NCBI GenBank assembly: GCA_030156945.1
Contig: JASGLT010000002.1
Location: 1 to 64,000, forward strand
Length of the DNA: 64,000 nucleotides
From: Thermococcaceae archaeon
Lineage (GTDB): Archaea; Methanobacteriota_B; Thermococci; Thermococcales; Thermococcaceae
Direction of reading: 5' to 3'
This document shows positions 1 through 64,000 of this stretch, in pieces. The notes under the pieces are model-generated. The model had not been told where the DNA came from and ran no database searches. It saw only the letters and a program-made list of their open reading frames with translations. Position 1 is the first letter of the stretch. Each line of letters opens with the position of its first letter. Made by a program: the position numbers and the translations under genes.

Positions 1-36
1 CTTCTTCACCGTGTAAAGCTTCTCTTTCACTACCAT
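1..36 (-). CDS. Start of an unidentified gene cut by the window edge
   Basis: Only twelve codons are visible, reading M-V-V-K-E-K-L-Y-T-V-K-K from an ATG at 36. A GTGGGTG run lies just upstream and a TTAAAAC box sits about 25 bases before that, which fits a Thermococcales promoter and start. There is too little protein to name a family. The call rests on the start signals only. Confidence 0.4.
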   Translation of the reverse strand, partial: MVVKEKLYTVKK

Positions 37-75
37 ACACCCACATTTATTCACAAAAAGTTTTAAGGCTTTCGC

Positions 76-162
76 TTAGGAAGAACTGTTAAGCAAGGCG
101 TAGTAGAGGAGGAGAATTCCGTTAACAAAAAGTAAGAGTGTTGCGAGGGCGAGGCGCTTCAT
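76..162 (-). CDS. 28-residue single-span membrane peptide
   Basis: An open frame of 28 codons starts at the ATG at 162 and ends at a TAA at 76. The peptide opens with M-K-R, continues with about 20 almost wholly hydrophobic residues and ends in N-S-S-S, so it looks like one membrane span with a short polar tail. Its ATG shares an ATGA with the stop of the cysteine-synthase-type gene upstream, an arrangement used for translational coupling throughout this window. No known family is recognised. It could be a chance frame, but the exact overlap and the clean membrane profile argue for a real small protein. Confidence 0.5.
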   Translation of the reverse strand: MKRLALATLLLFVNGILLLYYALLNSSS

Positions 163-1059
163 GTCATCCCCAGGTGGCTTTCAAATATCTCCACGTATTT
201 AAACCCATCGTCTGGAAACACGAGCACTATAGTTCCATCAAGTTCCTCTGAAAGCTTCTCGTAGGCGCCAACCACTGCCCCGGAACTCAGACCTATGATG
301 AGCCCGTCCTTTCTGGCTACCTTCACAACCCCTTCCACGGCCTCCTTCTGTGTCATCTCCACGACTCTGTCTATTTTGGCATCTTTCACCCATTTAGGGC
401 CCGTTTGGAGGGGTTTTATGCCCGGGATTTTTTCACCGGGGGCTGGAACAACTCCGATTACCGTGGTCTCATACCGCTCCTTCAGGTATCTCGCTATGCC
501 CGCTATGTGGCCGGAGGTTCCTATGCCCGCTATGAGCACGTCGGGTTTTCTGCCGATGCTTTTCAGCTGCTCCTCGATCTCCCTGGCAGTGAACCTGTAG
601 TGGGCATCGAAGTTGTCGTCGTTTTCAAACTGGTTCAAGTTGGCCGCGCCGTGCTTTCGTGCCTCTTCTTTTACAAACTCCACCATTTTCTGGTCTATTG
701 TCTCAAAGTCCGTTAGCAAAACTTCTGCACCGAGAACCCGGAGTAGGGTCATTGTGGACTTTGGAGTTGGCTTTGGCAGGTAGGCTCTGAACTCCACCCC
801 TAGAATGTTGCTCAGGGCGGCGAGTGCGATGCTGGTGTTGCCGGAGCTGGCCTCAAAAAGCCTCTTCGTGCCGTTGAGTTCACCGCGCTCAATGGCCCTC
901 AGAAGCATGTTAAAAGCGGCCCTGTCCTTTATGCTCCTGCTGAAGGGGTTAAAGAACTCTAACTTGGCAAAAGACATCCCCCCTCTCAAATGAAAGCTTC
1001 ACAAGGGGGGTAGGTTTGTACCGTTCAAAAAGCTCCAGAGTGCTCTCGAACACGTTCAT
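159..1059 (-). CDS. Cysteine synthase-type PLP enzyme with an apparent frameshift
   Basis: The protein belongs to the fold-type II PLP family of cysteine synthase and cystathionine beta-synthase. The open frame at 159-989 shows SRSIKDR with the PLP lysine, the substrate loop SSGNTS, the phosphate-binding loop GTSGHIAG and SSGA near the end, but it lacks the first beta strand. The missing N-terminus lies upstream in another frame: an ATG at 1059 with a GGTGAT ribosome site encodes MNVFESTLELFERYKPTPLV, the usual family beginning. The two parts join if one base is removed in the T4 run near 970 (giving D-V-F-A-K-L-E) or in the neighbouring six-base G run. The 901 bases from 159 to 1059 are 3n+1, as expected for one extra base. 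It could be a pseudogene, an assembly error or a recoded gene. The exact substrate (O-acetylserine or O-phosphoserine) cannot be read. Confidence 0.8.
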
Positions 1060-1122
1060 GGTATCACCGTAGCGTGTAGAGCTGAGGGTTAAAAAGGTTT
1101 GTGGACAGGCCATCATGGCCAA

Positions 1123-1707
1123 TTAAATCCTTCCCTCCAAAGCTTCCAGAATATTTTGGAACTCTCCCAAAGAAGCCCGGATAACCGGGTATTTGGGAGT
1201 AAACGGACATGGGGGCTCTCTCTTTGAACTTATCTCAAACGTCCCTATTTCTTTTGCTATTCTCACTATCTCCTCCTTGTCCATCCCTATGAGCGGTCTT
1301 AGGATTGGCAGGTCGCTGGCAGTGCTCACCACCATCAGGTTGTCGAGGGTCTGCGAAGCGACCTGTCCGAGGGAATCGCCCGTTATTATCGCACTCGCCC
1401 CGATTTCGTGGCCGATCCTGCAGGCCCTCCTCAGCATCAGCCACTTGCACAGGACGCAGGTGTATTTGATTTTTCCGAGTTCTCCCAGCTTCTCAAAGGC
1501 TGGAACGTGTTCCTCGGAGAAATCCACAATGACCGGGTCGTTGAGCTTCCCGTAGCGCTTCAGAACCTCGACTATTTCTGAGACCTTTTCTTCCTTGATG
1601 GAATCTTGCCTGAAGTGGATGGGCGTTATTTCTACCCCTTTCTTCAGCATCAGGTAAATGGCCACGGGTGAATCAATTCCAGAGCTGAGCAGGGCGACGG
1701 CCTTCAT
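1123..1707 (-). CDS. Stand-alone PP-loop protein, short paralogue of ThiI
   Basis: This 194-residue protein is the ATP-pyrophosphatase half of ThiI without the THUMP region. The PP-loop is SSGIDSP at residues 8-14, where ThiI has SGGIDSP. C84 and C87 form a CVLC motif, and GDSLGQVASQT follows near 110-120, all shared with the full ThiI gene 600 bases away. The family activates a substrate by adenylation, usually a tRNA base to be thiolated. Without a THUMP domain it would need another RNA-binding partner or a different substrate. The paralogy is plain in sequence; the substrate is unknown. Confidence 0.75.
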   Translation of the reverse strand: MKAVALLSSGIDSPVAIYLMLKKGVEITPIHFRQDSIKEEKVSEIVEVLKRYGKLNDPVIVDFSEEHVPAFEKLGELGKIKYTCVLCKWLMLRRACRIGHEIGASAIITGDSLGQVASQTLDNLMVVSTASDLPILRPLIGMDKEEIVRIAKEIGTFEISSKREPPCPFTPKYPVIRASLGEFQNILEALEGRI

Positions 1708-1751
1708 GGTATACCCTCTTTAGTGACCCCCTTTAAGGCTCTTTTCGGAAC

Positions 1752-2306
1752 CTAAAGTTTGAAACCTTTGAGGAGCAAGAGGCCGATATAAACGAACCAA
1801 GTTAATATCGTGGCAGCTCCAACCAGCTCGGGGATTGCGAGTCCCTTGAATACCCGCGTTAGATAAAGCATTGCAAGGAAAGTTAGGACTGCCAAAATGC
1901 TCCACATGTAGCCGAACTTTACTCCAGAGCGCCGGAGCTTGATGCCTATTATCGCTATGTCCGTCAGCGCCAGGAGGTAAAAGAGAATCGCAGATGGCGC
2001 GTGGAGTGCCTTTTCCTCGGGAAAGACTCCGACAAGGAACAGGAAAATCGCCGCCACTGGCATCAGGTAGCTAAGTCCGTTTCTGAATGCTGCTATTGCT
2101 GGAACCAGTGTTATCAGCGCGTAAACCATCAGGAAGCCGTTGAACCACCAGCGAGCGGGATTCTTAAGGGAACCCATGTCGCTGAGGGCGTTTTCGGTGA
2201 AGGAGAACCACGGGTTCTGACCTATCACTATCGAAAGCCCGACTATAAAAATGAGGGGAAGGGCTAGCGCAATGTAACCGCCGAGCCTTGTCATGTTCAC
2301 GTTCAT
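1752..2306 (-). CDS. DUF998 family membrane protein
   Basis: The 184-residue product has about six hydrophobic segments and the N-A-L-S-D-M-G-S motif after the first span that is typical of the DUF998 membrane family. The ATG at 2306 follows a GAGGTGGTAGT ribosome site. It lies nine bases downstream of thiI on the same strand, so the two may be co-transcribed, but nothing visible links their functions. The molecular role of DUF998 proteins is not established. Confidence 0.7.
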   Translation of the reverse strand: MNVNMTRLGGYIALALPLIFIVGLSIVIGQNPWFSFTENALSDMGSLKNPARWWFNGFLMVYALITLVPAIAAFRNGLSYLMPVAAIFLFLVGVFPEEKALHAPSAILFYLLALTDIAIIGIKLRRSGVKFGYMWSILAVLTFLAMLYLTRVFKGLAIPELVGAATILTWFVYIGLLLLKGFKL

Positions 2307-2315
2307 ACTACCACC

Positions 2316-3461
2316 TCAGCACTCCCTCTTCTTCGGGTCTTCTCCGAATATCGCCCTGTAAATCTTTCTAAACTCTTCCCATGAACCTCTAATCACGGGG
2401 TGCTTTGGGATGAACGGTATCTCGTCCTCAGGGAGAGTTGAAAGCTCAAACGTGCCTATCTTCTTCGCTATATCGACTATCTCCTCCTTGTCGAGCCCTA
2501 TGAGCGGACGGTAGATGGGCAGGTCGCTCGCCTGGCTGACGATGTACATGTTCTCGAGGGTCTGGCTTGCCACCTGTCCGAGCGAGTCGCCCATGACTAT
2601 TCCCTTTGCCCCGAACTCCTTCGCTATCCTATCCGCGTGCTTAACCATCATGAACTTGCACAGGACGCAGGTGTACTTCTCTTTACCGAGCTCTTTGATC
2701 TTCTTCAGCATCTCCTCTCTGTTCTGCGGCTTTACAACGATCAGCTCCGCCTTTCCTCCGTAGTGGTACTTCTTGAGCTGGCTCCATATTTTGCGCACCT
2801 TTTCAAGGGTCTTTTCGCCCATGTATATGTGAACCGGGATGACCTCGACCCCGCGCTTCATCATCAGGAAAGCAGCAACCGGCGAATCTATGCCACCGCT
2901 GAGCAGTGCAACGACCTTGCCCTGCGTCCCTATTGGGAGACCTCCCCAGCCCCTGATTTTGTCAACGAAGATGTAGGCCTTCCCCTCCATCAGCTCAACG
3001 CCGACCTCGATGTCGTATTCGTGCAGGTTGACTTCACTATCCTCGTTTTCGAGGATGTACTCACCCACCTTGGCCTGGATTTCGGGGCTTTTGAGAGGAA
3101 ACTCCTTGGTTATTCTCCTCGCGGTGACCCTGAACTTCGGTTTTTCAAGATTGAGCTCCCTCTTTTTCTTCCTGAAGAGCTTGAGGGCAGTCTTGTTGAT
3201 CTTCTCAAGCTCTGCATCGACTTCCATCGCCGGTGAGAGTGAAACTATTCCAAAGACCCTTGTGAGAACTTCCGTTGCTTCTTTAGCCCTGTTGGTTCTC
3301 ACGAGGATTCTGCCGTGCTTTGCTTCAACCTTCTTGAAGTCAATCTCCTCGCTGAGGAGGGCCTCTCTGATGTTGTTCATGAGAATGTTCTCAAACCACC
3401 GTCTCGTCTGTCTCGATTTCGTTCCAATCTCGCCGTACCTCACTATGACCACGTTGAACAT
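2316..3461 (-). CDS. thiI: tRNA 4-thiouridine synthetase ThiI
   Basis: ThiI adenylates and sulfurates uridine 8 of tRNA and in some organisms supplies sulfur for thiazole synthesis. The 381 residues hold an N-terminal ferredoxin-like region, a THUMP RNA-binding domain to about residue 165, and a PP-loop ATPase with SGGIDSP at 188-194. The CVLC pair near residue 266 and GDSLGQVASQT follow. There is no C-terminal rhodanese domain, as in other archaeal ThiI proteins. The start at 3461 has a GGGGTGAT ribosome site. The neighbouring short PP-loop gene is a paralogue of the second half. Confidence 0.92.
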   Translation of the reverse strand: MFNVVIVRYGEIGTKSRQTRRWFENILMNNIREALLSEEIDFKKVEAKHGRILVRTNRAKEATEVLTRVFGIVSLSPAMEVDAELEKINKTALKLFRKKKRELNLEKPKFRVTARRITKEFPLKSPEIQAKVGEYILENEDSEVNLHEYDIEVGVELMEGKAYIFVDKIRGWGGLPIGTQGKVVALLSGGIDSPVAAFLMMKRGVEVIPVHIYMGEKTLEKVRKIWSQLKKYHYGGKAELIVVKPQNREEMLKKIKELGKEKYTCVLCKFMMVKHADRIAKEFGAKGIVMGDSLGQVASQTLENMYIVSQASDLPIYRPLIGLDKEEIVDIAKKIGTFELSTLPEDEIPFIPKHPVIRGSWEEFRKIYRAIFGEDPKKREC

Positions 3462-3471
3462 GAAATCACCC

Positions 3472-3786
3472 CTACGGGAATCTTATCACGATTTCAATGT
3501 ATTTTTGGATGACCGTGTAGAGAACGAGAGAGATTATGTAAGAGGAGATTATTATCAGCTCGTTCATCTCAAAGATGTGTGATGCGAGTTCTTTGGCCCT
3601 GGGGCTTGCATCAACTATGGTTTTCATGTAGCGGGACTTTAGGTTCTGGTTTATGAGCAGGAAGCCCACCATGAAGAGTATTCCAGCTAACCCCCACATC
3701 TTGCCCAGGCCGAGCATTATGAAGAGCGTGGATGCCAGCGTGAGCCATCCGCCGGCTATGCCGAGCAGTATCACGAACTCTATCAT
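3472..3786 (-). CDS. Small multi-span membrane protein, unknown
   Basis: The 104-residue protein has two adjacent hydrophobic stretches in its first half, a charged middle (K-S-R-Y-M-K) and a third hydrophobic segment near the C-terminus. The start at 3786 is chosen over an in-frame ATG at 3840 because a GGTGG ribosome site directly precedes it. It lies ten bases upstream of thiI on the same strand and could share its transcript. I do not recognise the family. Confidence 0.6.
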   Translation of the reverse strand: MIEFVILLGIAGGWLTLASTLFIMLGLGKMWGLAGILFMVGFLLINQNLKSRYMKTIVDASPRAKELASHIFEMNELIIISSYIISLVLYTVIQKYIEIVIRFP

Positions 3787-3840
3787 CCTTCCACCTGGAC
3801 ACGTAGAGGAAAGGAGGATAAAAAAAGTTTGCGTGTTCAT

Positions 3841-4449
3841 TCAGAGTATCCGCGTAACCTCTTCCACGCCCTTCTTCCTCCTCCGCGGTTTCACTTCATC
3901 CCTCGCCCTTCCAACGGGAATGACTCCCACCAGGTAATAGTTCTCGTCGAGACCGGCGAGCTCTCTGACCTTCTCCTCAATCCCACTGAAGTTCGTCACG
4001 CCGATATACACCGTCCCGAGGCCGAGCTCCACTGCCTCGAGCATGAGGTTCTGGATAGCCATCGCCGCGCTCTCCACGCTCCAGATGAACTCGACCTCGT
4101 CGAACTCTCGCCCCTTGAGGAAGCGGACCCTCCTGTCTATGAAGACCGCTATGTAAACCGGCGCCCGGTACATCCCCTCTTCGTAGATTCTCTTTCTGAG
4201 CTTCTCAATCTTCTCCTCCGGCAGGTTCACGGCACGGTAGTATTTGACCATACCCTCTCCGATTAGGTCGTAGATTTTCTTCCGCGCGTCCTCGCTCTTG
4301 AAGACGACGAAGAGCCAGTTCTCAAGCCCGCTGGCCGTGGGTGCCCTTATCGCGGCCTCTATGAGGGCCCTTATCTCATCGTCGCTCACTGGCTCTTCCG
4401 TGAAATACCTTACGGATGCGCGCTTCATAATAGCTTCGTCGAGCTTCAT
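3841..4449 (-). CDS. Nitroreductase family FMN oxidoreductase
   Basis: The 202-residue product carries nitroreductase-family features: an N-terminal R-A-S-V-R-x-F phosphate-binding motif for FMN near residue 10, the A-P-T-A-S-G-L-E-N-W segment near 36-45, and a C-terminal G-V-I-P-V-G-R-A. Family members are dimeric flavoproteins that reduce nitro compounds, quinones or flavins with NAD(P)H. The physiological substrate cannot be inferred here, since the neighbours are a membrane protein and a toxin-antitoxin pair. Confidence 0.85.
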   Translation of the reverse strand: MKLDEAIMKRASVRYFTEEPVSDDEIRALIEAAIRAPTASGLENWLFVVFKSEDARKKIYDLIGEGMVKYYRAVNLPEEKIEKLRKRIYEEGMYRAPVYIAVFIDRRVRFLKGREFDEVEFIWSVESAAMAIQNLMLEAVELGLGTVYIGVTNFSGIEEKVRELAGLDENYYLVGVIPVGRARDEVKPRRRKKGVEEVTRIL

Positions 4450-4508
4450 TGTCGTCCCCCTAAGGAGAAATGGGTGAAGAGCTTATCAAAATTTTTAGAA
4501 CCAAAGGT

Positions 4509-4805
4509 TTACTGCTGACCTCTGTATGCCCGCTCTCTCGGCCGTATATCGGTTACGACAATTATCTTCTCTTCCCAGTAGACGGTGTAGAAGATGCGGT
4601 AATCTCCTATCCTAAGGCGGTATGTGTTGCTCTCCTTACTCTTTTCGCCCTTAACGGGCTTCAAATCGTAGGGCGGCTTTGGGTATGGGTTCGTTTTCAG
4701 GGCTTCTATGAACTCGGCGAGCTTTCTGCGCTGGGAGGGATGGAGGTACTTTTTGGCCTTTTTGACAACGTCTTTATCCACGATTACGGTGTACACCCGC
4801 TTCAC
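4509..4805 (-). CDS. relE: RelE-like mRNA interferase toxin
   Basis: The 98-residue basic protein matches the archaeal RelE/ParE fold: an N-terminal strand with V-D-K-D-V-V-K-K-A-K-K, a central Y-R-L-R-I-G-D-Y-R-I-F-Y segment near 68-78, and a terminal R-P-R-E-R-A-Y. Archaeal RelE proteins cleave mRNA on the ribosome and are neutralised by a small RelB partner. The start overlaps the end of the upstream antitoxin gene by four bases, the standard arrangement for the pair. Confidence 0.85.
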   Translation of the reverse strand: MKRVYTVIVDKDVVKKAKKYLHPSQRRKLAEFIEALKTNPYPKPPYDLKPVKGEKSKESNTYRLRIGDYRIFYTVYWEEKIIVVTDIRPRERAYRGQQ

Positions 4806-5023
4806 CCTAAGAGCTCTTTAATTGCTTCGTCTGCCTCCAGTCCCTTGGAAGGATTGTTTTTGAGCTCTTCAGCCTTTCTTGTCAGTTCCTGATATTCCTC
4901 TTCGGGTATTATCTCAGCTTCCTCCTTTTTTGCCTGGAGTTTAAGGAGTTCGAGCTTGAGTTCTTCCAGCTCCTTTTCTATCTTTTCAATGCGACTGATA
5001 ATGACCTGGACACTCTCTGCCAT
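4802..5023 (-). CDS. relB: RelB-like antitoxin
   Basis: The 73-residue protein starts at the ATG at 5023, nine bases after a GAGGTGA site, rather than at the in-frame ATG at 5101. It is a long charged helix rich in E, K and L, followed by a short acidic tail with I-P-E-E-E-Y-Q-E-L. This is the layout of archaeal RelB, which wraps around RelE. It overlaps relE by ATGA. Recognition relies on the partner as much as on the sequence. Confidence 0.75.
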   Translation of the reverse strand: MAESVQVIISRIEKIEKELEELKLELLKLQAKKEEAEIIPEEEYQELTRKAEELKNNPSKGLEADEAIKELLG

Positions 5024-5209
5024 CCGACAACTCACCTCTTCCGTTACCTTTGTATCCCTAAGTACTAAAACCTTTTGCGGCAGATTTTGAATGGGCTTCA
5101 TTCGGTTTTCCCGTTTTGCTTGGATTAAGCACAGTCGAACTCACACACATTTTTACTTTCATCCCAAAGGTTTAATAGCTCCCTTTCCAAACCTCCCAAG
5201 GTGAAAGAC

Positions 5210-5923
5210 ATGTACGGATGGCGCGGAAGGCTCGGCCTTATAGTTCCATCATCAAACACGACGATGGAGATGGAGCTTCACAATTACCTGCCCGAGGGTG
5301 TTTCACTCCACACATCGAGGATGCCCCTGAGGAACGTCACGGAAGAGGAGCTCGTCAAGATGAGCTCTCTCGCCGTGGAGAGCGCGAAGCTGTTAAGGGA
5401 TGCAGACGTTGAGCTCATCCTATACGGGTGCACGAGCGGCTCATTCATCGGCGGAAAGGACTACGAGAAGGAGCTTGAAGCGAAGATAGAGGATGAAGTC
5501 AAGGTTCCCGTCATAAGCACGAGCACCGCGGTGATCGAGGCGCTCAAAATCCTCGATGCCCAGTCAATACTCGTCATAACTCCCTATACCGACGAGATAA
5601 ACGCCAGAGAAAAGGAGTTTCTTGAGGCCAACGAGTTCGAGGTTCTGGACATCCGGGGGCTCGGCATAGAGGACAACCTCAGGATCGGCCGGCTTGAGCC
5701 CTATGAAGCTTACCGTTTGGCAAAGGCCAGCTTCGTTGATGAGGCGGATGCAATTTTCATCAGCTGCACCAACTGGAGAACCTTTGAGATAATCGAAGCC
5801 CTTGAGGAAGACCTCGGCGTCCCCGTCGTTACCAGCAACCAGGCCTCTCTCTGGCTTGCCCTAAGGGAAATGGACGTTATGGAAAAAATACCCGGTCTCG
5901 GGAAGCTCCTGATGGACTTTTGA
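5210..5923 (+). CDS. Asp/Glu racemase superfamily enzyme, maleate isomerase-like
   Basis: The 237-residue protein belongs to the Asp/Glu racemase, maleate isomerase and arylmalonate decarboxylase superfamily. Two symmetry-related cysteines are visible: Y-G-C-T-S-G-S near residue 79 and S-C-T-N-W-R near 189. The N-terminal G-L-I-V-P-S-S-N-T-T-M-E motif is typical of the maleate isomerase branch. These cysteines act as acid/base or nucleophile on a dicarboxylate. The ATG at 5210 is preferred because GGTGA at 5200-5204 is its ribosome site; a TTTAATA box lies about 33 bases upstream. The true substrate is unknown. Confidence 0.8.
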   Translation: MYGWRGRLGLIVPSSNTTMEMELHNYLPEGVSLHTSRMPLRNVTEEELVKMSSLAVESAKLLRDADVELILYGCTSGSFIGGKDYEKELEAKIEDEVKVPVISTSTAVIEALKILDAQSILVITPYTDEINAREKEFLEANEFEVLDIRGLGIEDNLRIGRLEPYEAYRLAKASFVDEADAIFISCTNWRTFEIIEALEEDLGVPVVTSNQASLWLALREMDVMEKIPGLGKLLMDF

Positions 5924-6017
5924 ATTTTCCCTGTGGGTTTTGATAGTTTTGGAGGCCGTTTCAAATTTTCCCTCTCCCGAAACTCTTTTAAGGGGTAGGC
6001 TTTATTTTTGAAGTAGT

Positions 6018-6034
6018 ACTCACTGAGGGTGATA
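6018..6034 (+). promoter_or_regulatory. Candidate TGM operator (Tgr/TrmBL1 site) at the pfk start
   Basis: ACTCAC-TGAGG-GTGATA matches the Thermococcales glycolytic motif TATCAC-N5-GTGATA at 10 of 12 fixed positions. It lies just downstream of a TTTATTTTT box near 6000 and overlaps the probable transcription start and ribosome site of the ADP-phosphofructokinase gene. That is the position expected for repression of glycolysis by Tgr. The degenerate left half lowers confidence. Confidence 0.5.
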
Positions 6035-6037
6035 CAT

Positions 6038-7423
6038 ATGGTCAGGGAGCTCCTGGAAAAAGCCCGGGAACTTTCGATATATACAGCCTACAACACCAAC
6101 GTCGACGCGATAGTTTATCTAAACGATGAAATCATTCAGAAGCTAATCGCCGAGTTCGGTGCCGAGGCCGTGAGGAGAAGGATGGATGAGTACCCGAGGG
6201 AGATAAACGAGCCTCTGGACTTCGTTGCAAGACTTGTTCATGCCCTCAAGACAGGAAAACCCATGGCAGTGCCCCTCGTAAACGAGGAGCTCCAGCCGTG
6301 GTTTGACTCCCATTTTAACTATGACGTTGAGAGAATGGGCGGACAGGCGGGGATAATAGCGAACCTTCTCGCAAATCTCGACTTCAGGGAGGTTCTCGTC
6401 TACACCCCCCACCTGGCCAAGAGGCAGGCAGAGATGTTTGTCAAGAAGCCAAACCTATTCTATCCAGTCGTTGAGGATGGGAAGCTCCTCCTCAAGCATC
6501 CCTGGGAAGCGTACCGCGAGAACGATCCCGTCAAGGTAAACCGGATTTTTGAGTTTAGAGCCGGGACGACTTTCAGACTCGGGAGCGAAACTATAACAGT
6601 CCCCTTCTCGGGCAGGTTCATTGTTTCAGCCCGTTTTGAGAGCATAAGAATATACACGGAGCCGGCTTTGAAGCCCTTCCTGCCGGAAATCGGCCAGCGG
6701 ATTGACGGAGCGATTCTTTCAGGATACCAGGGTATAAAGCTCCGCTATTCGGACGGAAAGGATGCAAACTACTATCTCAGGGAGGCCAAAAAGGACATAC
6801 TCCTACTCAAGCGCGAGAAGGACGTCAAAGTCCACCTTGAGTTCGCCTCAATTCAGAACCGCGAGCTGAGGAAGAAAGTCATTTACAACCTCTTCCCTCT
6901 CGTAGACAGCGTTGGGATGGATGAGGCGGAGATAGCCTATGTTCTCAGTGCCCTCGGTTATGATAAACTCGCAGATAGAATATTCACATACAACCGCATC
7001 GAGGACACCGTACTGGGTGGAAAGATTCTCATCGACGAGATGAACCTCGAACTCCTCCAGATTCACACGATATACTACATTATGTACATCGCGCATGCAG
7101 ACAACCCTCTGAGCGAGGCGGAGCTTAGGAACAGTCTCGAGCTCGCAACAACTCTTGCCGCTTCAAGGGCTTCCCTTGGGGACGTAACGTCTCCCGATCA
7201 AATAAGCGTTGGAATGAGCGTTCCTTACAACGAGCGCGGTGAATACGTTAAACTCCGCTTTGAAGAGGCGAAGAGAAAGCAGAGGAGCAGGGAGTACAAG
7301 CTCGTCATTATTCCAACGAGGCTCGTTCCAAAGCCCGTCTCAACCGTGGGTCTCGGAGATACGATATCTACGGGGGCCTTCACGAGCTATCTGGCAATGC
7401 TTAAGGAGAAAGGGGCGCTTTGA
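6038..7423 (+). CDS. pfkC: ADP-dependent phosphofructokinase
   Basis: The 461-residue enzyme phosphorylates fructose 6-phosphate with ADP as donor in the modified Embden-Meyerhof pathway of Thermococcales. The N-terminal Y-N-T-N-V-D-A-I motif, R-M-G-G-Q-A-G-I-I-A-N near residue 100 and G-L-G-D-T-I-S with the catalytic aspartate at D441 match the ADP-dependent kinase family. The sequence throughout follows the Pyrococcus phosphofructokinase rather than the glucokinase. The ATG at 6038 follows GGTGAT; the in-frame GTG at 6029 is part of that site. A candidate TGM operator overlaps the leader. Confidence 0.93.
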   Translation: MVRELLEKARELSIYTAYNTNVDAIVYLNDEIIQKLIAEFGAEAVRRRMDEYPREINEPLDFVARLVHALKTGKPMAVPLVNEELQPWFDSHFNYDVERMGGQAGIIANLLANLDFREVLVYTPHLAKRQAEMFVKKPNLFYPVVEDGKLLLKHPWEAYRENDPVKVNRIFEFRAGTTFRLGSETITVPFSGRFIVSARFESIRIYTEPALKPFLPEIGQRIDGAILSGYQGIKLRYSDGKDANYYLREAKKDILLLKREKDVKVHLEFASIQNRELRKKVIYNLFPLVDSVGMDEAEIAYVLSALGYDKLADRIFTYNRIEDTVLGGKILIDEMNLELLQIHTIYYIMYIAHADNPLSEAELRNSLELATTLAASRASLGDVTSPDQISVGMSVPYNERGEYVKLRFEEAKRKQRSREYKLVIIPTRLVPKPVSTVGLGDTISTGAFTSYLAMLKEKGAL

Positions 7424-7429
7424 AGAACT

Positions 7430-7495
7430 AAGCTTTCATTTCCCTGTTTATTTTCCCTTTAGATAGAGGATTTTGACATTAAATGAAAGAAGCTT
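7430..7495. terminator. Imperfect inverted repeat between convergent pfkC and xerA
   Basis: AAGCTTTCATTT at 7430-7441 is complementary to AAATGAAAGAAGCTT at 7481-7495 apart from a three-base bulge. The intervening bases are T-rich. The position between two convergent stop codons suggests a shared 3' end structure, but archaeal termination needs mainly T-runs, so this is tentative. Confidence 0.3.
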
Positions 7496-7532
7496 TGGGT
7501 TCCAAGATACGTGGAAAGTTCTCTGCAATCAT

Positions 7533-8375
7533 TCACTCCTCTATCAGTTCTTCTATGAGCTTTGCCTTCTCCTGTGCCTTTCTGAGGTGCTCTACCGTAA
7601 CCTTGGTGTAAATCTGCGTTGTTGATAGGTTGGAGTGCCCCAGGAGCTCCTGGATAGCCCTTATATCTACCCCCTCCTCGAGCATGTGGGTGGCGAAGCT
7701 GTGCCGGAGCTTATGGGGAGTTACCTCAACCCCTGCCTTTTTGCCGTACTCTTTTAGGATGTACCAGACTGTTTTGGGGGAGATTTTGTCTTTGTTTTTC
7801 CTGCGGTTTTCAACTAGCAGGTATTCACTGCCGTCTTCCCTGCTCTGGAGGTATTCCTTTATGGTTCTTGCCAGGGTTTCTGAAATTGGAACTACTCTAT
7901 CCTTGGCTCCTTTTCCTCCCCTAACGACTATTAGACTTCTCTCAAGGTCAACGTCCTTTCTTCTGAGGTTGCAGACCTCACTAACCCGAAGCCCCGCGCC
8001 GTACAGCAGAAGGACTATGAGCCTGTCCCTCTTCCTCGTTGGGGGAATCACGGAGAGGAGTCTCTTGATTTCTTCCCTCGTCAACGCTTTTGGCAGGCTC
8101 TTTGGAACTTTTGGGGGCTTCAGTTTTTCAGCTTCATCGTCTTGGCCCTCAAAACGAAAATATGTCCTTAAAGCCTGCACTACGAGGTTTAAACTCCTGT
8201 TTGAGTACCCATTTTTCCTGAGGTGGGCCAAAAATCGGAGGGCAGAGCGTGATTTAAGCTCTCCGCCCCATTCGAGGTATTTCCTGACGTAGTAGGAGTA
8301 CATCCTTATGGTGTTCGGGCTTTTCCCCTCGAGGTCGAGGTAGGTTTCGAACTCCTCTATTACCTCCTCCTCCAT
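7533..8375 (-). CDS. xerA: Tyrosine recombinase XerA
   Basis: XerA resolves chromosome dimers at a dif site in Thermococcales without needing FtsK. The 280 residues comprise an N-terminal SAM-like core-binding domain (to about residue 90) and a catalytic domain with the full set R130, K155, H221, R224, H247 and nucleophile Y256. The motifs are [18 protein letters not shown] and L-G-H-S...Q-I-Y-T. The start lies one base after the stop of the TOPRIM gene upstream, so the two form an operon. Confidence 0.92.
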
Positions 8376-8376
8376 T

Positions 8377-9303
8377 TCACAGCCCCTGTATGAAGCTGTT
8401 GAAGACTATCTCTTTTTTCTCCCTTTCCTCCTCAGGGAGGGGTTTCTCTTTCTCTCCCCCTTCTTCTTTCACATCTTCCGGAGGCTTTTTGGACTCTTCA
8501 TCTTCATTTTGGGCAGGGGAGGTCGTCTCCTGAACCTCCTTTTCCTTTATTAGAAGGCTTAGGTAGACTGTCCTGAGGAGTTCATCCAGCAGCGCCCTGT
8601 CTTCGGAAAACACGTACCCCTGGCCAACGATTATCTTTCCTGCAAGTCCCAGTTTCTCAACTGCCATGCTAACTATCTCCTCGGGGGGAACGGGCTCCGC
8701 TGGGAACAGCGACTTCCAGGCCTCTTCGAGAGTGCAGACGTTCTTCAGGTTATCCAGAAGCGTTTTTAAGCCTTCGTTTTCCTCCAGTAGCTTTTCTTTT
8801 TCCTTTTTGAGTTCTTCGTAAGCCTTGAGAAGGTTTTCATACTCCTCTCTGAGCTTTTTGTATTCTTCCATAAGGTTTTCGTATCGCCCTTTCATGTCGA
8901 GAGCCTGGGTTCTCAGATTGACGTACTCTGGAAGTATCTGGAGGCTCTTTAACCCCGCTCTAACGAGGGTGTTTTTCAGCTCCTTCCTAACGAGTTCAAC
9001 ATCAACATGCTCCAGGTCGTGGCCGAGGGGGAGCTTCATGCGTTCGACTTTCCCAACCATCTCGCCGAGTTCGCTGAAAAGCCTCTCCGCGAGCTCTCTC
9101 CCTACTCTGTCTGCGTCAGTCGCTATTATTAGAAGATCAGCTCCAGCAGCAGCGCTCTTTGCGATTTCAATGTTCGTGGTTGGGATTATTGCCGATATCG
9201 TGATGTTGTAATCGCTTCCGAGGGAGAGCCCCTGGAGGGCCTTACTAACGACCTCAACGTCGCTTGCACCTTCCACCAGGATTCTAACATCGACTATCGC
9301 CAT
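8377..9303 (-). CDS. TOPRIM domain protein with coiled coil, operon partner of xerA
   Basis: The 308-residue protein begins with a TOPRIM-like domain: L-V-E-G-A-S-D with E11 and the D63-x-D65 pair in [11 protein letters not shown] long charged coiled coil spans about 135-195. An acidic, proline-containing tail rich in E and K ends the protein. TOPRIM domains bind metal and occur in topoisomerases, primases and nucleases. The start at 9303 is favoured over 9315 because GGTGGTG precedes it. Tight coupling to xerA suggests a role in recombination or chromosome segregation, which is inference. Confidence 0.75.
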
Positions 9304-9386
9304 AAACACCACCACTCTTCATTGGAATTGCCCCTTAAAACGATTCCGTTAAGTTGGGAAGGCGGTTGGGATCCACAGGTTATACT

Positions 9387-10100
9387 TTATACCTCCGTTT
9401 CGAGATCGGGATTGTCCATTAAGACCCTGCCGTCGGTTAGCATGTGTATGCTGAGAGCTCTGATTTTGACCCCAGCTTTTTTTGCCTCTTCCAAAAGCCT
9501 TGCTATTTCGGGATCCCCTTCTTCATAGGGTTTGAACTTTTTAACACCAGGCAATGCCCCGATAAAGAAGATCAGGGTGTTTTTCCCACTTTTTGCAAGA
9601 TCTATCAGCTCTTTTATGTGCTTCTGCCCTCTAATCGATGGGCAATCGGGGTACATTGCGTACTCTCCTCCCTCCCCACCTCTCAAGACCGCGCTCTTCA
9701 TCTCGGCGTAGATTTCGCCCCCGGGGCACTCGAAGAGATAATCGAGGCGGGATTTTCCCACGGTAACTTCCTTCCTTTTTATTCTGCATCCTTTGAGCCA
9801 GGGAACCAGACCGAGTTCAACTGCCCTTTCAAAGGCTTTGGCCTGCGTTCTGGTGTCTATTATCGCTCCTTTCCCCTCTAAGTCCTCAAATGCAACCAGA
9901 ACAAAATCCGTCTTCCCCCCGCTCTTTGGTGTGCAGAAAGCCTTTCTTCCTTTAATCATGAATTCCTCTAAACGCCCTGTATTCGTTATTAAGGCCTTTC
10001 TAATCTCGCCGTTCACTTCAACGAGGGCGACGAAGCGGTTGAGCCTTTCGATGAACGTACAGGGGACGACGTTAAGTTTCATCAGCACGGGGTTCGTCAT
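9387..10100 (-). CDS. sfsA: SfsA family DNA-binding/nuclease-like protein
   Basis: About 237 residues match the SfsA family, named for sugar fermentation stimulation in E. coli. The hallmarks are R-L-N-R-F-V-A-L-V near the N-terminus, L-I-T-N-T-G-R-L-E-E, the K-S-R-L-D-Y-L-F-E segment, and Y-A-E-M-K-S-A-V-L, which resembles a PD-(D/E)xK core. No ribosome site is visible, but a GTTAAAAAC box lies about 28 bases before the ATG at 10100, which fits a leaderless start. An ATG at 10082 is the alternative. The biological role in archaea is not known. Confidence 0.85.
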   Translation of the reverse strand: MTNPVLMKLNVVPCTFIERLNRFVALVEVNGEIRKALITNTGRLEEFMIKGRKAFCTPKSGGKTDFVLVAFEDLEGKGAIIDTRTQAKAFERAVELGLVPWLKGCRIKRKEVTVGKSRLDYLFECPGGEIYAEMKSAVLRGGEGGEYAMYPDCPSIRGQKHIKELIDLAKSGKNTLIFFIGALPGVKKFKPYEEGDPEIARLLEEAKKAGVKIRALSIHMLTDGRVLMDNPDLETEV

Positions 10101-10159
10101 GGAGTTAACTAAATCGAAAGACGTTTTTAACTTTAGGGACAAAATCAAACGGTGGTTCG

Positions 10160-10756
10160 ATGATACCAGAGGAGTTCATCAAATATGCCTTCAAAGAGAG
10201 GGTAGAGGGGATAAGGAAACTGGCCGAAGGGAAGTTCGGGTCCGATGCGTTGGTGGCCTTCACGAGGCACAACCCGGCGGTAATAACCTGCGGAAGGGCC
10301 GGACCAAACGGGTCGATAAAGGGGATAGGCTTCATCCACAAGGAGGAGTACTTGAGAGAAACCATCCAGAAGCTCCGGGAGGAGTTGAAGAGGCCCTACA
10401 ACCCGAGGAGAGCCCTTGAGTTCCTTCTAAAAGAGATCTACGTGAGGGAGAAGATAGACTTCACCAAGCTGGTGTCCCTCGAATTGGCTAAAAAGCACAC
10501 TTGGGAGAACGTAACCTCCGGAAGTAATGAGGCAACGGTACTCTTCTTCACCCCTCCGAGCACCTCCTACGAGGTTCGGTGCGAGGTTGAGGTGCACGAG
10601 GAGGATGAGGTGTGGGAGTACACCAACGCCGTCCACGACACGTTTCACAGGCCTCAGAAGCCGAGGGACTGGATGGAAACTCCGGCATATCTCTTCAAGA
10701 TCAAGGAAATCTACGACAACGGAGAGAGGGCGATGGGGGTGAGGATTTACCCCTAA
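10160..10756 (+). CDS. Conserved-looking hypothetical protein, unknown function
   Basis: The ATG at 10160 follows a GGTGG site and opens a 198-residue frame with normal codon use. The N-terminal half is helical and charged. The second half has strand-like segments (A-T-V-L-F-F-T-P-P and Y-E-V-R-C-E-V-E-V) and an H-E-E-D-E-V-W-E-Y-x-N-A-V-H-D-T-F-H stretch near 153-170 that looks like a conserved core. I do not recognise the family. It is divergent from sfsA with about 60 bases between starts. Confidence 0.6.
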   Translation: MIPEEFIKYAFKERVEGIRKLAEGKFGSDALVAFTRHNPAVITCGRAGPNGSIKGIGFIHKEEYLRETIQKLREELKRPYNPRRALEFLLKEIYVREKIDFTKLVSLELAKKHTWENVTSGSNEATVLFFTPPSTSYEVRCEVEVHEEDEVWEYTNAVHDTFHRPQKPRDWMETPAYLFKIKEIYDNGERAMGVRIYP

Positions 10757-10862
10757 CATCAGGAAGATTGTAACTAGAGGTGGGCATTAGTGGGAGTTGG
10801 TAAAACCCCCTCCAACCCAAATCCTTAAATATCTCTGCAGGAACATTAAGATGAAAATCTAA

Positions 10863-11924
<1,062 letters not shown>

Positions 11925-11950
11925 CCCCTTCTTTTCCATTTTAGAGAAAT

Positions 11951-12259
11951 TTACTCCCTTTCGAGGGGGTTATCAGCCCCTTCCTCGGGCGTTTCATTGT
12001 TGATGGGTTCTGGAGTGGAGAGAAGAACTGCAAGGGGATTTTTTCCCAGTTCTTTTTCCATCTTGTTGAGCTCATACCACAGGAAGAGCACGCCTATTGC
12101 TATTCCGATAAGCACGAAAGGCCATTTTGGAGGCATTGGAAGTCCTCTATGCCACTTGTAGAGGAGGTAGTTCTGATAGAAGAACAGGTAGCTCAGCCAG
12201 GCCACCAAAATCGTTTCAACCCCGTATTCAATGAGCCTGAGTTCTATTCTGTTGTCCAT
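11951..12259 (-). CDS. Small membrane protein, unknown
   Basis: The 102-residue protein has two hydrophobic segments, about residues 15-33 and 46-61, separated by a K-W-H-R-G-L-P-M-P-P-K-W loop, and a charged, proline-rich C-terminal tail. It is convergent with the aminopeptidase gene and divergent from XPD, whose promoter must lie within or just beyond its 5' end. No family is recognised. Confidence 0.6.
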   Translation of the reverse strand: MDNRIELRLIEYGVETILVAWLSYLFFYQNYLLYKWHRGLPMPPKWPFVLIGIAIGVLFLWYELNKMEKELGKNPLAVLLSTPEPINNETPEEGADNPLERE

Positions 12260-12307
12260 GCACCCACCCGGGGAAAGGTTAAAAGCCCCCCGTTAAAACT
12301 CTTTCCC

Positions 12308-14242
12308 ATGAGTGAACTCAGGGAGTACTTTCCATACGATGAACTCAGACCTCATCAGGAGGAGTTCATAGCCCTCGTAGACAGTGCCGTAAGAAGGGGA
12401 GAGAATGCCATAATCGAAGCTCCAACAGGCTTTGGAAAGACCGTCTCGGTTCTTGCCGGAGTTCTCCCCTACGCTAAGAGCATGGGGTATAAGGTCCTCT
12501 ATCTCGCCAGGACCCACAAGCAGATGGACAGGGTAATTGAGGAGCTCAAGGCGATAAACGGGAAATCGCCAGTTTCCGGTGTTGAAATGAGAAGCAGGAA
12601 GGAACTTTGCCTTCACAAATACCTCCTTGAATTCACTACCGATGCCTACACTGCGATGGTCGTCTGCAAGAACCTGCGAAAAATGGGTAAGTGCGTCTAC
12701 TTCGAGAACGAGAAGAAGAAAAAATCCGAGTTTGAGGAGGTAGTTAAGCTCTTTCTACAGGAGCCGTCTTTTCCCTCCGAGATTCTGGAGTATGCGAAAC
12801 TCTTGGAACTCTGTCCTTACGATATAGTGAGGCAGGCAGCGTTTAAATCGGACGTGATCGTGGCCAGCTACCTCTACATGCTCAGCCCGACGATACGGGA
12901 GAACTTCATGACGTACCTCGACCTGGATTATTCCGACCTGATAGTGATATTCGACGAGGCACACAACCTCCCGGACCAGGCCATATCTGCCCTAAGCGAC
13001 AGACTGAGCATCCACACGGTTAACAGGGCCATCTCTGAGGCCGATGAATACAATGAACATGAGATAGCAAACTTTCTAAGCGTTTTTGGAAGGGGACTTG
13101 AGCTTTTGTATTCAGACAAACTGAGGGAGAGGGAGGTTCACGAGGTCCCGTTATCTCCGGAGGTAATATTCTCCCACGTCGTATCAGTTTTGGGAATTGA
13201 TGGCCGCTACCTTTTGAGGTTCCTGAACGATATGGTTGCCGTGGGTGATTCGATAAGGGAGGACAGGATAGAAAAGGGGAAGCCCCCGAGGTCTTACGTC
13301 GGGAGAGTAGGTGAGTTTCTACTGAACTGGATATCCGTTGCTGACAGGGAGGACTACCTTTTCCTTCTCAGCAGGGAGAAGGGTTTGAGCCTGGAACTGG
13401 TGGCCCTTGACCCCTCCCGGGCCATTGAGTGGGTCGGAAAGGTCCAGAGTGCCATATTCATGTCCGGGACATTAACACCTCTTGAGGCTTTCAGGGACGT
13501 TATGGGGGTGGAGAGGGCAAAGCTCAAGAAGTTCCCGAGGATGGTAAAGCGTGAGAACGCCCAGGTTCTGGTTGCGAAGGACGTCTCCACGAGGGGTGAT
13601 GAGCGCTCCATAGAGCTCTACAGGAGGATGGTCGAGTACATCGTCGAGGCAGTTAAGTTAATCCCAAAGAACGTTGGGGTTTTTGCGGCATCTTACGAGG
13701 TTCTTCAAGGCCTCCTATCAGCAAACTTGCAGGTAAGGATCGAGGAGACTGGCAAAGCCGTTTTTGTCGAGAAGCAGGGGGTTTCTTCGGCTGAAAACGA
13801 TTTGATGGTAGCCCAGTTCAAGGCTCACGCAAAGGGCAACGGGGCTGTTCTCCTTGGGGTTATGGGGGGCAGGAACAGCGAGGGGCAGGACTACTCAGGA
13901 GACGAGATGAACGGCGTGATTTTGGTGGGCATTCCCTACGCAAGACCCACCCCGAGGGTTCAGGCCCAGATACGGTATTTTGAGAAGAAGTTCTCCGGAA
14001 AGGGCCGCTACTACGGTTACTACCTCCCCGCTCACAGGAAGCTCGTCCAGGCTGCTGGAAGGGTTCACCGTTCGGAGGAGGAGAGGGGCAGTATAGTCAT
14101 TCTGGACTATAGGGTCCTCTGGAGGTCTGTGAGGAAGGACCTTCCCGACTGGATGAAGGAGAGCATGAAGGCCGTTGATCTCGGCAGGATGAGGCTGTAC
14201 CTGAGAAGGTTCTGGGGAGAAAGTTCCAGTGGAGCTCAATAG
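12308..14242 (+). CDS. xpd: XPD/Rad3-type iron-sulfur DNA helicase
   Basis: The 644-residue superfamily 2 helicase unwinds DNA 5' to 3' and is the archaeal relative of the nucleotide-excision-repair helicase XPD. Walker A is A-P-T-G-F-G-K-T at 38-45 and the DEAH box is at 216-219. Four cysteines at 101, 120, 129 and 169 have the spacing of the 4Fe-4S domain. Motif VI appears as Q-A-A-G-R-V-H-R-S near the end. The ATG at 12308 is chosen because the family starts here with a short lead into the Q-like motif; the open frame extends upstream over the neighbouring gene, but that part has no family match. A GTTAAAAG box near 12280 suggests a leaderless start. Confidence 0.92.
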   Translation: MSELREYFPYDELRPHQEEFIALVDSAVRRGENAIIEAPTGFGKTVSVLAGVLPYAKSMGYKVLYLARTHKQMDRVIEELKAINGKSPVSGVEMRSRKELCLHKYLLEFTTDAYTAMVVCKNLRKMGKCVYFENEKKKKSEFEEVVKLFLQEPSFPSEILEYAKLLELCPYDIVRQAAFKSDVIVASYLYMLSPTIRENFMTYLDLDYSDLIVIFDEAHNLPDQAISALSDRLSIHTVNRAISEADEYNEHEIANFLSVFGRGLELLYSDKLREREVHEVPLSPEVIFSHVVSVLGIDGRYLLRFLNDMVAVGDSIREDRIEKGKPPRSYVGRVGEFLLNWISVADREDYLFLLSREKGLSLELVALDPSRAIEWVGKVQSAIFMSGTLTPLEAFRDVMGVERAKLKKFPRMVKRENAQVLVAKDVSTRGDERSIELYRRMVEYIVEAVKLIPKNVGVFAASYEVLQGLLSANLQVRIEETGKAVFVEKQGVSSAENDLMVAQFKAHAKGNGAVLLGVMGGRNSEGQDYSGDEMNGVILVGIPYARPTPRVQAQIRYFEKKFSGKGRYYGYYLPAHRKLVQAAGRVHRSEEERGSIVILDYRVLWRSVRKDLPDWMKESMKAVDLGRMRLYLRRFWGESSSGAQ

Positions 14243-14276
14243 ACTGTTGCTCAGCGCTGAAGCTTTTAGAAAAAGC

Positions 14277-14597
14277 TTCACCAAGGAAACTTTGCTCCGC
14301 AAAGTTTCATCAAAGTTTGTGGTTCTTAGCTAAAGGGCAGTTTCGAAAGGATTTTCCGTATAAGAGCCTCTTTTAGAGGAGAATTCATTACTCATATCGG
14401 GCTCTTATTTGCGAGTCGAGTTTGCTTTTTTAATCGACGCCCGTAGGGCGTCAAGGTGTTAGAAACTCCTTTTCAATTGAGCATGCTCGAGGAATTCACT
14501 CACTTTTTAGCTTCGTTTATTGTGAAACCCCCGCAGAATGGCAATTCTAAAAGGAACCACGAACCTTGATCAAACTTCTCGCAGGCGAAGTTTGCAC
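14277..14597. repeat. Non-coding element with hairpin-bearing inverted ends
   Basis: No gene is seen between XPD and tRNA-Val (14243-14597). The left end has a perfect 10-bp hairpin (GAAACTTTGC, loop TCC, at 14286-14308) followed by ATCAAAGTTTGTGGTTC. The right end carries the inverted counterpart: GAACCACGAACCTTGAT at 14554-14570 matches it at 15 of 17 positions, then an 8-bp hairpin at 14571-14594. Inside are an 8-bp inverted pair (TAAGAGCC at 14361 with GGCTCTTA at 14400) and a perfect 7-bp hairpin, GACGCCC-gta-GGGCGTC at 14436-14452. The layout suggests a small mobile or MITE-like element or a structured RNA. Confidence 0.5.
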
Positions 14598-14675
14598 TGG
14601 TGGGCCCGCGGGGATTCGAACCCCGGACCTCCACCTTGTCAGGGTGGCGTCATAACCAGTCTAGACCACGGGCCC
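14598..14675 (-). tRNA. tRNA-Val (anticodon GAC)
   Basis: The minus strand folds as a complete tRNA: acceptor GGGCCCG with CGGGCCC, anticodon stem CCACC/GGTGG with loop CTGACAA, hence anticodon GAC for valine GUC codons, and a GGTTCGAATCC T-arm. The discriminator is A and CCA is encoded. It lies ten bases downstream of tRNA-Ala and is probably transcribed with it. Confidence 0.95.
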
Positions 14676-14685
14676 AACCCAAGGA

Positions 14686-14763
<78 letters not shown>

Positions 14764-14799
14764 ACACCCACAGACGCCGTTATTCCCTACCGGAGCGGG

Positions 14800-14807
14800 T
14801 TTATAAA
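14800..14807 (-). promoter_or_regulatory. TATA box of the tRNA-Ala/tRNA-Val unit
   Basis: TTTATAAA lies 37 to 44 bases upstream of the first base of tRNA-Ala on the minus strand, leaving room for a start site about 12 bases before the tRNA and a short leader to be removed by RNase P. Confidence 0.6.
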
Positions 14808-14876
14808 TTTTATGGTTCGTTCAGATGCGAATCAAAAAGTTAATATGGGCATCAGCGTATCCTCTGCGGTGAGAAC

Positions 14877-16025
14877 ATGAATCCCCTTGAGGAAGCCCTG
14901 AAAATTAAGGATGAGATTGTAGCCTGGAGGAGAGACTTCCACATGTATCCCGAACTCAAGTACGAGGAGGAAAGAACCTCCAGAATAGTCGAGGAACACC
15001 TCCGGGATTGGGGTTACTCCATAAAGCGCGTTGGGACGGGTGTCATAGCTGACATAGGCGAAGGTGGGAAAACTGTAGCCCTTAGGGCAGATATGGACGC
15101 CCTTCCAGTCCAGGAGGAAAACGACGTTCCCTATAAGTCCAAAATCCCGGGAAAAATGCATGCGTGCGGCCACGACGCTCACACCGCCATGCTCCTCGGA
15201 GCAGCCAAGATAATTGCTGAACACAGAGATGAGCTGAATGGAAGAGTCAGACTCATTTTCCAACCTGCTGAGGAGGGAGGAAACGGGGCGCTCAAAATGA
15301 TAGAGGGAGGAGCGCTTGAGGGAGTTGATGCCATCTTCGGCCTTCACGTCTGGATGGACTTGCCCAGTGGGATCATAGGCATCAGAGAGGGCCCCTTCCT
15401 GGCGGGTGCGGGGATATTCAACGGTAAGATAATCGGCAAGGGCGGTCATGGTGCTTCCCCCCACGAGAGTATTGACCCCGTGCCCATAACTGCCGAGGCC
15501 GTGCTTGCGTTCCAGACAATAGTAAGCAGGAACCTCGACCCGATAGAGAACGGGGTTGTGAGCGTTACATCTATCCACGGGGGGACGGCATTCAACGTTA
15601 TCCCGGAGGAAGTTGAGTTTAAAGGCACCATCAGATTCTTCAAGAGGGAAGTTGGCGAGATGATTCAAAGAAGAATGAACGAAATTCTTGAAGGGGTAAC
15701 CAGGGCCCATGGCGCTCGCTACGAGCTGAGCGTTGAGGAGCTTACTCCTCCAACGGTAAACGATAAGAAGATGGCAGAATTTGCCAGAAAAGTCGCTGAA
15801 AAGTATGGGTTGAAATATGGGGAGGTTCCACCCACAATGGGCGCGGAGGACTTCTCCTTCTACCTGCAGAAAGTCCCTGGAGCATTCCTTGCCCTCGGCA
15901 TAAGGAACGAGGAGAAGGGAATAGTTTACCCGCACCACCATCCAAAATTCGACGTGGATGAAGATGTTCTACACCTGGGAACAGCTATGGAGGTAGCTCT
16001 TGCCTTTGAGTTCTTGAGGAGCTAA
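14877..16025 (+). CDS. M20D family amidohydrolase/carboxypeptidase
   Basis: The 382-residue metalloenzyme belongs to the M20D group (N-acyl-amino-acid amidohydrolases and carboxypeptidase CpsA relatives). It removes acyl groups from amino acids or trims peptides. Visible ligands are C97 and H99 in H-A-C-G-H-D, E132-E133 in P-A-E-E-G-G, a histidine in G-L-H-V-W, and a terminal Y-P-H-H-H-P-K-F-D. A dimerisation domain lies between about 180 and 290. The ATG follows GGTGAGAAC, with an AGTTAATAT box near 14835. Confidence 0.9.
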   Translation: MNPLEEALKIKDEIVAWRRDFHMYPELKYEEERTSRIVEEHLRDWGYSIKRVGTGVIADIGEGGKTVALRADMDALPVQEENDVPYKSKIPGKMHACGHDAHTAMLLGAAKIIAEHRDELNGRVRLIFQPAEEGGNGALKMIEGGALEGVDAIFGLHVWMDLPSGIIGIREGPFLAGAGIFNGKIIGKGGHGASPHESIDPVPITAEAVLAFQTIVSRNLDPIENGVVSVTSIHGGTAFNVIPEEVEFKGTIRFFKREVGEMIQRRMNEILEGVTRAHGARYELSVEELTPPTVNDKKMAEFARKVAEKYGLKYGEVPPTMGAEDFSFYLQKVPGAFLALGIRNEEKGIVYPHHHPKFDVDEDVLHLGTAMEVALAFEFLRS

Positions 16026-16879
16026 TTTCCAAGTCTTTTTCCAATTATGGGTAGCTTTTTCTTCTTTTCTGCCCCAACATCTTCTGCAACCCCTTCTCTC
16101 AAGACCGTCAGAACGGCCTTAAAGCCGAGCTCCCTCGCGCGCCCTATTGCTGCTGGAACATCTTCCTCCTTCCCCCAGAGGAAGAGGCTTGCCTTCTCAG
16201 GTCTGCCCGGCAGGGGCTTGAGGACGTAGTAAGATTCTCCCACTTTCCCAGCCTCCGCGAGCTCGTGTACTCCGGCGAAGAGGTCTCTAAAGCTTGAGAA
16301 CCAGGTATCGTATGAGTTCTGGAAACGGCCTGCTGCTAACTCGAGGTCTTTCACATCCCCCCATGGAATGAACTCCAGGGGTTTGACCCTCCCCGCGCTG
16401 AATCCCGAAGTATTGACTTCTACAAGCCAGTTCTCATAGATTACTTCCCCAAAGCCCAGCTTCTGGTAAAATCCAATGGCATCATCGCTCGGCTGGACTG
16501 TTAGCAGCTCTGCTTTTTCCGCAAAGTTCCGCTCAATGTACTCGATAAGAGCCTTTCCGATCCCCCTTCCCCTGAAGGCAGGATGGACTTCTATGAGGTC
16601 TAGGTGGGCTATTCTTCTTAGCTTGCCTTTTACGGGCTCCTCGGAGAGGAACACTTCGGCCTCTCCCACGATTCGCCCGTCCAGTTCGGCCACTATTGGA
16701 CACTGGCCTTCAAGTAGGAGAGCATTGATGTGGATGGAACAGGTCTCAACGCTCATCCAGGGGCCACCGTGGAGGTATCTCTCACGAACTGAAAGGCCAG
16801 AGAGCTCCTTCCCCGCTGTATGAACCTCGACTATTCCCGTAACATCATCGAGAGTTGCCTTTCTAACCACGAGCCCCAT
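16022..16879 (-). CDS. GNAT family N-acetyltransferase with extra C-terminal domain
   Basis: The N-terminal 150 residues form a GNAT acetyltransferase: V-R-K-A-T at the start, acetyl-CoA loop R-G-R-G-I-G near 107, and F-Y-Q-K-L-G-F in the last motif. A further 130 residues of unknown fold follow, ending in a lysine-rich tail, so the protein (285 residues) is about twice the usual single-domain length. The ATG at 16879 follows AGGAGTGAT. It overlaps the convergent M20 gene by four bases. The acceptor substrate is unknown. Confidence 0.82.
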   Translation of the reverse strand: MGLVVRKATLDDVTGIVEVHTAGKELSGLSVRERYLHGGPWMSVETCSIHINALLLEGQCPIVAELDGRIVGEAEVFLSEEPVKGKLRRIAHLDLIEVHPAFRGRGIGKALIEYIERNFAEKAELLTVQPSDDAIGFYQKLGFGEVIYENWLVEVNTSGFSAGRVKPLEFIPWGDVKDLELAAGRFQNSYDTWFSSFRDLFAGVHELAEAGKVGESYYVLKPLPGRPEKASLFLWGKEEDVPAAIGRARELGFKAVLTVLREGVAEDVGAEKKKKLPIIGKRLGN

Positions 16880-16884
16880 AGGCA

Positions 16885-17598
16885 TCACTCCTTCAGATAT
16901 CCGAACTTTCTAAGGATGTGCATGATGGCCTCCGCCCCGCCGTCCCCGTAGGGTTTTTGAGTCACGTAATCGGCCTTCTCCTTCACGCTCTCCGGCGCCT
17001 GGGCTATAGCAACACGGTAACCAACGACGCGGAAGGCGTCGAGGTCGTTCTCCCCGTCACCAACGTGGGCGACCTCCTTTGGAGAGATGCCAAGGTACTC
17101 GCAGGCCTTTTCTATGCCAGTCCCTTTATTTATCCACGGCTTCTTTACGTGAATGGCAAAGCCAGAATCGACGGCTGTGAGCTCCAGGCCTAGCTCACGT
17201 ATAAGCTCCCTAACAGCCTCGACGGGAATGGTTCTCCTTATGACGAGGCCAGCTTTCCGCTCCATCATTGAAAAGCTGAGTTCCACCTGGGGATAGCGCT
17301 TCTTCAGCTCGCTCCAGAGGATCCACTCCTCATCCATGTCAGCGAGAAAGACGCGCTTCCTCATCGTGCCGTCTCCCCTGAAGGAAAGCGCTCCCCCGTC
17401 CTCGGCTATTACCGGTCCGCTCGTACCTATAAAGACTGCAGCGGCTTCAGCAAAAGGAACTGAGTTCCCGGTTACGAGCATTACTGGAACGCCAAGGCTT
17501 TCAGCCAGGCGAATAGCCTTCAGGGCCTCGACGCTCAACCTTCTATCCCTGTAAGTTATTGTTCCGTCAATGTCGAGCGAAATTGCTCTAACTCCCAT
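16885..17598 (-). CDS. Phosphoglycolate phosphatase (HAD IIB type)
   Basis: The 237-residue HAD-superfamily protein shows the nucleophile motif S-L-D-I-D-G-T with D9 and D11, a type IIB cap in the middle, and [10 protein letters not shown] near residue 180. This matches the archaeal phosphoglycolate phosphatase group typified by the Thermoplasma TA0175 protein. The ATG at 17598 has the ribosome site AAGGTGAT and is preferred over the longer open frame, which runs back over truD. It is followed within ten bases by the GNAT gene. Confidence 0.85.
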
Positions 17599-17645
17599 CT
17601 CTATCACCTTGAAAGGGTAGCGAAAGTCCAATAAAAGGGTTCCCA

Positions 17646-18896
17646 TCAGTGATCCTTCATGATCTCCCTCAACACGCTCGTGGCGTATGTACCCTTCGGC
17701 AGGAAGAACCGGAAGCACATTCCCTCTCCAGGTATGTATCCGTAGGTTAGGCCAATAGGCCTCAGGAGCAGTTCCCTCCTTCCCCCCGGCTCGGCCATCG
17801 GTTTGGGAAGTCTCTTGAACGATTCAAGAGTCAGGCCTTCTTCCTCCAGTATCTCCTCTTCCAGCTCTCCGGGAATGCCCTTCGCTCTCCTCATCGCGAA
17901 CCCGAAGAGCGGACCTGAAACCATCGCTTGGCCCTTCCTCACCTCCTTCCTGACAAAATCAATGTTGGTAGGTGTTACTCGGTAAGTCCTGTCCCTGTAG
18001 GGTATGCCCCCCTTGACCTGCACCACTATGTCACCTATGAGGGGCTCGTTCAGGGGCAGGCCCTCTTCAATCCTCCTCGAGAGGTAGAGGTTGAAGAGGT
18101 AGCTCTGGTAGGAGTGGATGAATATGCGCATTATCGGCAGTGGGAGGCTGAGAAATGCCCTCTTCCAGCTTTTTGTTTCCCGGTACCTGTGGAGGAGCGT
18201 TCTCTCGTACCTCAGAAATCCGGGAAACTCCTCAAGCGCCCTCTCAACGTCCCCGGTTTCCCAGAAGTTTTTTCTGGCTTCATCTCCTTCCATGCTTCCA
18301 TCGTGCGCACCCAGGAAGAGCCTTGCCGCGCTTTCAAAGTCCCCTTTGAGGAGCAGCTTTCCTATAATGTGGTTCACAACCCTCCTCTCTCCAAAGCGCT
18401 GGTAGCCGAAGTAGTTGGGGAAGCCGCCCTTCTCGCGGAGCTCCCTCACTATCTCCTTGGTCTTTTCAAAGGCGTCTTCGCCGACTTCCCTGAGCATTAT
18501 CCTGAACCTGTTGCCTATGAGATGGCCGAGCTTTATGAAGCGCCCGTAGGAGATGAAGCGGAGTTCAACGTCCCTGATCTTGACCCCTTCAACCTTCTCT
18601 CTGGCTTCAGCCGGAACGCTTATGTACTGGTAGGTTAGGGCGTGCCTGTCCTTCGTCCCGGCGAAGCCGACATCCCTGTGGCTTATGCCTGCTCTCTTGG
18701 CGATCTCCCTCACGGCCGCCATCGTGTCCCAGTTGCGCTTTTTGAGAAGGAATATTGCATGCTTTCTCCCCTCGAAGATGGAGGGGAGGGGCTCTTCGAT
18801 AACCACGAAGTCCTCTGGATAGACCTTTATCCTCCCGCCTATCCCAGGCTTCTCACTGAGGTGTCTGAACTGGGAGAAGAACTCGCGGTAGTTCAT
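17646..18896 (-). CDS. truD: tRNA pseudouridine(13) synthase TruD
   Basis: TruD converts uridine 13 of tRNA to pseudouridine. The 416-residue protein carries the family signature [10 protein letters not shown] with the catalytic aspartate D83, and the conserved N-R-F-R-I and N-Y-F-G-Y-Q-R-F-G segments that follow. The length is normal for archaeal TruD. It begins three bases after the end of pth on the same strand, so the two RNA-related genes are probably one transcript. Confidence 0.93.
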
Positions 18897-18899
18897 TTC

Positions 18900-19262
18900 T
18901 CACACCAGCTTGAGGTGCCCTGTTACCCTGTCGACTATCTCCTCCGGCCCGGGGCCTATCGCCAGAACGGTTATCGTGCCGGGAGGAATTTCGGTAAGCC
19001 CGGCGTCGGCTATTAGCGCCGTTGGAAGACCAAGCTTCTCAGCCTCGGCCTTAAGCTTGAAGAGCTCCTCCAAGTTCTCGGCTTTGACTACGACCTTCTT
19101 CTGTCCCTCGTGGAACCAGGCTTTGAACCACTCCGGCCTCTCTTTCTGGGCTTTTATGGCCGCAGTAACTGCACCATGGGCAACCTGTACCGCGAACTTC
19201 CCCTTGCTGAGCTTTAGGTCTTTCCTCGAAACGATGACCTGTTTGAACTTGAAAACCCTCAT
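18900..19262 (-). CDS. pth2: Peptidyl-tRNA hydrolase, Pth2 type
   Basis: The 120-residue protein is the archaeal/eukaryotic type II enzyme that releases peptides from dropped-off peptidyl-tRNA. Characteristic pieces are the N-terminal [16 protein letters not shown] segment, A-V-Q-V-A-H-G-A-V, and [22 protein letters not shown]. It is directly followed by truD. Confidence 0.94.
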
Positions 19263-19298
19263 GGAGAAAGAGAAGAAAAAAGGGTATATAAAATTAGC

Positions 19299-21371
19299 TC
19301 AAAGTCCCCCGCCCTCTGCAGGCCGGGAAGAGCCTTCGACAGTCTCCTCTTCCTTCTTTGGAAGCCCACCTGGGCGTTTTGCTTTTTTCTTTTCGAGGGC
19401 TTTTCTGAGCTTCTCCGAGTCGTTCCAGTACTTGAACGCCGCCCCTCCGAATACGACCGTCAGTACTATGAATAGTATGGCCAAAACCTTCCAGGTGTTT
19501 GTTTTGGGAGGTATGTAGGTCTTGGTTATGTTCATGAGCTCTTCGGCGAGAGGCTGGGATTCGTTGCCGAGTGAGGCAAGAGTTCTGTTGACGTACTCGG
19601 GTAGCTCATCCGGTGTGGGCCAGACTTTAACTTCTTTCTCAATTATCACCGGCGGGATGCTGTTGATCGTGAGCAGGTTGCCGAGGTAGAGGGTGTGCTC
19701 GTTTCCAATCGGGTCGACGTAGGTGAGGAAGCCTTCCACGTTGGTTAGGTTCTCGCCGAGCACCGTAAAGTCAGCCACGATGTTCTTTGAATCCTTGGCC
19801 TTTAAAGTGCCGAATTTTATCTCCGTCGGCCCGTCGAGGGAGTCTCCTATATTGAGGTGAAGCGTGACGTTGTTTACAAATTCGTACTCTGGATCGCTTC
19901 CTGAGGCTTTTATCGACAGCTTCATCTTTATGGAGTCTCCCTTGGAGGCCGTTACGTATTTAGCCCAGGTTCCGTTGTAGGCAAGGGCCCCAACTTCAAG
20001 TTGGGGAATTCCGTACACAGTTATTCCCCCAAGGGCCCCAGAGGATGCACTCTTTTCCTTGCCGCTCAGAAGGCTCTTGTCGTCGTAGTAGGTAACCACC
20101 GCCTTTCCGATGTCGTAGCTCCCCACCCTGGTCGGCTTAAGAACGTATACGAGGGCAGGCATGTTGCTGAAAGCTGGAAGACTCTTTATGTTCCAGCTCT
20201 TGGTGCTGCTAACCAGCTCGAAGCCGTCGGGAATCGGGGCGGCAACGTTTATGTCGTACGCGTCACCCCGTCCGCTGTTCTGAACGTTTATGGCCACGAC
20301 AAGGTAATCCCCGATGAGAAGTTTTTTCGGAAGGGCGTCGATTGTGGCTTTTATCTCGGCCTCTCTGGTTGGTGGAGAAACCTGAACATCCTCTGGGCCG
20401 TAGACCTGGATTTTTGCCCTGTTGTAACTTGGCTCGGCCGTTGTAACGGTAAACTTCACGGGTGTGCCCGTTATGGTCTTGCTCTGGCCTACTGAAAGGA
20501 GGTACTCTCCGAGCTTTTCCTTGGCCTTCCAAACTTCCACTCCAACCTTTGTGGAGCTTACGGAAACGAGCTTGATTCCGTAGTTGGTGTTGTTGTACTT
20601 TACGGTCAGGCTTTCTCCCTTGTAGAGGAGGCCTTCGTGGATTAGGCAGTTACATGATGTTGTGGGCTTTGGAGTTGGGGTTGTCCCCCCGCCTGAGCTT
20701 GACTTGTGCTCTATCTTTATCGAAGTAGTCGCGACCTTGGGCATGTAGAAGTCGACGGTGGCACTCGTTGACGTTGTTTTATTCAGGTAGACGTAGACGA
20801 AGTTCTCATAAGAGTAATCACTGGAAATCTTGTAGGTTATTCCCCTGCCCTCCCCCGGTTTTAGGGTGAAAGTATACGGGGTGGTTGATGTAGGCGTTGT
20901 GGCGCTGAACTTCGCGGAACCATTGTCTATGGAGACAAGTTTTACCTTAACGTTCCCAGTGAGGGTTGCAGTTCCTCCCTTGTTTATTACCTTCCTTGAG
21001 ACTTTCACAAGGGGAGATTCTATTGTGACGAGGAGGGTGGGAGTGCCTCCTGAGTTCCATATAACGATGTTAAACCTCATTACGGGGTTTTCAGTGTTGG
21101 GATAATAGCCATATTCGTTTTCCTTTAGGGTTAATTTCTTTGTTCCTTGAGGTCCCGATACTTGAATGATTGCGCTGGTCCAAGTTACGGCATCTATGTC
21201 CTGAATTTCAACTTGGTAACTCCCGAAAATTATTTTGTCCCCCATGACCACCTGTATTCCCGTAAGCGATGCCCATGGTAGTTCTGGAGCAGCCTTTGCA
21301 GTCTTCTCCATTAATCCGAGCTGGGCAGAAACCAGGATTAAAGCCAGAGCCAGTGCAAATGCTCTTTTCAT
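19299..21371 (-). CDS. Secreted, membrane-anchored surface protein with beta-sandwich repeats
   Basis: The 690-residue protein has a signal peptide (about residues 1-28), a Thr/Ser-rich stretch around 230-240, a C-N-C pair near 243, and Ig-like or CARDB-like segments in the middle (S-G-R-G-D-A-Y-D-I-N-V-A-A-P-I-P-D-G-F near 370). A single membrane span lies at about 632-655, followed by a lysine-rich cytoplasmic tail. The architecture is that of archaeal cell-surface proteins of the COG1361 type. The ligand or partner is unknown. It is upstream of pth, with its own AT-rich promoter region. Confidence 0.7.
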   Translation of the reverse strand: MKRAFALALALILVSAQLGLMEKTAKAAPELPWASLTGIQVVMGDKIIFGSYQVEIQDIDAVTWTSAIIQVSGPQGTKKLTLKENEYGYYPNTENPVMRFNIVIWNSGGTPTLLVTIESPLVKVSRKVINKGGTATLTGNVKVKLVSIDNGSAKFSATTPTSTTPYTFTLKPGEGRGITYKISSDYSYENFVYVYLNKTTSTSATVDFYMPKVATTSIKIEHKSSSGGGTTPTPKPTTSCNCLIHEGLLYKGESLTVKYNNTNYGIKLVSVSSTKVGVEVWKAKEKLGEYLLSVGQSKTITGTPVKFTVTTAEPSYNRAKIQVYGPEDVQVSPPTREAEIKATIDALPKKLLIGDYLVVAINVQNSGRGDAYDINVAAPIPDGFELVSSTKSWNIKSLPAFSNMPALVYVLKPTRVGSYDIGKAVVTYYDDKSLLSGKEKSASSGALGGITVYGIPQLEVGALAYNGTWAKYVTASKGDSIKMKLSIKASGSDPEYEFVNNVTLHLNIGDSLDGPTEIKFGTLKAKDSKNIVADFTVLGENLTNVEGFLTYVDPIGNEHTLYLGNLLTINSIPPVIIEKEVKVWPTPDELPEYVNRTLASLGNESQPLAEELMNITKTYIPPKTNTWKVLAILFIVLTVVFGGAAFKYWNDSEKLRKALEKKKAKRPGGLPKKEEETVEGSSRPAEGGGL

Positions 21372-21433
21372 CTTTTCATCCTCCCAAATTTATAACCGTT
21401 ACAGGGTATGAAGATAAAAGGAGTATAAAGGCC

Positions 21434-22750
21434 TTACGGTGTCAGCCTCTTCCTGTCCCTCGGGAACAGGATGACTTCCCTGATGTTCGGAAGGTCGAGC
21501 ATCTGCTTGATGAGCCTCTCGGCGCCGAGCCCAAAGCCACCGTGTGGAGGCATGCCGTACCGGAAGGCCTTGAGGTAGAACTCGAAGCTTTCCGGATCGA
21601 GGCCCTTCTCCCTTATCTGCTCGACTAAAACGTCGTGTCTGTGCTCCCTCTGGCCGCCGGAGCTTATCTCCACGCCGCGGTACTCGAGGTCGAAGGCCCT
21701 GCATATCTCGGGCTTATTATCATACTTCATTATGTAGAACGGCTTGGCCTCGCTGGGGTACTGGTAGAGGAAGTAGAGCGGGGCGTTCTCGTTCTCCATC
21801 ATGTACTTTCCGAGAAGCCTCTCCCCCTCTGTGTCTATGTCCTCTCCCCAGGGAATCTCCTTGCCAAGCTCAGAGAGGATTTCAAGGGCCTTATCGTAAG
21901 TTAGGCGCGGGAACGGAAGTTTGGGTTCCTCAAGTTCAAAGTTGAGTATCTCGAGCTCCTTAGCGTTGTGCTCGCGGACGTAGTTAATCGCGTGGGCAAC
22001 AAGCCTCTCGAGGAGCTCCATAACTTCTTCTTCGTTCTCTATGAAAGCCATCTCGCTGTCAATACTCCACGCCTCGTTTAAGTGGCGCGTTGTGTTGTGC
22101 TCCTCGGCCCTGAATATCGGTGCTATCTCGTAGACCCTGTCGAGACCGCTCGCCATCATTATCTGCTTGTAGAGCTGCGGGCTCTGGGCGAGAAAGGCGT
22201 CCTCCTCGAAGTACTTCATGGGGAAGAGCTCCGTCCCACCCTCGGTGGCGGTAGCGATTATCTTTGGAGTGTGAATCTCAATGAAGCCGTTCTCGTGGAA
22301 GAAGTCCCTCACCGCTTTGAAGACGCTTGAGCGTATCTTGAATATGGCCATGACTTCTGGCCTTCTCAAGTCCATGAAGCGGTTGTCCAATCTGGTGTCG
22401 AGCTCGGCCTTGACCTTTCCTGTCGGATCGAGCGGAAGGGGAGTTTCAGCCCTGTTGAGCACCACTATCTTCTCGGGCAGAATCTCGAAGCCCAGCTTGG
22501 CTTTGGGGGTGAAGTTGACTACCCCCTCAACCGCTACGACGTCCTCGCTCCTGAGCTTTGGAATGAGCTTGAAGAGCTCTGGATCAACCTTCTTTTTGGG
22601 CGCGGTTATCTGGACGATTCCATCCCGGTCCCGTATCCAGAGAAACTTTATGCCCCCGAGGTCCTTGACTTCCCAGACCCAGCCAGCGACTTTAACCTTC
22701 TGGCCGTTCAACTCCTCAGTAATTTCGCTTGAGTAGTGCGTCCTGTACAT
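21434..22750 (-). CDS. aspS: Aspartyl-tRNA synthetase
   Basis: The 438-residue class IIb synthetase charges tRNA-Asp. The N-terminal OB-fold anticodon-binding domain spans about 1-100. The catalytic domain shows motif 2 around [11 protein letters not shown] and motif 3 G-F-G-L-G-A-E-R-L. The length equals the known Thermococcus enzyme. The ATG at 22750 gives the normal family start; the longer open frame upstream adds 28 unrelated residues. A TTTAAAAG box lies about 30 bases before the start. Confidence 0.95.
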
Positions 22751-22820
22751 GGCAACCCCCAGAAAGAGTCGTGGGCACCTTTTAAAGGTATTCGTGCAGG
22801 GAATATGGAAACGCGACATT

Positions 22821-24074
22821 TCAACAACGAACATAACAGCTCTTGGCGAACTCCCTGAAGCTGCTGAATACCTCTGGCTTGAACTCCACGGGTTTTAGCC
22901 TCACTTCGGTGAGCTTTCCGACGGGAGTGGCTTTAAAGCAGGCCTCACCGTTAGCGTACGCCCTGAAAACCGTGCACTCGCTTTCTTTCACCCCAGGATT
23001 CCAGTCAAGGACAGCGGGAGGTTCCCCTTCGGGTCGAATTGACGCGATGAACGCTTCCCCGATTCCCCAGAGAGCTCCACCCCCCACGAGAACGTGTTCA
23101 TCCGCCAAAACTGTTCTCAGTCCACCGTTCATTTTCAGCTTTAGCCTTTCTCCCCACAAGGGTTCTCCTGTGGAGCCAATTCCGGCCAGCTCAAAATCTT
23201 CCATGGCGAGAACTAGATCACCGCTGGGGCTTACCGCAATGTCGACGGCTTCCATCCCAGGAAATCTCAGCCCCCACTCAGGTTCCCCCTCGCCGTCCAG
23301 GCGGATGGCCCAGGCATCGTGGCGGGACTTTATTGGAACGTAGGTTTTCCCGACCACCACGGGATCACCCTCAGGGGTCAGCACGATTTCAACGGCCTTT
23401 TCCAGGCTCTCCGTCCCGTACGTCTTCCCCAGAAGAACATCACCCTCGTTATCGAGCCAGAGGAGCCACGCGTTCGATGGGCCTTCGCTGAAGCTGTATG
23501 TGTAGCCCGCAACCACTATTCTCCCTTCTCTGTCGATAGTTACGGACTCCGCCCCGTCCCACAGCTTGCCGCCGTAGGTTCCCCACCAGGTGAAGTTCCC
23601 ATCTCCGTCGAGCCTTAGAACCAGGGCGTCGCTGACCCCAGCGCCGAAGCTTCTTGTTTCGCCGACAACTACGGCCCCACCGTCTCTTGTCGTCGTGAGG
23701 GCATTGAAGCTATCGAGCACACCTCCGTTAAACCTCCTGCCCCACAGGAAGTTCCCATTACCATCGAATTTGAGGATCACCCCAAGCATCATGGTGCGGG
23801 GTTCATTCGTTACTCCCACCAATACCACTTCCCCGTTACCAGTGACTTCAGCATCGGTTATGGTTACCCACGGGATGATCCTAAACCACTTGAGGCTTCC
23901 ATCCCTTCCGAGCCTTGCCACGAAGCCTCCACTGAGGATTACCCTGCGTGGGCCATATTCGGCCAAGAAATGCACCTCTTTCTCTGCCACTCCCGCAGCA
24001 ATCACGTCTCCGCCCCGTGTGAGGGAGATAGATACCACTCCGCCCTTCCAGTAGGTTTTCGCCCACTCAATCAT
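22821..24074 (-). CDS. Cytosolic beta-propeller protein in the toxin operon
   Basis: The 417-residue protein consists of about seven repeats of the type G-x-x-V-V-V-G-x-T followed by D-A-x-x-L-R-L-D-x-x-G, the blade signature shared with the secreted protein at 40225. It has no signal peptide (it begins M-I-E-W-A-K-T-Y) and ends with a cysteine-containing segment (C-Y-V-R-C). It overlaps the candidate immunity gene upstream by eight bases. Its role in the operon is unknown; binding of the toxin or its target is conceivable but not shown. Confidence 0.7.
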   Translation of the reverse strand: MIEWAKTYWKGGVVSISLTRGGDVIAAGVAEKEVHFLAEYGPRRVILSGGFVARLGRDGSLKWFRIIPWVTITDAEVTGNGEVVLVGVTNEPRTMMLGVILKFDGNGNFLWGRRFNGGVLDSFNALTTTRDGGAVVVGETRSFGAGVSDALVLRLDGDGNFTWWGTYGGKLWDGAESVTIDREGRIVVAGYTYSFSEGPSNAWLLWLDNEGDVLLGKTYGTESLEKAVEIVLTPEGDPVVVGKTYVPIKSRHDAWAIRLDGEGEPEWGLRFPGMEAVDIAVSPSGDLVLAMEDFELAGIGSTGEPLWGERLKLKMNGGLRTVLADEHVLVGGGALWGIGEAFIASIRPEGEPPAVLDWNPGVKESECTVFRAYANGEACFKATPVGKLTEVRLKPVEFKPEVFSSFREFAKSCYVRC

Positions 24075-24705
24075 CCTCCCCCACCAGCCTTGCGTTCAGT
24101 TCAAGGTACAGCTTCCACAAGTACTCGGGGTCGTCAAGCTCTGGACAGACCTCCTCAATAATGGGTGCTACCTCCGTTAAGAACCTCTTAGAGAGCACTA
24201 AAACGTCCTCCACGAACTCCAAAAATGGAACCTCGAATGTCCCCCTGTGTGTTTTCCTGGCATCCTCGCAGTCGCTCCATCCGAGAAGCTCGTTGAGGTA
24301 GTGAATCCTCATCCTTTCCCCGATGAGCTCAAAAAACACTGTGGTAACCCCTTGGTCCGCAAAGAGGCTCGTCTGGTATAGCTTTGTGCTGTCCCCTACT
24401 TTGAAGCCCAGCTTTCTTGCCTCCCTTCTGGGATACGCCATCTCCCCCCGCTCGTCAAAGTCGGGATCGAGAAAGGAGATGCAGAGATCGAGGAGATCCT
24501 GAAACATGCCGTGGAGGTTTGTATCCATCATCACGGGAGTGCATCCCGAGGATTTGAATATTCCGCCGATGATCAGCCTTCCATCAATTCTCATCAGGGT
24601 CGGGATAGGGGATGGAAAACACGTGGGGGCGTTGGGATCCACGTCAATTTCTATGTGCTTCCCGACGAGCCTAATGGGCTTTAAACTTCCGAGCCACCAG
24701 CTCAC
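24067..24705 (-). CDS. Candidate immunity protein, second paralogue
   Basis: The 212-residue protein is a paralogue of its upstream neighbour. Both share a Y-x-N-E-L-L motif, a cysteine, a basic T-H-R-G or K-H-K-G, then E-F-V-E-D-V-L-x-x-S and A-P-I-I-E near the C-terminus. No catalytic motif or signal peptide is visible. Tandem paralogues directly after a secreted toxin-like gene are typical of immunity genes in polymorphic toxin loci. The function is inferred from position. Confidence 0.6.
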   Translation of the reverse strand: MSWWLGSLKPIRLVGKHIEIDVDPNAPTCFPSPIPTLMRIDGRLIIGGIFKSSGCTPVMMDTNLHGMFQDLLDLCISFLDPDFDERGEMAYPRREARKLGFKVGDSTKLYQTSLFADQGVTTVFFELIGERMRIHYLNELLGWSDCEDARKTHRGTFEVPFLEFVEDVLVLSKRFLTEVAPIIEEVCPELDDPEYLWKLYLELNARLVGEDD

Positions 24706-24726
24706 AGAACCACCCCCCAGAGTCCC

Positions 24727-25344
24727 TCAGCAGAATCCTGACTCTCTATACAACATTTCAACCTCGCGATAGAACTTTTGAAGGAAGTCGTAATCATCAG
24801 GTTCTTCCCCATGCTCTAGCCTGATTTTCTCAATAATTGGAGCATACTTTTCCAAGTACTCCCTGCTGATTTCCAGAACGTCCTCAACGAACTCTCTAAG
24901 CGGGAGTTCAACGACACCCTTGTGCTTGCCCCCGTATTCGGGACAATTGGTGAATTCAAGGAGCTCATTGTGATAGTAAATTCTCGCAATTCGTCCGGTA
25001 GAGCAAGCATAGTAAATACTGTTCCTCTCAACACCCCGATACACCACAACCTCATCCCCTTTTAATCTGAATCCCGCCTCCTCCGCATTCATTCTCTCAA
25101 ACCTAGTTAGTGCCTTCACATGCGGATGCTCTGGCTGTAAAAAGTAATAACAAGCAGTCAATAAATGTTCAAAAAAACCGTAAACATTGCTCTCATCTCC
25201 TTCGAGTTTTCCCTTCCAGCAAGCCCCCACGAGTATGCGGTTTTTTAGCATAAAAACTAAAGAGAACGGGTCTGGAGAGGGCACGTACTCCGTCCAGACC
25301 CTCACAAACATGTGTTTACCCCGCACATCAAAATACTCGATCAT
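24727..25344 (-). CDS. Candidate immunity protein, first paralogue
   Basis: The 205-residue cytosolic protein starts in ATGA overlap with the toxin-like gene, so the two are translationally coupled. It shares Y-H-N-E-L-L, K-H-K-G, E-F-V-E-D-V-L and A-P-I-I-E with the next gene. Base composition is unusual: 19 of 60 bases at 25141-25200 are G or C, against 34 of 60 at 26041-26100 in the N-terminal part of the toxin gene. That drop fits arrival of a toxin tip with its immunity gene. I do not recognise a named immunity family. Confidence 0.65.
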   Translation of the reverse strand: MIEYFDVRGKHMFVRVWTEYVPSPDPFSLVFMLKNRILVGACWKGKLEGDESNVYGFFEHLLTACYYFLQPEHPHVKALTRFERMNAEEAGFRLKGDEVVVYRGVERNSIYYACSTGRIARIYYHNELLEFTNCPEYGGKHKGVVELPLREFVEDVLEISREYLEKYAPIIEKIRLEHGEEPDDYDFLQKFYREVEMLYRESGFC

Positions 25345-26756
25345 CCCTTAACCCTCCATCCAAGGTACCTGTTATACTCCCACACAGCACTACCCTTCAC
25401 CGGATACACCGTCTTCAGGACGAATTCACCCTTTTCGAACCTGAACTCCAGCTGAACAACATCAACCCCATCAACATGCAATCCAAGCTTCTTAAGATCC
25501 ACTGGAATCCCAAAGTTCCTGTTGGGCACCCCATTCTTAAAGAATTCTTTTTGATAATCTGGGTCCTTGAGGGCTCTTTCTACTACCTCATCAAGGAACT
25601 CTCTAAGCTCACTTTCATCCTTGAAGACTTTTGGAAGCTGAACAACCCTTCCAGTTTCGGGATCGATGATTTTCTGACCTAAAGGCCAGAAAGTAGTAAC
25701 GGGCTTTCTTGGACTCGTCATTTCATATCCCCACACATGCCTTAGGAAGGCATGGAGAAGTCCGCCCTTCTCGAGTTCAGCTCCCTTCTCAAGGACTACT
25801 TTGTACCTATTTCCGCTGTTACTGACTGCGAAGGATGAAGACTTCTCTGCAAACTTCTTAACCCCTTCCTTTATCTCCTTTATCGTCGCGCCGTGCTTGA
25901 CCGTCTCCTCGACGGCCTCCTTTGAAACTCCAGCCCTGACGAGGTCATCGAGGGCCTTCGCGGCATCGTCGCCATGCTTTACTATGTCGTCGAATATGTG
26001 GGCGAACCTCTCCTTGGCCCTGACGACCCCATCACCAACCTCCTCAACGAGGTCGAGGCGCTTCAGCGTGCTGTAGAGCTTTCCAGGAACCTCAACGAGT
26101 TCATCACCGTGCCTTAGCACGCCTACCAGCTCATCGCCCTCCATAGCTAGGCTGAAAACGAACACCGAACCAGCGGCGACGGTGCACTTTATCGAGTCCT
26201 CTCCGTAGTCGGAACATGCATTATAGGCATCGTAGGCGTCCCAGAGTGCAAATCCAACCGAAACTATTGCCCCGATGATAACTGGAATTGGGACGAGCTG
26301 CGGTCTTATCTCTCCGTCTCCCCAGGAATAAGTGGTCGTATAGCCCGTCGAGAAGACCCTCGGTGCGGATTGTGGCTCTAGCCTCACCCACGAGCTCATG
26401 AAGATCCCGTTTCCAGATGTGATGCGCAGTTTGACGTAAACTGGCTCCCGGACGTTGAGGAAAACCGCAACCTTCTTGCCCAAGGGCTTCAGCCGGCCGA
26501 GGCTGACTTGCTCTGTGATGGTTCTCCCGTCACTGCTGATGAACACGGTGCCGTAGCCGGAGAGGCAGTTGGGCGGAACGTCCCATGTTACGACCGCGAT
26601 GTTGCCGGTCTGTTCAACGCCGTCGAGGCGGATTGGGTAGGCCCCTGAGCTCGCTCCAAAGATGGAAAGCCCTGACCACGGCAGGGAAACGGCGGAGACT
26701 CCGGGCAGCGTCAGCAAGAGCAGGAGAACCAGCACCCCAACCATCCGGCGGTTCAT
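25341..26756 (-). CDS. Putative secreted polymorphic toxin with BECR-like RNase tip
   Basis: The 471-residue protein has a signal peptide (1-22), a beta-rich region to about 150, a hydrophobic pre-toxin-like region at 157-205 (I-G-A-I-V-S-V-G-F-A-L-W-D-A-Y-D-A), a helical linker to about 310, and a C-terminal domain of some 155 residues. That domain has H335, R339 and H340 in H-A-F-L-R-H, then T-T-F-W-P at 354-358 and a terminal K-T-V-Y-P at 448-452. This resembles the BECR-fold RNase toxins (barnase, EndoU, colicin D/E5, RelE). The ATG at 26756 follows GGAGGTGA. The start of the next gene overlaps its stop. Family assignment is by motif memory and needs a profile search. Confidence 0.6.
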   Translation of the reverse strand: MNRRMVGVLVLLLLLTLPGVSAVSLPWSGLSIFGASSGAYPIRLDGVEQTGNIAVVTWDVPPNCLSGYGTVFISSDGRTITEQVSLGRLKPLGKKVAVFLNVREPVYVKLRITSGNGIFMSSWVRLEPQSAPRVFSTGYTTTYSWGDGEIRPQLVPIPVIIGAIVSVGFALWDAYDAYNACSDYGEDSIKCTVAAGSVFVFSLAMEGDELVGVLRHGDELVEVPGKLYSTLKRLDLVEEVGDGVVRAKERFAHIFDDIVKHGDDAAKALDDLVRAGVSKEAVEETVKHGATIKEIKEGVKKFAEKSSSFAVSNSGNRYKVVLEKGAELEKGGLLHAFLRHVWGYEMTSPRKPVTTFWPLGQKIIDPETGRVVQLPKVFKDESELREFLDEVVERALKDPDYQKEFFKNGVPNRNFGIPVDLKKLGLHVDGVDVVQLEFRFEKGEFVLKTVYPVKGSAVWEYNRYLGWRVKG

Positions 26757-26799
26757 CCATTCACCTCCAGATGGTTTCAACAATGGATGAATAATCCAG

Positions 26800-26807
26800 T
26801 TTTAAAA
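26800..26807 (-). promoter_or_regulatory. TATA box of the toxin operon
   Basis: TTTTAAAA lies about 47 bases upstream of the toxin start codon on the minus strand. A start site about 25 bases downstream of it leaves a leader of some 20 bases that contains the GGAGGTGA ribosome site. Confidence 0.5.
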
Positions 26808-26944
26808 GAATTTTGTAAACTTAAAGTTGGAAACAAAAGTAGAAGCCGCTATGGGGTGCGAGATAATGCCACCAGAATCATCTCACATCGAGGGAAGAAA
26901 CTCAAAAGCAAAGTGCCAAAAACAGGGGAGAACAGAAAAGAGCA

Positions 26945-27457
26945 TCAAACAAAGGATATCCTAACTTCCTTGCCCGTTATCTGACTGAGGATGCTCTCAA
27001 GAACTTCTGGCTTCTCTGGAAGCTTTTTCTTGTCCCTTCCAAAGACGAGGATCTTGTAGTCCCTCTCTCCTCCGGCCTTGTAGACAACATTGACGCCAAA
27101 GACTCCAGCAGGATAGAACAGGTCAGAGGCCAGCTTCTTCAGCTCGTTCGGGTTTTCCGCCTTCATGCCCTCGATAACTCTAACGCGCTTTCCAAGCTCC
27201 CTTATCAGGGCTTTGATGTTCTTTCCACCTTTGCCGATGACCACGGGCACGTCCCCTTCTCCCACCATAATGACCACGAGATCTCCAGCCTCTACAGCCT
27301 TCTTAAACTCTATATCCACATCCCCAAGGAGCTTGTAAAGGAGCCTTGAAACCTTAACATCAAGCTCTGAAATTATTCCTTCTTGAAGTTTTTTCTCATC
27401 AGCGGGGCACAGAATGTCTTCACTTTTTAGACACACCTCACAGATGGGCGCCTTCAT
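26945..27457 (-). CDS. KH-domain RNA-binding protein with N-terminal cysteine knuckle
   Basis: The 170-residue protein begins with C6-x2-C9 and C17, a likely metal-binding knuckle. It continues with a KH domain whose loop is V-V-I-G-K-G-G-K-N-I-K near 90-100, and a second degenerate KH-like half. It resembles archaeal NusA-like or KH-domain RNA-binding proteins. The target RNA is unknown. It is transcribed separately from the toxin operon downstream. Confidence 0.75.
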   Translation of the reverse strand: MKAPICEVCLKSEDILCPADEKKLQEGIISELDVKVSRLLYKLLGDVDIEFKKAVEAGDLVVIMVGEGDVPVVIGKGGKNIKALIRELGKRVRVIEGMKAENPNELKKLASDLFYPAGVFGVNVVYKAGGERDYKILVFGRDKKKLPEKPEVLESILSQITGKEVRISFV

Positions 27458-27565
27458 ATTCTCACCTCCTCGCCTCTAAAAATGACATTAATGGGGCTAA
27501 CCCTTAATTTAGGAAGGCATTTAAAAACCTTATTATCTCAAAGAATCCCAAAATTCCAAAGGGCA

Positions 27566-28186
27566 CTAAAGCTCTCCTTCGATCTCTTTCCTTATCCTCT
27601 CAATGAACTCTTCCGTGAACCTGTGTCTCTCTTCAGCCATCTTTTTAGCCGTCTCCGTGTACATAAGATCCTTGAGCTTCAGAATCTTTTCCTCGAAATG
27701 TTGTAAGGAGTCCTCAATGCTCCTTCCATGCTCTCCCGAGTACATAAAGACCCTCGCGACTCCAATGGCTCCTATGGCGTCGAGTTTATCAGCGTCGCTT
27801 AGAATCTTTGCCTCAAGGGTCCTCGGCTCAGGCCCCCTGGAAAAGCGATGGGCTTCTATTGCGTGGGCTATGCTCTCAATCTTTTCTTCGGAGTACCCCA
27901 GGCTCTTCAGGTATCTCCTGGCTATTCGAGCACCTTCCTTTGCATGGTCTTCAACTTTTCCAGCACTTTCAAGTGGCCGGGCAATGTCATGAAGAAGTGC
28001 CGCAAGGGCCAGAACTTCGAGGTCTGCCCCCTCTTCCTTTCCTATGTGCATGCAAAGGTTGAAAACCCTCTCAACGTGGCTGAAGCCATGAGTCCCCTCC
28101 CTCTCAAAGAATTCCCTGGCAAATTCAAAGGTACGTTTTATGGTCTCCAGGGCCCTCTTGTCACTTATGAACTCCTCAACCCTCAT
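27566..28186 (-). CDS. HD-domain phosphohydrolase
   Basis: The 206-residue protein carries the HD metal-binding set: H37 in G-F-S-H-V-E-R-V, H66-D67 in L-L-H-D-I-A-R-P, and a later aspartate in S-D-A-D-K-L-D-A-I-G-A. Proteins of this kind cleave phosphate esters, often of nucleotides. It overlaps the DUF4392 gene upstream by four bases and is the last gene of a tightly packed four-gene operon. Confidence 0.85.
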   Translation of the reverse strand: MRVEEFISDKRALETIKRTFEFAREFFEREGTHGFSHVERVFNLCMHIGKEEGADLEVLALAALLHDIARPLESAGKVEDHAKEGARIARRYLKSLGYSEEKIESIAHAIEAHRFSRGPEPRTLEAKILSDADKLDAIGAIGVARVFMYSGEHGRSIEDSLQHFEEKILKLKDLMYTETAKKMAEERHRFTEEFIERIRKEIEGEL

Positions 28187-29001
28187 TCCATCACCTGGAT
28201 GGAATCATCGACGATTCTCTTTAAAAGTTCAACCATGCCCTCGTTAACTGCCAGCGAGATTCCATCAACACTCGGAAGGGCTCTCTTCAAAACTCCGTCT
28301 ATGAGCCCCGAACTAGCGAGTGCCCGAACAACATCTCCCTCCCTCCAGCCTTGAAGGAGGTTCTCCCCCACAAGTAGGGAAACCTGTGCCAGGAGACCGT
28401 AGGCCCCCCAATTAGACACCCCGGCAGTGACGAGGACGTCTGCCTCAACTACACTGGCTATGAGCCTCCCTTTCGGCACGTGTCTCCTCACGATGTCCCT
28501 AACGTTCCCCATCCCCGCCTCGTTGCCACCATCCCCTATTGCGAGGGTAGGTATCCCCATCCTCCTCGCCTCGATAATGGCATAATCAAAAGCTCTACGT
28601 GTGACTTCAATACCGCTCATAGAGTAGTACTTCCCGTTCTCCGCCCTACCCGGCGTTTCAACGGCTAAAACCAAAGTGTAATCATCGATGTTGGGGTTCT
28701 CTACGAAACTGGCCCCAAATGGTTTTAATGCCTCCCTGACTTCCGGATATGTGAGAATCTCGGCCCTCCCCCCAAGCCGTTCAACGGCCTTCCAAATGGC
28801 CAATGCACCGGGCGGACCGTCAGTCTCAGCCCTCATGCTTGGTGGTATCGGAAAGCCGGTTATCAGGAGGACCCTTTCGATGTTGTTAAGAAAAAGCTCC
28901 GCTGCTTCCTCCAAAAAATTGAAATTCCTCCTCCTGTAATCAATGTAGACTCTGAGAATTCCCCTGTTGCCCACGTCGGTGTTTACCAAATGGGCAATCA
29001 T
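28183..29001 (-). CDS. DUF4392 protein, D-glutamate cyclase-like
   Basis: The 272-residue protein shows the signature G-D-G-G-N-E-A-G-M-G-N near 165-175 that marks DUF4392, the domain of mammalian D-glutamate cyclase. Further conserved-looking pieces are E-T-D-G-P-P-G-A near 60 and T-A-G-V-S-N-W-G-A-Y near 205. In the mammalian enzyme it interconverts D-glutamate and 5-oxo-proline; the archaeal substrate is not established. It shares one base (TAATG) with the 60-residue gene upstream and four with the HD gene. Confidence 0.8.
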   Translation of the reverse strand: MIAHLVNTDVGNRGILRVYIDYRRRNFNFLEEAAELFLNNIERVLLITGFPIPPSMRAETDGPPGALAIWKAVERLGGRAEILTYPEVREALKPFGASFVENPNIDDYTLVLAVETPGRAENGKYYSMSGIEVTRRAFDYAIIEARRMGIPTLAIGDGGNEAGMGNVRDIVRRHVPKGRLIASVVEADVLVTAGVSNWGAYGLLAQVSLLVGENLLQGWREGDVVRALASSGLIDGVLKRALPSVDGISLAVNEGMVELLKRIVDDSIQVME

Positions 29002-29183
29002 TATTCCCCATCCACCTCATACACAATTATCCTGACTTTCTTGCCCTTAATAGCCTCTTTGAGCTCCCACCAGAGTGTTGTAGGCTCTTCGCTCCTGTGA
29101 GTAAGCTCCTGACCGTTTTCGAGCTTTACCTTTTTTTCTGAGTACTTAACAAAAACGCCATCCTTTCGGAATATCTCCTTCAT
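29001..29183 (-). CDS. 60-residue protein of the HD/DUF4392/HAD operon
   Basis: This small charged protein (E-K-K-V-K-L-E-N-G-Q-E-L in the middle, V-R-I-I-V-Y-E-V-D at the end) looks like a compact beta-rich fold. Its start overlaps the stop of the HAD gene by ATGA and its stop overlaps the next start by one base, so it is certainly placed as a gene. No family is recognised. Confidence 0.7.
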   Translation of the reverse strand: MKEIFRKDGVFVKYSEKKVKLENGQELTHRSEEPTTLWWELKEAIKGKKVRIIVYEVDGE

Positions 29184-29824
29184 AGACTTCCCCCCAGCAG
29201 TTTTCTGAGCTCATGAAGGGTGTGAATCTCATAATCTGCCATGTTGTAACCTTTATCACCCTTTCGGTTTATCCATACCGCGAGCATTCCAACCTCCTTG
29301 GCACCGTATACGTCCTGAGTAAGCGAATCACCCACCATCATAGCCTCTGAGGGCTCTATATCCAGTAAGTCCAGTGCATAAAGGAAGATCTTCGGGTGTG
29401 GCTTTATGGCTCCCACGTCATCTCTCGTGACGATTGCATCAAAATACCCCTCCAGTCCAGCCAGCCTGAGCTTCAGACGCTGGTATGAGGGTCCACTTGT
29501 GACGACTCCGAGCCTGTATCCCTCCTCCTTCAGCCACTCAAGGACGGGAACGGTGTCTGGAAAAACGTGAAGTTTGTGGGGATACCTTTCGAGAAGCTCC
29601 TCATATCGAAGCTCCAGATCAAAAAGGCTGAAAAAGAAGTTCCAGTCGTGCCACTCATAGGTTTCCCACCGCTTGAATATCTCTCCAAGAAACCGTTCCC
29701 TGGCAAGCTCTTTTGGTATCCCAAGCTTTTTTGAGAGCCTTTCATAAACCCAAGGCAGAAAAAGCATCATGAGGGGCCTCTCGGTAAGGAGGGTCTCGTC
29801 GATGTCAAAGAGAACGGCCCTCAT
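29180..29824 (-). CDS. HAD-superfamily phosphatase
   Basis: The 214-residue protein has the HAD nucleophile motif F-D-I-D-E-T-L at 6-12, motif II V-T-S-G near 108, the lysine in I-K-P-H-P-K, and motif III G-D-S-L-T-Q-D-V. A helical cap lies between motifs I and II, so it is subfamily IA, similar to phosphatases known from Thermococcus and Pyrococcus. It opens the operon that runs on to the 60-residue, DUF4392 and HD genes. Substrate unknown. Confidence 0.87.
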   Translation of the reverse strand: MRAVLFDIDETLLTERPLMMLFLPWVYERLSKKLGIPKELARERFLGEIFKRWETYEWHDWNFFFSLFDLELRYEELLERYPHKLHVFPDTVPVLEWLKEEGYRLGVVTSGPSYQRLKLRLAGLEGYFDAIVTRDDVGAIKPHPKIFLYALDLLDIEPSEAMMVGDSLTQDVYGAKEVGMLAVWINRKGDKGYNMADYEIHTLHELRKLLGGSL

Positions 29825-29825
29825 C

Positions 29826-30578
29826 CTACCACCTCTTGACCAACAGGGCGAGAATCTCAGCCTCCTTACCGAGATCTGGGTCCGTTACAACACCCCATAT
29901 CACGTCCTTCTCGGAGAGTATCTCCTGGAACTTGGCAAGAATCCCGTGAGCATCTTTTAGGGGGGCCTCCTCCCCGATCAGAAGGGCAATGAGGCCACGA
30001 TCCCAGATGCCCCAGTGCCATTTGAAGTCTACTCCCCTAAGGATTCTCAGAATCCCCACGTTTCCTCCCTTTATCATGTTGAAGAGGTCCGCGTAGTCTA
30101 TGTTGACGAGCATCTCGTTTTCGAGATAGTAGTGAAGTTTTGTGAACATTCTCCCTATGGCCCTCGCGGCCTGGGAATAAGCCTGATGGATGGGGACATC
30201 ACTCCTCAGGAACTCCCAGAAGGAATCGTAGAACACGGTCTCGAACCCGTCTGCCCAATTGGGCTTTTCTTTTTTAACAAGCTCTTTCCGAGGCGTTAGA
30301 ACGTAGGCCAGCTTTATCACCCTCTGGGGCAGGCTCTCCATTATTAGGCTCACAAGCTCAAGGTTTATTGTTTTGTCCTCAAAAACGAGCCAGAGAAAAG
30401 AGTCTTCGGGGATGTTCGAGAAAAAGTTCCTAAGCCTGTCTTCGTAATTACGGGAGCTCGAAAGAAGGTAGTAAGCAGGGTTAATCCCTATCCGATTAAC
30501 CCCTTCTCCATCCAATACTTCAACTACGAGGCTCCCCGCATGACCTATTCCAACAAAAAAATGATTAAAGGACTTCAT
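29826..30578 (-). CDS. Divergent FtsZ/tubulin-superfamily protein lacking the GTP loop
   Basis: The 250-residue protein resembles FtsZ in several places: V-G-I-G-H-A-G at 10-16 (nucleotide-binding start), G-I-N-P-A near 32, a V-N-I-D-Y-A-D-L-F-x-M-I-K-G-G segment near 158-172 (FtsZ: I-N-V-D-F-A-D), and D-V-I-W-G-V-V-T-D-P-D-L-G near 228-240 (FtsZ: N-V-I-W-G). The tubulin signature GGGTGT is absent. It may be a non-GTPase relative of FtsZ that caps or scaffolds filaments. It starts two bases before the HAD gene and eight after HPS-PHI. Confidence 0.65.
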   Translation of the reverse strand: MKSFNHFFVGIGHAGSLVVEVLDGEGVNRIGINPAYYLLSSSRNYEDRLRNFFSNIPEDSFLWLVFEDKTINLELVSLIMESLPQRVIKLAYVLTPRKELVKKEKPNWADGFETVFYDSFWEFLRSDVPIHQAYSQAARAIGRMFTKLHYYLENEMLVNIDYADLFNMIKGGNVGILRILRGVDFKWHWGIWDRGLIALLIGEEAPLKDAHGILAKFQEILSEKDVIWGVVTDPDLGKEAEILALLVKRW

Positions 30579-30586
30579 AACAACCC

Positions 30587-31807
30587 CTACTCAAGGGTTG
30601 CGTGCTTCTTCCTCATATCCTTTTCGGTCTTCTGGAAGGTGGCCATGAGAAGGGCAATGACTCCGTCAAGGAAAACCATTGTGGAGTCCTCAAAGAGGGT
30701 GCCCATCGGGGCAATCCACTTGTACTGGGTTAGCATCTGGCGCGCTATGTAGTCTGTGGGCACGTTGGCCTTTGTCCTTCCAGGAATTTCAACCACAACG
30801 TCTGCAAGCTTTCCAAGAGTGGAGTTAGCGTAGGATGTCAGCGCGACTACCTTTCCTCCCTGGGCCTTGGCAATCTCAGCGGCGTCAACTATGCTCTTTG
30901 TCTCACCTGACCCGCTTATTGCCACGAGCAGGTCACCTTTCTCGAAGGCCGGCGTTATCGTCTCACCAACGACGTAAACGTTGAAGTCCAGGTGCATGAG
31001 CCTCATTGCGAAGGCCTTGCCCACAAGACCGCTCCTTCCTGCACCGTAGATGAATATCTTGTTGGCCCTTATCATCTCGTCGACGAAGCCCCTAACCTGC
31101 TCCATTTTCAGCTTCTCAGCAACGCCCCCGATGTGTTCCACGATGTCTTTCATTGCTTTCTTGATCGTCTGCATGTATTCGCCCCAGAACAGGTCTATTA
31201 TCTTCCTTGTCACCTCTTCGGGGTCCTCTGCTTTTGTTATGGCGCCGCCGACTATGATTATCGTGGCCCCAAGTTCGATGACCTTCGGAATCGTTTCGAG
31301 GTTTAGACCTCCGGCTACGGCAACGGGGACGTTAACAGCCTTAACTACCTTTTCGAGATCCTCAAGGGGGTTCTTGCCCTGGGCCTGCTCATCTATTCCC
31401 GTGTGGACGAGGATGTAGTGTACACCCATCTTCTCGAGCTCTTTTGCCCTCTTGACCTTGTCCTGTACTCCGATCAAATCGACCATCACGCGTATTCCAT
31501 ATTTTCTCGCGACATCAACGGCGTCCTTTATCGTCTTGTCGTCGGCAACTCCGAGAATTGAAACAACGTCCGCACCGTGCCTCGCGGCCATCTCGACCTC
31601 AAGTGCCCCAGTGTCCATTGTTTTCAGGTCTGCAACAATCTTTCTGTCCGGGAAGCGCCTTTTCATGAGCTCAACTGCCCTCATGCCTTCCTTTTTGATG
31701 AGGGGAGTTCCTACTTCAAGCCAGTGGGCCCCGCCCCTGGCAGCCTTTTCAGCTATAAAAATAGCCTGCTCAATGTCGGTAAGATCAAGAGCCACCTGGA
31801 GTATCAT
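30587..31807 (-). CDS. Fused 3-hexulose-6-phosphate synthase / 6-phospho-3-hexuloisomerase
   Basis: The 406-residue protein joins two enzymes of the reversed ribulose monophosphate pathway, which in Thermococcales makes ribulose 5-phosphate from fructose 6-phosphate because the pentose phosphate pathway is missing. Residues 1-212 form the HPS TIM barrel (D-L-K-T-M-D-T-G, V-A-V-A-G-G-L-N). Residues from about 215 form the SIS-domain isomerase (Y-G-A-G-R-S-G-L, S-G-S-G-E-T). The ATG follows GGAGGT. This fused form is typical of Thermococcus and Pyrococcus. Confidence 0.95.
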   Translation of the reverse strand: MILQVALDLTDIEQAIFIAEKAARGGAHWLEVGTPLIKKEGMRAVELMKRRFPDRKIVADLKTMDTGALEVEMAARHGADVVSILGVADDKTIKDAVDVARKYGIRVMVDLIGVQDKVKRAKELEKMGVHYILVHTGIDEQAQGKNPLEDLEKVVKAVNVPVAVAGGLNLETIPKVIELGATIIIVGGAITKAEDPEEVTRKIIDLFWGEYMQTIKKAMKDIVEHIGGVAEKLKMEQVRGFVDEMIRANKIFIYGAGRSGLVGKAFAMRLMHLDFNVYVVGETITPAFEKGDLLVAISGSGETKSIVDAAEIAKAQGGKVVALTSYANSTLGKLADVVVEIPGRTKANVPTDYIARQMLTQYKWIAPMGTLFEDSTMVFLDGVIALLMATFQKTEKDMRKKHATLE

Positions 31808-31943
31808 TTCCCGAGACCTCCAAAATTTCTCGTACTACCTCTCCAAGTCCCGGCTTTTAAAGGTTAGCCCCACATATTGACAAGGCAATGTCAAAGAGGC
31901 CAAAATTTAAAAAGCTTCAAAACATCTCTGTTTTGGTGGAAAA

Positions 31944-32672
31944 ATGGTAACGTTCATTCCTTTCGGTGAAAAACCAAACAGGGAAGGCGTTCTGTATGCA
32001 TTGAACCTGCTCAAAAGAAACAAGCTTATAGATGACTACATTATTGTAGAATCAACTCGGATAGGCCTCCTTCCAGACAGAATTCCTGCCGATAAGGCTT
32101 ACATATCGGGGGAACACCTTGTGACTTATGGCATTGCAAAAAGGCTTCGGCCCAGGGCTTTGATCAGTGTTGACGCCCACACCGACCTCATGCATGATTA
32201 CCTCGACCATGCTTCATGGCTTGCATATGCGCTCGAAGAGAGGTTTGTGGAGAGAGCGGCTGTCCTCGCTCCGGTTCTCATGATACCCACCACGGAGAGG
32301 ACGAAACTGTGGACAAGGAGGGTCAAGGTATATCCAGCCCTTTTGAGAAGTAGAAAGGTAAGGGGAAAGTGGAAGGCATACAAGAACTTCCAGACCAACA
32401 GTGTCGACGAAATCCTGATGGAAGTCAGGAAATACCTTGGAAAGGAAATTTACCTCACCGTTGATATGGACGTTCTCCGGCCCGAGTACAGAATAGCGAG
32501 ATTTCAGCATGGTGAGCTCACGGGAGAGGAGCTTCTGAACCTTCTCGAGGAAATAAAGCGCAGGTTTGAGGTGAGGGCCTTTGATATCACGGAAGTATCC
32601 GACAGGATGAAGCACTCCCGTCTTGGAAAGCGCATTTTCCTTGAAGTTTTCTCCCTGCTGAGCGGTGGTTAA
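31944..32672 (+). CDS. Arginase/ureohydrolase-fold protein
   Basis: The 242-residue protein has the ureohydrolase motifs in degenerate form: V-D-A-H-T-D near residue 77 matches DAHxD, and T-V-D-M-D-V-L-R-P near 172 matches DxDxxDP except that the last aspartate is arginine. The N-terminal GGDH is replaced by S-G-E-H. Metal binding at one or both sites may therefore be altered. The ATG follows GGTGG and a TTTAAAAAG box. It precedes a zinc-ribbon protein gene on the same transcript. Substrate unknown. Confidence 0.75.
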   Translation: MVTFIPFGEKPNREGVLYALNLLKRNKLIDDYIIVESTRIGLLPDRIPADKAYISGEHLVTYGIAKRLRPRALISVDAHTDLMHDYLDHASWLAYALEERFVERAAVLAPVLMIPTTERTKLWTRRVKVYPALLRSRKVRGKWKAYKNFQTNSVDEILMEVRKYLGKEIYLTVDMDVLRPEYRIARFQHGELTGEELLNLLEEIKRRFEVRAFDITEVSDRMKHSRLGKRIFLEVFSLLSGG

Positions 32673-32673
32673 A

Positions 32674-33015
32674 ATGGTGCAGAAGGGACCTACAGAATGG
32701 GAAATCAGGAACATAATAATGCCCCTAATGCTCTCGGGAGCCAAAATGCTCGACAGACACTGTCCGAAGTGCAGCTCTCCGCTCTTTGAGAAGGACGGAA
32801 GGGTTTTTTGCCCCGTTTGCGAGCATAGAGAGAAGAGGAAAAAGGCCGAAATGAAGGTGGAGGTTAGGGGCGTTGAAGAGAGCTTAAGGGAGAAGCTGAC
32901 CCAGCTTGCGAACTCTCTCCCTGATGACATAGAGGAGCTTGAGAAACATTTAAGGGTAATAGAGAAGATAATTGATCTGTTGGAGAGATATAAGCGACTG
33001 GAGGGATTGGAATGA
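32674..33015 (+). CDS. Zinc-ribbon protein of the autoantigen p27 (SSSCA1) family
   Basis: The 113-residue protein has a four-cysteine zinc ribbon, C-P-K-C...C-P-V-C, around residues 31-49, followed by a charged helical tail. This layout matches the archaeal members of the Sjogren syndrome/scleroderma autoantigen 1 family. The ATG at 32674 follows GGTGGT immediately after the arginase-fold gene. It overlaps the winged-helix gene downstream by ATGA. Confidence 0.75.
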   Translation: MVQKGPTEWEIRNIIMPLMLSGAKMLDRHCPKCSSPLFEKDGRVFCPVCEHREKRKKAEMKVEVRGVEESLREKLTQLANSLPDDIEELEKHLRVIEKIIDLLERYKRLEGLE

Positions 33016-33224
33016 AGAACCAGAGAGTTTTGAAGGCCATTGAAAGCGGCCCGAAGACCGTTGAAGAGATAGCCAAGGAGACCGGCATCAGTGCTATGGA
33101 GGTAAGGCACTACCTCTTAAGGTTCGCCGAGCAAGGTAAGGTCGAGAGCTTCCAGAAGGAAGGACAAATCCTCTGGAAGATTAGGGAGAAGAGCGAGGAA
33201 GAAGAGGAGTTCAAGTACGTTTGA
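33012..33224 (+). CDS. Small winged-helix DNA-binding protein
   Basis: The 70-residue protein is a compact winged helix: helices around V-L-K-A-I-E-S-G-P-K-T-V-E-E-I-A and M-E-V-R-H-Y-L-L-R-F-A, then a wing with Q-I-L-W-K-I. The C-terminus is acidic. It is coupled by ATGA to the zinc-ribbon gene. A regulator role is likely; the target is unknown. Confidence 0.75.
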   Translation: MKNQRVLKAIESGPKTVEEIAKETGISAMEVRHYLLRFAEQGKVESFQKEGQILWKIREKSEEEEEFKYV

Positions 33225-33382
33225 GTCCGTGCCTAGATTTCTCACGTTTTTGGCTTAATTCCCAGGTGCAACGGGAACATGCTGAATTGCAGTGGGGGAG
33301 AAAGCAGCCAAGATGTACGCCCCTCCCAACTTAGACCGAGACACTCGATCTGTCAGAATAGGGAAAGAGAGTAGAAAAAGAA

Positions 33383-34177
33383 TCAGGCCTTTTTAGCCTT
33401 CTTCCAGTACTCGTTGAACTTGGACTCGAAGAGGTCCTTTATCCTGAAGTCCTTTATCCAGACCTGGGTTTCGTAGTTGAAGTACCTTGCCGCCATGTCC
33501 TCGAGGGCGAAGAAGACCTCCTCGTCACAGATGAGCATCGGCAGTTCAATCTTGTCCATTACCTTGAGCTCAAGCTTCTTGGCCTTGTAATAGTCCATGA
33601 TCTTTGAAGTGCTCATGCGCTGGAGAACCTGGTTGGTCACTATAATCTTGGCCTTGGCTCCCCTGTCAATGGCCTGGATGATGTCGCTTTCCAGGTTTAT
33701 TGCGATGTATCCATCGTCTGCAAGGAGTATCTGCTCCTTAACTTCCTCGAACATCTCCCTCGTCTTGAGGGTGGCGTTCCTTATTCCGCGGACGATCCAG
33801 ACCCTCTCGACTCCGTACTTTGGAATCTCGGTCTCGATGAGGGGCTTCATGAGCTCGATGAGCTCCTCCTTGGCCTTCTTCTTGGCCTCAAGCTCCTCCT
33901 TAACGCGCTCCTGCCACTCCTCGATGAACTTCTCGAGGATGTTCTCCGGGTGCACCGGCCTGTACTTGTTGACCTTGCCCGGCTGGCTGATGGCGAATCC
34001 CTTCTTCTCAAGGCTCCTGAGGACGTCGTAGGTCCTCGGCGCAGGGACCTCAGAAACGCTGGCAAGCTCCGCCGGCGTAAGGACGCCAAACCCAACGAGG
34101 GCTACGTACGCCCTTACCTCGTAGAGGTTCAACTCAAAGTGCTCCTGGAGCAACTCTACCATCCGATCCTTAACCAT
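33383..34177 (-). CDS. trmBL2: TrmBL2 chromatin protein/transcription regulator
   Basis: The 264-residue TrmB-family protein has an N-terminal winged helix (L-Y-E-V-R-A-Y-V-A-L, then V-P-A-P-R-T-Y-D-V-L-R-S-L as recognition helix) and a C-terminal phospholipase-D-like dimer region. It lacks an obvious sugar-binding tail. Length and context beside reverse gyrase match TrmBL2 of Thermococcus, an abundant non-specific DNA-coating protein that forms thick filaments and represses genes. The ATG at 34177 follows GGTGGTGGT. A dyad overlaps its TATA region. Confidence 0.9.
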   Translation of the reverse strand: MVKDRMVELLQEHFELNLYEVRAYVALVGFGVLTPAELASVSEVPAPRTYDVLRSLEKKGFAISQPGKVNKYRPVHPENILEKFIEEWQERVKEELEAKKKAKEELIELMKPLIETEIPKYGVERVWIVRGIRNATLKTREMFEEVKEQILLADDGYIAINLESDIIQAIDRGAKAKIIVTNQVLQRMSTSKIMDYYKAKKLELKVMDKIELPMLICDEEVFFALEDMAARYFNYETQVWIKDFRIKDLFESKFNEYWKKAKKA

Positions 34178-34200
34178 TTTTACCACCACCGAATTTCGTC

Positions 34201-34227
34201 ATATGGTATTTGGGCATAATCCCATAT
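34201..34227. promoter_or_regulatory. Dyad over the trmBL2 promoter
   Basis: ATATGG at 34201-34206 and CCATAT at 34222-34227 form a perfect six-base dyad with a 15-base gap. Its right half runs into the TTTATATGG box that serves trmBL2 on the minus strand, about 48 bases from the start codon. It could be an operator, possibly for self-regulation; this is inference from position. Confidence 0.35.
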
Positions 34228-34406
34228 AAATTTTTTCCTAAAGTTGCGGGTTTAACTGATTATTAAAAGTTGAAATCTGGGTTTTGACTTCCCATAATGT
34301 TAGAGGGTGTGCACCACGATGCAACTGCAATTGAACTTGCTGACATTCCAAATATATCAACTTGATGCGAAAAATGGTACAAAACCCATGAGAAAATACC
34401 AAAAAG

Positions 34407-37400
34407 TTACGTGTGCACCTGAGTTTTGAGCTCTTCGTAAAGCTCCACGAGAACCTTTTGGTAGTCCTCCGCTCCCTCTTCAATACGGTCCATTATTTCC
34501 TCCAGTTCCCTCGTTCTCTCCTCGCTCACAAGCTCCCTGTACTTGCTGACGAGGTAGTGATAGACCTTGATGCCCTTCTCCGTCGGAAGAAGCTTTTTCC
34601 TTCCCTTCGTTTCAACCACGTAGCCCCTTCTCATTAGCGTTTCAACGATCTTTGCATAGGTTGAAGGCCTTCCTATCTTTCTCTCCTTCATGAGTGCTAT
34701 GACGTCACCCTGCGTGTAGAGGGAAACCTTTGGAGCCTTCCACTTCTTTGTCTCGACCACCTTGAGTTTTGCCCCCTTCTCCAGCCTTGGAAGCTCCCTG
34801 AGCGGCGGCGAGCGCAGTCTTGTCCAGCCGTCCTCGATTATCTCAACGTAGCCTTCAAGCTCTGCCTTGCCAACGCCGGCGTTGATTACGGCCTTCTCGT
34901 AGAGTATCTTTGCAGGGATCATCTGGCTCGTCATGAAGCGCCTGAATATCATGTCGTAGAGCCTGTAGTGGTTCCTCGTAAGGTTCCTCGGGAGCTGGAT
35001 TATTCCATCGCGGATGAGCTGCATCAACCTGCCGGTGTCTATCGGTCTAGTTGGTCTTATGGCCTCGTGCGCTCCCTCCTCTCCCCACGGTCTGGGTTTG
35101 AAGTACTTTTCGCCGAGTTCCTGGGTTATGTATTCCTTCGCGACCTCTATTCCTGTGTTGCTGACGTGTGTACTGTCAGTTCTGTGGTAGGTACAGTTGT
35201 GGGAGACTGCACCGTTGGAGAGAAAGTTCTCAGTGGTCGTCGTGAAGTCGTAGAGTTTCCCCGTGTAGAGCTCTTCGTCAACCCCCTTCACTTTAACCCA
35301 TGTAACGCCCGCCTCGACGAGGGACTTAAGGAACTCCTTCTCTGGGCTTTCCTCTGCGTACTCAAGCACCTTTGAGAGTTTGTCCCGTGGAATCTCTCCC
35401 TCCGGACGTTTGAGCCAGTTCCAAACGTCGATTACGGTTTCTTTCAGGATTCTGTTCTTGGTGCCGTTTTTGAACTTCAGCTTCCTGAAGACGGGAGCGA
35501 CCGGGAGCAGGTCCCCCTCAAAGGCCCTCCGTGATGCCCTGTAAACGGAATACGCCTCGTCAAACTGCGCCCTTCTAATTCTAAGGTACGGGTATATTTT
35601 CTCCCTGAACTTTTCGAGGCTCCTGTTGCTTATTATCAAGTCCCAAACCCCAGTGCGTTCGTCCCGTCTGAGGTAGTTCATGATGCCGATCTGGTAGAGG
35701 TAAACGCTGAGCATCCTGAGAACGTCGCCCCTCTTTGAGGTCAGGATTCCCCTGAAGTTTGGCCCTTTCATGTCGTTGAGGATGGAGAAAGTTCCATCCG
35801 TGTCAAAATAACCTGCTATCATTGCGTTGATGTACTCCTCACGGAGTCCAAACACGAGCGGGTGAAGCTTTCCTTTTCTCGCTCCAAGTCTCCTGAAGAC
35901 CTCGGCGATGATTGAGTTCGAGAAGCCGACCTGATTAGTCGTTTCAAAGACACGGAGGAACGGGAAAACATCTTCGAGTATGGATTTAACGTCCTTCAGG
36001 GGAGTCTGGGAAATCAAGACCTTGCTACCCCTCAGAGTTCCATCGCCAAGGACGAGGCCGAAGACGTACCAGAACCTCTCGTCAAGTTTGAAGTTGGATA
36101 TGGGCTTTGAGCCTGCCCTTTGGCGGTAGAGGGACTTTACATGGGCCTCATAGTCATCAAAACCCCATTCCTGGAGAAGGTAGAGTGGAAGGACACGCCT
36201 ACGAAGGTATTTGTACTTTGTGCTCGTTGAAATCCTTTCCCTAATGATTGGAGCTACCTTCTCGCTGAAATATTCCTCATCCAGCTCGACCATCACGTCG
36301 GTTATTCCGAGCTTTATCAGGAGTTTGAGGAGCGTGTATTCATCCCTTCCGCGGTGGCCGGTGTTGTAGGCGAAGGCAACGTAGTCCCCTTCCCTGACGT
36401 TCTTGGCGGAGACCCAGCCGAGCTTGCCGTCTCTCATCACGAGGAGACCATGGTCGGGAGTCGCCTTAACTTCGTGCCCATTTTTGAGCTTGATGACCTT
36501 GAGCGGCCCGTTCCAGTCAATCTCCCAGAACTTAAGGGCTTTTGCTTCTTTTGGCTTGAGGCCGTTCACTGAGAGCAGGTTCTCCTCGGACTTCTCCACA
36601 GCGTCCTTTATCTCCATGATCCTTCCGTCTGCAAGGCTAACGAGAGTATCGGGCGTGACACAGAGACCGGCCTCGAACAGATCCTGTGCGAGTCTCATCG
36701 TTTCGGGAGCCGAAAGCTTCAGGAAGGTCGAAGCATCTTTCAGCATCGCGTCCGTGGTGTAAGGTGGAGCTGGGTTAAGCTCCCTCTCCTCGAGCTGAAC
36801 ATCCTCGACGGTTACGTATTCTGGAGCTTCCACATCCTTACCATCTTTTCCGAGCTCAATAGTTACCTGTAAGCCGTTCTCAAGGGTCAGGCCGAGGAAG
36901 TAAACTTCGCTCTCCGTGAACTCCTTATAGCGCTCGATAATCCAGCCGAGAACCGGTGTCTGAACCCTTCCTGCTGACAGGTTGTAGCTCTCAAAGACCC
37001 TCTGGAGCTCCTGGCTCAGCTCGAAGCCTATCCATCTGTCCTCGATTCTCCTAACGATCTGCGCGTTGACGCGGTTCTCGTTGACATCTCTCGCCTCCTG
37101 GATGGCCTTCATGATGGCCGGCCTCGTTACCTCGTGGAACTCTATGCGTTTTATGTTGGGCGTGTACGGGGCGAGGACGTTCCTGATGTCCCAGGCTATC
37201 TTCTCACCCTCGGTATCGGGGTCGGTCGCTATGAGGATTTCATCAACTTCCTGTGCTATCTCGCGCATAGCAATGACGTTCTCAAGGGCGTCCCTGACGT
37301 TGGTTGACCCGCAGCGCGGGCACACTCCCTTCTTCTCCCAGTCCACGAACTGGTGGCCGCAGTCGCGGCATCTCTTGAGGGTGTCGTAAACGGGAATGAA

Positions 37401-39542
37401 CTTAAGCATGTCGCCATCGTTCTGGATTAGAACGCCGTGGTAGCCCTCATTCGTGACGAGGTCAAACATATGCCCACCGCTCGCCAGAATAGTCAGCATC
37501 CTGTCCCCAACGCTTATCTCGTAGGCGACCAGGTCGCCTATCCTCGTCTTGCTCGGCTGACCGAAGAAGTTCGCTATCGTCCGGGCCTTGTTCGGGCTCT
37601 CGACTATCATGAGGGCAGACCTGACGAGGTCTTTGACTTTGGCGCTTATCTTGCCCTCCATAACGAGCCTGACCTTCTCCCTGTCCTCGTCTATCTGCCT
37701 GAGAATCTCATCGAGGTCGAGCTCCTCGAAGGGAACAATCTTGAACTCCTGGAAACGCCAGCGCATCTGCCTGACGAGGCCGTTGAAGACCTTCTCGTTG
37801 TCCACTATGAGAACGCTCAGACCCTTCGTGATTCCGCCCGCGAAGAGCCTGCTCGTCCTTCCCGTTGCCTGGATGTAGGTTCTGACATCGGGTATCTCAA
37901 TGTACCACTTGCCCTCTTCCTTAACCAGGCTTATGAACGGATCCTCGGCGAGCTTTCTGAGAACCTCCTCGTCCCTGAGAACCCTCCTCAAGAACTCGAC
38001 CAGCTCGCGGAAAACGCCGAGAACGTGATTGTGGAACTCGTTCTCTATCGGGAGGCCTTCTGCAAGGGCCTCTTCAATCTTAAGGAGTTCGAACTGCGGG
38101 ATGTTTCTTATAAGCCTCCTCAGGCGGGCATGGAGTTTTTCAGCTGTCCTCCTGTCCTCGTCGCTGAGGAAGTCCATTATCTCGCTTAGCAGGCCCAGGG
38201 CACGGTATATGGTTGGCCTCTCAAGGTCTATACTAAAGCGGAACTTCGGAACGCCTGTGAAGACGGCGTAGCGTATGAGGTGCGGTAAGTCAATACCCCT
38301 GACGAGGGAGCCGTAGTAGGTGGCCGAGCCTATGAGGTAGTCCGCCTCGCCGTTCTCGAACTTCTCAAGGGCCTTCTTGTTCTTGGACGAGACGAGCTCT
38401 ATCTTAAAGCCCCTCTCGCGGAGGTAGTTGGCAAGCTCTTCAGCGTAGCCAAGACCCTGATCAATTGGGACGAATATCAGGCCGCCCTTTCCGAGCCTTG
38501 TGAGGAGCTCCTCAACGTGCTCCTTGATGTCCTTGGTGGGCTTGAGGTAGCTGTCAACGACGTTCCTAAGGGCGCTTCTTCCGCTTCCGACTTCAAAGCC
38601 CAGAAGCTCGCGGTAGAGCTTTATCCTGTCGCCCCTCGCAGAGCCCGTGGCGGAGGCGATTATCATTATTCCAATCTTGTTCTTCTGCTTGAACTTTTCT
38701 ATCTCCCTCTGAAGCTTTTCTATTTCCCTGTTGAGTCCATTCAGCTTCTCATTTCTGTCCTCGGAGTTCCCGTTTAGGTATCTTGACATCTGCTTCTTCA
38801 GCCTGATAATCTCCCAGGCCTTCTGGATTATCTCATCCGTAAAGCCGAGGAGGTAGAGGGAGCGGTCTATGTTCTTGCTCGCCTTAAGGAAAGCGTCGAC
38901 GTCGTCAACGAAGATGAAATCAAAGTGTCTGCCCTTCAGAACCTCTTCATAGTTCCTGGCCAGCCACTGGGCGCTCGTAACGAGGATGTCGTAGTCCTCG
39001 TTCTTGATCCTCTCGAGCATCTCTTCCTTTTCCTTCTTCCTGAGGTTACCGTGGTAGTAGGCGAGCCTGACGTCGGCGTTCGCCTTCTCCATGATGGCCT
39101 CTATCTTCCTGACGGTCTGGATAACCAGAGGGGTCGTCGGGACGACTATGTAGCTCTTCTTGCCCTTGAGAGCGTGCCAGACGGCCATGAAGGCACCAAA
39201 GGTGCTCTTACCCATTCCCGTCGGCGCTATGATGGAGAAGCTCCTCCCCTTGAGAAGCCTCTTTACCCAAGTCCTCTGGGCGCTCCAGAACGTAAAGCCA
39301 GTTGCCTTCTTGAAGAACTCCTCTATCTCCCTCGTCTGGTTCTCGAGCTGGTATATCCTCTCCCACTCCTTGAGAGTCCCCCTGAGTTTAAGTGCCTCCC
39401 TAACGGCAGAAACGAGCTGGAAGTAGGAGTCAGCGTGAACGGGTTCATCGAGGCATTCAAAGCAGGGGTTTTTTGCCACAAGTCGTTCATCGGAAATTTT
39501 GCCCCAGCAGTTGGGACAGCTCTCCCTATAGATGGCCTTCAT
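34407..39542 (-). CDS. rgy: Reverse gyrase with intein
   Basis: Reverse gyrase introduces positive supercoils and marks hyperthermophiles. The 1711-residue precursor has an N-terminal zinc finger (C9, C12, C27, C30), a helicase-like domain with Walker [10 protein letters not shown] at 106-114, a TOPRIM topoisomerase domain starting M-I-V-E-S-P-N-K-A, a second zinc finger C-R-D-C...C-P-R-C, and D-P-D-T-E-G-E. An intein of 489 residues interrupts the protein directly before the active-site tyrosine segment C-T-Y-H-R-T-D-S-T. The ATG at 39542 follows GGGTGGGAGA. The mature protein would be about 1222 residues. Confidence 0.96.
35196..36662 (-). other. Reverse gyrase intein with LAGLIDADG endonuclease
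   Basis: The intein begins with C-V-T-P-D-T-L-V (Cys1) after F-E-A-G-L and ends with S-H-N before C-T-Y-H-R, so all splice-junction residues (Cys1, terminal His-Asn, Cys+1) are present. Two dodecapeptide motifs of the homing endonuclease are seen: L-V-L-G-D-G-T-L and [10 protein letters not shown]. The 489 residues suggest a full, probably active element. It sits in the catalytic site of the topoisomerase, so the host needs splicing for activity. Confidence 0.93.
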
Positions 39543-39581
39543 TCTCCCACCCTCTACTTCCTTATTTTGCAGCAAAAGGTC

Positions 39582-40127
39582 TTATAAGCCTTTTTGAAAT
39601 TCCTCTTCGAGAACGTTTATTTCATGTTTGAGCCTTGTGGACAGCTCATAATCGCTAAAAACGCGTGAATACTCATCGAGAGCTTCCTTTAGGATATAGA
39701 GCACTTCTCTTCTTTTCGTGATGTGCGTAAGGGCTACGGCCCTCCTGAAGAGCTTGGCAAACTCACTGCCGCTCTCATCGGTGTTCAATGCAAAAATTAA
39801 CTCCTTTAAGGTCACGTTTAAAGCGAGTTCCGGGACCTCTGCAAGAAACTCCATAGCAGTTGCCTCGGGGTAAATCTCCGTATGCTTTTCAAAGCTCTCG
39901 AAGAAAAACCCGTTTTCGTAGGCTTCTAGGGTCGCCGCAACATGTTTGCAATCTCCACCCAGGGGGCAGGTGCATGAGTTCTTACCAGTTTCCAGGTCAA
40001 GCACCACATAGTAGGGATAAGTTCCGAGAACTTTTGAGAAGAGTCTGTTCCCGTACTTAACCACCCAGAGGACTTTTCCTGACTTGTAGTACCGCTCACC
40101 TTTCTTAATAGTTCCTTCATCTAGCAT
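39582..40127 (-). CDS. SWIM zinc-finger protein upstream of reverse gyrase
   Basis: The 181-residue protein has a SWIM motif C52-x-C54...C60-x-H62 (C-T-C-P-L-G-G-D-C-K-H), followed by about 110 residues of helices. SWIM domains bind DNA or proteins and in archaea occur near recombination factors. The start at 40127 has no ribosome site, but TTTAAAAC boxes lie 20 to 35 bases upstream, which fits a leaderless mRNA. The longer open frame upstream overlaps the opposite gene and has no family match. It lies 39 bases before rgy. Confidence 0.75.
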   Translation of the reverse strand: MLDEGTIKKGERYYKSGKVLWVVKYGNRLFSKVLGTYPYYVVLDLETGKNSCTCPLGGDCKHVAATLEAYENGFFFESFEKHTEIYPEATAMEFLAEVPELALNVTLKELIFALNTDESGSEFAKLFRRAVALTHITKRREVLYILKEALDEYSRVFSDYELSTRLKHEINVLEEEFQKGL

Positions 40128-40224
40128 GGGAGTTTTAGGGAGTTTTAAAGTTTTAAACCTTTGGGGAATCCAGGTAATCTTTTTTAGGACGAAAGAGTTA
40201 CTAATAAAGTGTGGAGGTGATGAC

Positions 40225-41889
40225 ATGAAGAGGTTCGCAGGTTTTGCGATACTTTTGGCCTTTGTGCTGGCTTTCGCGGCGCTACCCTCCAAGGCAGGAG
40301 AGTTCCCGCACTGGGTCGAGAGCTACGGCACTTCTGGATGGGTGGAGTTTTACGATGCCGTTCCCCTCGATGACGGGTTTATAGTGGTTGGGAGAAGTGC
40401 AAAGAACGTTGACTCAGGCGACGCCCTCGTAATGAAAGTTTCCGGCCAGGGGGTTGTCGAGTGGGCAAGGGTTTACGGGGGGCCTGATGACGATTTTGCC
40501 TCGGGAGTTACCATAGGGCCGAACGGCGACATAATAGTCGTTGGTGCCACAAAAAGCTTCGGAGCCGGAAACTATGACCTCTGGGTTCTCAGGTTGTATC
40601 CGGACGGGGGGATAAGGTGGCAGAAAACCTATGGAGGACCTGGGGACGACAGGGGAATGGCAGTTGGTGTGGATCCCAATGGGAAGATTATAGCCCTTGG
40701 CGGCACCACAAGCTTTGGAAACTCCCCCGGAAAGACCTCCGACCTCTGGGTACTCCGTTTAAGCGGCATGGGCGATGTGATCTGGGCCAAGGCTTACGGA
40801 AGCATTAAATGGGACTGGGGGACGGCTCTCCTGTTCGATGAGAGGGGAAACATTTACATAGGAGGTGTTTACTTCTGCTCCCCCGATGAGCCGTACTCTC
40901 TTAGGGGCAAAGGCGGGGATGGCTGGGTAATTAAGCTAAGCTCCTCAGGGGACGTCCTTTGGAACGCAGTATACGGTGGGCCAGGAAACGAGTGGATATC
41001 CGATATGGCCCTACTTCCCGAGGGTGAGCTCCTTCTCGCCGGAGCCACGAACAGCTTTGGGGCAGGTAGCTATGATTTCTGGGTGCTTAGGGTATCTGAA
41101 AGTGAAGTCAAGTGGGTCAGAACCTACGGAGGTCGAGAAAACGACTCTTCATGGAGCTTACTCCTTAGGGGCTCAACGTTAGTCATCGGAGGATATACCG
41201 AAAGCTTTGGGGAGCTCTCCCCGCCTAATGGACTCATCCTAGCTAGTTCCATCAATGATGGGGCTATAGAGTGGGTAAAAAGTTACGAAGGACCCGGGGA
41301 GGACTACATCAAAGGCCTAATCTCCAAAGGATATGGTTTAGCCGCATGGGGCACCACATCAAGTTTTGCACCGGGGGTAACGGGTGGATGGCTCCTCAAC
41401 CTTCCGCCAGACGGCAGTCTTTCCGAAGAAAACCTGAAGACTGACAAGTTTAAAGTTGCTTCACCTCGGATTACGACTTACCAGGTGGAGGTTTCAACGA
41501 GCTCCCCCAACATCAGCCCGATAACAACAGAACCCGAGGTTAGTGAGTCCGCCGCAAGCCCGATGGAGGTCTCGTTAAAGTCCCTAATCCAGTACTACGA
41601 GGGCGAACCTCCCAAGACAGCCACAAGCAAGACCTCGACAACCCGGACGAGCACAACCACCACTACCACGACGAGCACAACCACTGTGACGAAAACAACC
41701 ACGACTACAACCACAACTACTACTACAACCTCCACGACTACAAACACGGCCACCAAAACGGCGAGCAGCACACCAATCACAGCCTCTTCACCATCACCAA
41801 CCCCAGAGGGGGAGAAAGGGGGGATATGTGGGCCTGGAGTCTTCCTGCTACTTGGAGTGGGCGTCCTGGTTCTCAGGCGCAGGAAGTAA
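40225..41889 (+). CDS. Secreted beta-propeller with Thr-rich stalk and CGP-type C-terminus
   Basis: The 554-residue protein has a signal peptide (about 1-23) and seven or so propeller blades of the form Y-G-G-P-x-D-D followed by G-D-I-I-V-V-G-A-T-x-S-F-G-A-G-x-Y-D-x-W-V-L-R. A stalk of almost pure Thr/Ser follows, likely glycosylated. The C-terminus reads G-I-C-G-P-G-V-F-L-L-L-G-V-G then R-R-R-K, the CGP-CTERM sorting signal of Thermococcaceae. The ATG follows GGAGGTGATGAC. It is expected at the cell surface. Its cytosolic relative lies at 22821. Confidence 0.85.
   Translation: MKRFAGFAILLAFVLAFAALPSKAGEFPHWVESYGTSGWVEFYDAVPLDDGFIVVGRSAKNVDSGDALVMKVSGQGVVEWARVYGGPDDDFASGVTIGPNGDIIVVGATKSFGAGNYDLWVLRLYPDGGIRWQKTYGGPGDDRGMAVGVDPNGKIIALGGTTSFGNSPGKTSDLWVLRLSGMGDVIWAKAYGSIKWDWGTALLFDERGNIYIGGVYFCSPDEPYSLRGKGGDGWVIKLSSSGDVLWNAVYGGPGNEWISDMALLPEGELLLAGATNSFGAGSYDFWVLRVSESEVKWVRTYGGRENDSSWSLLLRGSTLVIGGYTESFGELSPPNGLILASSINDGAIEWVKSYEGPGEDYIKGLISKGYGLAAWGTTSSFAPGVTGGWLLNLPPDGSLSEENLKTDKFKVASPRITTYQVEVSTSSPNISPITTEPEVSESAASPMEVSLKSLIQYYEGEPPKTATSKTSTTRTSTTTTTTTSTTTVTKTTTTTTTTTTTTSTTTNTATKTASSTPITASSPSPTPEGEKGGICGPGVFLLLGVGVLVLRRRK
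41636..41770 (+). repeat. Low-complexity ACN repeat coding for poly-Thr
   Basis: A run of ACN triplets with occasional AGC and AAG encodes 30 or more threonines in the stalk of the propeller protein. Codons are varied (ACA, ACC, ACG, ACT), so the run is kept at the protein level rather than being a recent slippage tract. Confidence 0.85.
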
Positions 41890-41938
41890 ACCGCAACCTT
41901 TTTTATTTCCTGCCTTTCTATTTCACATGGTGATTGCG

Positions 41939-42172
41939 ATGGATGTTTTTGAGCTCGCTAAGAAATACCACGACGAACTTGGGATAAAGGAGCCCAGCAT
42001 GGCCACTATGGCGGCGGAGATTTTCGACGACCTCGGCCTGAAGATAGCAGGTTTTCTGCAGGAGGAAGGTTACTCCGTGGTTGGAACGAAGTTCATAGAC
42101 TACGACAAAAGCCTCGTCCTCGACATCACAAAGGGAGAAAAAAGGTTCGAGATAACGCTGAGGAAGAGCTAA
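41939..42172 (+). CDS. Small hypothetical protein
   Basis: The 77-residue protein starts at the ATG at 41939 after GGTGATTGCG. It has two helices (V-F-E-L-A-K-K-Y-H-D-E-L; M-A-A-E-I-F-D-D-L-G) and two terminal strands (Y-D-K-S-L-V-L-D-I; R-F-E-I-T-L-R). The stop codon overlaps the stop of the convergent DUF4139 gene by two bases. No family is recognised. Confidence 0.6.
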   Translation: MDVFELAKKYHDELGIKEPSMATMAAEIFDDLGLKIAGFLQEEGYSVVGTKFIDYDKSLVLDITKGEKRFEITLRKS

Positions 42173-43473
42173 TACCGGTTTTCGTATTCAAAGACTATCT
42201 CCTTCTTTTCTCCAGGCTCCACGGTGACCTTGAACTCAACGTAGCTGCGGACGTCCTTGATGGGTTCAAGGGTTGACTTTATCAGCGTTCCCCACTTGTA
42301 GTGTCTTACTATGACGGTCTTGGTCTCGTTTCCGAAGTTCTCAATGGTAACCCTTACCTTGTAGTAGGCGTAGTTATCATTGTGCCTCTCTTCCAGAACC
42401 GTAGTGGTTCCCTTCAGGTCGTAATCCCTTCCAATGCCAATCCTGAGGGTGTCGCCTTTTGCAGTGTGCTCTATCGCCCTCTCGCCTATCAAGAGGGCTC
42501 CATCGCTGGTTTCACGGTAAACCTCAACAACACCCGCCGGAAGCACTTCGTCCGTCTTGAAAGATATCGACTCATAAACCGGCCCTTCCCCATCCCTGGC
42601 CCAGCTTTCATAGAGGTACTCCCTCTCAAAAGATGCCACCATCGAGATGTAGGGATACATCATGGTGCTGGAGGGGTTGACGTCAACTACTCCGAGCTTG
42701 TATACGTAGAAAGCCTCAAGCTTCTCTGGCTCCCCCACGCTGACCTCTGAGGCCTTTTCCTGGACCATAGAGTAAAGAACCCTTGGCTGTTGGATAAGGG
42801 TGTATAGCTCAACATCGCCCGCAACGAGGAGAACCTTTGCACCTTTGAACTCCTGGCTGGTGGGGTTTTTCAGAACCATGTATCCGTAGAGCTCCGCTTC
42901 CTTCCCGATGTAGAGCTTGTATCTGCTCTCCCAGCTCATGTTGGCGACGCGGTAAGTTATGCTCACGTTGTACTTTCCAGCCGCATCGGCTTTTAAAACC
43001 GCGTAGACGCTTGATTCGCCCTCGAGGTTCTTGGCCCTAAAGTAGACAACTTCCCCCGGATTAACCAGGTAATACCCCTCGCCCTCTATGACAATCATGC
43101 CCTCCTTAAGGCCCAGGAACTTTCCAGCTATCTTTTCTCCGGTGACGAGCTTGATTTCCACCTCACTCCCAATATTGGCGCTGTACAAGTCGCCTTCGGA
43201 GCCTCTGCTAAATATTCCGAGAACGGTAACCCCTTCATCAAGGGGCCTCATTGTAACTTCCGCTATGTTGAGACCGGCGAGTTCGTTCAGGGGGATTTCG
43301 TTTATTCCCTCTTCAAGGTTGAGCTCAAGGACTTTCTCAACAACGCCTATTTTGGCCGAGTTGTACAGCACAACCGTGGTGTCGGCTTTGTCAGCCTTCC
43401 CCTCCCTAAAGGAAAAGGCAGCAAAGAGCAAAACTACAACAACTCCAGCCGCAAGAATGCCCCTTCTCTTCAC
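42169..43473 (-). CDS. DUF4139-type membrane-anchored protein
   Basis: The 434-residue protein has an N-terminal membrane span (I-L-A-A-G-V-V-V-V-L-L-F-A-A) and then an extended beta-rich extracellular part. The V-A-N-M-S-W-E-S-R-Y-K-L-Y segment near 200 and the V-T-V-E-P-G-E-K-K-E-I end match DUF4139 proteins. The start is taken as GTG at 43473, following GAGGTGAAAAAG; no ATG fits. The role is unknown, probably cell-surface. Confidence 0.75.
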   Translation of the reverse strand: MKRRGILAAGVVVVLLFAAFSFREGKADKADTTVVLYNSAKIGVVEKVLELNLEEGINEIPLNELAGLNIAEVTMRPLDEGVTVLGIFSRGSEGDLYSANIGSEVEIKLVTGEKIAGKFLGLKEGMIVIEGEGYYLVNPGEVVYFRAKNLEGESSVYAVLKADAAGKYNVSITYRVANMSWESRYKLYIGKEAELYGYMVLKNPTSQEFKGAKVLLVAGDVELYTLIQQPRVLYSMVQEKASEVSVGEPEKLEAFYVYKLGVVDVNPSSTMMYPYISMVASFEREYLYESWARDGEGPVYESISFKTDEVLPAGVVEVYRETSDGALLIGERAIEHTAKGDTLRIGIGRDYDLKGTTTVLEERHNDNYAYYKVRVTIENFGNETKTVIVRHYKWGTLIKSTLEPIKDVRSYVEFKVTVEPGEKKEIVFEYENRY

Positions 43474-43618
43474 CTTTTTCACCTCAAGAAGTATTGGCGG
43501 GAAACTATTTATACCCCCACCATTGCTTCGAACACGACTGAAACGAAAAGTTTGCAAATGGAAACCCTTTTAACCCTCCCCGGGGATTCAGAAGTGTCAA
43601 GCTGATGGGGTGATTGAT

Positions 43619-44317
43619 ATGGACAGGATTGCAAAGGCTAGGGAAATAATTGAGAAGGCCAAGGCTGAGAACAGGCCGCTGGTTGGGCCGGAGGCCAAGG
43701 AGATACTCAAGCTCTATGGAGTCCCGGTTCCGGACTTTAAAGTGGCCACAAACGAGGAAGAAGCTGTGAAGTTCGCTCGTGAAATCGGCTACCCGGTCGT
43801 TATGAAGATCGTTTCTCCGCAGATCATCCACAAGAGCGACGCCGGCGGTGTCAAGGTGAACATCAAGAACGATGAGGAGGCCAGACAAGCCTTCAGGCAG
43901 ATAATGGAGAACGCGAAGAACTACAAGCCCGACGCCGACCTCTGGGGCGTTATAGTCTACAAGATGCTCCCGCTCGGAAAGGAGGTCATCGTCGGCATGA
44001 TTCGCGACCCCCAGTTCGGACCGGCCATCATGTTCGGTCTGGGTGGAATCTTCGTTGAGATTCTCAAGGATGTCAGCTTCCGCGTTGCTCCGATAACAAA
44101 GGAGGAAGCTCTTGACATGATCAAAGAGATCAAGGCCTACCCGATCCTTGCCGGCGCCCGTGGCGAGAAACCGGTGGACATCGAGGCCCTCGCAGATATC
44201 ATCGTCAAGGTCGGCGAGCTCTCACTTGAGCTTCCGGAGATCAAGGAGCTTGACATCAACCCGATATTCGCCTACGAGGACGGCGCCGTTGCAGTTGACG
44301 CGAGGATGCTCCTTTGA
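43619..44317 (+). CDS. acdB: ADP-forming acetyl-CoA synthetase, beta subunit
   Basis: The 232-residue ATP-grasp protein is the small subunit of archaeal acyl-CoA synthetase (ADP-forming), which makes ATP from acyl-CoA in peptide and sugar fermentation. The N-terminal L-V-G-P-E-A-K-E-I-L-K-L-Y-G-V-P-V-P, G-Y-P-V-V-M-K-I-V-S-P-Q-I-x-H-K-S-D-A-G-G-V and D-I-N-P-I-F segments are typical. The ATG at 43619 follows GGGGTGAT. The alpha subunit is not in this window. Confidence 0.92.
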   Translation: MDRIAKAREIIEKAKAENRPLVGPEAKEILKLYGVPVPDFKVATNEEEAVKFAREIGYPVVMKIVSPQIIHKSDAGGVKVNIKNDEEARQAFRQIMENAKNYKPDADLWGVIVYKMLPLGKEVIVGMIRDPQFGPAIMFGLGGIFVEILKDVSFRVAPITKEEALDMIKEIKAYPILAGARGEKPVDIEALADIIVKVGELSLELPEIKELDINPIFAYEDGAVAVDARMLL

Positions 44318-44334
44318 AGCATCTTTCCATCCTT

Positions 44335-44991
44335 TTAAAGAAAACTCTCGAACAGGAGATCTTCTTTTCTTCCCCCTGCCTTCTTGAAAGCCTTTTCACA
44401 CCAGCTCACTTTTCCGACATCCGACGGCTCGTGAGCGTCGCTCGCAAAGGTTAGCCTTATGCCACGCCTCACGCATTCTCTTATGAACTCCAATTCGGGT
44501 ACTCCATACCTTGAGCTTATCTCGAAGGCTTTTCCGGTGGCTTCAGCCAGTTCGAGGACTTCTCTAAGGCTTTCTTCCGAAGGAAAGCCGACGTAGGGAA
44601 AGTTAGCCCCAAAGTGCCCTATTATATCGACATTCTCATCCAAAAGCGCGAGTTTGACAAGCTCTATATACTCCTCCGGAGTTTGAACCCACTCGTGAAC
44701 GCTCGCTATCACGTAGTCGAGCTTTTTGGCCATGAAGTCCGGAACGTCAACGCCATTGAAGGTTATGTTTCCCTCAACCCCGGCAAGAACAACGATTTCG
44801 GAATCCTCCGCCCACCTCTCTATCTCCTTGATGTAACGGTTGAAGGTTTTCACGGCGAGGTAATGGCTGTGGTCTGTTATCCCGAGCAGTTTGAGGCCCA
44901 GGTTCTCGGCGGCGGCTATATTATCTGCCGGTGACCCTATTCCGTCCGAATAAGTCGTGTGGGTATGCGCATCGTGGGGGAACTCCAGCAT
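44335..44991 (-). CDS. PHP-domain phosphoesterase
   Basis: The 218-residue protein has the PHP metal-binding motifs: D-A-H-T-H-T-T-Y-S-D at 7-16, G-I-T-D-H-S near 38-43, the glutamate in A-G-V-E-G-N, H-E-W near 99 and the final S-D-A-H near 187. PHP proteins hydrolyse phosphate esters such as histidinol phosphate, or act in polymerases. It is convergent with acdB. Substrate unknown. Confidence 0.87.
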   Translation of the reverse strand: MLEFPHDAHTHTTYSDGIGSPADNIAAAENLGLKLLGITDHSHYLAVKTFNRYIKEIERWAEDSEIVVLAGVEGNITFNGVDVPDFMAKKLDYVIASVHEWVQTPEEYIELVKLALLDENVDIIGHFGANFPYVGFPSEESLREVLELAEATGKAFEISSRYGVPELEFIRECVRRGIRLTFASDAHEPSDVGKVSWCEKAFKKAGGRKEDLLFESFL

Positions 44992-45110
44992 GTCCTCAAC
45001 TAACCCCTTCGGTTAAAAAAGCTTCTGGACAGAATATCCAGCTCAAGGGACCTTGCTCTTTGACAAAGCTTTAAATAGGGGGAGGTTTGAAGATTCTCAG
45101 GGTGGTTGCC

Positions 45111-45542
45111 ATGATAGAGCGCTCAAAGGTTAGAGTTCTCATAGCAAAGCCCGGGCTGGACGGTCACGACAGGGGGGCCAAGGTTATCGCAAGGGCCCTT
45201 CGTGATGCTGGTTTTGAGGTAATTTACACGGGCATCAGACAGACACCTGAGCAGATAGTCGAGAGCGTAATTCAGGAGGATGTGGATGTTCTGGGGATAA
45301 GCATCCTCTCGGGAGCCCACATGGTTCTGATACCGAAGATACTCAAGCTCCTTGAGGAGAAGGGTATAAAGCCCAACGAGGACATCCTGGTGCTTGCGGG
45401 AGGCATAATACCCCCTGACGATGCTGAACAGCTTGAAAAGATGGGCGTCGCCAAAGTATTCGGCCCGGGAAGCCCGATAAGCGAGATTATAAAGTTCATA
45501 GATGATAACGTCCCAAAACTGAAGAAGTTCAGAAAGGAGTGA
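45111..45542 (+). CDS. Methylmalonyl-CoA mutase, B12-binding small subunit
   Basis: The 143-residue protein is the cobalamin-binding subunit of a split methylmalonyl-CoA mutase. The base-off motif D-G-H-D-R-G is at 17-22, and G-I-S-I-L-S-G-A-H near 65 and L-A-G-G-I-I-P near 95 complete the Rossmann-like B12 fold. The ATG at 45111 follows GGTGG. It heads a cassette with MeaB and epimerase; the large catalytic subunit must lie elsewhere. Confidence 0.92.
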
Positions 45543-45589
45543 GCAACCTTTATAATCCAGGAGTCGGATAATTTATCCGAGTGATGGGA

Positions 45590-46549
45590 ATGATAGACGA
45601 GCTTATCGACAGAATGCTGAAGGGGGACAAAAGGGCAGCGGCCAGGCTGATAACCCTAGTCGAGAACGATGAGGAGAAAGCCCGGGAAATTGTCAAGAAG
45701 ATACACCCTCATACGGGAAACGCGTACATCGTGGGAATAACCGGCCCTCCAGGTGCCGGGAAGTCTACGCTCCTGGACAAGCTCATCAGGGTTGCCAGAG
45801 AAGAGGGCAAGGTTGTCGGGGTTATAGCAATAGACCCAACTTCACCATTCACGGGCGGTGCTCTCCTCGGGGACAGGATACGGATGCAGAGGCATTCAAC
45901 TGATCCAGGTGTTTTCATAAGGAGCATGGCCACGAGGGGCTCCCTGGGCGGTCTTGCCAAAGCAACGAACGACGCAATAAAAGTCCTTGACGCCTACGGC
46001 TGTGACGTGATCTTCGTTGAGACCGTTGGCGTGGGGCAGATCGAGGTCGACATAGTCAAAACTGCCGATACTGTTGTCCTCGTCACCATTCCGGGGCTGG
46101 GGGATGACATCCAGGCCATAAAAGCAGGTTTGATGGAAATAGCCGACGTTTTTGTTATCAACAAGGCCGACAGGGAAGGAGCAGATGCCACATACTTCGA
46201 GCTCAACCTGATGCTCGACCTCGAAAAGGAGCGCTGGGAGAAGCGCGGCTGGAGACCTCCCATAGTGGAGACGGTGGCAACTACAATGAAGGGCATGAGG
46301 GAACTTTGGGATGCGATAAACGAGCACAGGAAGTTTTTGGAAGAAAGCGGCGAACTCGATAAAAAAAGAAGGTTCCGGGCTGAGGAGGAGGTTAAGACCA
46401 TAGTTTCAGACAGGGTGGCGAGGATTGTTGGGAAAATGCTGAGTGACGAGGAGGTTTCTTCGCTGATAGATAAAATCGTCGAGCGTGAAATCGATCCTTA
46501 TTCCGCGGCAGATGAAATTCTTGAAAAAGCCCTGGGGGTGAAGGCATGA
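45590..46549 (+). CDS. meaB: MeaB/ArgK-family GTPase, mutase chaperone
   Basis: The 319-residue G3E GTPase protects and loads methylmalonyl-CoA mutase with cobalamin. Walker A is G-P-P-G-A-G-K-S-T, the E-T-V-G-V-G-Q motif follows, and N-K-A-D gives guanine specificity. The ATG at 45590 is preferred, with in-frame starts at 45584 and 45581; a TTTATAAT box lies near 45550. It overlaps the epimerase gene by ATGA. Confidence 0.9.
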
Positions 46550-46944
46550 TAAAGAAGATAGACCACGTTGGGATAGCGGTTAAGAGCCTCGAAGAGGCTA
46601 TAAAGGTCTGGGAAGGCCTGGGACTGAAGGTTGAAGAAATCGAGGAAGTGCCCGACCAGAAGGTTAGAACTGCCATAATCCACGTTGGAGAGAGTAGGAT
46701 TGAGTTGCTCGAGCCCACCGCAGAGGACTCTCCTATATCCAAGTTCCTTGAGAAGCGCGGAGAGGGAATACACCACATAGCACTCGGCGTTGACGACATC
46801 GAAGAGCACCTCGAAAAGCTCAAGGAGGGGGGCTATCGCCTCATCGATGAAAAGCCGAGGATTGGGGCCGGCGGTGCCAAGATTGCCTTCGTGCATCCGA
46901 AGTCCGTTACGGGGGTTCTTCTTGAGCTTTGTGAGAGGAAATGA
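46546..46944 (+). CDS. mce: Methylmalonyl-CoA epimerase
   Basis: The 132-residue glyoxalase-fold protein interconverts (R)- and (S)-methylmalonyl-CoA. Metal ligands are seen in I-D-H-V-G-I-A-V at the start, the I-E-L-L-E-P strand, H-H-I-A-L-G-V-D near 75, and L-L-E-L-C at the end. It is translationally coupled to meaB. Confidence 0.92.
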
Positions 46945-47048
46945 ATTTTACCCGGCATTTTTCTTTAATGTTTGTTACTACCCTCTGGAGGTGTGGAGAG
47001 GTAAAGTTATATATTCCATTGTGGATATTCCGACGTTAGGTGTGAGGG

Positions 47049-50000
47049 ATGCCATATATCGAGAAAATTGAAATGAAGGGCTTCAAATCTTACGGTAACA
47101 GAAAGGTTGTAGTTCCGCTTTCTAAGAAGTTCACAGCAGTAGTGGGTGCCAACGGGTCAGGAAAGAGCAACATAGGCGACGCTGTGCTATTCGTTCTTGG
47201 AGGACTCTCCGCGAAGGCGATGAGGGCAACGAGAATCAGCGACCTGATTTTCGCGGGCTCCAAGGCCGAGCCCCCCGCAAAGTACGCTGAGGTTGCGATG
47301 TACTTCAACAACGAGGACAGGGGATTTCCGATAGATGAAGACGAAGTTGTGATAAAAAGGAGAGTTTACCCGGACGGCAGAAGCACATACTGGCTAAACG
47401 GGAAGAGAACGAGCAGAAGCCAGATACTTGACGTTCTCAGTGCGGCGATGATATCCCCAGACGGTTACAACATAATCCTCCAGGGAGATATCACGAAGTT
47501 CATAAAGATTAACCCGATCGAAAGGCGTCAGATAATTGACGAAATTTCCGGAATAGCAGAGTATGATGCAAAAAAGGAGAAAGCCCTCCAGGAGCTCAAG
47601 CAGGCCGAGGAGAACCTCGCCAGAGTAGACCTCCTTCTCCGTGAGGTTAAGACGCAACTTGACAAGCTCGAGAAGGAGAGGAACGATGCCCTGCGCTACA
47701 TCGACCTTAAGGAGCGCGTTGAAAGGGCAAGGGTAATGCTCCTGCTGGGTGAGATAAGGAAGCTCGAGAACCAGATAGCTGAGGGCACCACGAGGAGCAA
47801 GGGGATAGAAGCGGAGATAGCAGCAATAGACCAGAGGCTAAAGGACATTGCAGAGGAGCTCGTGGCCAAGGAGAAAGAGCTCAACGCAGTGGAGAGGGAG
47901 ATAGAGGAGAAGAGCGAGGACGGCATGTTCGAGGTCACCAGGAAGATCAGCGAGGTGACGTCGAAGATAGAGATGGCCAAGAAGAACATAGAGCTTGCCA
48001 AAAAGGAGATTGAGGAGAGCCAGAGAAGGCTTGCAAAATCAAAGGAAGAGTTGAAAAAAGTCTCAGAGGAAATCGAGAAGAGCAAGGGAGCAATATCAAG
48101 GTGGGGCAAAAGGCGTGAAAAGCTCATAGCCGATATCAAGGAAAAGGAAGTTGTTAAAAACGAGCTTATCGTAAGGCTTGGCGAGATAGACAGGACTTTT
48201 GCCATGGCCAAAGAAGAGTTCGACAAAGTCGTCAACGAGCTTGAAGATGCCAAGAAAGAGCTCTACATAAAGGAGAGCGATCTCAGAAAATTCGAAGAAG
48301 AAATCGAAAACCTGAAGAATAAAATCGCACAGAATACCGCCAAAAAGAACTCTCTGAAAGTCCAAATAGAGGCTGCGAAGAGAGCTCTTGAGGAAAAGAG
48401 GTCTGAAATATCAGAGGTAGAAGGGAGAATATCAAAGATTGAAAGCAGGCTGAGGAAGGCAGAGAAGGAGCTTGAGGAAAAAACGCCAAAGCTGAACAAA
48501 GTAGTTAACGAAATATCCAAAGTTAAGGAAGAACTGATAAAGGCCGAGGCCCAAAAGGAGGTCGGAGGGAACCGCGCTGTTGAGTTCCTCAAATCCCAAA
48601 ACATACCGGGCCTTTATGGAACCCTGGGAGACCTGATAAAGGTTAGGAGCAGGGAGTACGCTACGGCCGTTGAGGTTGCCCTCGGCGGTCACTACGATAA
48701 CGTTGTCGTTGAGGATGATCGCGTTGCCGAGAGAGCTATAAAGCTCATAAAAGAGAGAAAGCTCGGAAGGGTTACTTTTCTGCCTCTAAACAAGATAAAG
48801 CCCCGCTCACTTCGGGAAGGCTTCTCCCTTGGAGTTCCAGCCATGGACGTGGTGGAGTACGATCCCAAGTTCAAGAACGCGGTGGCCTATGCTCTGGGCG
48901 ACACTCTCATCGTGAACGACATGGACGAAGCGAGAGCTGTGGGAATTGGAAAGGTGAGAATGGTTACTCTCGAGGGAGAGCTGCTTGAGAGGAGTGGAGC
49001 AATAACCGGCGGATACTACAAACCGCGCGGAAAGCTCAGTGTTGACACTGAGGGGTTGAGAAGGAAGCTCGAGTCTCTTGAGAGAGAAAGAGAGGGCCTT
49101 GAATCGGCTATAAATGCCCTGAAAGTCGAGATTAAGGGGCTTGAGAACGAGCTGTTCGAGCTTAGAATGAAAAAGAGTGAAGCCTCCAAAGACCTCCAGG
49201 TTGCTCAGAAGGAACTCGAGAGGCTTATAAATGAGTATAAAGCTCTGGAAGATGAGATCGAATCAAGTGAAGGGCTGATAAAAGTAACCGAGAACAAGAT
49301 TCACGCCACAAAAGGCGAAATTGCAAAGCTCCAAGGAAGAATCGAAAGACTCGAAAAGAAGAGGGAGAAGCTCAGAAAGGCCCTTGAAAACCCCGAGGCC
49401 AGGGAGCTAAATCAGAAGATCAGGGAAATAGAAGGGGAGATATCCAAACTAAGGGAGGAACTCAGCAGGGTTGAGAGCAAGCTTGAGAGCTATGAGGTGA
49501 GGCTGAACGAGGAGCTCCTTCCAAGAAAAGCGGACTTGGAGGAAGAAATAGAGGGGCTGGTTAACAAGATAAACGCCCTCAATGCCAACATAGCCGAGAA
49601 CGAAAGTGCAATTGAACGTTTGAAGAAAGAGCTTGAAGAACTAAAGAAAGCCGAGGAGAACGTGAAAGAGGAAGTTAAAGAGCTGCGTGAGAGGCGTGAG
49701 AAGCTGAAGAACACCATAATCGATCTCCGCAAGGAGAAAGACGAACTCCTCGCAAAGATGCAGGAGCTCAGAATCGAGGGCAACACGCTGAAGATAAAGC
49801 TTGCCCAGTGGGAGAACGCCCTCAAGGAAAGGGAGAGAGAGCTTTCTCACCACGATCCTCAGGTCATAAAGGGAATAAAAGAGATTCCCGTGGAGCTGGA
49901 GGCTTTGAAGGAGCAAATAGAGCAGATGGAGGAAGAGATACGCTCCCTCGAGCCCGTGAACATGAAGGCAATAGAGGACTTCGAGGTCGTGGAGAGAAGG

Positions 50001-50615
50001 TACCTGGAGCTCAAGAGTAAACGCGAACAAGTTGTTGCGGAGAAGGAGAGCATAGAGGAATTCATAGAGGAGATCGAGGGCCAGAAGAGAAACGTCTTCC
50101 TCCAGACCCTCAATGAAATTGCCAAGAACTTTTCAAGGCTGTTTGAAAAGCTCTCGCCTGGAGGGGAGGCCAAGCTCGTGCTTGAAAATCCAGAGGATCC
50201 CTTTGCTGGCGGACTCGAGGTTGAGGCGAGGCCCGCTGGCAAGGACATCAAGAGGATTGAGGCGATGAGCGGCGGCGAGAAGGCTATAATAGCCCTGGCA
50301 TTCATCTTCGCAATACAGCACTACAAGCCGGCCCCGTTCTACCTGCTTGACGAGATAGATGCCCACCTTGACGATGCCAACGTCAAGAGGGTGGCTGACC
50401 TAATAAAGGAGGCCGCTGAAAACAGCCAGTTCATAGTTATAACGCACCGTGACGTGATGATGGCCAACGCAGACAGAATAATCGGAGTCACCATGAAGGA
50501 CGGCGTGAGTAGGGTGGTCTCGCTCAGTCTTGAGAAAGCCAGGAAGATACTCGAGGAAATAAGGAGGAAGAGCGAGGCCGAGCACAGGGAGATGTTCGGG
50601 CGATTGGAGGATTAA
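47049..50615 (+). CDS. smc: SMC chromosome condensation ATPase
   Basis: The 1188-residue protein has the SMC layout: Walker A G-A-N-G-S-G-K-S at 33-40, a coiled coil to about 500, a hinge around 510-680 (L-K-S-Q-N-I-P-G-L-Y-G-T-L-G-D-L, G-A-I-T-G-G), a second coiled coil, then M-S-G-G-E-K and the Walker B D-E-I-D-A-H-L-D. No intein is present. A GTTATATATT box lies upstream and scpA follows 42 bases downstream. Confidence 0.96.
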   Translation: MPYIEKIEMKGFKSYGNRKVVVPLSKKFTAVVGANGSGKSNIGDAVLFVLGGLSAKAMRATRISDLIFAGSKAEPPAKYAEVAMYFNNEDRGFPIDEDEVVIKRRVYPDGRSTYWLNGKRTSRSQILDVLSAAMISPDGYNIILQGDITKFIKINPIERRQIIDEISGIAEYDAKKEKALQELKQAEENLARVDLLLREVKTQLDKLEKERNDALRYIDLKERVERARVMLLLGEIRKLENQIAEGTTRSKGIEAEIAAIDQRLKDIAEELVAKEKELNAVEREIEEKSEDGMFEVTRKISEVTSKIEMAKKNIELAKKEIEESQRRLAKSKEELKKVSEEIEKSKGAISRWGKRREKLIADIKEKEVVKNELIVRLGEIDRTFAMAKEEFDKVVNELEDAKKELYIKESDLRKFEEEIENLKNKIAQNTAKKNSLKVQIEAAKRALEEKRSEISEVEGRISKIESRLRKAEKELEEKTPKLNKVVNEISKVKEELIKAEAQKEVGGNRAVEFLKSQNIPGLYGTLGDLIKVRSREYATAVEVALGGHYDNVVVEDDRVAERAIKLIKERKLGRVTFLPLNKIKPRSLREGFSLGVPAMDVVEYDPKFKNAVAYALGDTLIVNDMDEARAVGIGKVRMVTLEGELLERSGAITGGYYKPRGKLSVDTEGLRRKLESLEREREGLESAINALKVEIKGLENELFELRMKKSEASKDLQVAQKELERLINEYKALEDEIESSEGLIKVTENKIHATKGEIAKLQGRIERLEKKREKLRKALENPEARELNQKIREIEGEISKLREELSRVESKLESYEVRLNEELLPRKADLEEEIEGLVNKINALNANIAENESAIERLKKELEELKKAEENVKEEVKELRERREKLKNTIIDLRKEKDELLAKMQELRIEGNTLKIKLAQWENALKERERELSHHDPQVIKGIKEIPVELEALKEQIEQMEEEIRSLEPVNMKAIEDFEVVERRYLELKSKREQVVAEKESIEEFIEEIEGQKRNVFLQTLNEIAKNFSRLFEKLSPGGEAKLVLENPEDPFAGGLEVEARPAGKDIKRIEAMSGGEKAIIALAFIFAIQHYKPAPFYLLDEIDAHLDDANVKRVADLIKEAAENSQFIVITHRDVMMANADRIIGVTMKDGVSRVVSLSLEKARKILEEIRRKSEAEHREMFGRLED

Positions 50616-50657
50616 CGGCCCTAAAAAGAATCCCGAGCAATCAAAGGTGATAAACTG

Positions 50658-51332
50658 ATGGAGTCCCGTAGAGAGGAGGAGATAACTCCCATCGACATAC
50701 TCCTCCAGCTTGTGCAGATGGGGAAAGTTGATCCCTGGAACATCGACATAGTTGACCTCACGTCCAAGTACATAGAGAGGCTCAGAGAGATGCAGGAGCT
50801 CGACCTGAGGGTTTCTGCAAGGGCAATTCTGGCAGCTTCCATCTTGGTCAGGATGAAGACTGAGGCCCTCCTCTATTCGGATGAGGAGCAGGAAGAGGGG
50901 GAGGAAGAGAAGGAGAGGATCAGGGTTGATGTTGAGCCCCTGGCCCCGCCTCTGAGGAGGGTGGAGCGTTACTACACCTTTGATGACCTGCTGGATGCCC
51001 TGATGGACGCCCTGGAGGAAGCAGAAAAGAGGAAGCCAAAGGTCAAGAAGAAGGAAAGGATAGAGGAGCAGGTGTTCGTGGTTGAGGACTTCCGCGTGGA
51101 CATTGAAAAGCACGTCCACAAGCTCTACGATATAGTGGCGAGGATTTACGTGGAGAGGGGTGAACCAATACCCTTCTTCGACCTTGTTTTTGACCCGAGA
51201 CCGAAGATAATAGCAAGGACTTTCCTTTACCTGCTCTTCCTGTCCAACATGGGGAAGGTAGACCTCATTCAAGAAGAGCCCTTTGGGGAGATATACGTTG
51301 TTCCCGTCATAAAGGGAAAAAAGGCTGCCTAG
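50658..51332 (+). CDS. scpA: Segregation and condensation protein ScpA
   Basis: The 224-residue kleisin bridges the SMC dimer. The N-terminal [17 protein letters not shown] and [19 protein letters not shown] segments are typical, as is the winged-helix C-terminus. A long acidic, charged stretch with many E and K lies in the middle. The ATG at 50658 follows AGGTGAT. It is in an operon with smc and overlaps the convergent gene by four bases. Confidence 0.92.
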
Positions 51333-51751
51333 TCCCTCTCTGTTTTTCTCGCCGGGCGGAATGTTATGGCCAGGTAGGGTGGTTGAGATCCTATATAGAA
51401 AACTCTCTTCTCTTTGTTCACGTAGAAGCAGTATTCTCCTGGCGGGATGGCCTCCAGAAATTTGCTTGGCTTCGTGAAGCTAAAGAGCTTCCCGTCATAA
51501 AAAACGCACTCATAAGCCTCCTCTATTTTGGAAACCCTCTCCAAGATCTCCTCCCACGACAGCCTTTCACACTCAAGGGTCGTGCAAACGAGGGTTTTCC
51601 TTCCGTCGGTGAACGCAAAAACACCTTTTTTAAGCTCAATTATTCTCGCTCTGTCCAGAAAATGCCAGAGGGCGTCGTAAATCTTTTCTGGCCTTCTTCT
51701 CTTGACAAGCCTCTTTACAAGCCTTTCCTTTGCGTGCCTTGTGAGGAGCAT
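51329..51751 (-). CDS. Hypothetical protein with nuclease-toxin-like N-terminus
   Basis: The 140-residue protein begins with [11 protein letters not shown], reminiscent of the H-A-x-x-R-x-x-x-R start of small DUF4258-type toxins. The remainder is mixed alpha/beta with a C-T-T-L-E-C pair and a strand-rich end. It starts 25.5 bases from the centre of a symmetric TATA box and so probably has a leaderless mRNA. No family can be named with confidence. Confidence 0.6.
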
Positions 51752-51772
51752 GAGCTCAAATCAGTCCCAGAG

Positions 51773-51780
51773 TTTATAAA
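51773..51780. promoter_or_regulatory. Symmetric TATA box shared by hef and the divergent gene
   Basis: The palindrome TTTATAAA is centred at 51776.5. The ATG at 51802 (hef) and the ATG at 51751 (opposite strand) are each 25.5 bases from the centre. Since archaeal transcription starts about 25 bases from TATA, both mRNAs would be leaderless and the same box could serve both directions. Confidence 0.6.
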
Positions 51781-51801
51781 CATCCCCGCATATCTAATAC
51801 C

Positions 51802-54129
51802 ATGTATCTCCGGACTGAGCTGATAGAGCCCAGAGTGTACCAGGAGGTAATATACGCCCGTTGCAAGGACACCAACTGCCTTGTGGTACTCCCGACCGGC
51901 CTGGGAAAGACCCTAATAGCCATGATGATAGGGGACTACAGGCTCTCCAAGTACGGGGGAAAGATCTTGATGCTCGCTCCCACGAAGCCACTCGCCCTCC
52001 AGCATGCTGAGAGCTTTAAAAGGTTTTTCAAGCTCCCGCCAGAGAAGATAAACGTCATAACGGGTGAAATTCCTCCAGAGAGGCGTGAAAAGCTATGGAA
52101 AGAGAGCATAGTCATCACAGCCACGCCCCAAACCATCGAGAACGACGTACTCGCCGGTAGAATAAGCCTTGAGGACGTCACGCTTCTCGTGGTGGACGAA
52201 GCCCATAGGGCCGTTGGCAACTATTCCTACGTTTTTATAGCCAAGGAATACTTAAAAACTGCTCGGAACCCATTAATTCTTGGATTAACGGCTTCACCCG
52301 GTAGCGATGCAAATAAAATTCGCGAAATCGTTGAGAACCTTGGGATAAAGCGGATTGAAGTGCGGACTGAGAACTCCCCGGACGTTAAACCCTACGTTCA
52401 GAGGATAGAGTTTGAGTGGGTAAAAGTTGAGCTGCCCTCAATTTACAAGGAGGTTCGCAAGCTTCTCAGAGAGATGCTGAAGGAGAGCTTGAAGCCCCTT
52501 CACCAGGCAGGGTTCGTCTCAACGCACTCTCCGGATATATCGAAAAAGGAAGTGCTTGAGGCGGGCTCCAAAATAAATCAGGAGGTTGCCAGGGGAAACT
52601 ATGAGGTCGGAAGCCTCAGGATACACCAGGCCAAGGCCATTAAGCTCCTGCATGCGATTGAACTCCTCGAAACTCAGGGTTTGAGTGCTCTGAGTGCTTA
52701 CATAAAGAAGCTGAGGGAGGACAAAAGGACAAAGTCAAGCAGGAGTCTCATGGAAGACCTAAGGATGAGGAAGGTTGTTTATCTCCTCGTACAGGCAAAG
52801 GAGGAGGGGATAGACCACCCCAAGATGGAGAAGCTCAAAGAGCTCCTCAAAGAACAGCTGGGGAGGAAGCCTGAATCGAAGATCATAGTTTTTACGAACT
52901 ACAGGGAAACCGGGAAGAGGATAGTGGAAGAGCTCAAAAAGGCCGGGATTTCCGCGGAAAGATTCATAGGCCAGGCAAGCAGAGACAATGACAAAGGCAT
53001 GAGTCAAAAGGAGCAAAAGGAGGTTCTCGAGAGGTTTTCCCGTGGTGAGTTCAGTGTTCTTGTGGCAACGAGCGTGGGGGAAGAGGGTCTCGACGTACCT
53101 GAAGTTGACCTTGTGGTGTTTTACGAGCCAGTCCCCTCGGCAATCAGGAGCATACAGAGGAGGGGAAGGACGGGAAGGCACAGGCCTGGAAGGGTCGTCG
53201 TTCTGATGGCAAAGGGGACGAGGGACGAGAGCTACTACTGGGCATCCAGACGGAAGGAGAGGGGGATGTTTGAGGCGGTTAAAATTATAGCGAGAGAGCT
53301 TGAAAAGAGATATCAGGAGGAGAAAGTCCCCATGAAGGGCGGAAAGATCGTAAGGCTTGACGATTTCCTCAAGCCCTCCTCTAAGGTGAAGAAAGAGGAG
53401 AAAGAAGAGAAACAGGTTCAGAGAGAAGAGAAAGTCGAAGTTCCGGTGAAGCCCATTTTCGTGCGCAAGCCTAAGGGCATCGTGGTCTACGTTGACAGCA
53501 GGGAGCTCAGGAGTGGAGTTCCCAAGCATCTAAGGGAGCTTGGGGCCGATGTGGAAGTCAAGACTCTTGATGTTGCTGATTACGTGGTAAGTGAGGATGT
53601 TGGGATAGAGAGGAAGAGCGCCAACGACTTCATTCAGTCGATAATCGACGGGAGACTCTTTGACCAGGTTGATAGGCTGAAGAGGGCCTATGAGCGGCCC
53701 ATCATAATCATAGAGGGGGAACTCTACGGCATAAGAAACGTCCACCCCAACGCTATAAGGGGGGCTATAGCTGCGGTTACAGTGGACTGGGGAGTTCCCA
53801 TACTCTTCTCCTCGGGCAGGGAAGAGACTGCCCAGTTTATTTATCTCATCGCCAAGAGGGAGCAGGAGGAGAAGAAGAGGGAAGTTAAGCTCAGGAGTGA
53901 GAAGAAGGCTCTAACCCTAGCCGAGAGGCAGAGGCTCATAGTTGAGGGCCTACCAAACGTATCGGCGACGCTGGCCAAGAGGTTGCTTAAGCACTTCGGG
54001 AACGTTGAGAGGGTTTTCACGGCAACCGAGGAGGAGCTGAAGGAAGTTGAGGGCATTGGAGATAAGAAAGCCAGGGAGATAAGGAGGGTCATAACGGCCC
54101 CTTACGTTGAGGAAGAGGACAAGGCTTAA
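51802..54129 (+). CDS. hef: Hef helicase-nuclease
   Basis: Hef processes stalled replication forks and is the archaeal relative of FANCM and XPF. The 775 residues comprise an SF2 helicase (Walker A L-P-T-G-L-G-K-T at 30-37, V-V-D-E-A-H near 131, motif VI Q-R-R-G-R-T-G-R), a lysine/glutamate-rich linker near 530-550, an XPF-type nuclease with the E-R-K-S-A-N-D active site near 608, and C-terminal helix-hairpin-helix repeats. There is no intein. The leaderless start at 51802 lies 25 bases from TTTATAAA. Confidence 0.95.
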   Translation: MYLRTELIEPRVYQEVIYARCKDTNCLVVLPTGLGKTLIAMMIGDYRLSKYGGKILMLAPTKPLALQHAESFKRFFKLPPEKINVITGEIPPERREKLWKESIVITATPQTIENDVLAGRISLEDVTLLVVDEAHRAVGNYSYVFIAKEYLKTARNPLILGLTASPGSDANKIREIVENLGIKRIEVRTENSPDVKPYVQRIEFEWVKVELPSIYKEVRKLLREMLKESLKPLHQAGFVSTHSPDISKKEVLEAGSKINQEVARGNYEVGSLRIHQAKAIKLLHAIELLETQGLSALSAYIKKLREDKRTKSSRSLMEDLRMRKVVYLLVQAKEEGIDHPKMEKLKELLKEQLGRKPESKIIVFTNYRETGKRIVEELKKAGISAERFIGQASRDNDKGMSQKEQKEVLERFSRGEFSVLVATSVGEEGLDVPEVDLVVFYEPVPSAIRSIQRRGRTGRHRPGRVVVLMAKGTRDESYYWASRRKERGMFEAVKIIARELEKRYQEEKVPMKGGKIVRLDDFLKPSSKVKKEEKEEKQVQREEKVEVPVKPIFVRKPKGIVVYVDSRELRSGVPKHLRELGADVEVKTLDVADYVVSEDVGIERKSANDFIQSIIDGRLFDQVDRLKRAYERPIIIIEGELYGIRNVHPNAIRGAIAAVTVDWGVPILFSSGREETAQFIYLIAKREQEEKKREVKLRSEKKALTLAERQRLIVEGLPNVSATLAKRLLKHFGNVERVFTATEEELKEVEGIGDKKAREIRRVITAPYVEEEDKA

Positions 54130-54152
54130 GTTTTCAAAATTGTAGTAGAGAC

Positions 54153-54225
54153 CGCCCCCGGGAAACCGCGGGGGATGAGCGTCTCGGCGAGCCGTGATTC
54201 CCCTTCGCTCCCCGGGGGCACACTT
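54153..54225 (+). ncRNA. H/ACA pseudouridylation guide RNA, Pf9-like
   Basis: A stem GCCCCCGGG (54154-54162) pairs with CCCGGGGGC (54211-54219), followed at once by ACA and three bases, as in archaeal H/ACA RNAs. The internal loop has AAACCGC on one side and TTCGCTC on the other, the guide pocket. Above it GGGGGA pairs with TTCCCC, topped by TGAG...GTGA, which fits a kink-turn for L7Ae. The pocket sides look the same as those I remember for Pyrococcus Pf9, a rRNA guide. Confidence 0.8.
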
Positions 54226-55064
54226 CAGCCAAAGATTGCCCTAACACCAGTTGCGGCAAATATCAGGAGTTCTATCATCTTATAGGCTTCCTCCACGCTG
54301 TTTGCTTCAAACTCGACAGTCTTGCCGTCTATCCTCCTGACAAGGGGGCAAAGTTCGGCTGCATCAGCAAAGCCGCTGTTCAGGAAGCGCATTCCCACTT
54401 TGACCGGCTTTTCCACGCTCAGGGGTTTTATAGCTCCCTCTTTCCAGCGCTTTACAGCCTCTTTCGTCCCTTTCCTGAGGAGGTCCTTTATGGCATCCAT
54501 TGAGGGGCTGATAGCGGAGTATCTTGAGAAGCTCTCCTTGAGGGGGACACCAACGGTCTCCGGAAGTGCATCTCTCACGTCACTTTCAAGCAGTGCCCTA
54601 TCACCAGCGACTAGAATGACGGGGACGCCCCACTCTCCGAGCAGATAGGCGTTCAGAAGGGTCTCGCTGACGGCTCTCCCGTTCACGGTTATCCAGTCTA
54701 TTGTGGAGCCACTGTAGGTGTGTTCAAAAGTCGCCCTCCCCACTCCACTCCTTGCGTGATAGCCAAGAAAGATAGCCACGTCACTACCCTTACCTCCAGC
54801 AACCATGCTGAGTGGCCTCGGGAATCCCCTAACGAGCTTCACAAAGCCGGGCATCTCCTCGGGGATGATGTTCACCATGGGGCCGTGACTGTCGGCGACA
54901 ACGACTTCCTCAAAGCCAAGCTCGTGGAGTGTCATTGCGGTTATCTTAACGACCTCAGTCGCTATTTTTCTAGCCTCGCCATAGAGCGCCTTCTTTACAC
55001 TCAGGTGTTCGGGACTGACGACGTGGGGCAGGCCCTCCAGGTCGAGGGATATGAAAGCTCTCAT
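54225..55064 (-). CDS. dppA: D-aminopeptidase DppA (M55)
   Basis: The 279-residue M55 metallopeptidase forms a ring-shaped decamer in Bacillus and cleaves N-terminal D-amino acids. The zinc motif S-L-D-L-E-G at 5-10, D-S-H-G-P-M near 60 and F-L-G-Y-H-A-R near 100, with F-E-H-T-Y-S near 114, are visible. The ATG at 55064 follows GGTGG. Its stop lies at the end of the H/ACA RNA on the other strand. Confidence 0.9.
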   Translation of the reverse strand: MRAFISLDLEGLPHVVSPEHLSVKKALYGEARKIATEVVKITAMTLHELGFEEVVVADSHGPMVNIIPEEMPGFVKLVRGFPRPLSMVAGGKGSDVAIFLGYHARSGVGRATFEHTYSGSTIDWITVNGRAVSETLLNAYLLGEWGVPVILVAGDRALLESDVRDALPETVGVPLKESFSRYSAISPSMDAIKDLLRKGTKEAVKRWKEGAIKPLSVEKPVKVGMRFLNSGFADAAELCPLVRRIDGKTVEFEANSVEEAYKMIELLIFAATGVRAIFG

Positions 55065-55214
55065 CGATACCACCTTTTTTCTGCAGGAATGGGGACAATA
55101 AATCCCTTTTGATCGCGAGATAACTACCGGGAATATCCCGCGGGCAACCCAACAACTGCCGCTTATGAAAAAGGTTTTATATGTCTTCCTTCATAAAATA
55201 GAGTGGTGATACGT

Positions 55215-55454
55215 ATGCAAATCGTCGAAATAGACATAAAGCTCCCCTACAAGGAGAGGGGGGCCATACTGTCGAAGATCGTTTCCAAGTTTGGTGGCAG
55301 GATAAGGGACATACACTTCCACCCGCCTGACCCCATGGGTGTTGGAGAAATTAAGATGGAGCTAGAAGTAGAAAAAGAGAGGAACGTAATCTCGGAGCTT
55401 AAGAGGCTCCTGAAGGACAGCAGGTTCTCCTTCAGGATACTCAGCGAGGCTTGA
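55215..55454 (+). CDS. Small hypothetical protein, ACT-like appearance
   Basis: The 79-residue protein alternates strands and helices (I-V-E-I-D-I-K, R-G-A-I-L-S-K-I-V-S-K-F-G-G, I-K-M-E-L-E-V) in the order expected for a ferredoxin-like or ACT fold. The motif H-F-H-P-P-D-P-M-G is notable. The ATG at 55215 follows GGTGAT, with a TTTTATATG box upstream. No firm family. Confidence 0.6.
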   Translation: MQIVEIDIKLPYKERGAILSKIVSKFGGRIRDIHFHPPDPMGVGEIKMELEVEKERNVISELKRLLKDSRFSFRILSEA

Positions 55455-55479
55455 CTTCTGCCTTTCTTCTCTCCCCAGT

Positions 55480-56778
55480 TCAAGTTTTCGAGTTCCGGAT
55501 TTTTCCCATGAGGCTCAACGGCAACAGTGACAGCAACACCAGAACTCCGACTCCACATGTACTCTCATTCTCGGACGTTGATGAACTACTGATTTCAGTC
55601 TTCTTGTTCGTGGAGATGGAGTAGTTACTGTGGTTCGTCTCCTTGGGGGTGAAAGTTGTAGAAGATTCAGAAGATTCCACAGTCCAGTTCTCGTGAACCG
55701 CCGGACAGGAACAGCAGTGAACGTTCCGGTATTTGACGGGAGAGGGAATAACCGTTACCCCCTCCTCGGACACGTGAATCAGCGGGAGTTCTATAAGGGT
55801 GTTGTTCTCGTAGAGGTAGATTGAAATGTTCATCGGTCTCGGAGGGTATTTTTTGGTAAGGTACGGGGGGCTAAATATGAATCTATAATCCCCGCTGTGA
55901 AACGTGTAGTTATCCTCCACCCACATGCTCCCGTTGAAATAGGCTATCCCTCTCCCAGGAGGCACGATCAAAAGTCCATCTCCTATGGTTATCGCACAGG
56001 AGTCGTTGACCGGCTCAAGTCTTGACGTCAACTCTTCCTTCAAGGGAATCCTGTACCTTGACGAAACGACGATCCAGTCGCCCTCAATTTTCAGGGGCAG
56101 ACACTTCCTGTTCCTGAGAGTGAAGAAATCAAACGGTAGCAAGTTATGCAACCAGGCATCGTAAGGGTTGAACTTGTCCTCAAGGCTCAAGTTCTTCTCG
56201 TTCCCAACGGCCACCAACTTAACGGATTCATCCACCCTGTACAGGCTTCTGTTTCCAATAGGATACTCGTAAATCAGAACGTAAGGCATTGAAATGTTAA
56301 GGTTCCCATGCTGAGGCACTTCTCCAATCTTCTGGATTGCACCGTTGCAGTAGCGGATCACAGCTAAATGATCAGCGCAGGGGGGATGCTTCATTGGAAA
56401 ACTCGTGTTGGCGGAGGCTGGAAGAAAAAGATACAGCCAGCCCTTATAAAAAGCCAGGGGTGGCAGCTCGAACCCCGAAAAAGCCATGTAATCAACGTAG
56501 TAGGCACCACTCTCATTGACATAGAAGATGAAATAAGTCCAAAGGTCAATGGGCATGAGCTCTGGTACATGTGGACGAGATACTGGAAAAAGGCCGGCTT
56601 CTTCGTAATAGTCGTATTCGACTCCCACGAGGGCCCCTTTGGAGTCAGCGTAGATCACGAAGGGCTGGAGCGAAATCCCCCAAGGGTAGTCAGAATACTC
56701 CTGGGAGGATACATTCTGGAGGGACAAGACAAGAAGAAGAAAAATGGAAAGCGCTCTAGCTGGCTTTAGCTTAGACAT
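55480..56778 (-). CDS. Secreted protein with degenerate CGP-type C-terminus
   Basis: The 432-residue protein has a signal peptide (about 1-25), many N-x-S/T glycosylation sites, a Ser/Thr-rich stalk near 370-405, and a C-terminal S-T-C-G-V-G-V-L-V-L-L-S-L-L-P-L then K-I-R-N-S-K. This resembles CGP-CTERM with valine in place of proline. It overlaps the upstream DUF4855-like gene by eight bases. The function is unknown; surface attachment is likely. Confidence 0.7.
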   Translation of the reverse strand: MSKLKPARALSIFLLLVLSLQNVSSQEYSDYPWGISLQPFVIYADSKGALVGVEYDYYEEAGLFPVSRPHVPELMPIDLWTYFIFYVNESGAYYVDYMAFSGFELPPLAFYKGWLYLFLPASANTSFPMKHPPCADHLAVIRYCNGAIQKIGEVPQHGNLNISMPYVLIYEYPIGNRSLYRVDESVKLVAVGNEKNLSLEDKFNPYDAWLHNLLPFDFFTLRNRKCLPLKIEGDWIVVSSRYRIPLKEELTSRLEPVNDSCAITIGDGLLIVPPGRGIAYFNGSMWVEDNYTFHSGDYRFIFSPPYLTKKYPPRPMNISIYLYENNTLIELPLIHVSEEGVTVIPSPVKYRNVHCCSCPAVHENWTVESSESSTTFTPKETNHSNYSISTNKKTEISSSSTSENESTCGVGVLVLLSLLPLSLMGKIRNSKT

Positions 56779-57652
56779 AATCGCACACCCCTTTCAGGTA
56801 TTCTAGGGCTTCCACCCTTACATCATAATAATAGGCCCTTCTTGGAGGCTTTCCGAGGACTTGGACGTAGTCGCAGGCCCTCTGGCGGTACACGGGGTTG
56901 GTGAGGACCGCCCCATCGCATTCAAACTCGTAATAGATGTTGTCAATGCCTTTGTAGTTGCGAAGGTTCTTTTTGGCATCGTCAACATACATCTTCCACT
57001 TTTTTAGTGTGTCACTGTTGGCTGGGAGAAGATTTCCCTGGTAGTAATTGGGTTGCAGAAACACCCAATCGAAGTAATATGCGGCGTGGTGGTTGTATGA
57101 TTTTCCGGAATTAAAGACTCTAAGACTTTTAATATCATCTTCAGAGGTTGTGCGCACATACGGTATCCATATGAACTCAAAGTCCGCTTCGTGTATCCTG
57201 TTAGCAAGCTCAGAGATCACGGTCTCCCAGGAAGCTCCCACTGCGTTGGCCTCGAACATCATTGGACACTCGTAATTCCAGTAGAACCCTCTGAGGTTGT
57301 AGTCCGAAGACCTCATGAACACCTCGACCCATCGCTTCCAGTAGTCTGGTCCCCTTGGAGTGTCCGATCTGTACTTGTAGTAGGGTATCCCAACGTAGTA
57401 GGGCATAGTCACGTTCTCGCTCAGAAATTCCGAGAGGGTGTATGCATCTTCTCTAGGGTTACCTGTGTAGATCATAGACTTACCCTCTATGCCCCAGCCG
57501 GTATCGAGGATAACAAGGCTGTCAATCCCCACTTCCCTCAGCTTCTCCTGCACGGTGCTCATGGTGGTGTCTCCGTGATACTTCATGAGGCTCCTGAAGT
57601 CTCTTCCATCCCACTTAAGGTACCACAATCCAAACGTTCTCCCGTATCCCAT
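56771..57652 (-). CDS. DUF4855-like TIM-barrel protein
   Basis: The 293-residue protein resembles the DUF4855 group of glycoside-hydrolase-like barrels. The D-W-V-F-L-Q-P-N-Y-Y motif near 201-210, G-F-Y-W-N-Y-E near 138, F-I-W-I-P-Y near 174 and an acidic Y-Y-E-F-E-C-D near 249 are visible. There is no signal peptide, although its partner is secreted. The ATG follows GGAGGTTG. Sugar processing is plausible but untested. Confidence 0.6.
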   Translation of the reverse strand: MGYGRTFGLWYLKWDGRDFRSLMKYHGDTTMSTVQEKLREVGIDSLVILDTGWGIEGKSMIYTGNPREDAYTLSEFLSENVTMPYYVGIPYYKYRSDTPRGPDYWKRWVEVFMRSSDYNLRGFYWNYECPMMFEANAVGASWETVISELANRIHEADFEFIWIPYVRTTSEDDIKSLRVFNSGKSYNHHAAYYFDWVFLQPNYYQGNLLPANSDTLKKWKMYVDDAKKNLRNYKGIDNIYYEFECDGAVLTNPVYRQRACDYVQVLGKPPRRAYYYDVRVEALEYLKGVCDYV

Positions 57653-57785
57653 TTTACAACCTCCTACCTCCTGATGGTCTTCAGAATTACATACACAAAT
57701 TGAACTTATAACGTTTTCTATTCTAATTTTTCATACGCTCTAAAATAGTAAGCAAAACTTGGAAATACAAGGGAGAAGAAAAGGA

Positions 57786-58544
57786 CTATCCTTTAACGCC
57801 CCTGTTCAGCTCCTCCAGCTTCTTTCTGGCTTTTTCAACGGAGCCTGCCTTCTCTACTGCGGTTCCCGTGACGATGATATCAGCCCCAGCTTTTACGGCA
57901 GTCCTGGCCTGCTCCTCTGTCCTGATGCCGCCGCCGACTATCAGTGGAACGTCTATAACGTGCTTTACGAGGCCTATCATCTCGGGAGGAACTGGCTGAG
58001 GTGCACCACTTCCCGCTTCGAGGTAGACGAGCCTCATTCCGAGGTACTGGCCGGCTAAAGCGTAGGCTGCTGCTATCTTCGGCTTGTGCCTTGGGATGGG
58101 CTTTGCATCCCCGACCCAGCCCACGGTTTCCCCGGGCTCAATGATCAGATAGGCCATTGGAATCGGCTCTATGCCGTAGCGCTTGACCTGAAAGGCTCCT
58201 AGCGCCTGGGCACCCGTTATGAAAAACGGGTTCCGCGAGTTGAGAAGGCTCATGAAGAAAATCGCATCGGCGTACTTGCTTATCCCTCCGTGTGAACCAG
58301 GGAACAGGATCACGGGAAGGTTTGAGCTTTCCTTTATGGCTCTTACAACGCTGTCGAGGACTTCCCCCTCAGCTCCAGTTGAGCCGCCAACCATTATTGC
58401 ATCAACACCAACTTCTTCGCTCATCCTCGCCAGCTCTCCCGCAAGTTCGGGCGAAACGTCGTCCGGATCGAGAAGAACGAAGTGGAGCTTCTCCTTTTCT
58501 AGCTTTTCGTGGATGTAGGTTTCGATTTTTCCAAGCTTGAGCAT
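57786..58544 (-). CDS. Geranylgeranylglyceryl phosphate synthase
   Basis: The 252-residue TIM barrel forms the first ether bond of archaeal membrane lipids. Landmarks are L-L-D-P-D-D-V near 24-30, M-V-G-G-S-T-G, P-G-S-H-G-G-I-S near 83-90, Y-L-E-A-G-S-G-A-P-Q and V-G-G-G-I-R-T near 203-209. The length is normal. It lies directly downstream of the PIN-domain gene. Confidence 0.94.
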   Translation of the reverse strand: MLKLGKIETYIHEKLEKEKLHFVLLDPDDVSPELAGELARMSEEVGVDAIMVGGSTGAEGEVLDSVVRAIKESSNLPVILFPGSHGGISKYADAIFFMSLLNSRNPFFITGAQALGAFQVKRYGIEPIPMAYLIIEPGETVGWVGDAKPIPRHKPKIAAAYALAGQYLGMRLVYLEAGSGAPQPVPPEMIGLVKHVIDVPLIVGGGIRTEEQARTAVKAGADIIVTGTAVEKAGSVEKARKKLEELNRGVKG

Positions 58545-58546
58545 AT

Positions 58547-59029
58547 TTACACCCCCATAAACTTTCTGATGTCATCTTCACCCGTAGATTCGTCAATTAA
58601 GAGACAGTGCACGCCAAGACTATCAGCATGGGCACACATAGGTTTATCACGGGTTATTAGAGAGTATCCCCTCTCAAGGGCAAGGGCCAGGAAATAAGTA
58701 TCAAATCCAGAGGGAGCCTCGGCAGACGCTATGGTCTTAGCGGTATCATATAATTTCTCTTCACCAATAATCTCAAAGGAGTTCTCAACGGCATTCCCAA
58801 GTCTCATTGCGAATTTTTGGTCGCCGCTTAGTCTTTTGGCAACACTGATAACTTCCACAACAGCAACTCTGGGGACTGCGACTTTCTTGTCCTTAGAAAG
58901 GGCTAGCACAAGGCGGCACTTATCAAGAATTCCCCTTCTCTGCTTCAATTGAGGATGATTCGAATTGTAAAAAAAGGCTCCTATAATGACGTTTGTGTCA
59001 ATAACGAACCCTCTTTCTCCCTCTAACAT
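58547..59029 (-). CDS. vapC: PIN-domain nuclease, VapC-like toxin
   Basis: The 160-residue PIN protein has the acidic residues of the metal site: V-I-D-T-N near residue 10, E in V-A-V-V-E-V-I, and S-G-F-D-T-Y-F-L-A-L-A then I-T-R-D-K near the end. The start at 59029 follows GAGGAAGTG and overlaps the upstream antitoxin gene by 32 bases. This fits a VapBC-type pair. Confidence 0.82.
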   Translation of the reverse strand: MLEGERGFVIDTNVIIGAFFYNSNHPQLKQRRGILDKCRLVLALSKDKKVAVPRVAVVEVISVAKRLSGDQKFAMRLGNAVENSFEIIGEEKLYDTAKTIASAEAPSGFDTYFLALALERGYSLITRDKPMCAHADSLGVHCLLIDESTGEDDIRKFMGV

Positions 59030-59201
59030 CGTCCAGCACTTCCTCGATATCTGTGTTAACGGGGATTCCCCCAACACTCTCCATTAAGTCCCAAATTGTT
59101 TCTCCAACAATAACTTTAACCTTGGCTCCCTTGGGGAGATTAACTTTCTTGAGGGGCCTAAACTTCTCCCCATCATAGACGGCCTCGATAACTGTTCCCA
59201 T
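58998..59201 (-). CDS. DUF104-type antitoxin
   Basis: The 67-residue protein opens with I-E-A-V-Y-D-G-E-K-F-R-P-L, continues N-L-P-K-G-A-K-V-K-V-I-V, and ends in a basic tail. This is the DUF104 (AF2212-like) antitoxin pattern, a common partner of PIN toxins. It overlaps the PIN gene by 32 bases. Confidence 0.82.
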   Translation of the reverse strand: MGTVIEAVYDGEKFRPLKKVNLPKGAKVKVIVGETIWDLMESVGGIPVNTDIEEVLDDVRGRKRVRY

Positions 59202-59212
59202 AGGTTTCCACC

Positions 59213-59641
59213 TTATTCAAATATCTCCCCAGCACTTTTAACGGTTTTCCAACTTAGGTTGAGCTTGGCGAGTGTTTTAATCAGAGCCGTGTCAGGCTCT
59301 TCCTCGAAGCGATAGAGGTTTGTATTAACTCTGACGTCTCCCGCCCCAAATCCTTCAACTGGTTCTCCGAACTTCGAGACCTCCAGTGATAGCTTTTCCT
59401 CAAGCCTTTCTTCGCTTGGAATCAGGTAGGCCCTCAAAAGTTTCGCTTCCCTCAGGAGGTAGTCTATGTGCCAGTGGAGTTTCTTATTTTCACGGAAGTG
59501 TCGTTCGACACGCTTTTCGAGAGAGTTCATTGCAGAGCCTACGTAGACGTAATACCCGGGAGGGATATGGAATAACCGGGCTTTCGTGTGTAGCTCAAGC
59601 TCCCTGTCAACCCTAATGATCAGGAAGTACGAACCCCTCAA
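59213..59641 (-). CDS. GIY-YIG/DUF123 nuclease-family protein
   Basis: The 142-residue protein has G-Y-Y-V-Y-V-G-S-A near residue 29, a DUF123-type GIY-YIG start, and a W-H-I-D-Y-L motif near 56. The start is taken as TTG at 59641 because GGGTGACGAG precedes it and a TTTATAAA box centred 23 bases upstream rules out the longer frame. The function of DUF123 proteins is not settled. Confidence 0.75.
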   Translation of the reverse strand: MRGSYFLIIRVDRELELHTKARLFHIPPGYYVYVGSAMNSLEKRVERHFRENKKLHWHIDYLLREAKLLRAYLIPSEERLEEKLSLEVSKFGEPVEGFGAGDVRVNTNLYRFEEEPDTALIKTLAKLNLSWKTVKSAGEIFE

Positions 59642-59660
59642 CTCGTCACCCTCAGGGGAT

Positions 59661-59668
59661 TTTATAAA
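59661..59668. promoter_or_regulatory. Symmetric TATA box between the GIY-YIG and DUF2095 genes
   Basis: TTTATAAA is a palindrome 23 bases from the TTG start on the minus strand and 37 bases from the ATG on the plus strand (which has a GTGAGGT ribosome site). It may serve both genes. The spacing is not exactly equal in the two directions. Confidence 0.45.
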
Positions 59669-59701
59669 CCCTTGCACTTAAAGTGATTCCGGTGTGAGGT
59701 T

Positions 59702-60088
59702 ATGGAAGAGAAGAGAAAAAAGAGGCCCGTTGACGAGTTTCCTTGGCAGGAGTACGATAGAGAGGAATTTGAGGAACGTTTCCCCGCCCTGGCAAGGGAG
59801 TTGGAGGGAGACGAAGGTATTCCTATTGAGGGATACCGAAGGAATGGGGAAATTGAAGAGGATGAAATGAGGGATTTCTCGGGTTACAATCCGACGATAA
59901 TAGACTTTCTCAGGCGCTGTGAGACCGACGAGGAGGCTCTAGAGATAATAAACTGGATGGAGGAGCATGGGGAGATAACCCCTGAGATTGCAAAGGAACT
60001 GAGGATAACGCTCGTGAAAAAGGGGGTAAGGGCTTTCGGCCCGAAAAAAGAATGGGGATGGTACGAGAGGCACAGAAAAAGGTACTGA
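59702..60088 (+). CDS. DUF2095 family protein
   Basis: The 128-residue acidic protein matches the archaeal DUF2095 family: F-P-W-Q-E-Y-D-R-E-E-F-E-E-R-F-P-A-L-A near residue 13, N-P-T-I-I-D-F-L-R-R-C near 63 and a terminal F-G-P-K-K-E-W-G-W-Y. No function is known. Start follows GTGAGGT. It is convergent with AMP phosphorylase, separated by three bases. Confidence 0.8.
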   Translation: MEEKRKKRPVDEFPWQEYDREEFEERFPALARELEGDEGIPIEGYRRNGEIEEDEMRDFSGYNPTIIDFLRRCETDEEALEIINWMEEHGEITPEIAKELRITLVKKGVRAFGPKKEWGWYERHRKRY

Positions 60089-60091
60089 CCC

Positions 60092-61603
60092 TCATATGTT
60101 TCCGATTCGCTGCAGGACCATTCCCTCTATCCTTATTGGCTCCGTTCTTCTCGAAAGTACTATGGCCTGATCGAGCCGGGCCTCGTTTTCTGCGTGTATT
60201 GTGAAGAGCGGGTCCCCTTCCTTGACCTTCTCCCCAACTTTAACGTAAAGCTCAATTCCAGCCCCCTTGTCTTCGGGAGCTCCAGCTGCTCTGGCAATCC
60301 CTGTTATTGCCCTGTTGTCTATGGCCGTTACATATCCGGAGGTTTGGGCCGTGAAAGTGTACGTCTTGTCTCCAATCGGAATCTCCTCGGGTTTTATGTT
60401 CGGATCTCCTCCCTGCGCCTCTATTATCTCCTTCATCTTTTCCCACGCTTTACCGCTTGTGAGAATCTCCCTGGCCATTTTCTTCCCCATGCCGGTGGGC
60501 GCCACTCCTCCCATTTCCAGCAGTATCCCCGCAAGTCCAGTTGCTTTTTCTATCAGGCTTCCAGGCCCATTGCCGGTTTGAAGGGCGGAGAGAGCTTCTC
60601 TTGCCTCGAGAGCAGGCCCAACTGTGTGCCCTATGGGCTGGCCTCCATAGGTTATTGCTACCTCCACGTACTGACCGAGTCTTTTTCCGAGCTCAATGAA
60701 GTCCCTTGCGAGGGATCTGGCCTCCTCCACCGACTCAACCTTGACGCCTCTGCCGGTTGGGATGTCTATGAGGACGTACTGACTTCCCATCGCGTATTTC
60801 TTGGACATTATGCTGGCGAGCATGAGGCCGGGGGGGTCTATGCTGAGGGCCCTTTCTGCCTTTATGGTTATGTCATCTGCGGGAGCGAGGTTCAGAGCGC
60901 CACCCCATACCAGGCATGCTCCGACCTTCTCCACTATTCTCTTTATCTCCTCGAGAGAGAATGTGACGTTTGCGAAGACCTCCACAACATCAGCTGTTCC
61001 AGCTGCACTGGTTATGGCCCTGGAGCTGGTTTTTGGTATAGTGAGCCCGGCTGCGGCAACTATGGGCACTACGAGGATGTTAGTCTTGTTTCCAGGAACG
61101 CCACCGATGCTGTGAACATCCATTATTGGCTTTCTGTCGATGTCGAGCATATCACCAGTCTCTGCCATTGCTATGGTAAGAGCCGCTATTTCGTCCATGT
61201 CAAGACCGTTTATTTCAAGGGCAGTGACAAAGGAACTTATCTCGATGTCCCTTAGCTTTCTGTCCACTATGTCCCTAACTATTGACTCTATCTCTACCTT
61301 TCGAAGTTTTGACCCGTGCATTTTCTTTTTAATGTACCTAACGCTCTCGGGCGTGCCCGATGGCACTATCGTAACGACTTCCCCCTCGGATAGGTTGTAG
61401 AGCTCCGTAATGTCCCTGCTAACACCTATTTCTCCCTCCCCAACAAGGTTGCTTACTGCCAAACTCCCATATATTGTCCTTTTACCCGTCTCAATTTTCA
61501 CTAGATCGTCCGGATGCAGCTTTGCCTTCTTGGCATCCTTCTCGTTGATAAACACTGTGTATCTACCGCTGTATACGTCCAGAATTTTCACTCTCGCTCT
61601 CAT
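60092..61603 (-). CDS. deoA: AMP phosphorylase
   Basis: The 503-residue enzyme phosphorolyses AMP to ribose 1,5-bisphosphate and adenine in the archaeal nucleotide salvage pathway that leads to type III RuBisCO. The glycosyl phosphorylase core shows [13 protein letters not shown] and [15 protein letters not shown]. The N-terminal extension of about 85 residues sets it apart from bacterial thymidine phosphorylase. The ATG at 61603 follows GGAGG. Confidence 0.94.
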
Positions 61604-61723
61604 TATTCCTCCCTCCCACTGGATTTTCAAATATAGGGCAGTTACGTTCTTAAATCTTTTCGACAAAATCCGGAAGAAAAGCAGGCTCTGATGAGCTTAA
61701 AGCTATCCAGAAAATTGTAAAAA

Positions 61724-61972
61724 TTAGCTACTCGTCTTCTGAGCAGACTCAACGGCGGCGGAGGGGATGTATTGTAGCTCTCCAGTATTAAGCAGAACCC
61801 TAATCACATCGCTCACCACTGAGCGTATGGCGGGGGCAAGGGGTTCATCACCGTGCAGGTAGTAGCTTATCACCTTCTCCAGAGGGGTGCTGAATAGCCT
61901 CCCCTTGAACACATAGACTCTCTTTCCGTCAAACTCGACTATCCTATCCGGATAGCCGAGCTTCACTTTCAT
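61724..61972 (-). CDS. Small hypothetical protein
   Basis: The 82-residue protein has beta strands at its start (V-K-L-G-Y, I-V-E-F, R-V-Y-V-F-K-G-R) and a helical second half. The start follows GGGGGTGGGG. No family is recognised. It stands alone between AMP phosphorylase and the MinD pair. Confidence 0.55.
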   Translation of the reverse strand: MKVKLGYPDRIVEFDGKRVYVFKGRLFSTPLEKVISYYLHGDEPLAPAIRSVVSDVIRVLLNTGELQYIPSAAVESAQKTSS

Positions 61973-62059
61973 GGCCCCACCCCCATTATAAAATCCTCTA
62001 ACGGTGTATTTTAAAATTTAACGCCACAAGAATGTTTAATAACAAAGCAGAAGAAAAGT

Positions 62060-62311
62060 TCAGAGGTTGCGAACTTCTTCGTCTATTGATTCTTCAAGGG
62101 CCTTCTCCCACTCTTCAACGTCGAAGTCTACCAGCTCGCTCTCGAGGTCTTCCTTGAGGCTGGTGACACGCCTCTTAAGTGCCATCTTTGTCTCCTCGTC
62201 GTAGACTGCGTAATAGGGGGTGCTTCTGCTTGAGATGTAGAGCATCAGCAAGATAATGTTGAGTACCGCCAGCACGACCACAAGCCCGAGGAGTAAAGGC
62301 GCTGCCATCAT
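62060..62311 (-). CDS. Single-span membrane protein coupled to minD
   Basis: The 83-residue protein has one N-terminal membrane span (L-L-G-L-V-V-V-L-A-V-L-N-I-I-L-L-M-L-Y) and an acidic helical cytoplasmic part (E-E-W-E-K-A-L-E-E-S-I-D-E-E). It overlaps minD by ATGA. A membrane partner for MinD is possible. Confidence 0.65.
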   Translation of the reverse strand: MMAAPLLLGLVVVLAVLNIILLMLYISSRSTPYYAVYDEETKMALKRRVTSLKEDLESELVDFDVEEWEKALEESIDEEVRNL

Positions 62312-63087
62312 CTATTCCCTCCGAATATTGCTTTGAACACCCTCCTTATCGGGCTCTCAGGCTGCGGAGGCTCCCATCTTACTCCTGCAAGTTTTGCAGC
62401 GAGCTGTTTTATGGCTATTGCTGCGGGGCTTGTGGGGTTCTTTATTACAAGCGGAACACCGTAGGCAGAGGCCCTCTTGACCTCCGGGTCTTCTGGGATC
62501 ATGGCGAGCACGGGCACTTCGAGTATTGCCTCTATTTCCTCCTGGGTAAGTTCGGTCTTTTCGTTAGTGGTCCTGTTGAGTATGGCCCCAAGCGGAAGGG
62601 TTCCAAGCTTCTCTGCTATCAATTTGGTCTTCAGGGAGTCTGTTATTGCGGAAATTTCGGGGTTGGTAACTATGATGAGCTCCTTGCCTATAAGAAGGGC
62701 GGTAACCGATGTCATCTCCAGGCCAGCGGGGGCGTCTATAAGTATGAAGTCCGCCATCTGCCCTATTTCTCTGATTAGTTCCCTCAGTCTTTCAGGCTTC
62801 GCCTTTTTGACTTTCTCCAGGCTCAGACCACCCGGTATCACTTTCACCCCTGCAGGTCCCTCGTATATTGCGTCCTTGAGGTCGGCCTCCCCTGCTAGAA
62901 CGTCGTGGAGGGTTATTGGGATGTCCTCCATTCCAAGTACAAGTCCAAGGTTTGCCATGGTTATATCTGCGTCAAGGAGTATGACCTCCTTTCCGAACTG
63001 TGCTAAAGCAACACCCAGGTTGGCTACCGTTGTAGTTTTACCTGTTCCTCCCTTTCCTGAGGCAAAAACAATTGAACGGCCTTCCAA
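62308..63087 (-). CDS. minD: MinD/ParA-family ATPase
   Basis: The 259-residue deviant Walker A ATPase has K-G-G-T-G-K-T-T (about 12-19), L-L-D-A-D and I-D-A-P-A-G-L. The C-terminus ends with P-I-R-R-V-F-K-A-I-F-G-G, an amphipathic helix like the membrane-targeting tail of MinD. A TTG start at 63087 is favoured because GGAGGTG lies six bases before it; an ATG at 63102 would place that site inside the gene. Confidence 0.87.
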   Translation of the reverse strand: MEGRSIVFASGKGGTGKTTTVANLGVALAQFGKEVILLDADITMANLGLVLGMEDIPITLHDVLAGEADLKDAIYEGPAGVKVIPGGLSLEKVKKAKPERLRELIREIGQMADFILIDAPAGLEMTSVTALLIGKELIIVTNPEISAITDSLKTKLIAEKLGTLPLGAILNRTTNEKTELTQEEIEAILEVPVLAMIPEDPEVKRASAYGVPLVIKNPTSPAAIAIKQLAAKLAGVRWEPPQPESPIRRVFKAIFGGNR

Positions 63088-63248
63088 AGTGTGCACCTCC
63101 ATCAGTGTTCAGATGTCTTCAATTGACCCAAACACTCTGGGTAATTTACGTGTTAGGAATATTGTAGCTTATCTTTTATCTTTTGCGGTTTCGAATTTTC
63201 AAAAAACAAGATAAAAAGTAGAGGTTGGTGCACCATAACAAAAAGTGA

Positions 63249-64000
63249 CTACTCTTCCGACACTTCGTCCTGACCATCTTTAGCCTTTCTTGCCACGCTC
63301 TCCTTGAAGGTTTCTGCAGCCTCGCCAAGACTCCTGAAGAGCTTGAGCATCTCCATGGGCAGGGTAAGGACTATCACGTTGCTCTTGTCGCTTGCAACGT
63401 CGCTTATGGTCTGAAGGGTTCTGAGCTGTAGTGCCATCGGATGCTCGCTGATAATCTGCGCGGCCTCCCTGAGCTTTTCAGCCGCCTGTCTCTCGGCTTC
63501 AGCCAGTAGAATCCTCGCCCTCCTCTCACGCTCGGCCTCCGCCTGTTTTGCCATGGCCCTCTGCATTCCACCTGGGAGCTCAACGTCTTTGATTTCGACG
63601 GTTGTGACCTTTATTCCCCAGGGATCCGTTGCTTCATCGATTATCTTCTGTAGCTCCCTGTTGAGCTTCTCCCTTTCGCTCAGGAGCTCGTCAAGGTGCG
63701 CCTGACCGATGACGCTCCTCAGCGTAGTCTGGGCGATCTGGCTCGTGGCCACTATGTAATTCGCGACCTGGGTTACTGCCTTTACCGGATCAACCACGCG
63801 GAAGTAAACGACCGCGTTGACCTTCACAGGGACGTTGTCCTTCGTTATGGTCTCTTGCACCGGAACGTCAAGAACGCGAGTACGGAGGTCAACTATCACT
63901 GCCTTTTCGAATACCGGGATTATGAAGAACAGTCCCGGACCCCTTGCTCCAACGACCCTACCGAGCCTGAATATCACTGCCCTCTCGTACTCCTTCACTA
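63249..64000 (-). CDS. Stomatin/prohibitin (band 7) protein, 5' end cut off
   Basis: The visible 250 residues form the SPFH domain of a stomatin: [35 protein letters not shown] and a helical, A/E/R-rich region. The N-terminal membrane anchor lies beyond the window. In archaea the gene normally sits beside an NfeD protease gene, which would be upstream. The GTG at 63998 is inside the gene. Confidence 0.93.

Follow-up and report, generated by a model that had tools for sequence, protein, structure and literature searches.

Within the 64,000-nt stretch of Thermococcaceae DNA analysed here (the window), an open reading frame with an ATG start at positions 29826..30578 of the minus strand encodes a 250-aa FtsZ paralogue without a canonical GTP pocket, which we refer to as the FtsZ-like gene. 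The gene for a bifunctional 3-hexulose-6-phosphate synthase/6-phospho-3-hexuloisomerase (hps-phi; 30587..31807, minus strand; NF041755, 551.8 bits) lies upstream, with 8 nt between its stop and the start of the FtsZ-like gene, and the gene for a HAD-IA phosphatase (TIGR02253/CTE7; 29180..29824, minus strand; TIGR02253, 177.6 bits) follows 1 nt downstream. This order is kept in essentially every locus with data, and in the family loci compared hps-phi sits directly upstream of the FtsZ-like gene and the HAD gene directly downstream. The initial annotation had placed the gene beside central metabolism genes, and the bifunctional Hps-Phi neighbour in its conserved position bears this out. No divisome genes were seen near the FtsZ-like gene, whose operon partners are metabolic. 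A sigma-70 promoter scan was run at the locus and is uninformative for archaea.

In one clade, a gene for a phosphoglycerate-mutase-like histidine phosphatase, assigned by eye from its sequence, stands between hps-phi and the FtsZ-like gene (L049:4447-5148, L100:7198-7899, and the same position in L050). Elsewhere in the window are a reverse gyrase gene with an intein and a LAGLIDADG endonuclease domain detected by Pfam (34407-39575, minus strand), and two overlapping ORFs of 480 and 205 aa with no Pfam match (24727-26783, minus strand). The N-terminus of the 480-aa ORF is secretion-like and its layout resembles that of polymorphic toxins; the 205-aa ORF could be its partner. A relative of the 480-aa gene is present in L052 and L053.

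Searched singly against Pfam, NCBIfam, and the PDB (phmmer), the sequence gave too weak a signal to decide on homology, which required family profiles. With the 250-aa protein alone, Pfam returned no match, and the match to the FtsZ model TIGR00065 was marginal (E 0.018; 14.3 bits against a curated cut-off of 295.2). When 37 family members were searched, PF00091 was matched by only one, with a best E of 0.053 that falls short of the curated cut-off, and PF12327 (FtsZ_C) was matched by 24 at E <= 1, with a best E of 4.7e-4. A family HMM searched against the PDB retrieved Methanocaldococcus jannaschii FtsZ (E 4.7e-7), with T1/S2, H7-T7, and S8-S9 matched in order, and the same HMM run on whole genomes matched genuine FtsZ genes with E values down to 1.5e-10. 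Profile-profile comparison with hhalign gave E 1.5e-10 to Thermococcales FtsZ2 and 4.8e-8 to FtsZ1, and no significant match to a CetZ profile; the lowest E among the controls, which were seven unrelated neighbour families and 20 column-shuffled FtsZ2 profiles, was 0.035. The global mode of hhalign was not used because it shifted the N-terminal alignment. That the protein is homologous to FtsZ, and that the resemblance is not due to chance, is well supported.

Structural predictions agree with the profiles. AlphaFold2 models, built from an input of FtsZ-like family members only, reached a pLDDT of 84 and a pTM of 0.85 for the window protein, and a pLDDT of 87 and a pTM of 0.86 for an orthologue that is 49% identical to it. 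For both models, the best 50 PDB matches retrieved by Foldseek were all FtsZ (E of about 2e-11 to 2e-9, probability 1.00, TM-score by query 0.58-0.75). The moderate TM-scores may plausibly be caused by the parts of FtsZ that are missing here. Both predicted structures show the FtsZ/tubulin fold, with a nucleotide-binding domain, a central H7 helix, and a GTPase-activating domain. Thus the assignment to the tubulin/FtsZ superfamily made in the initial annotation is confirmed by sequence profiles and predicted fold alike, and the comparison with FtsZ structures that it proposed found a fold of the tubulin/FtsZ type.

The losses around the nucleotide-binding site were defined by comparing 49 FtsZ-like family members with 34 Thermococci FtsZ1/FtsZ2 sequences. 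The GGGTGT loop had been reported as lost, which is correct: all T4 glycines are absent in 49 of 49 members, and the window protein has no GGGTGTG. At the place of this T4 loop, with eight residues deleted, are strand S4 and then a FEDKxxN motif (residues 61-72; 30363..30398, minus strand, from the alignment; DSSP assigns strand to 61-67 and helix to 70-82), in which N72 is invariant across the family. The loss is far wider than the T4 loop alone. In T2, NTDAQ has become NPAYY with loss of the Asp and Gln, 27 residues are deleted over H2/T3, the T5 mini-helix is gone, the T6 Asn is replaced by Tyr in 49 of 49 members, the H7 Asp is replaced by Ser or Ala, and helix H9 is deleted. The C-terminal linker and tail are also missing, together with the conserved peptide for SepF/FtsA; S10 (LLVKRW) is the last element of the protein, and those members that extend beyond it do so by no more than about 10 residues. 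From these changes we infer that the protein would be unable to hold GTP in the canonical way. A protein that is non-polymerising or differently regulated, as originally suggested, would then be expected as a logical consequence of losing the pocket.

In contrast to these losses, several FtsZ elements are kept, all on the minus strand. A remnant of the T1 loop, GIGxxG, aligns with FtsZ1/FtsZ2 at residues 10-15 (30534..30551), with G10, G12, and G15 invariant. The T7 catalytic (synergy) loop, MLVNIDYADL, occupies residues 156-165 (30084..30113), and N159, D161, and D164 are invariant in 49 of 49 members. The motif KDVIWGV of strand S9 lies at residues 224-230 (29889..29909), where W228 and G229 are common to all FtsZ1/FtsZ2 compared. 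The two landmarks singled out earlier, VNIDYAD (158-164) and DVIWGVV (225-231), are thus present, and in the alignment their residues fall position by position on the T7 loop and strand S9 of FtsZ. Shortly after the deleted helix H9, the family has a signature of its own, WHWGIW (residues 187-192; 30003..30020), with W187, W189, G190, and W192 invariant. Of 97 columns that are invariant in FtsZ, 12 are identical in all 49 members (G10, G12, G15, P96, A133, N159, D161, D164, L207, L221, W228, and G229).

No other element of the protein resembles FtsZ2 as closely as the T7 loop does, with a mean identity of 57% against 7-31% elsewhere. The active site of FtsZ is shared between subunits: one holds the GTP, and the T7 loop of its neighbour completes the site. 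In Staphylococcus aureus FtsZ, the residues N208, D210, and D213, which correspond to N159, D161, and D164, extend into the adjacent subunit, where they hydrolyse the bound GTP (PMC8936486). In the longitudinal interface, H10, S9, H8, and T7 of one subunit face the H6-H7 loop, T5, T3, and H1/H2 of the other (PMC8936486). The T7-side contact elements T7, H8, S9, and H10 are all present in the predicted models, whereas T3, H2, and the T5 mini-helix of the opposite side are deleted. The strict conservation of T7, which the initial annotation did not consider, suggests that the protein interacts in trans and has not simply lost its function.

We identified a full or near-full orthologue of the FtsZ-like gene in 89 of 94 Thermococcaceae genomes by six-frame search (E < 1e-60, 48-69% identity). 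A raw tally of 92 was too high, as it included weak matches to ordinary FtsZ in three further genomes. All five genomes that lack an orthologue are multi-contig assemblies in which the hps-phi locus is either absent (G036, G050, and G057) or cut at a contig end (G062 and G064), so no real loss of the gene is seen within the 94 genomes. Outside Thermococcaceae, a profile search across the GTDB phylum matched only FtsZ proper. Beyond that GTDB phylum, relatives were sought by conserved peptide patterns only, and the pattern scan of GTDB genome contigs yielded 25 loci, all from Thermococcales/Thermococci. The same genome as the window also encodes FtsZ1, FtsZ2, and CetZ. In genome G069 (L053 = G069:C2, and G069:C3:67937-69906), a second, decayed copy of the locus has a frameshifted FtsZ-like gene beside a damaged hps-phi end; intact hps-phi and FtsZ-like genes are on another contig of this genome.

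Selection on the gene is strongly purifying, with a median dN/dS of 0.11 and a maximum of 0.27 over 53 close pairs, which indicates a working gene, and about 50 residues are invariant across the family alignment. We considered whether the gene might instead be a decaying, functionless relic of an FtsZ duplication. The long stem branch described below and the one frameshifted extra copy would fit such a relic, but the gene is intact in 89 of 94 genomes with its roughly 50 invariant residues, and the genome with the frameshifted copy also has an intact one. We regard a relic or pseudogene as ruled out by the low median dN/dS together with this retention.

A tree was built from the C-terminal part, where 155 columns could be aligned. 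In it, the FtsZ-like family forms one clade (support 100/100) on a very long stem of 5.8 substitutions per site, which attaches within Thermococcaceae FtsZ2; the grouping of the family with FtsZ2 is supported at 100/99. In AU tests on this 155-column region, grouping with FtsZ1 (p 0.142) or with CetZ (p 0.143) was not rejected. Most likely, to judge from these sequence comparisons, the gene is a duplicated and strongly diverged FtsZ, with FtsZ2 as the best guess for its parent, a choice over FtsZ1 that is not significant. Descent from CetZ was considered and set aside, as there is no profile match; the AU test on this short region does not reject it.

We also noted variation among the FtsZ genes themselves. 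Most Thermococcaceae FtsZ2, unlike FtsZ1, carry the T4 signature GNGTGTG, with the second Gly replaced by Asn (L032, L070-L074, L078-L081, L109, L112, L113, and L122-L124), while the FtsZ2 in L114 and L115 keep GGGTGTG. The substitution could alter GTP handling by FtsZ2. In G094, a genome from a sister family, a third FtsZ-like gene (L107:5957-6937) encodes 327 aa with GGGTGSG and LINIDLAD; it sits on a long branch and is not an orthologue of the pocketless family.

Among known proteins, archaeal FtsZ2 and FtsZ1 are the nearest by profile score and tree, and they share with the FtsZ-like family the fold, the order of elements, the T1 glycines, the NxDxAD of T7, and the IWG of S9. They differ in having the nucleotide-binding residues of T3-T6, helix H9, and a C-terminal tail, and in their length of about 370-420 aa against 250 aa; identity of the FtsZ-like protein to solved FtsZ structures is about 10-15%. 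CetZ belongs to the same superfamily, but it keeps GGGTGAG and has TLDASD as its T7, where the FtsZ-like family lacks the former and has NIDYAD. Thermococcales CetZ lies beside a type IV pilus cluster, in contrast to the hps-phi neighbour here, and some CetZ neighbourhoods hold nucleotide and cofactor biosynthesis genes (PMC9856176). FtsZl-1 and FtsZl-2 are likewise divergent FtsZ-tubulin families of restricted distribution; one is proteobacterial and the other part of a multi-gene membrane-remodelling system, which sets them apart (PMC2875224). A comparison of gene neighbourhoods found no vWA/OmpA/GTPase context of the FtsZl type at the FtsZ-like loci.

We propose that the nucleotide-binding face was dismantled after an FtsZ duplication, while the opposite, T7-bearing face was retained. 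A subunit with a T7 face and no GTP pocket could join a filament on one side only, and its target would be the GTP-exposed end of a filament or monomer of FtsZ, probably FtsZ2. There, its T7 loop would complete the active site of the partner and block further growth at that end, making the protein a cap or a GTPase-activating regulator that is unable to polymerise itself and, with no C-terminal tail, would not be membrane-tethered like FtsZ. Hps-Phi supplies pentose for nucleotides, and the constant position of the FtsZ-like gene in the hps-phi operon suggests that the level of the protein may track pentose metabolism. The simplest explanation for invariant T7 residues, of the kind that act on a neighbour's GTP, in a protein without a canonical pocket is action in trans. 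We give this reading, a one-sided cap or hydrolysis activator possibly tied to pentose metabolism, a probability of about 0.42. SulA and MciZ offer a parallel in proposed action, as one-sided binding to FtsZ stops filament growth; they bind the T7-side end (PMC4929429), are not FtsZ homologues, and the FtsZ-like protein would bind the opposite, GTP-exposed end. The fuller version, in which the Thermococcaceae protein would both cap filaments and activate the GTPase in trans, at the GTP-exposed end and not at the one bound by SulA and MciZ, with its dosage tied to pentose synthesis, is more doubtful.

Several observations complicate the capping reading and bring other explanations forward. One is that the genes sharing the operon are metabolic and do not belong to the divisome. 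The side chains of H8 and H10 are only 18-31% identical to FtsZ2, so the docking surface around T7 has changed, which counts against capping. Furthermore, the face that formerly bound the nucleotide has invariant residues (P96 and, along the former pocket rim, E99, L100, P106, W108, Y117, D118, and S119); it therefore probably contacts something, which pure end-capping does not need. A ligand or partner on this face, possibly linked to Hps-Phi, is a serious rival or addition. The rebuilt pocket might have Hps-Phi itself as its partner, or a nucleotide or sugar phosphate from the Hps-Phi/HAD pathway as its ligand, and the protein might control pentose synthesis, with or without a signal through T7 to FtsZ. 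Such a regulator or sensor would fit the strict conservation of the operon across family loci, and also the GxGxxG, E99, W108, Y117, D118, and S119 that are among the invariant residues surrounding the former pocket. Nevertheless, we consider it somewhat unlikely: a purely metabolic role leaves the conservation of N159, D161, and D164 unexplained, no known ligand motif is present, and Hps-Phi homologues exist elsewhere without an FtsZ-like gene. Bacteria provide a precedent for metabolic regulators of FtsZ in UgtP and OpgH, through which FtsZ can come under the control of sugar metabolism (PMC3723540); these are glucosyltransferases rather than FtsZ-fold proteins, and what they may have in common with the FtsZ-like protein is a coupling of sugar metabolism to FtsZ.

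The invariant residues on both faces, with the T1 GIGxxG and several former pocket-rim residues strictly conserved, could also reflect nucleotide-independent self-assembly, in which the T7 face docks on the protein's own remodelled top face to give homodimers or filaments without GTP. Self-docking would account for the conservation of T7. We find this unlikely, given that the elements on which the neighbour docks in FtsZ filaments (T3, H2, and the T5 mini-helix; PMC8936486) are deleted. Moreover, the T7 aspartates act on the GTP gamma-phosphate, and a complex lacking GTP would offer little reason for them to be strictly conserved. The invariant T1 glycines would suit a functional GTPase with an unusual site, where T1 and other loops bind a guanine nucleotide in a new way, but with T3, T4, T5, and the base-specifying residues missing in 49 of 49 members this is highly improbable.

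No Pfam or NCBIfam model covers the FtsZ-like family. A survey of CetZ reported an extra divergent tubulin-superfamily protein in only two Thermococcus strains (PMC9856176), and Thermococcales receive no more than a passing mention in the FtsZl paper (PMC2875224). A search of the open-access journal literature found no paper on the gene; a paper on PF0219 that was considered as a possible report concerns the QueD enzyme. The family would add a fourth tubulin-superfamily gene to Thermococcaceae, the family of the genetic model Thermococcus kodakarensis. Proteins of this superfamily are treated as GTPases by definition, and a pocketless paralogue that is universally retained under purifying selection, with an intact T7, would be a natural one-sided subunit. 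If this is true, it would be a reagent with which to ask which end of the archaeal FtsZ filament grows and how the ends are controlled. The operon also suggests a link, open to testing, between archaeal cell division and the supply of nucleotide precursors.
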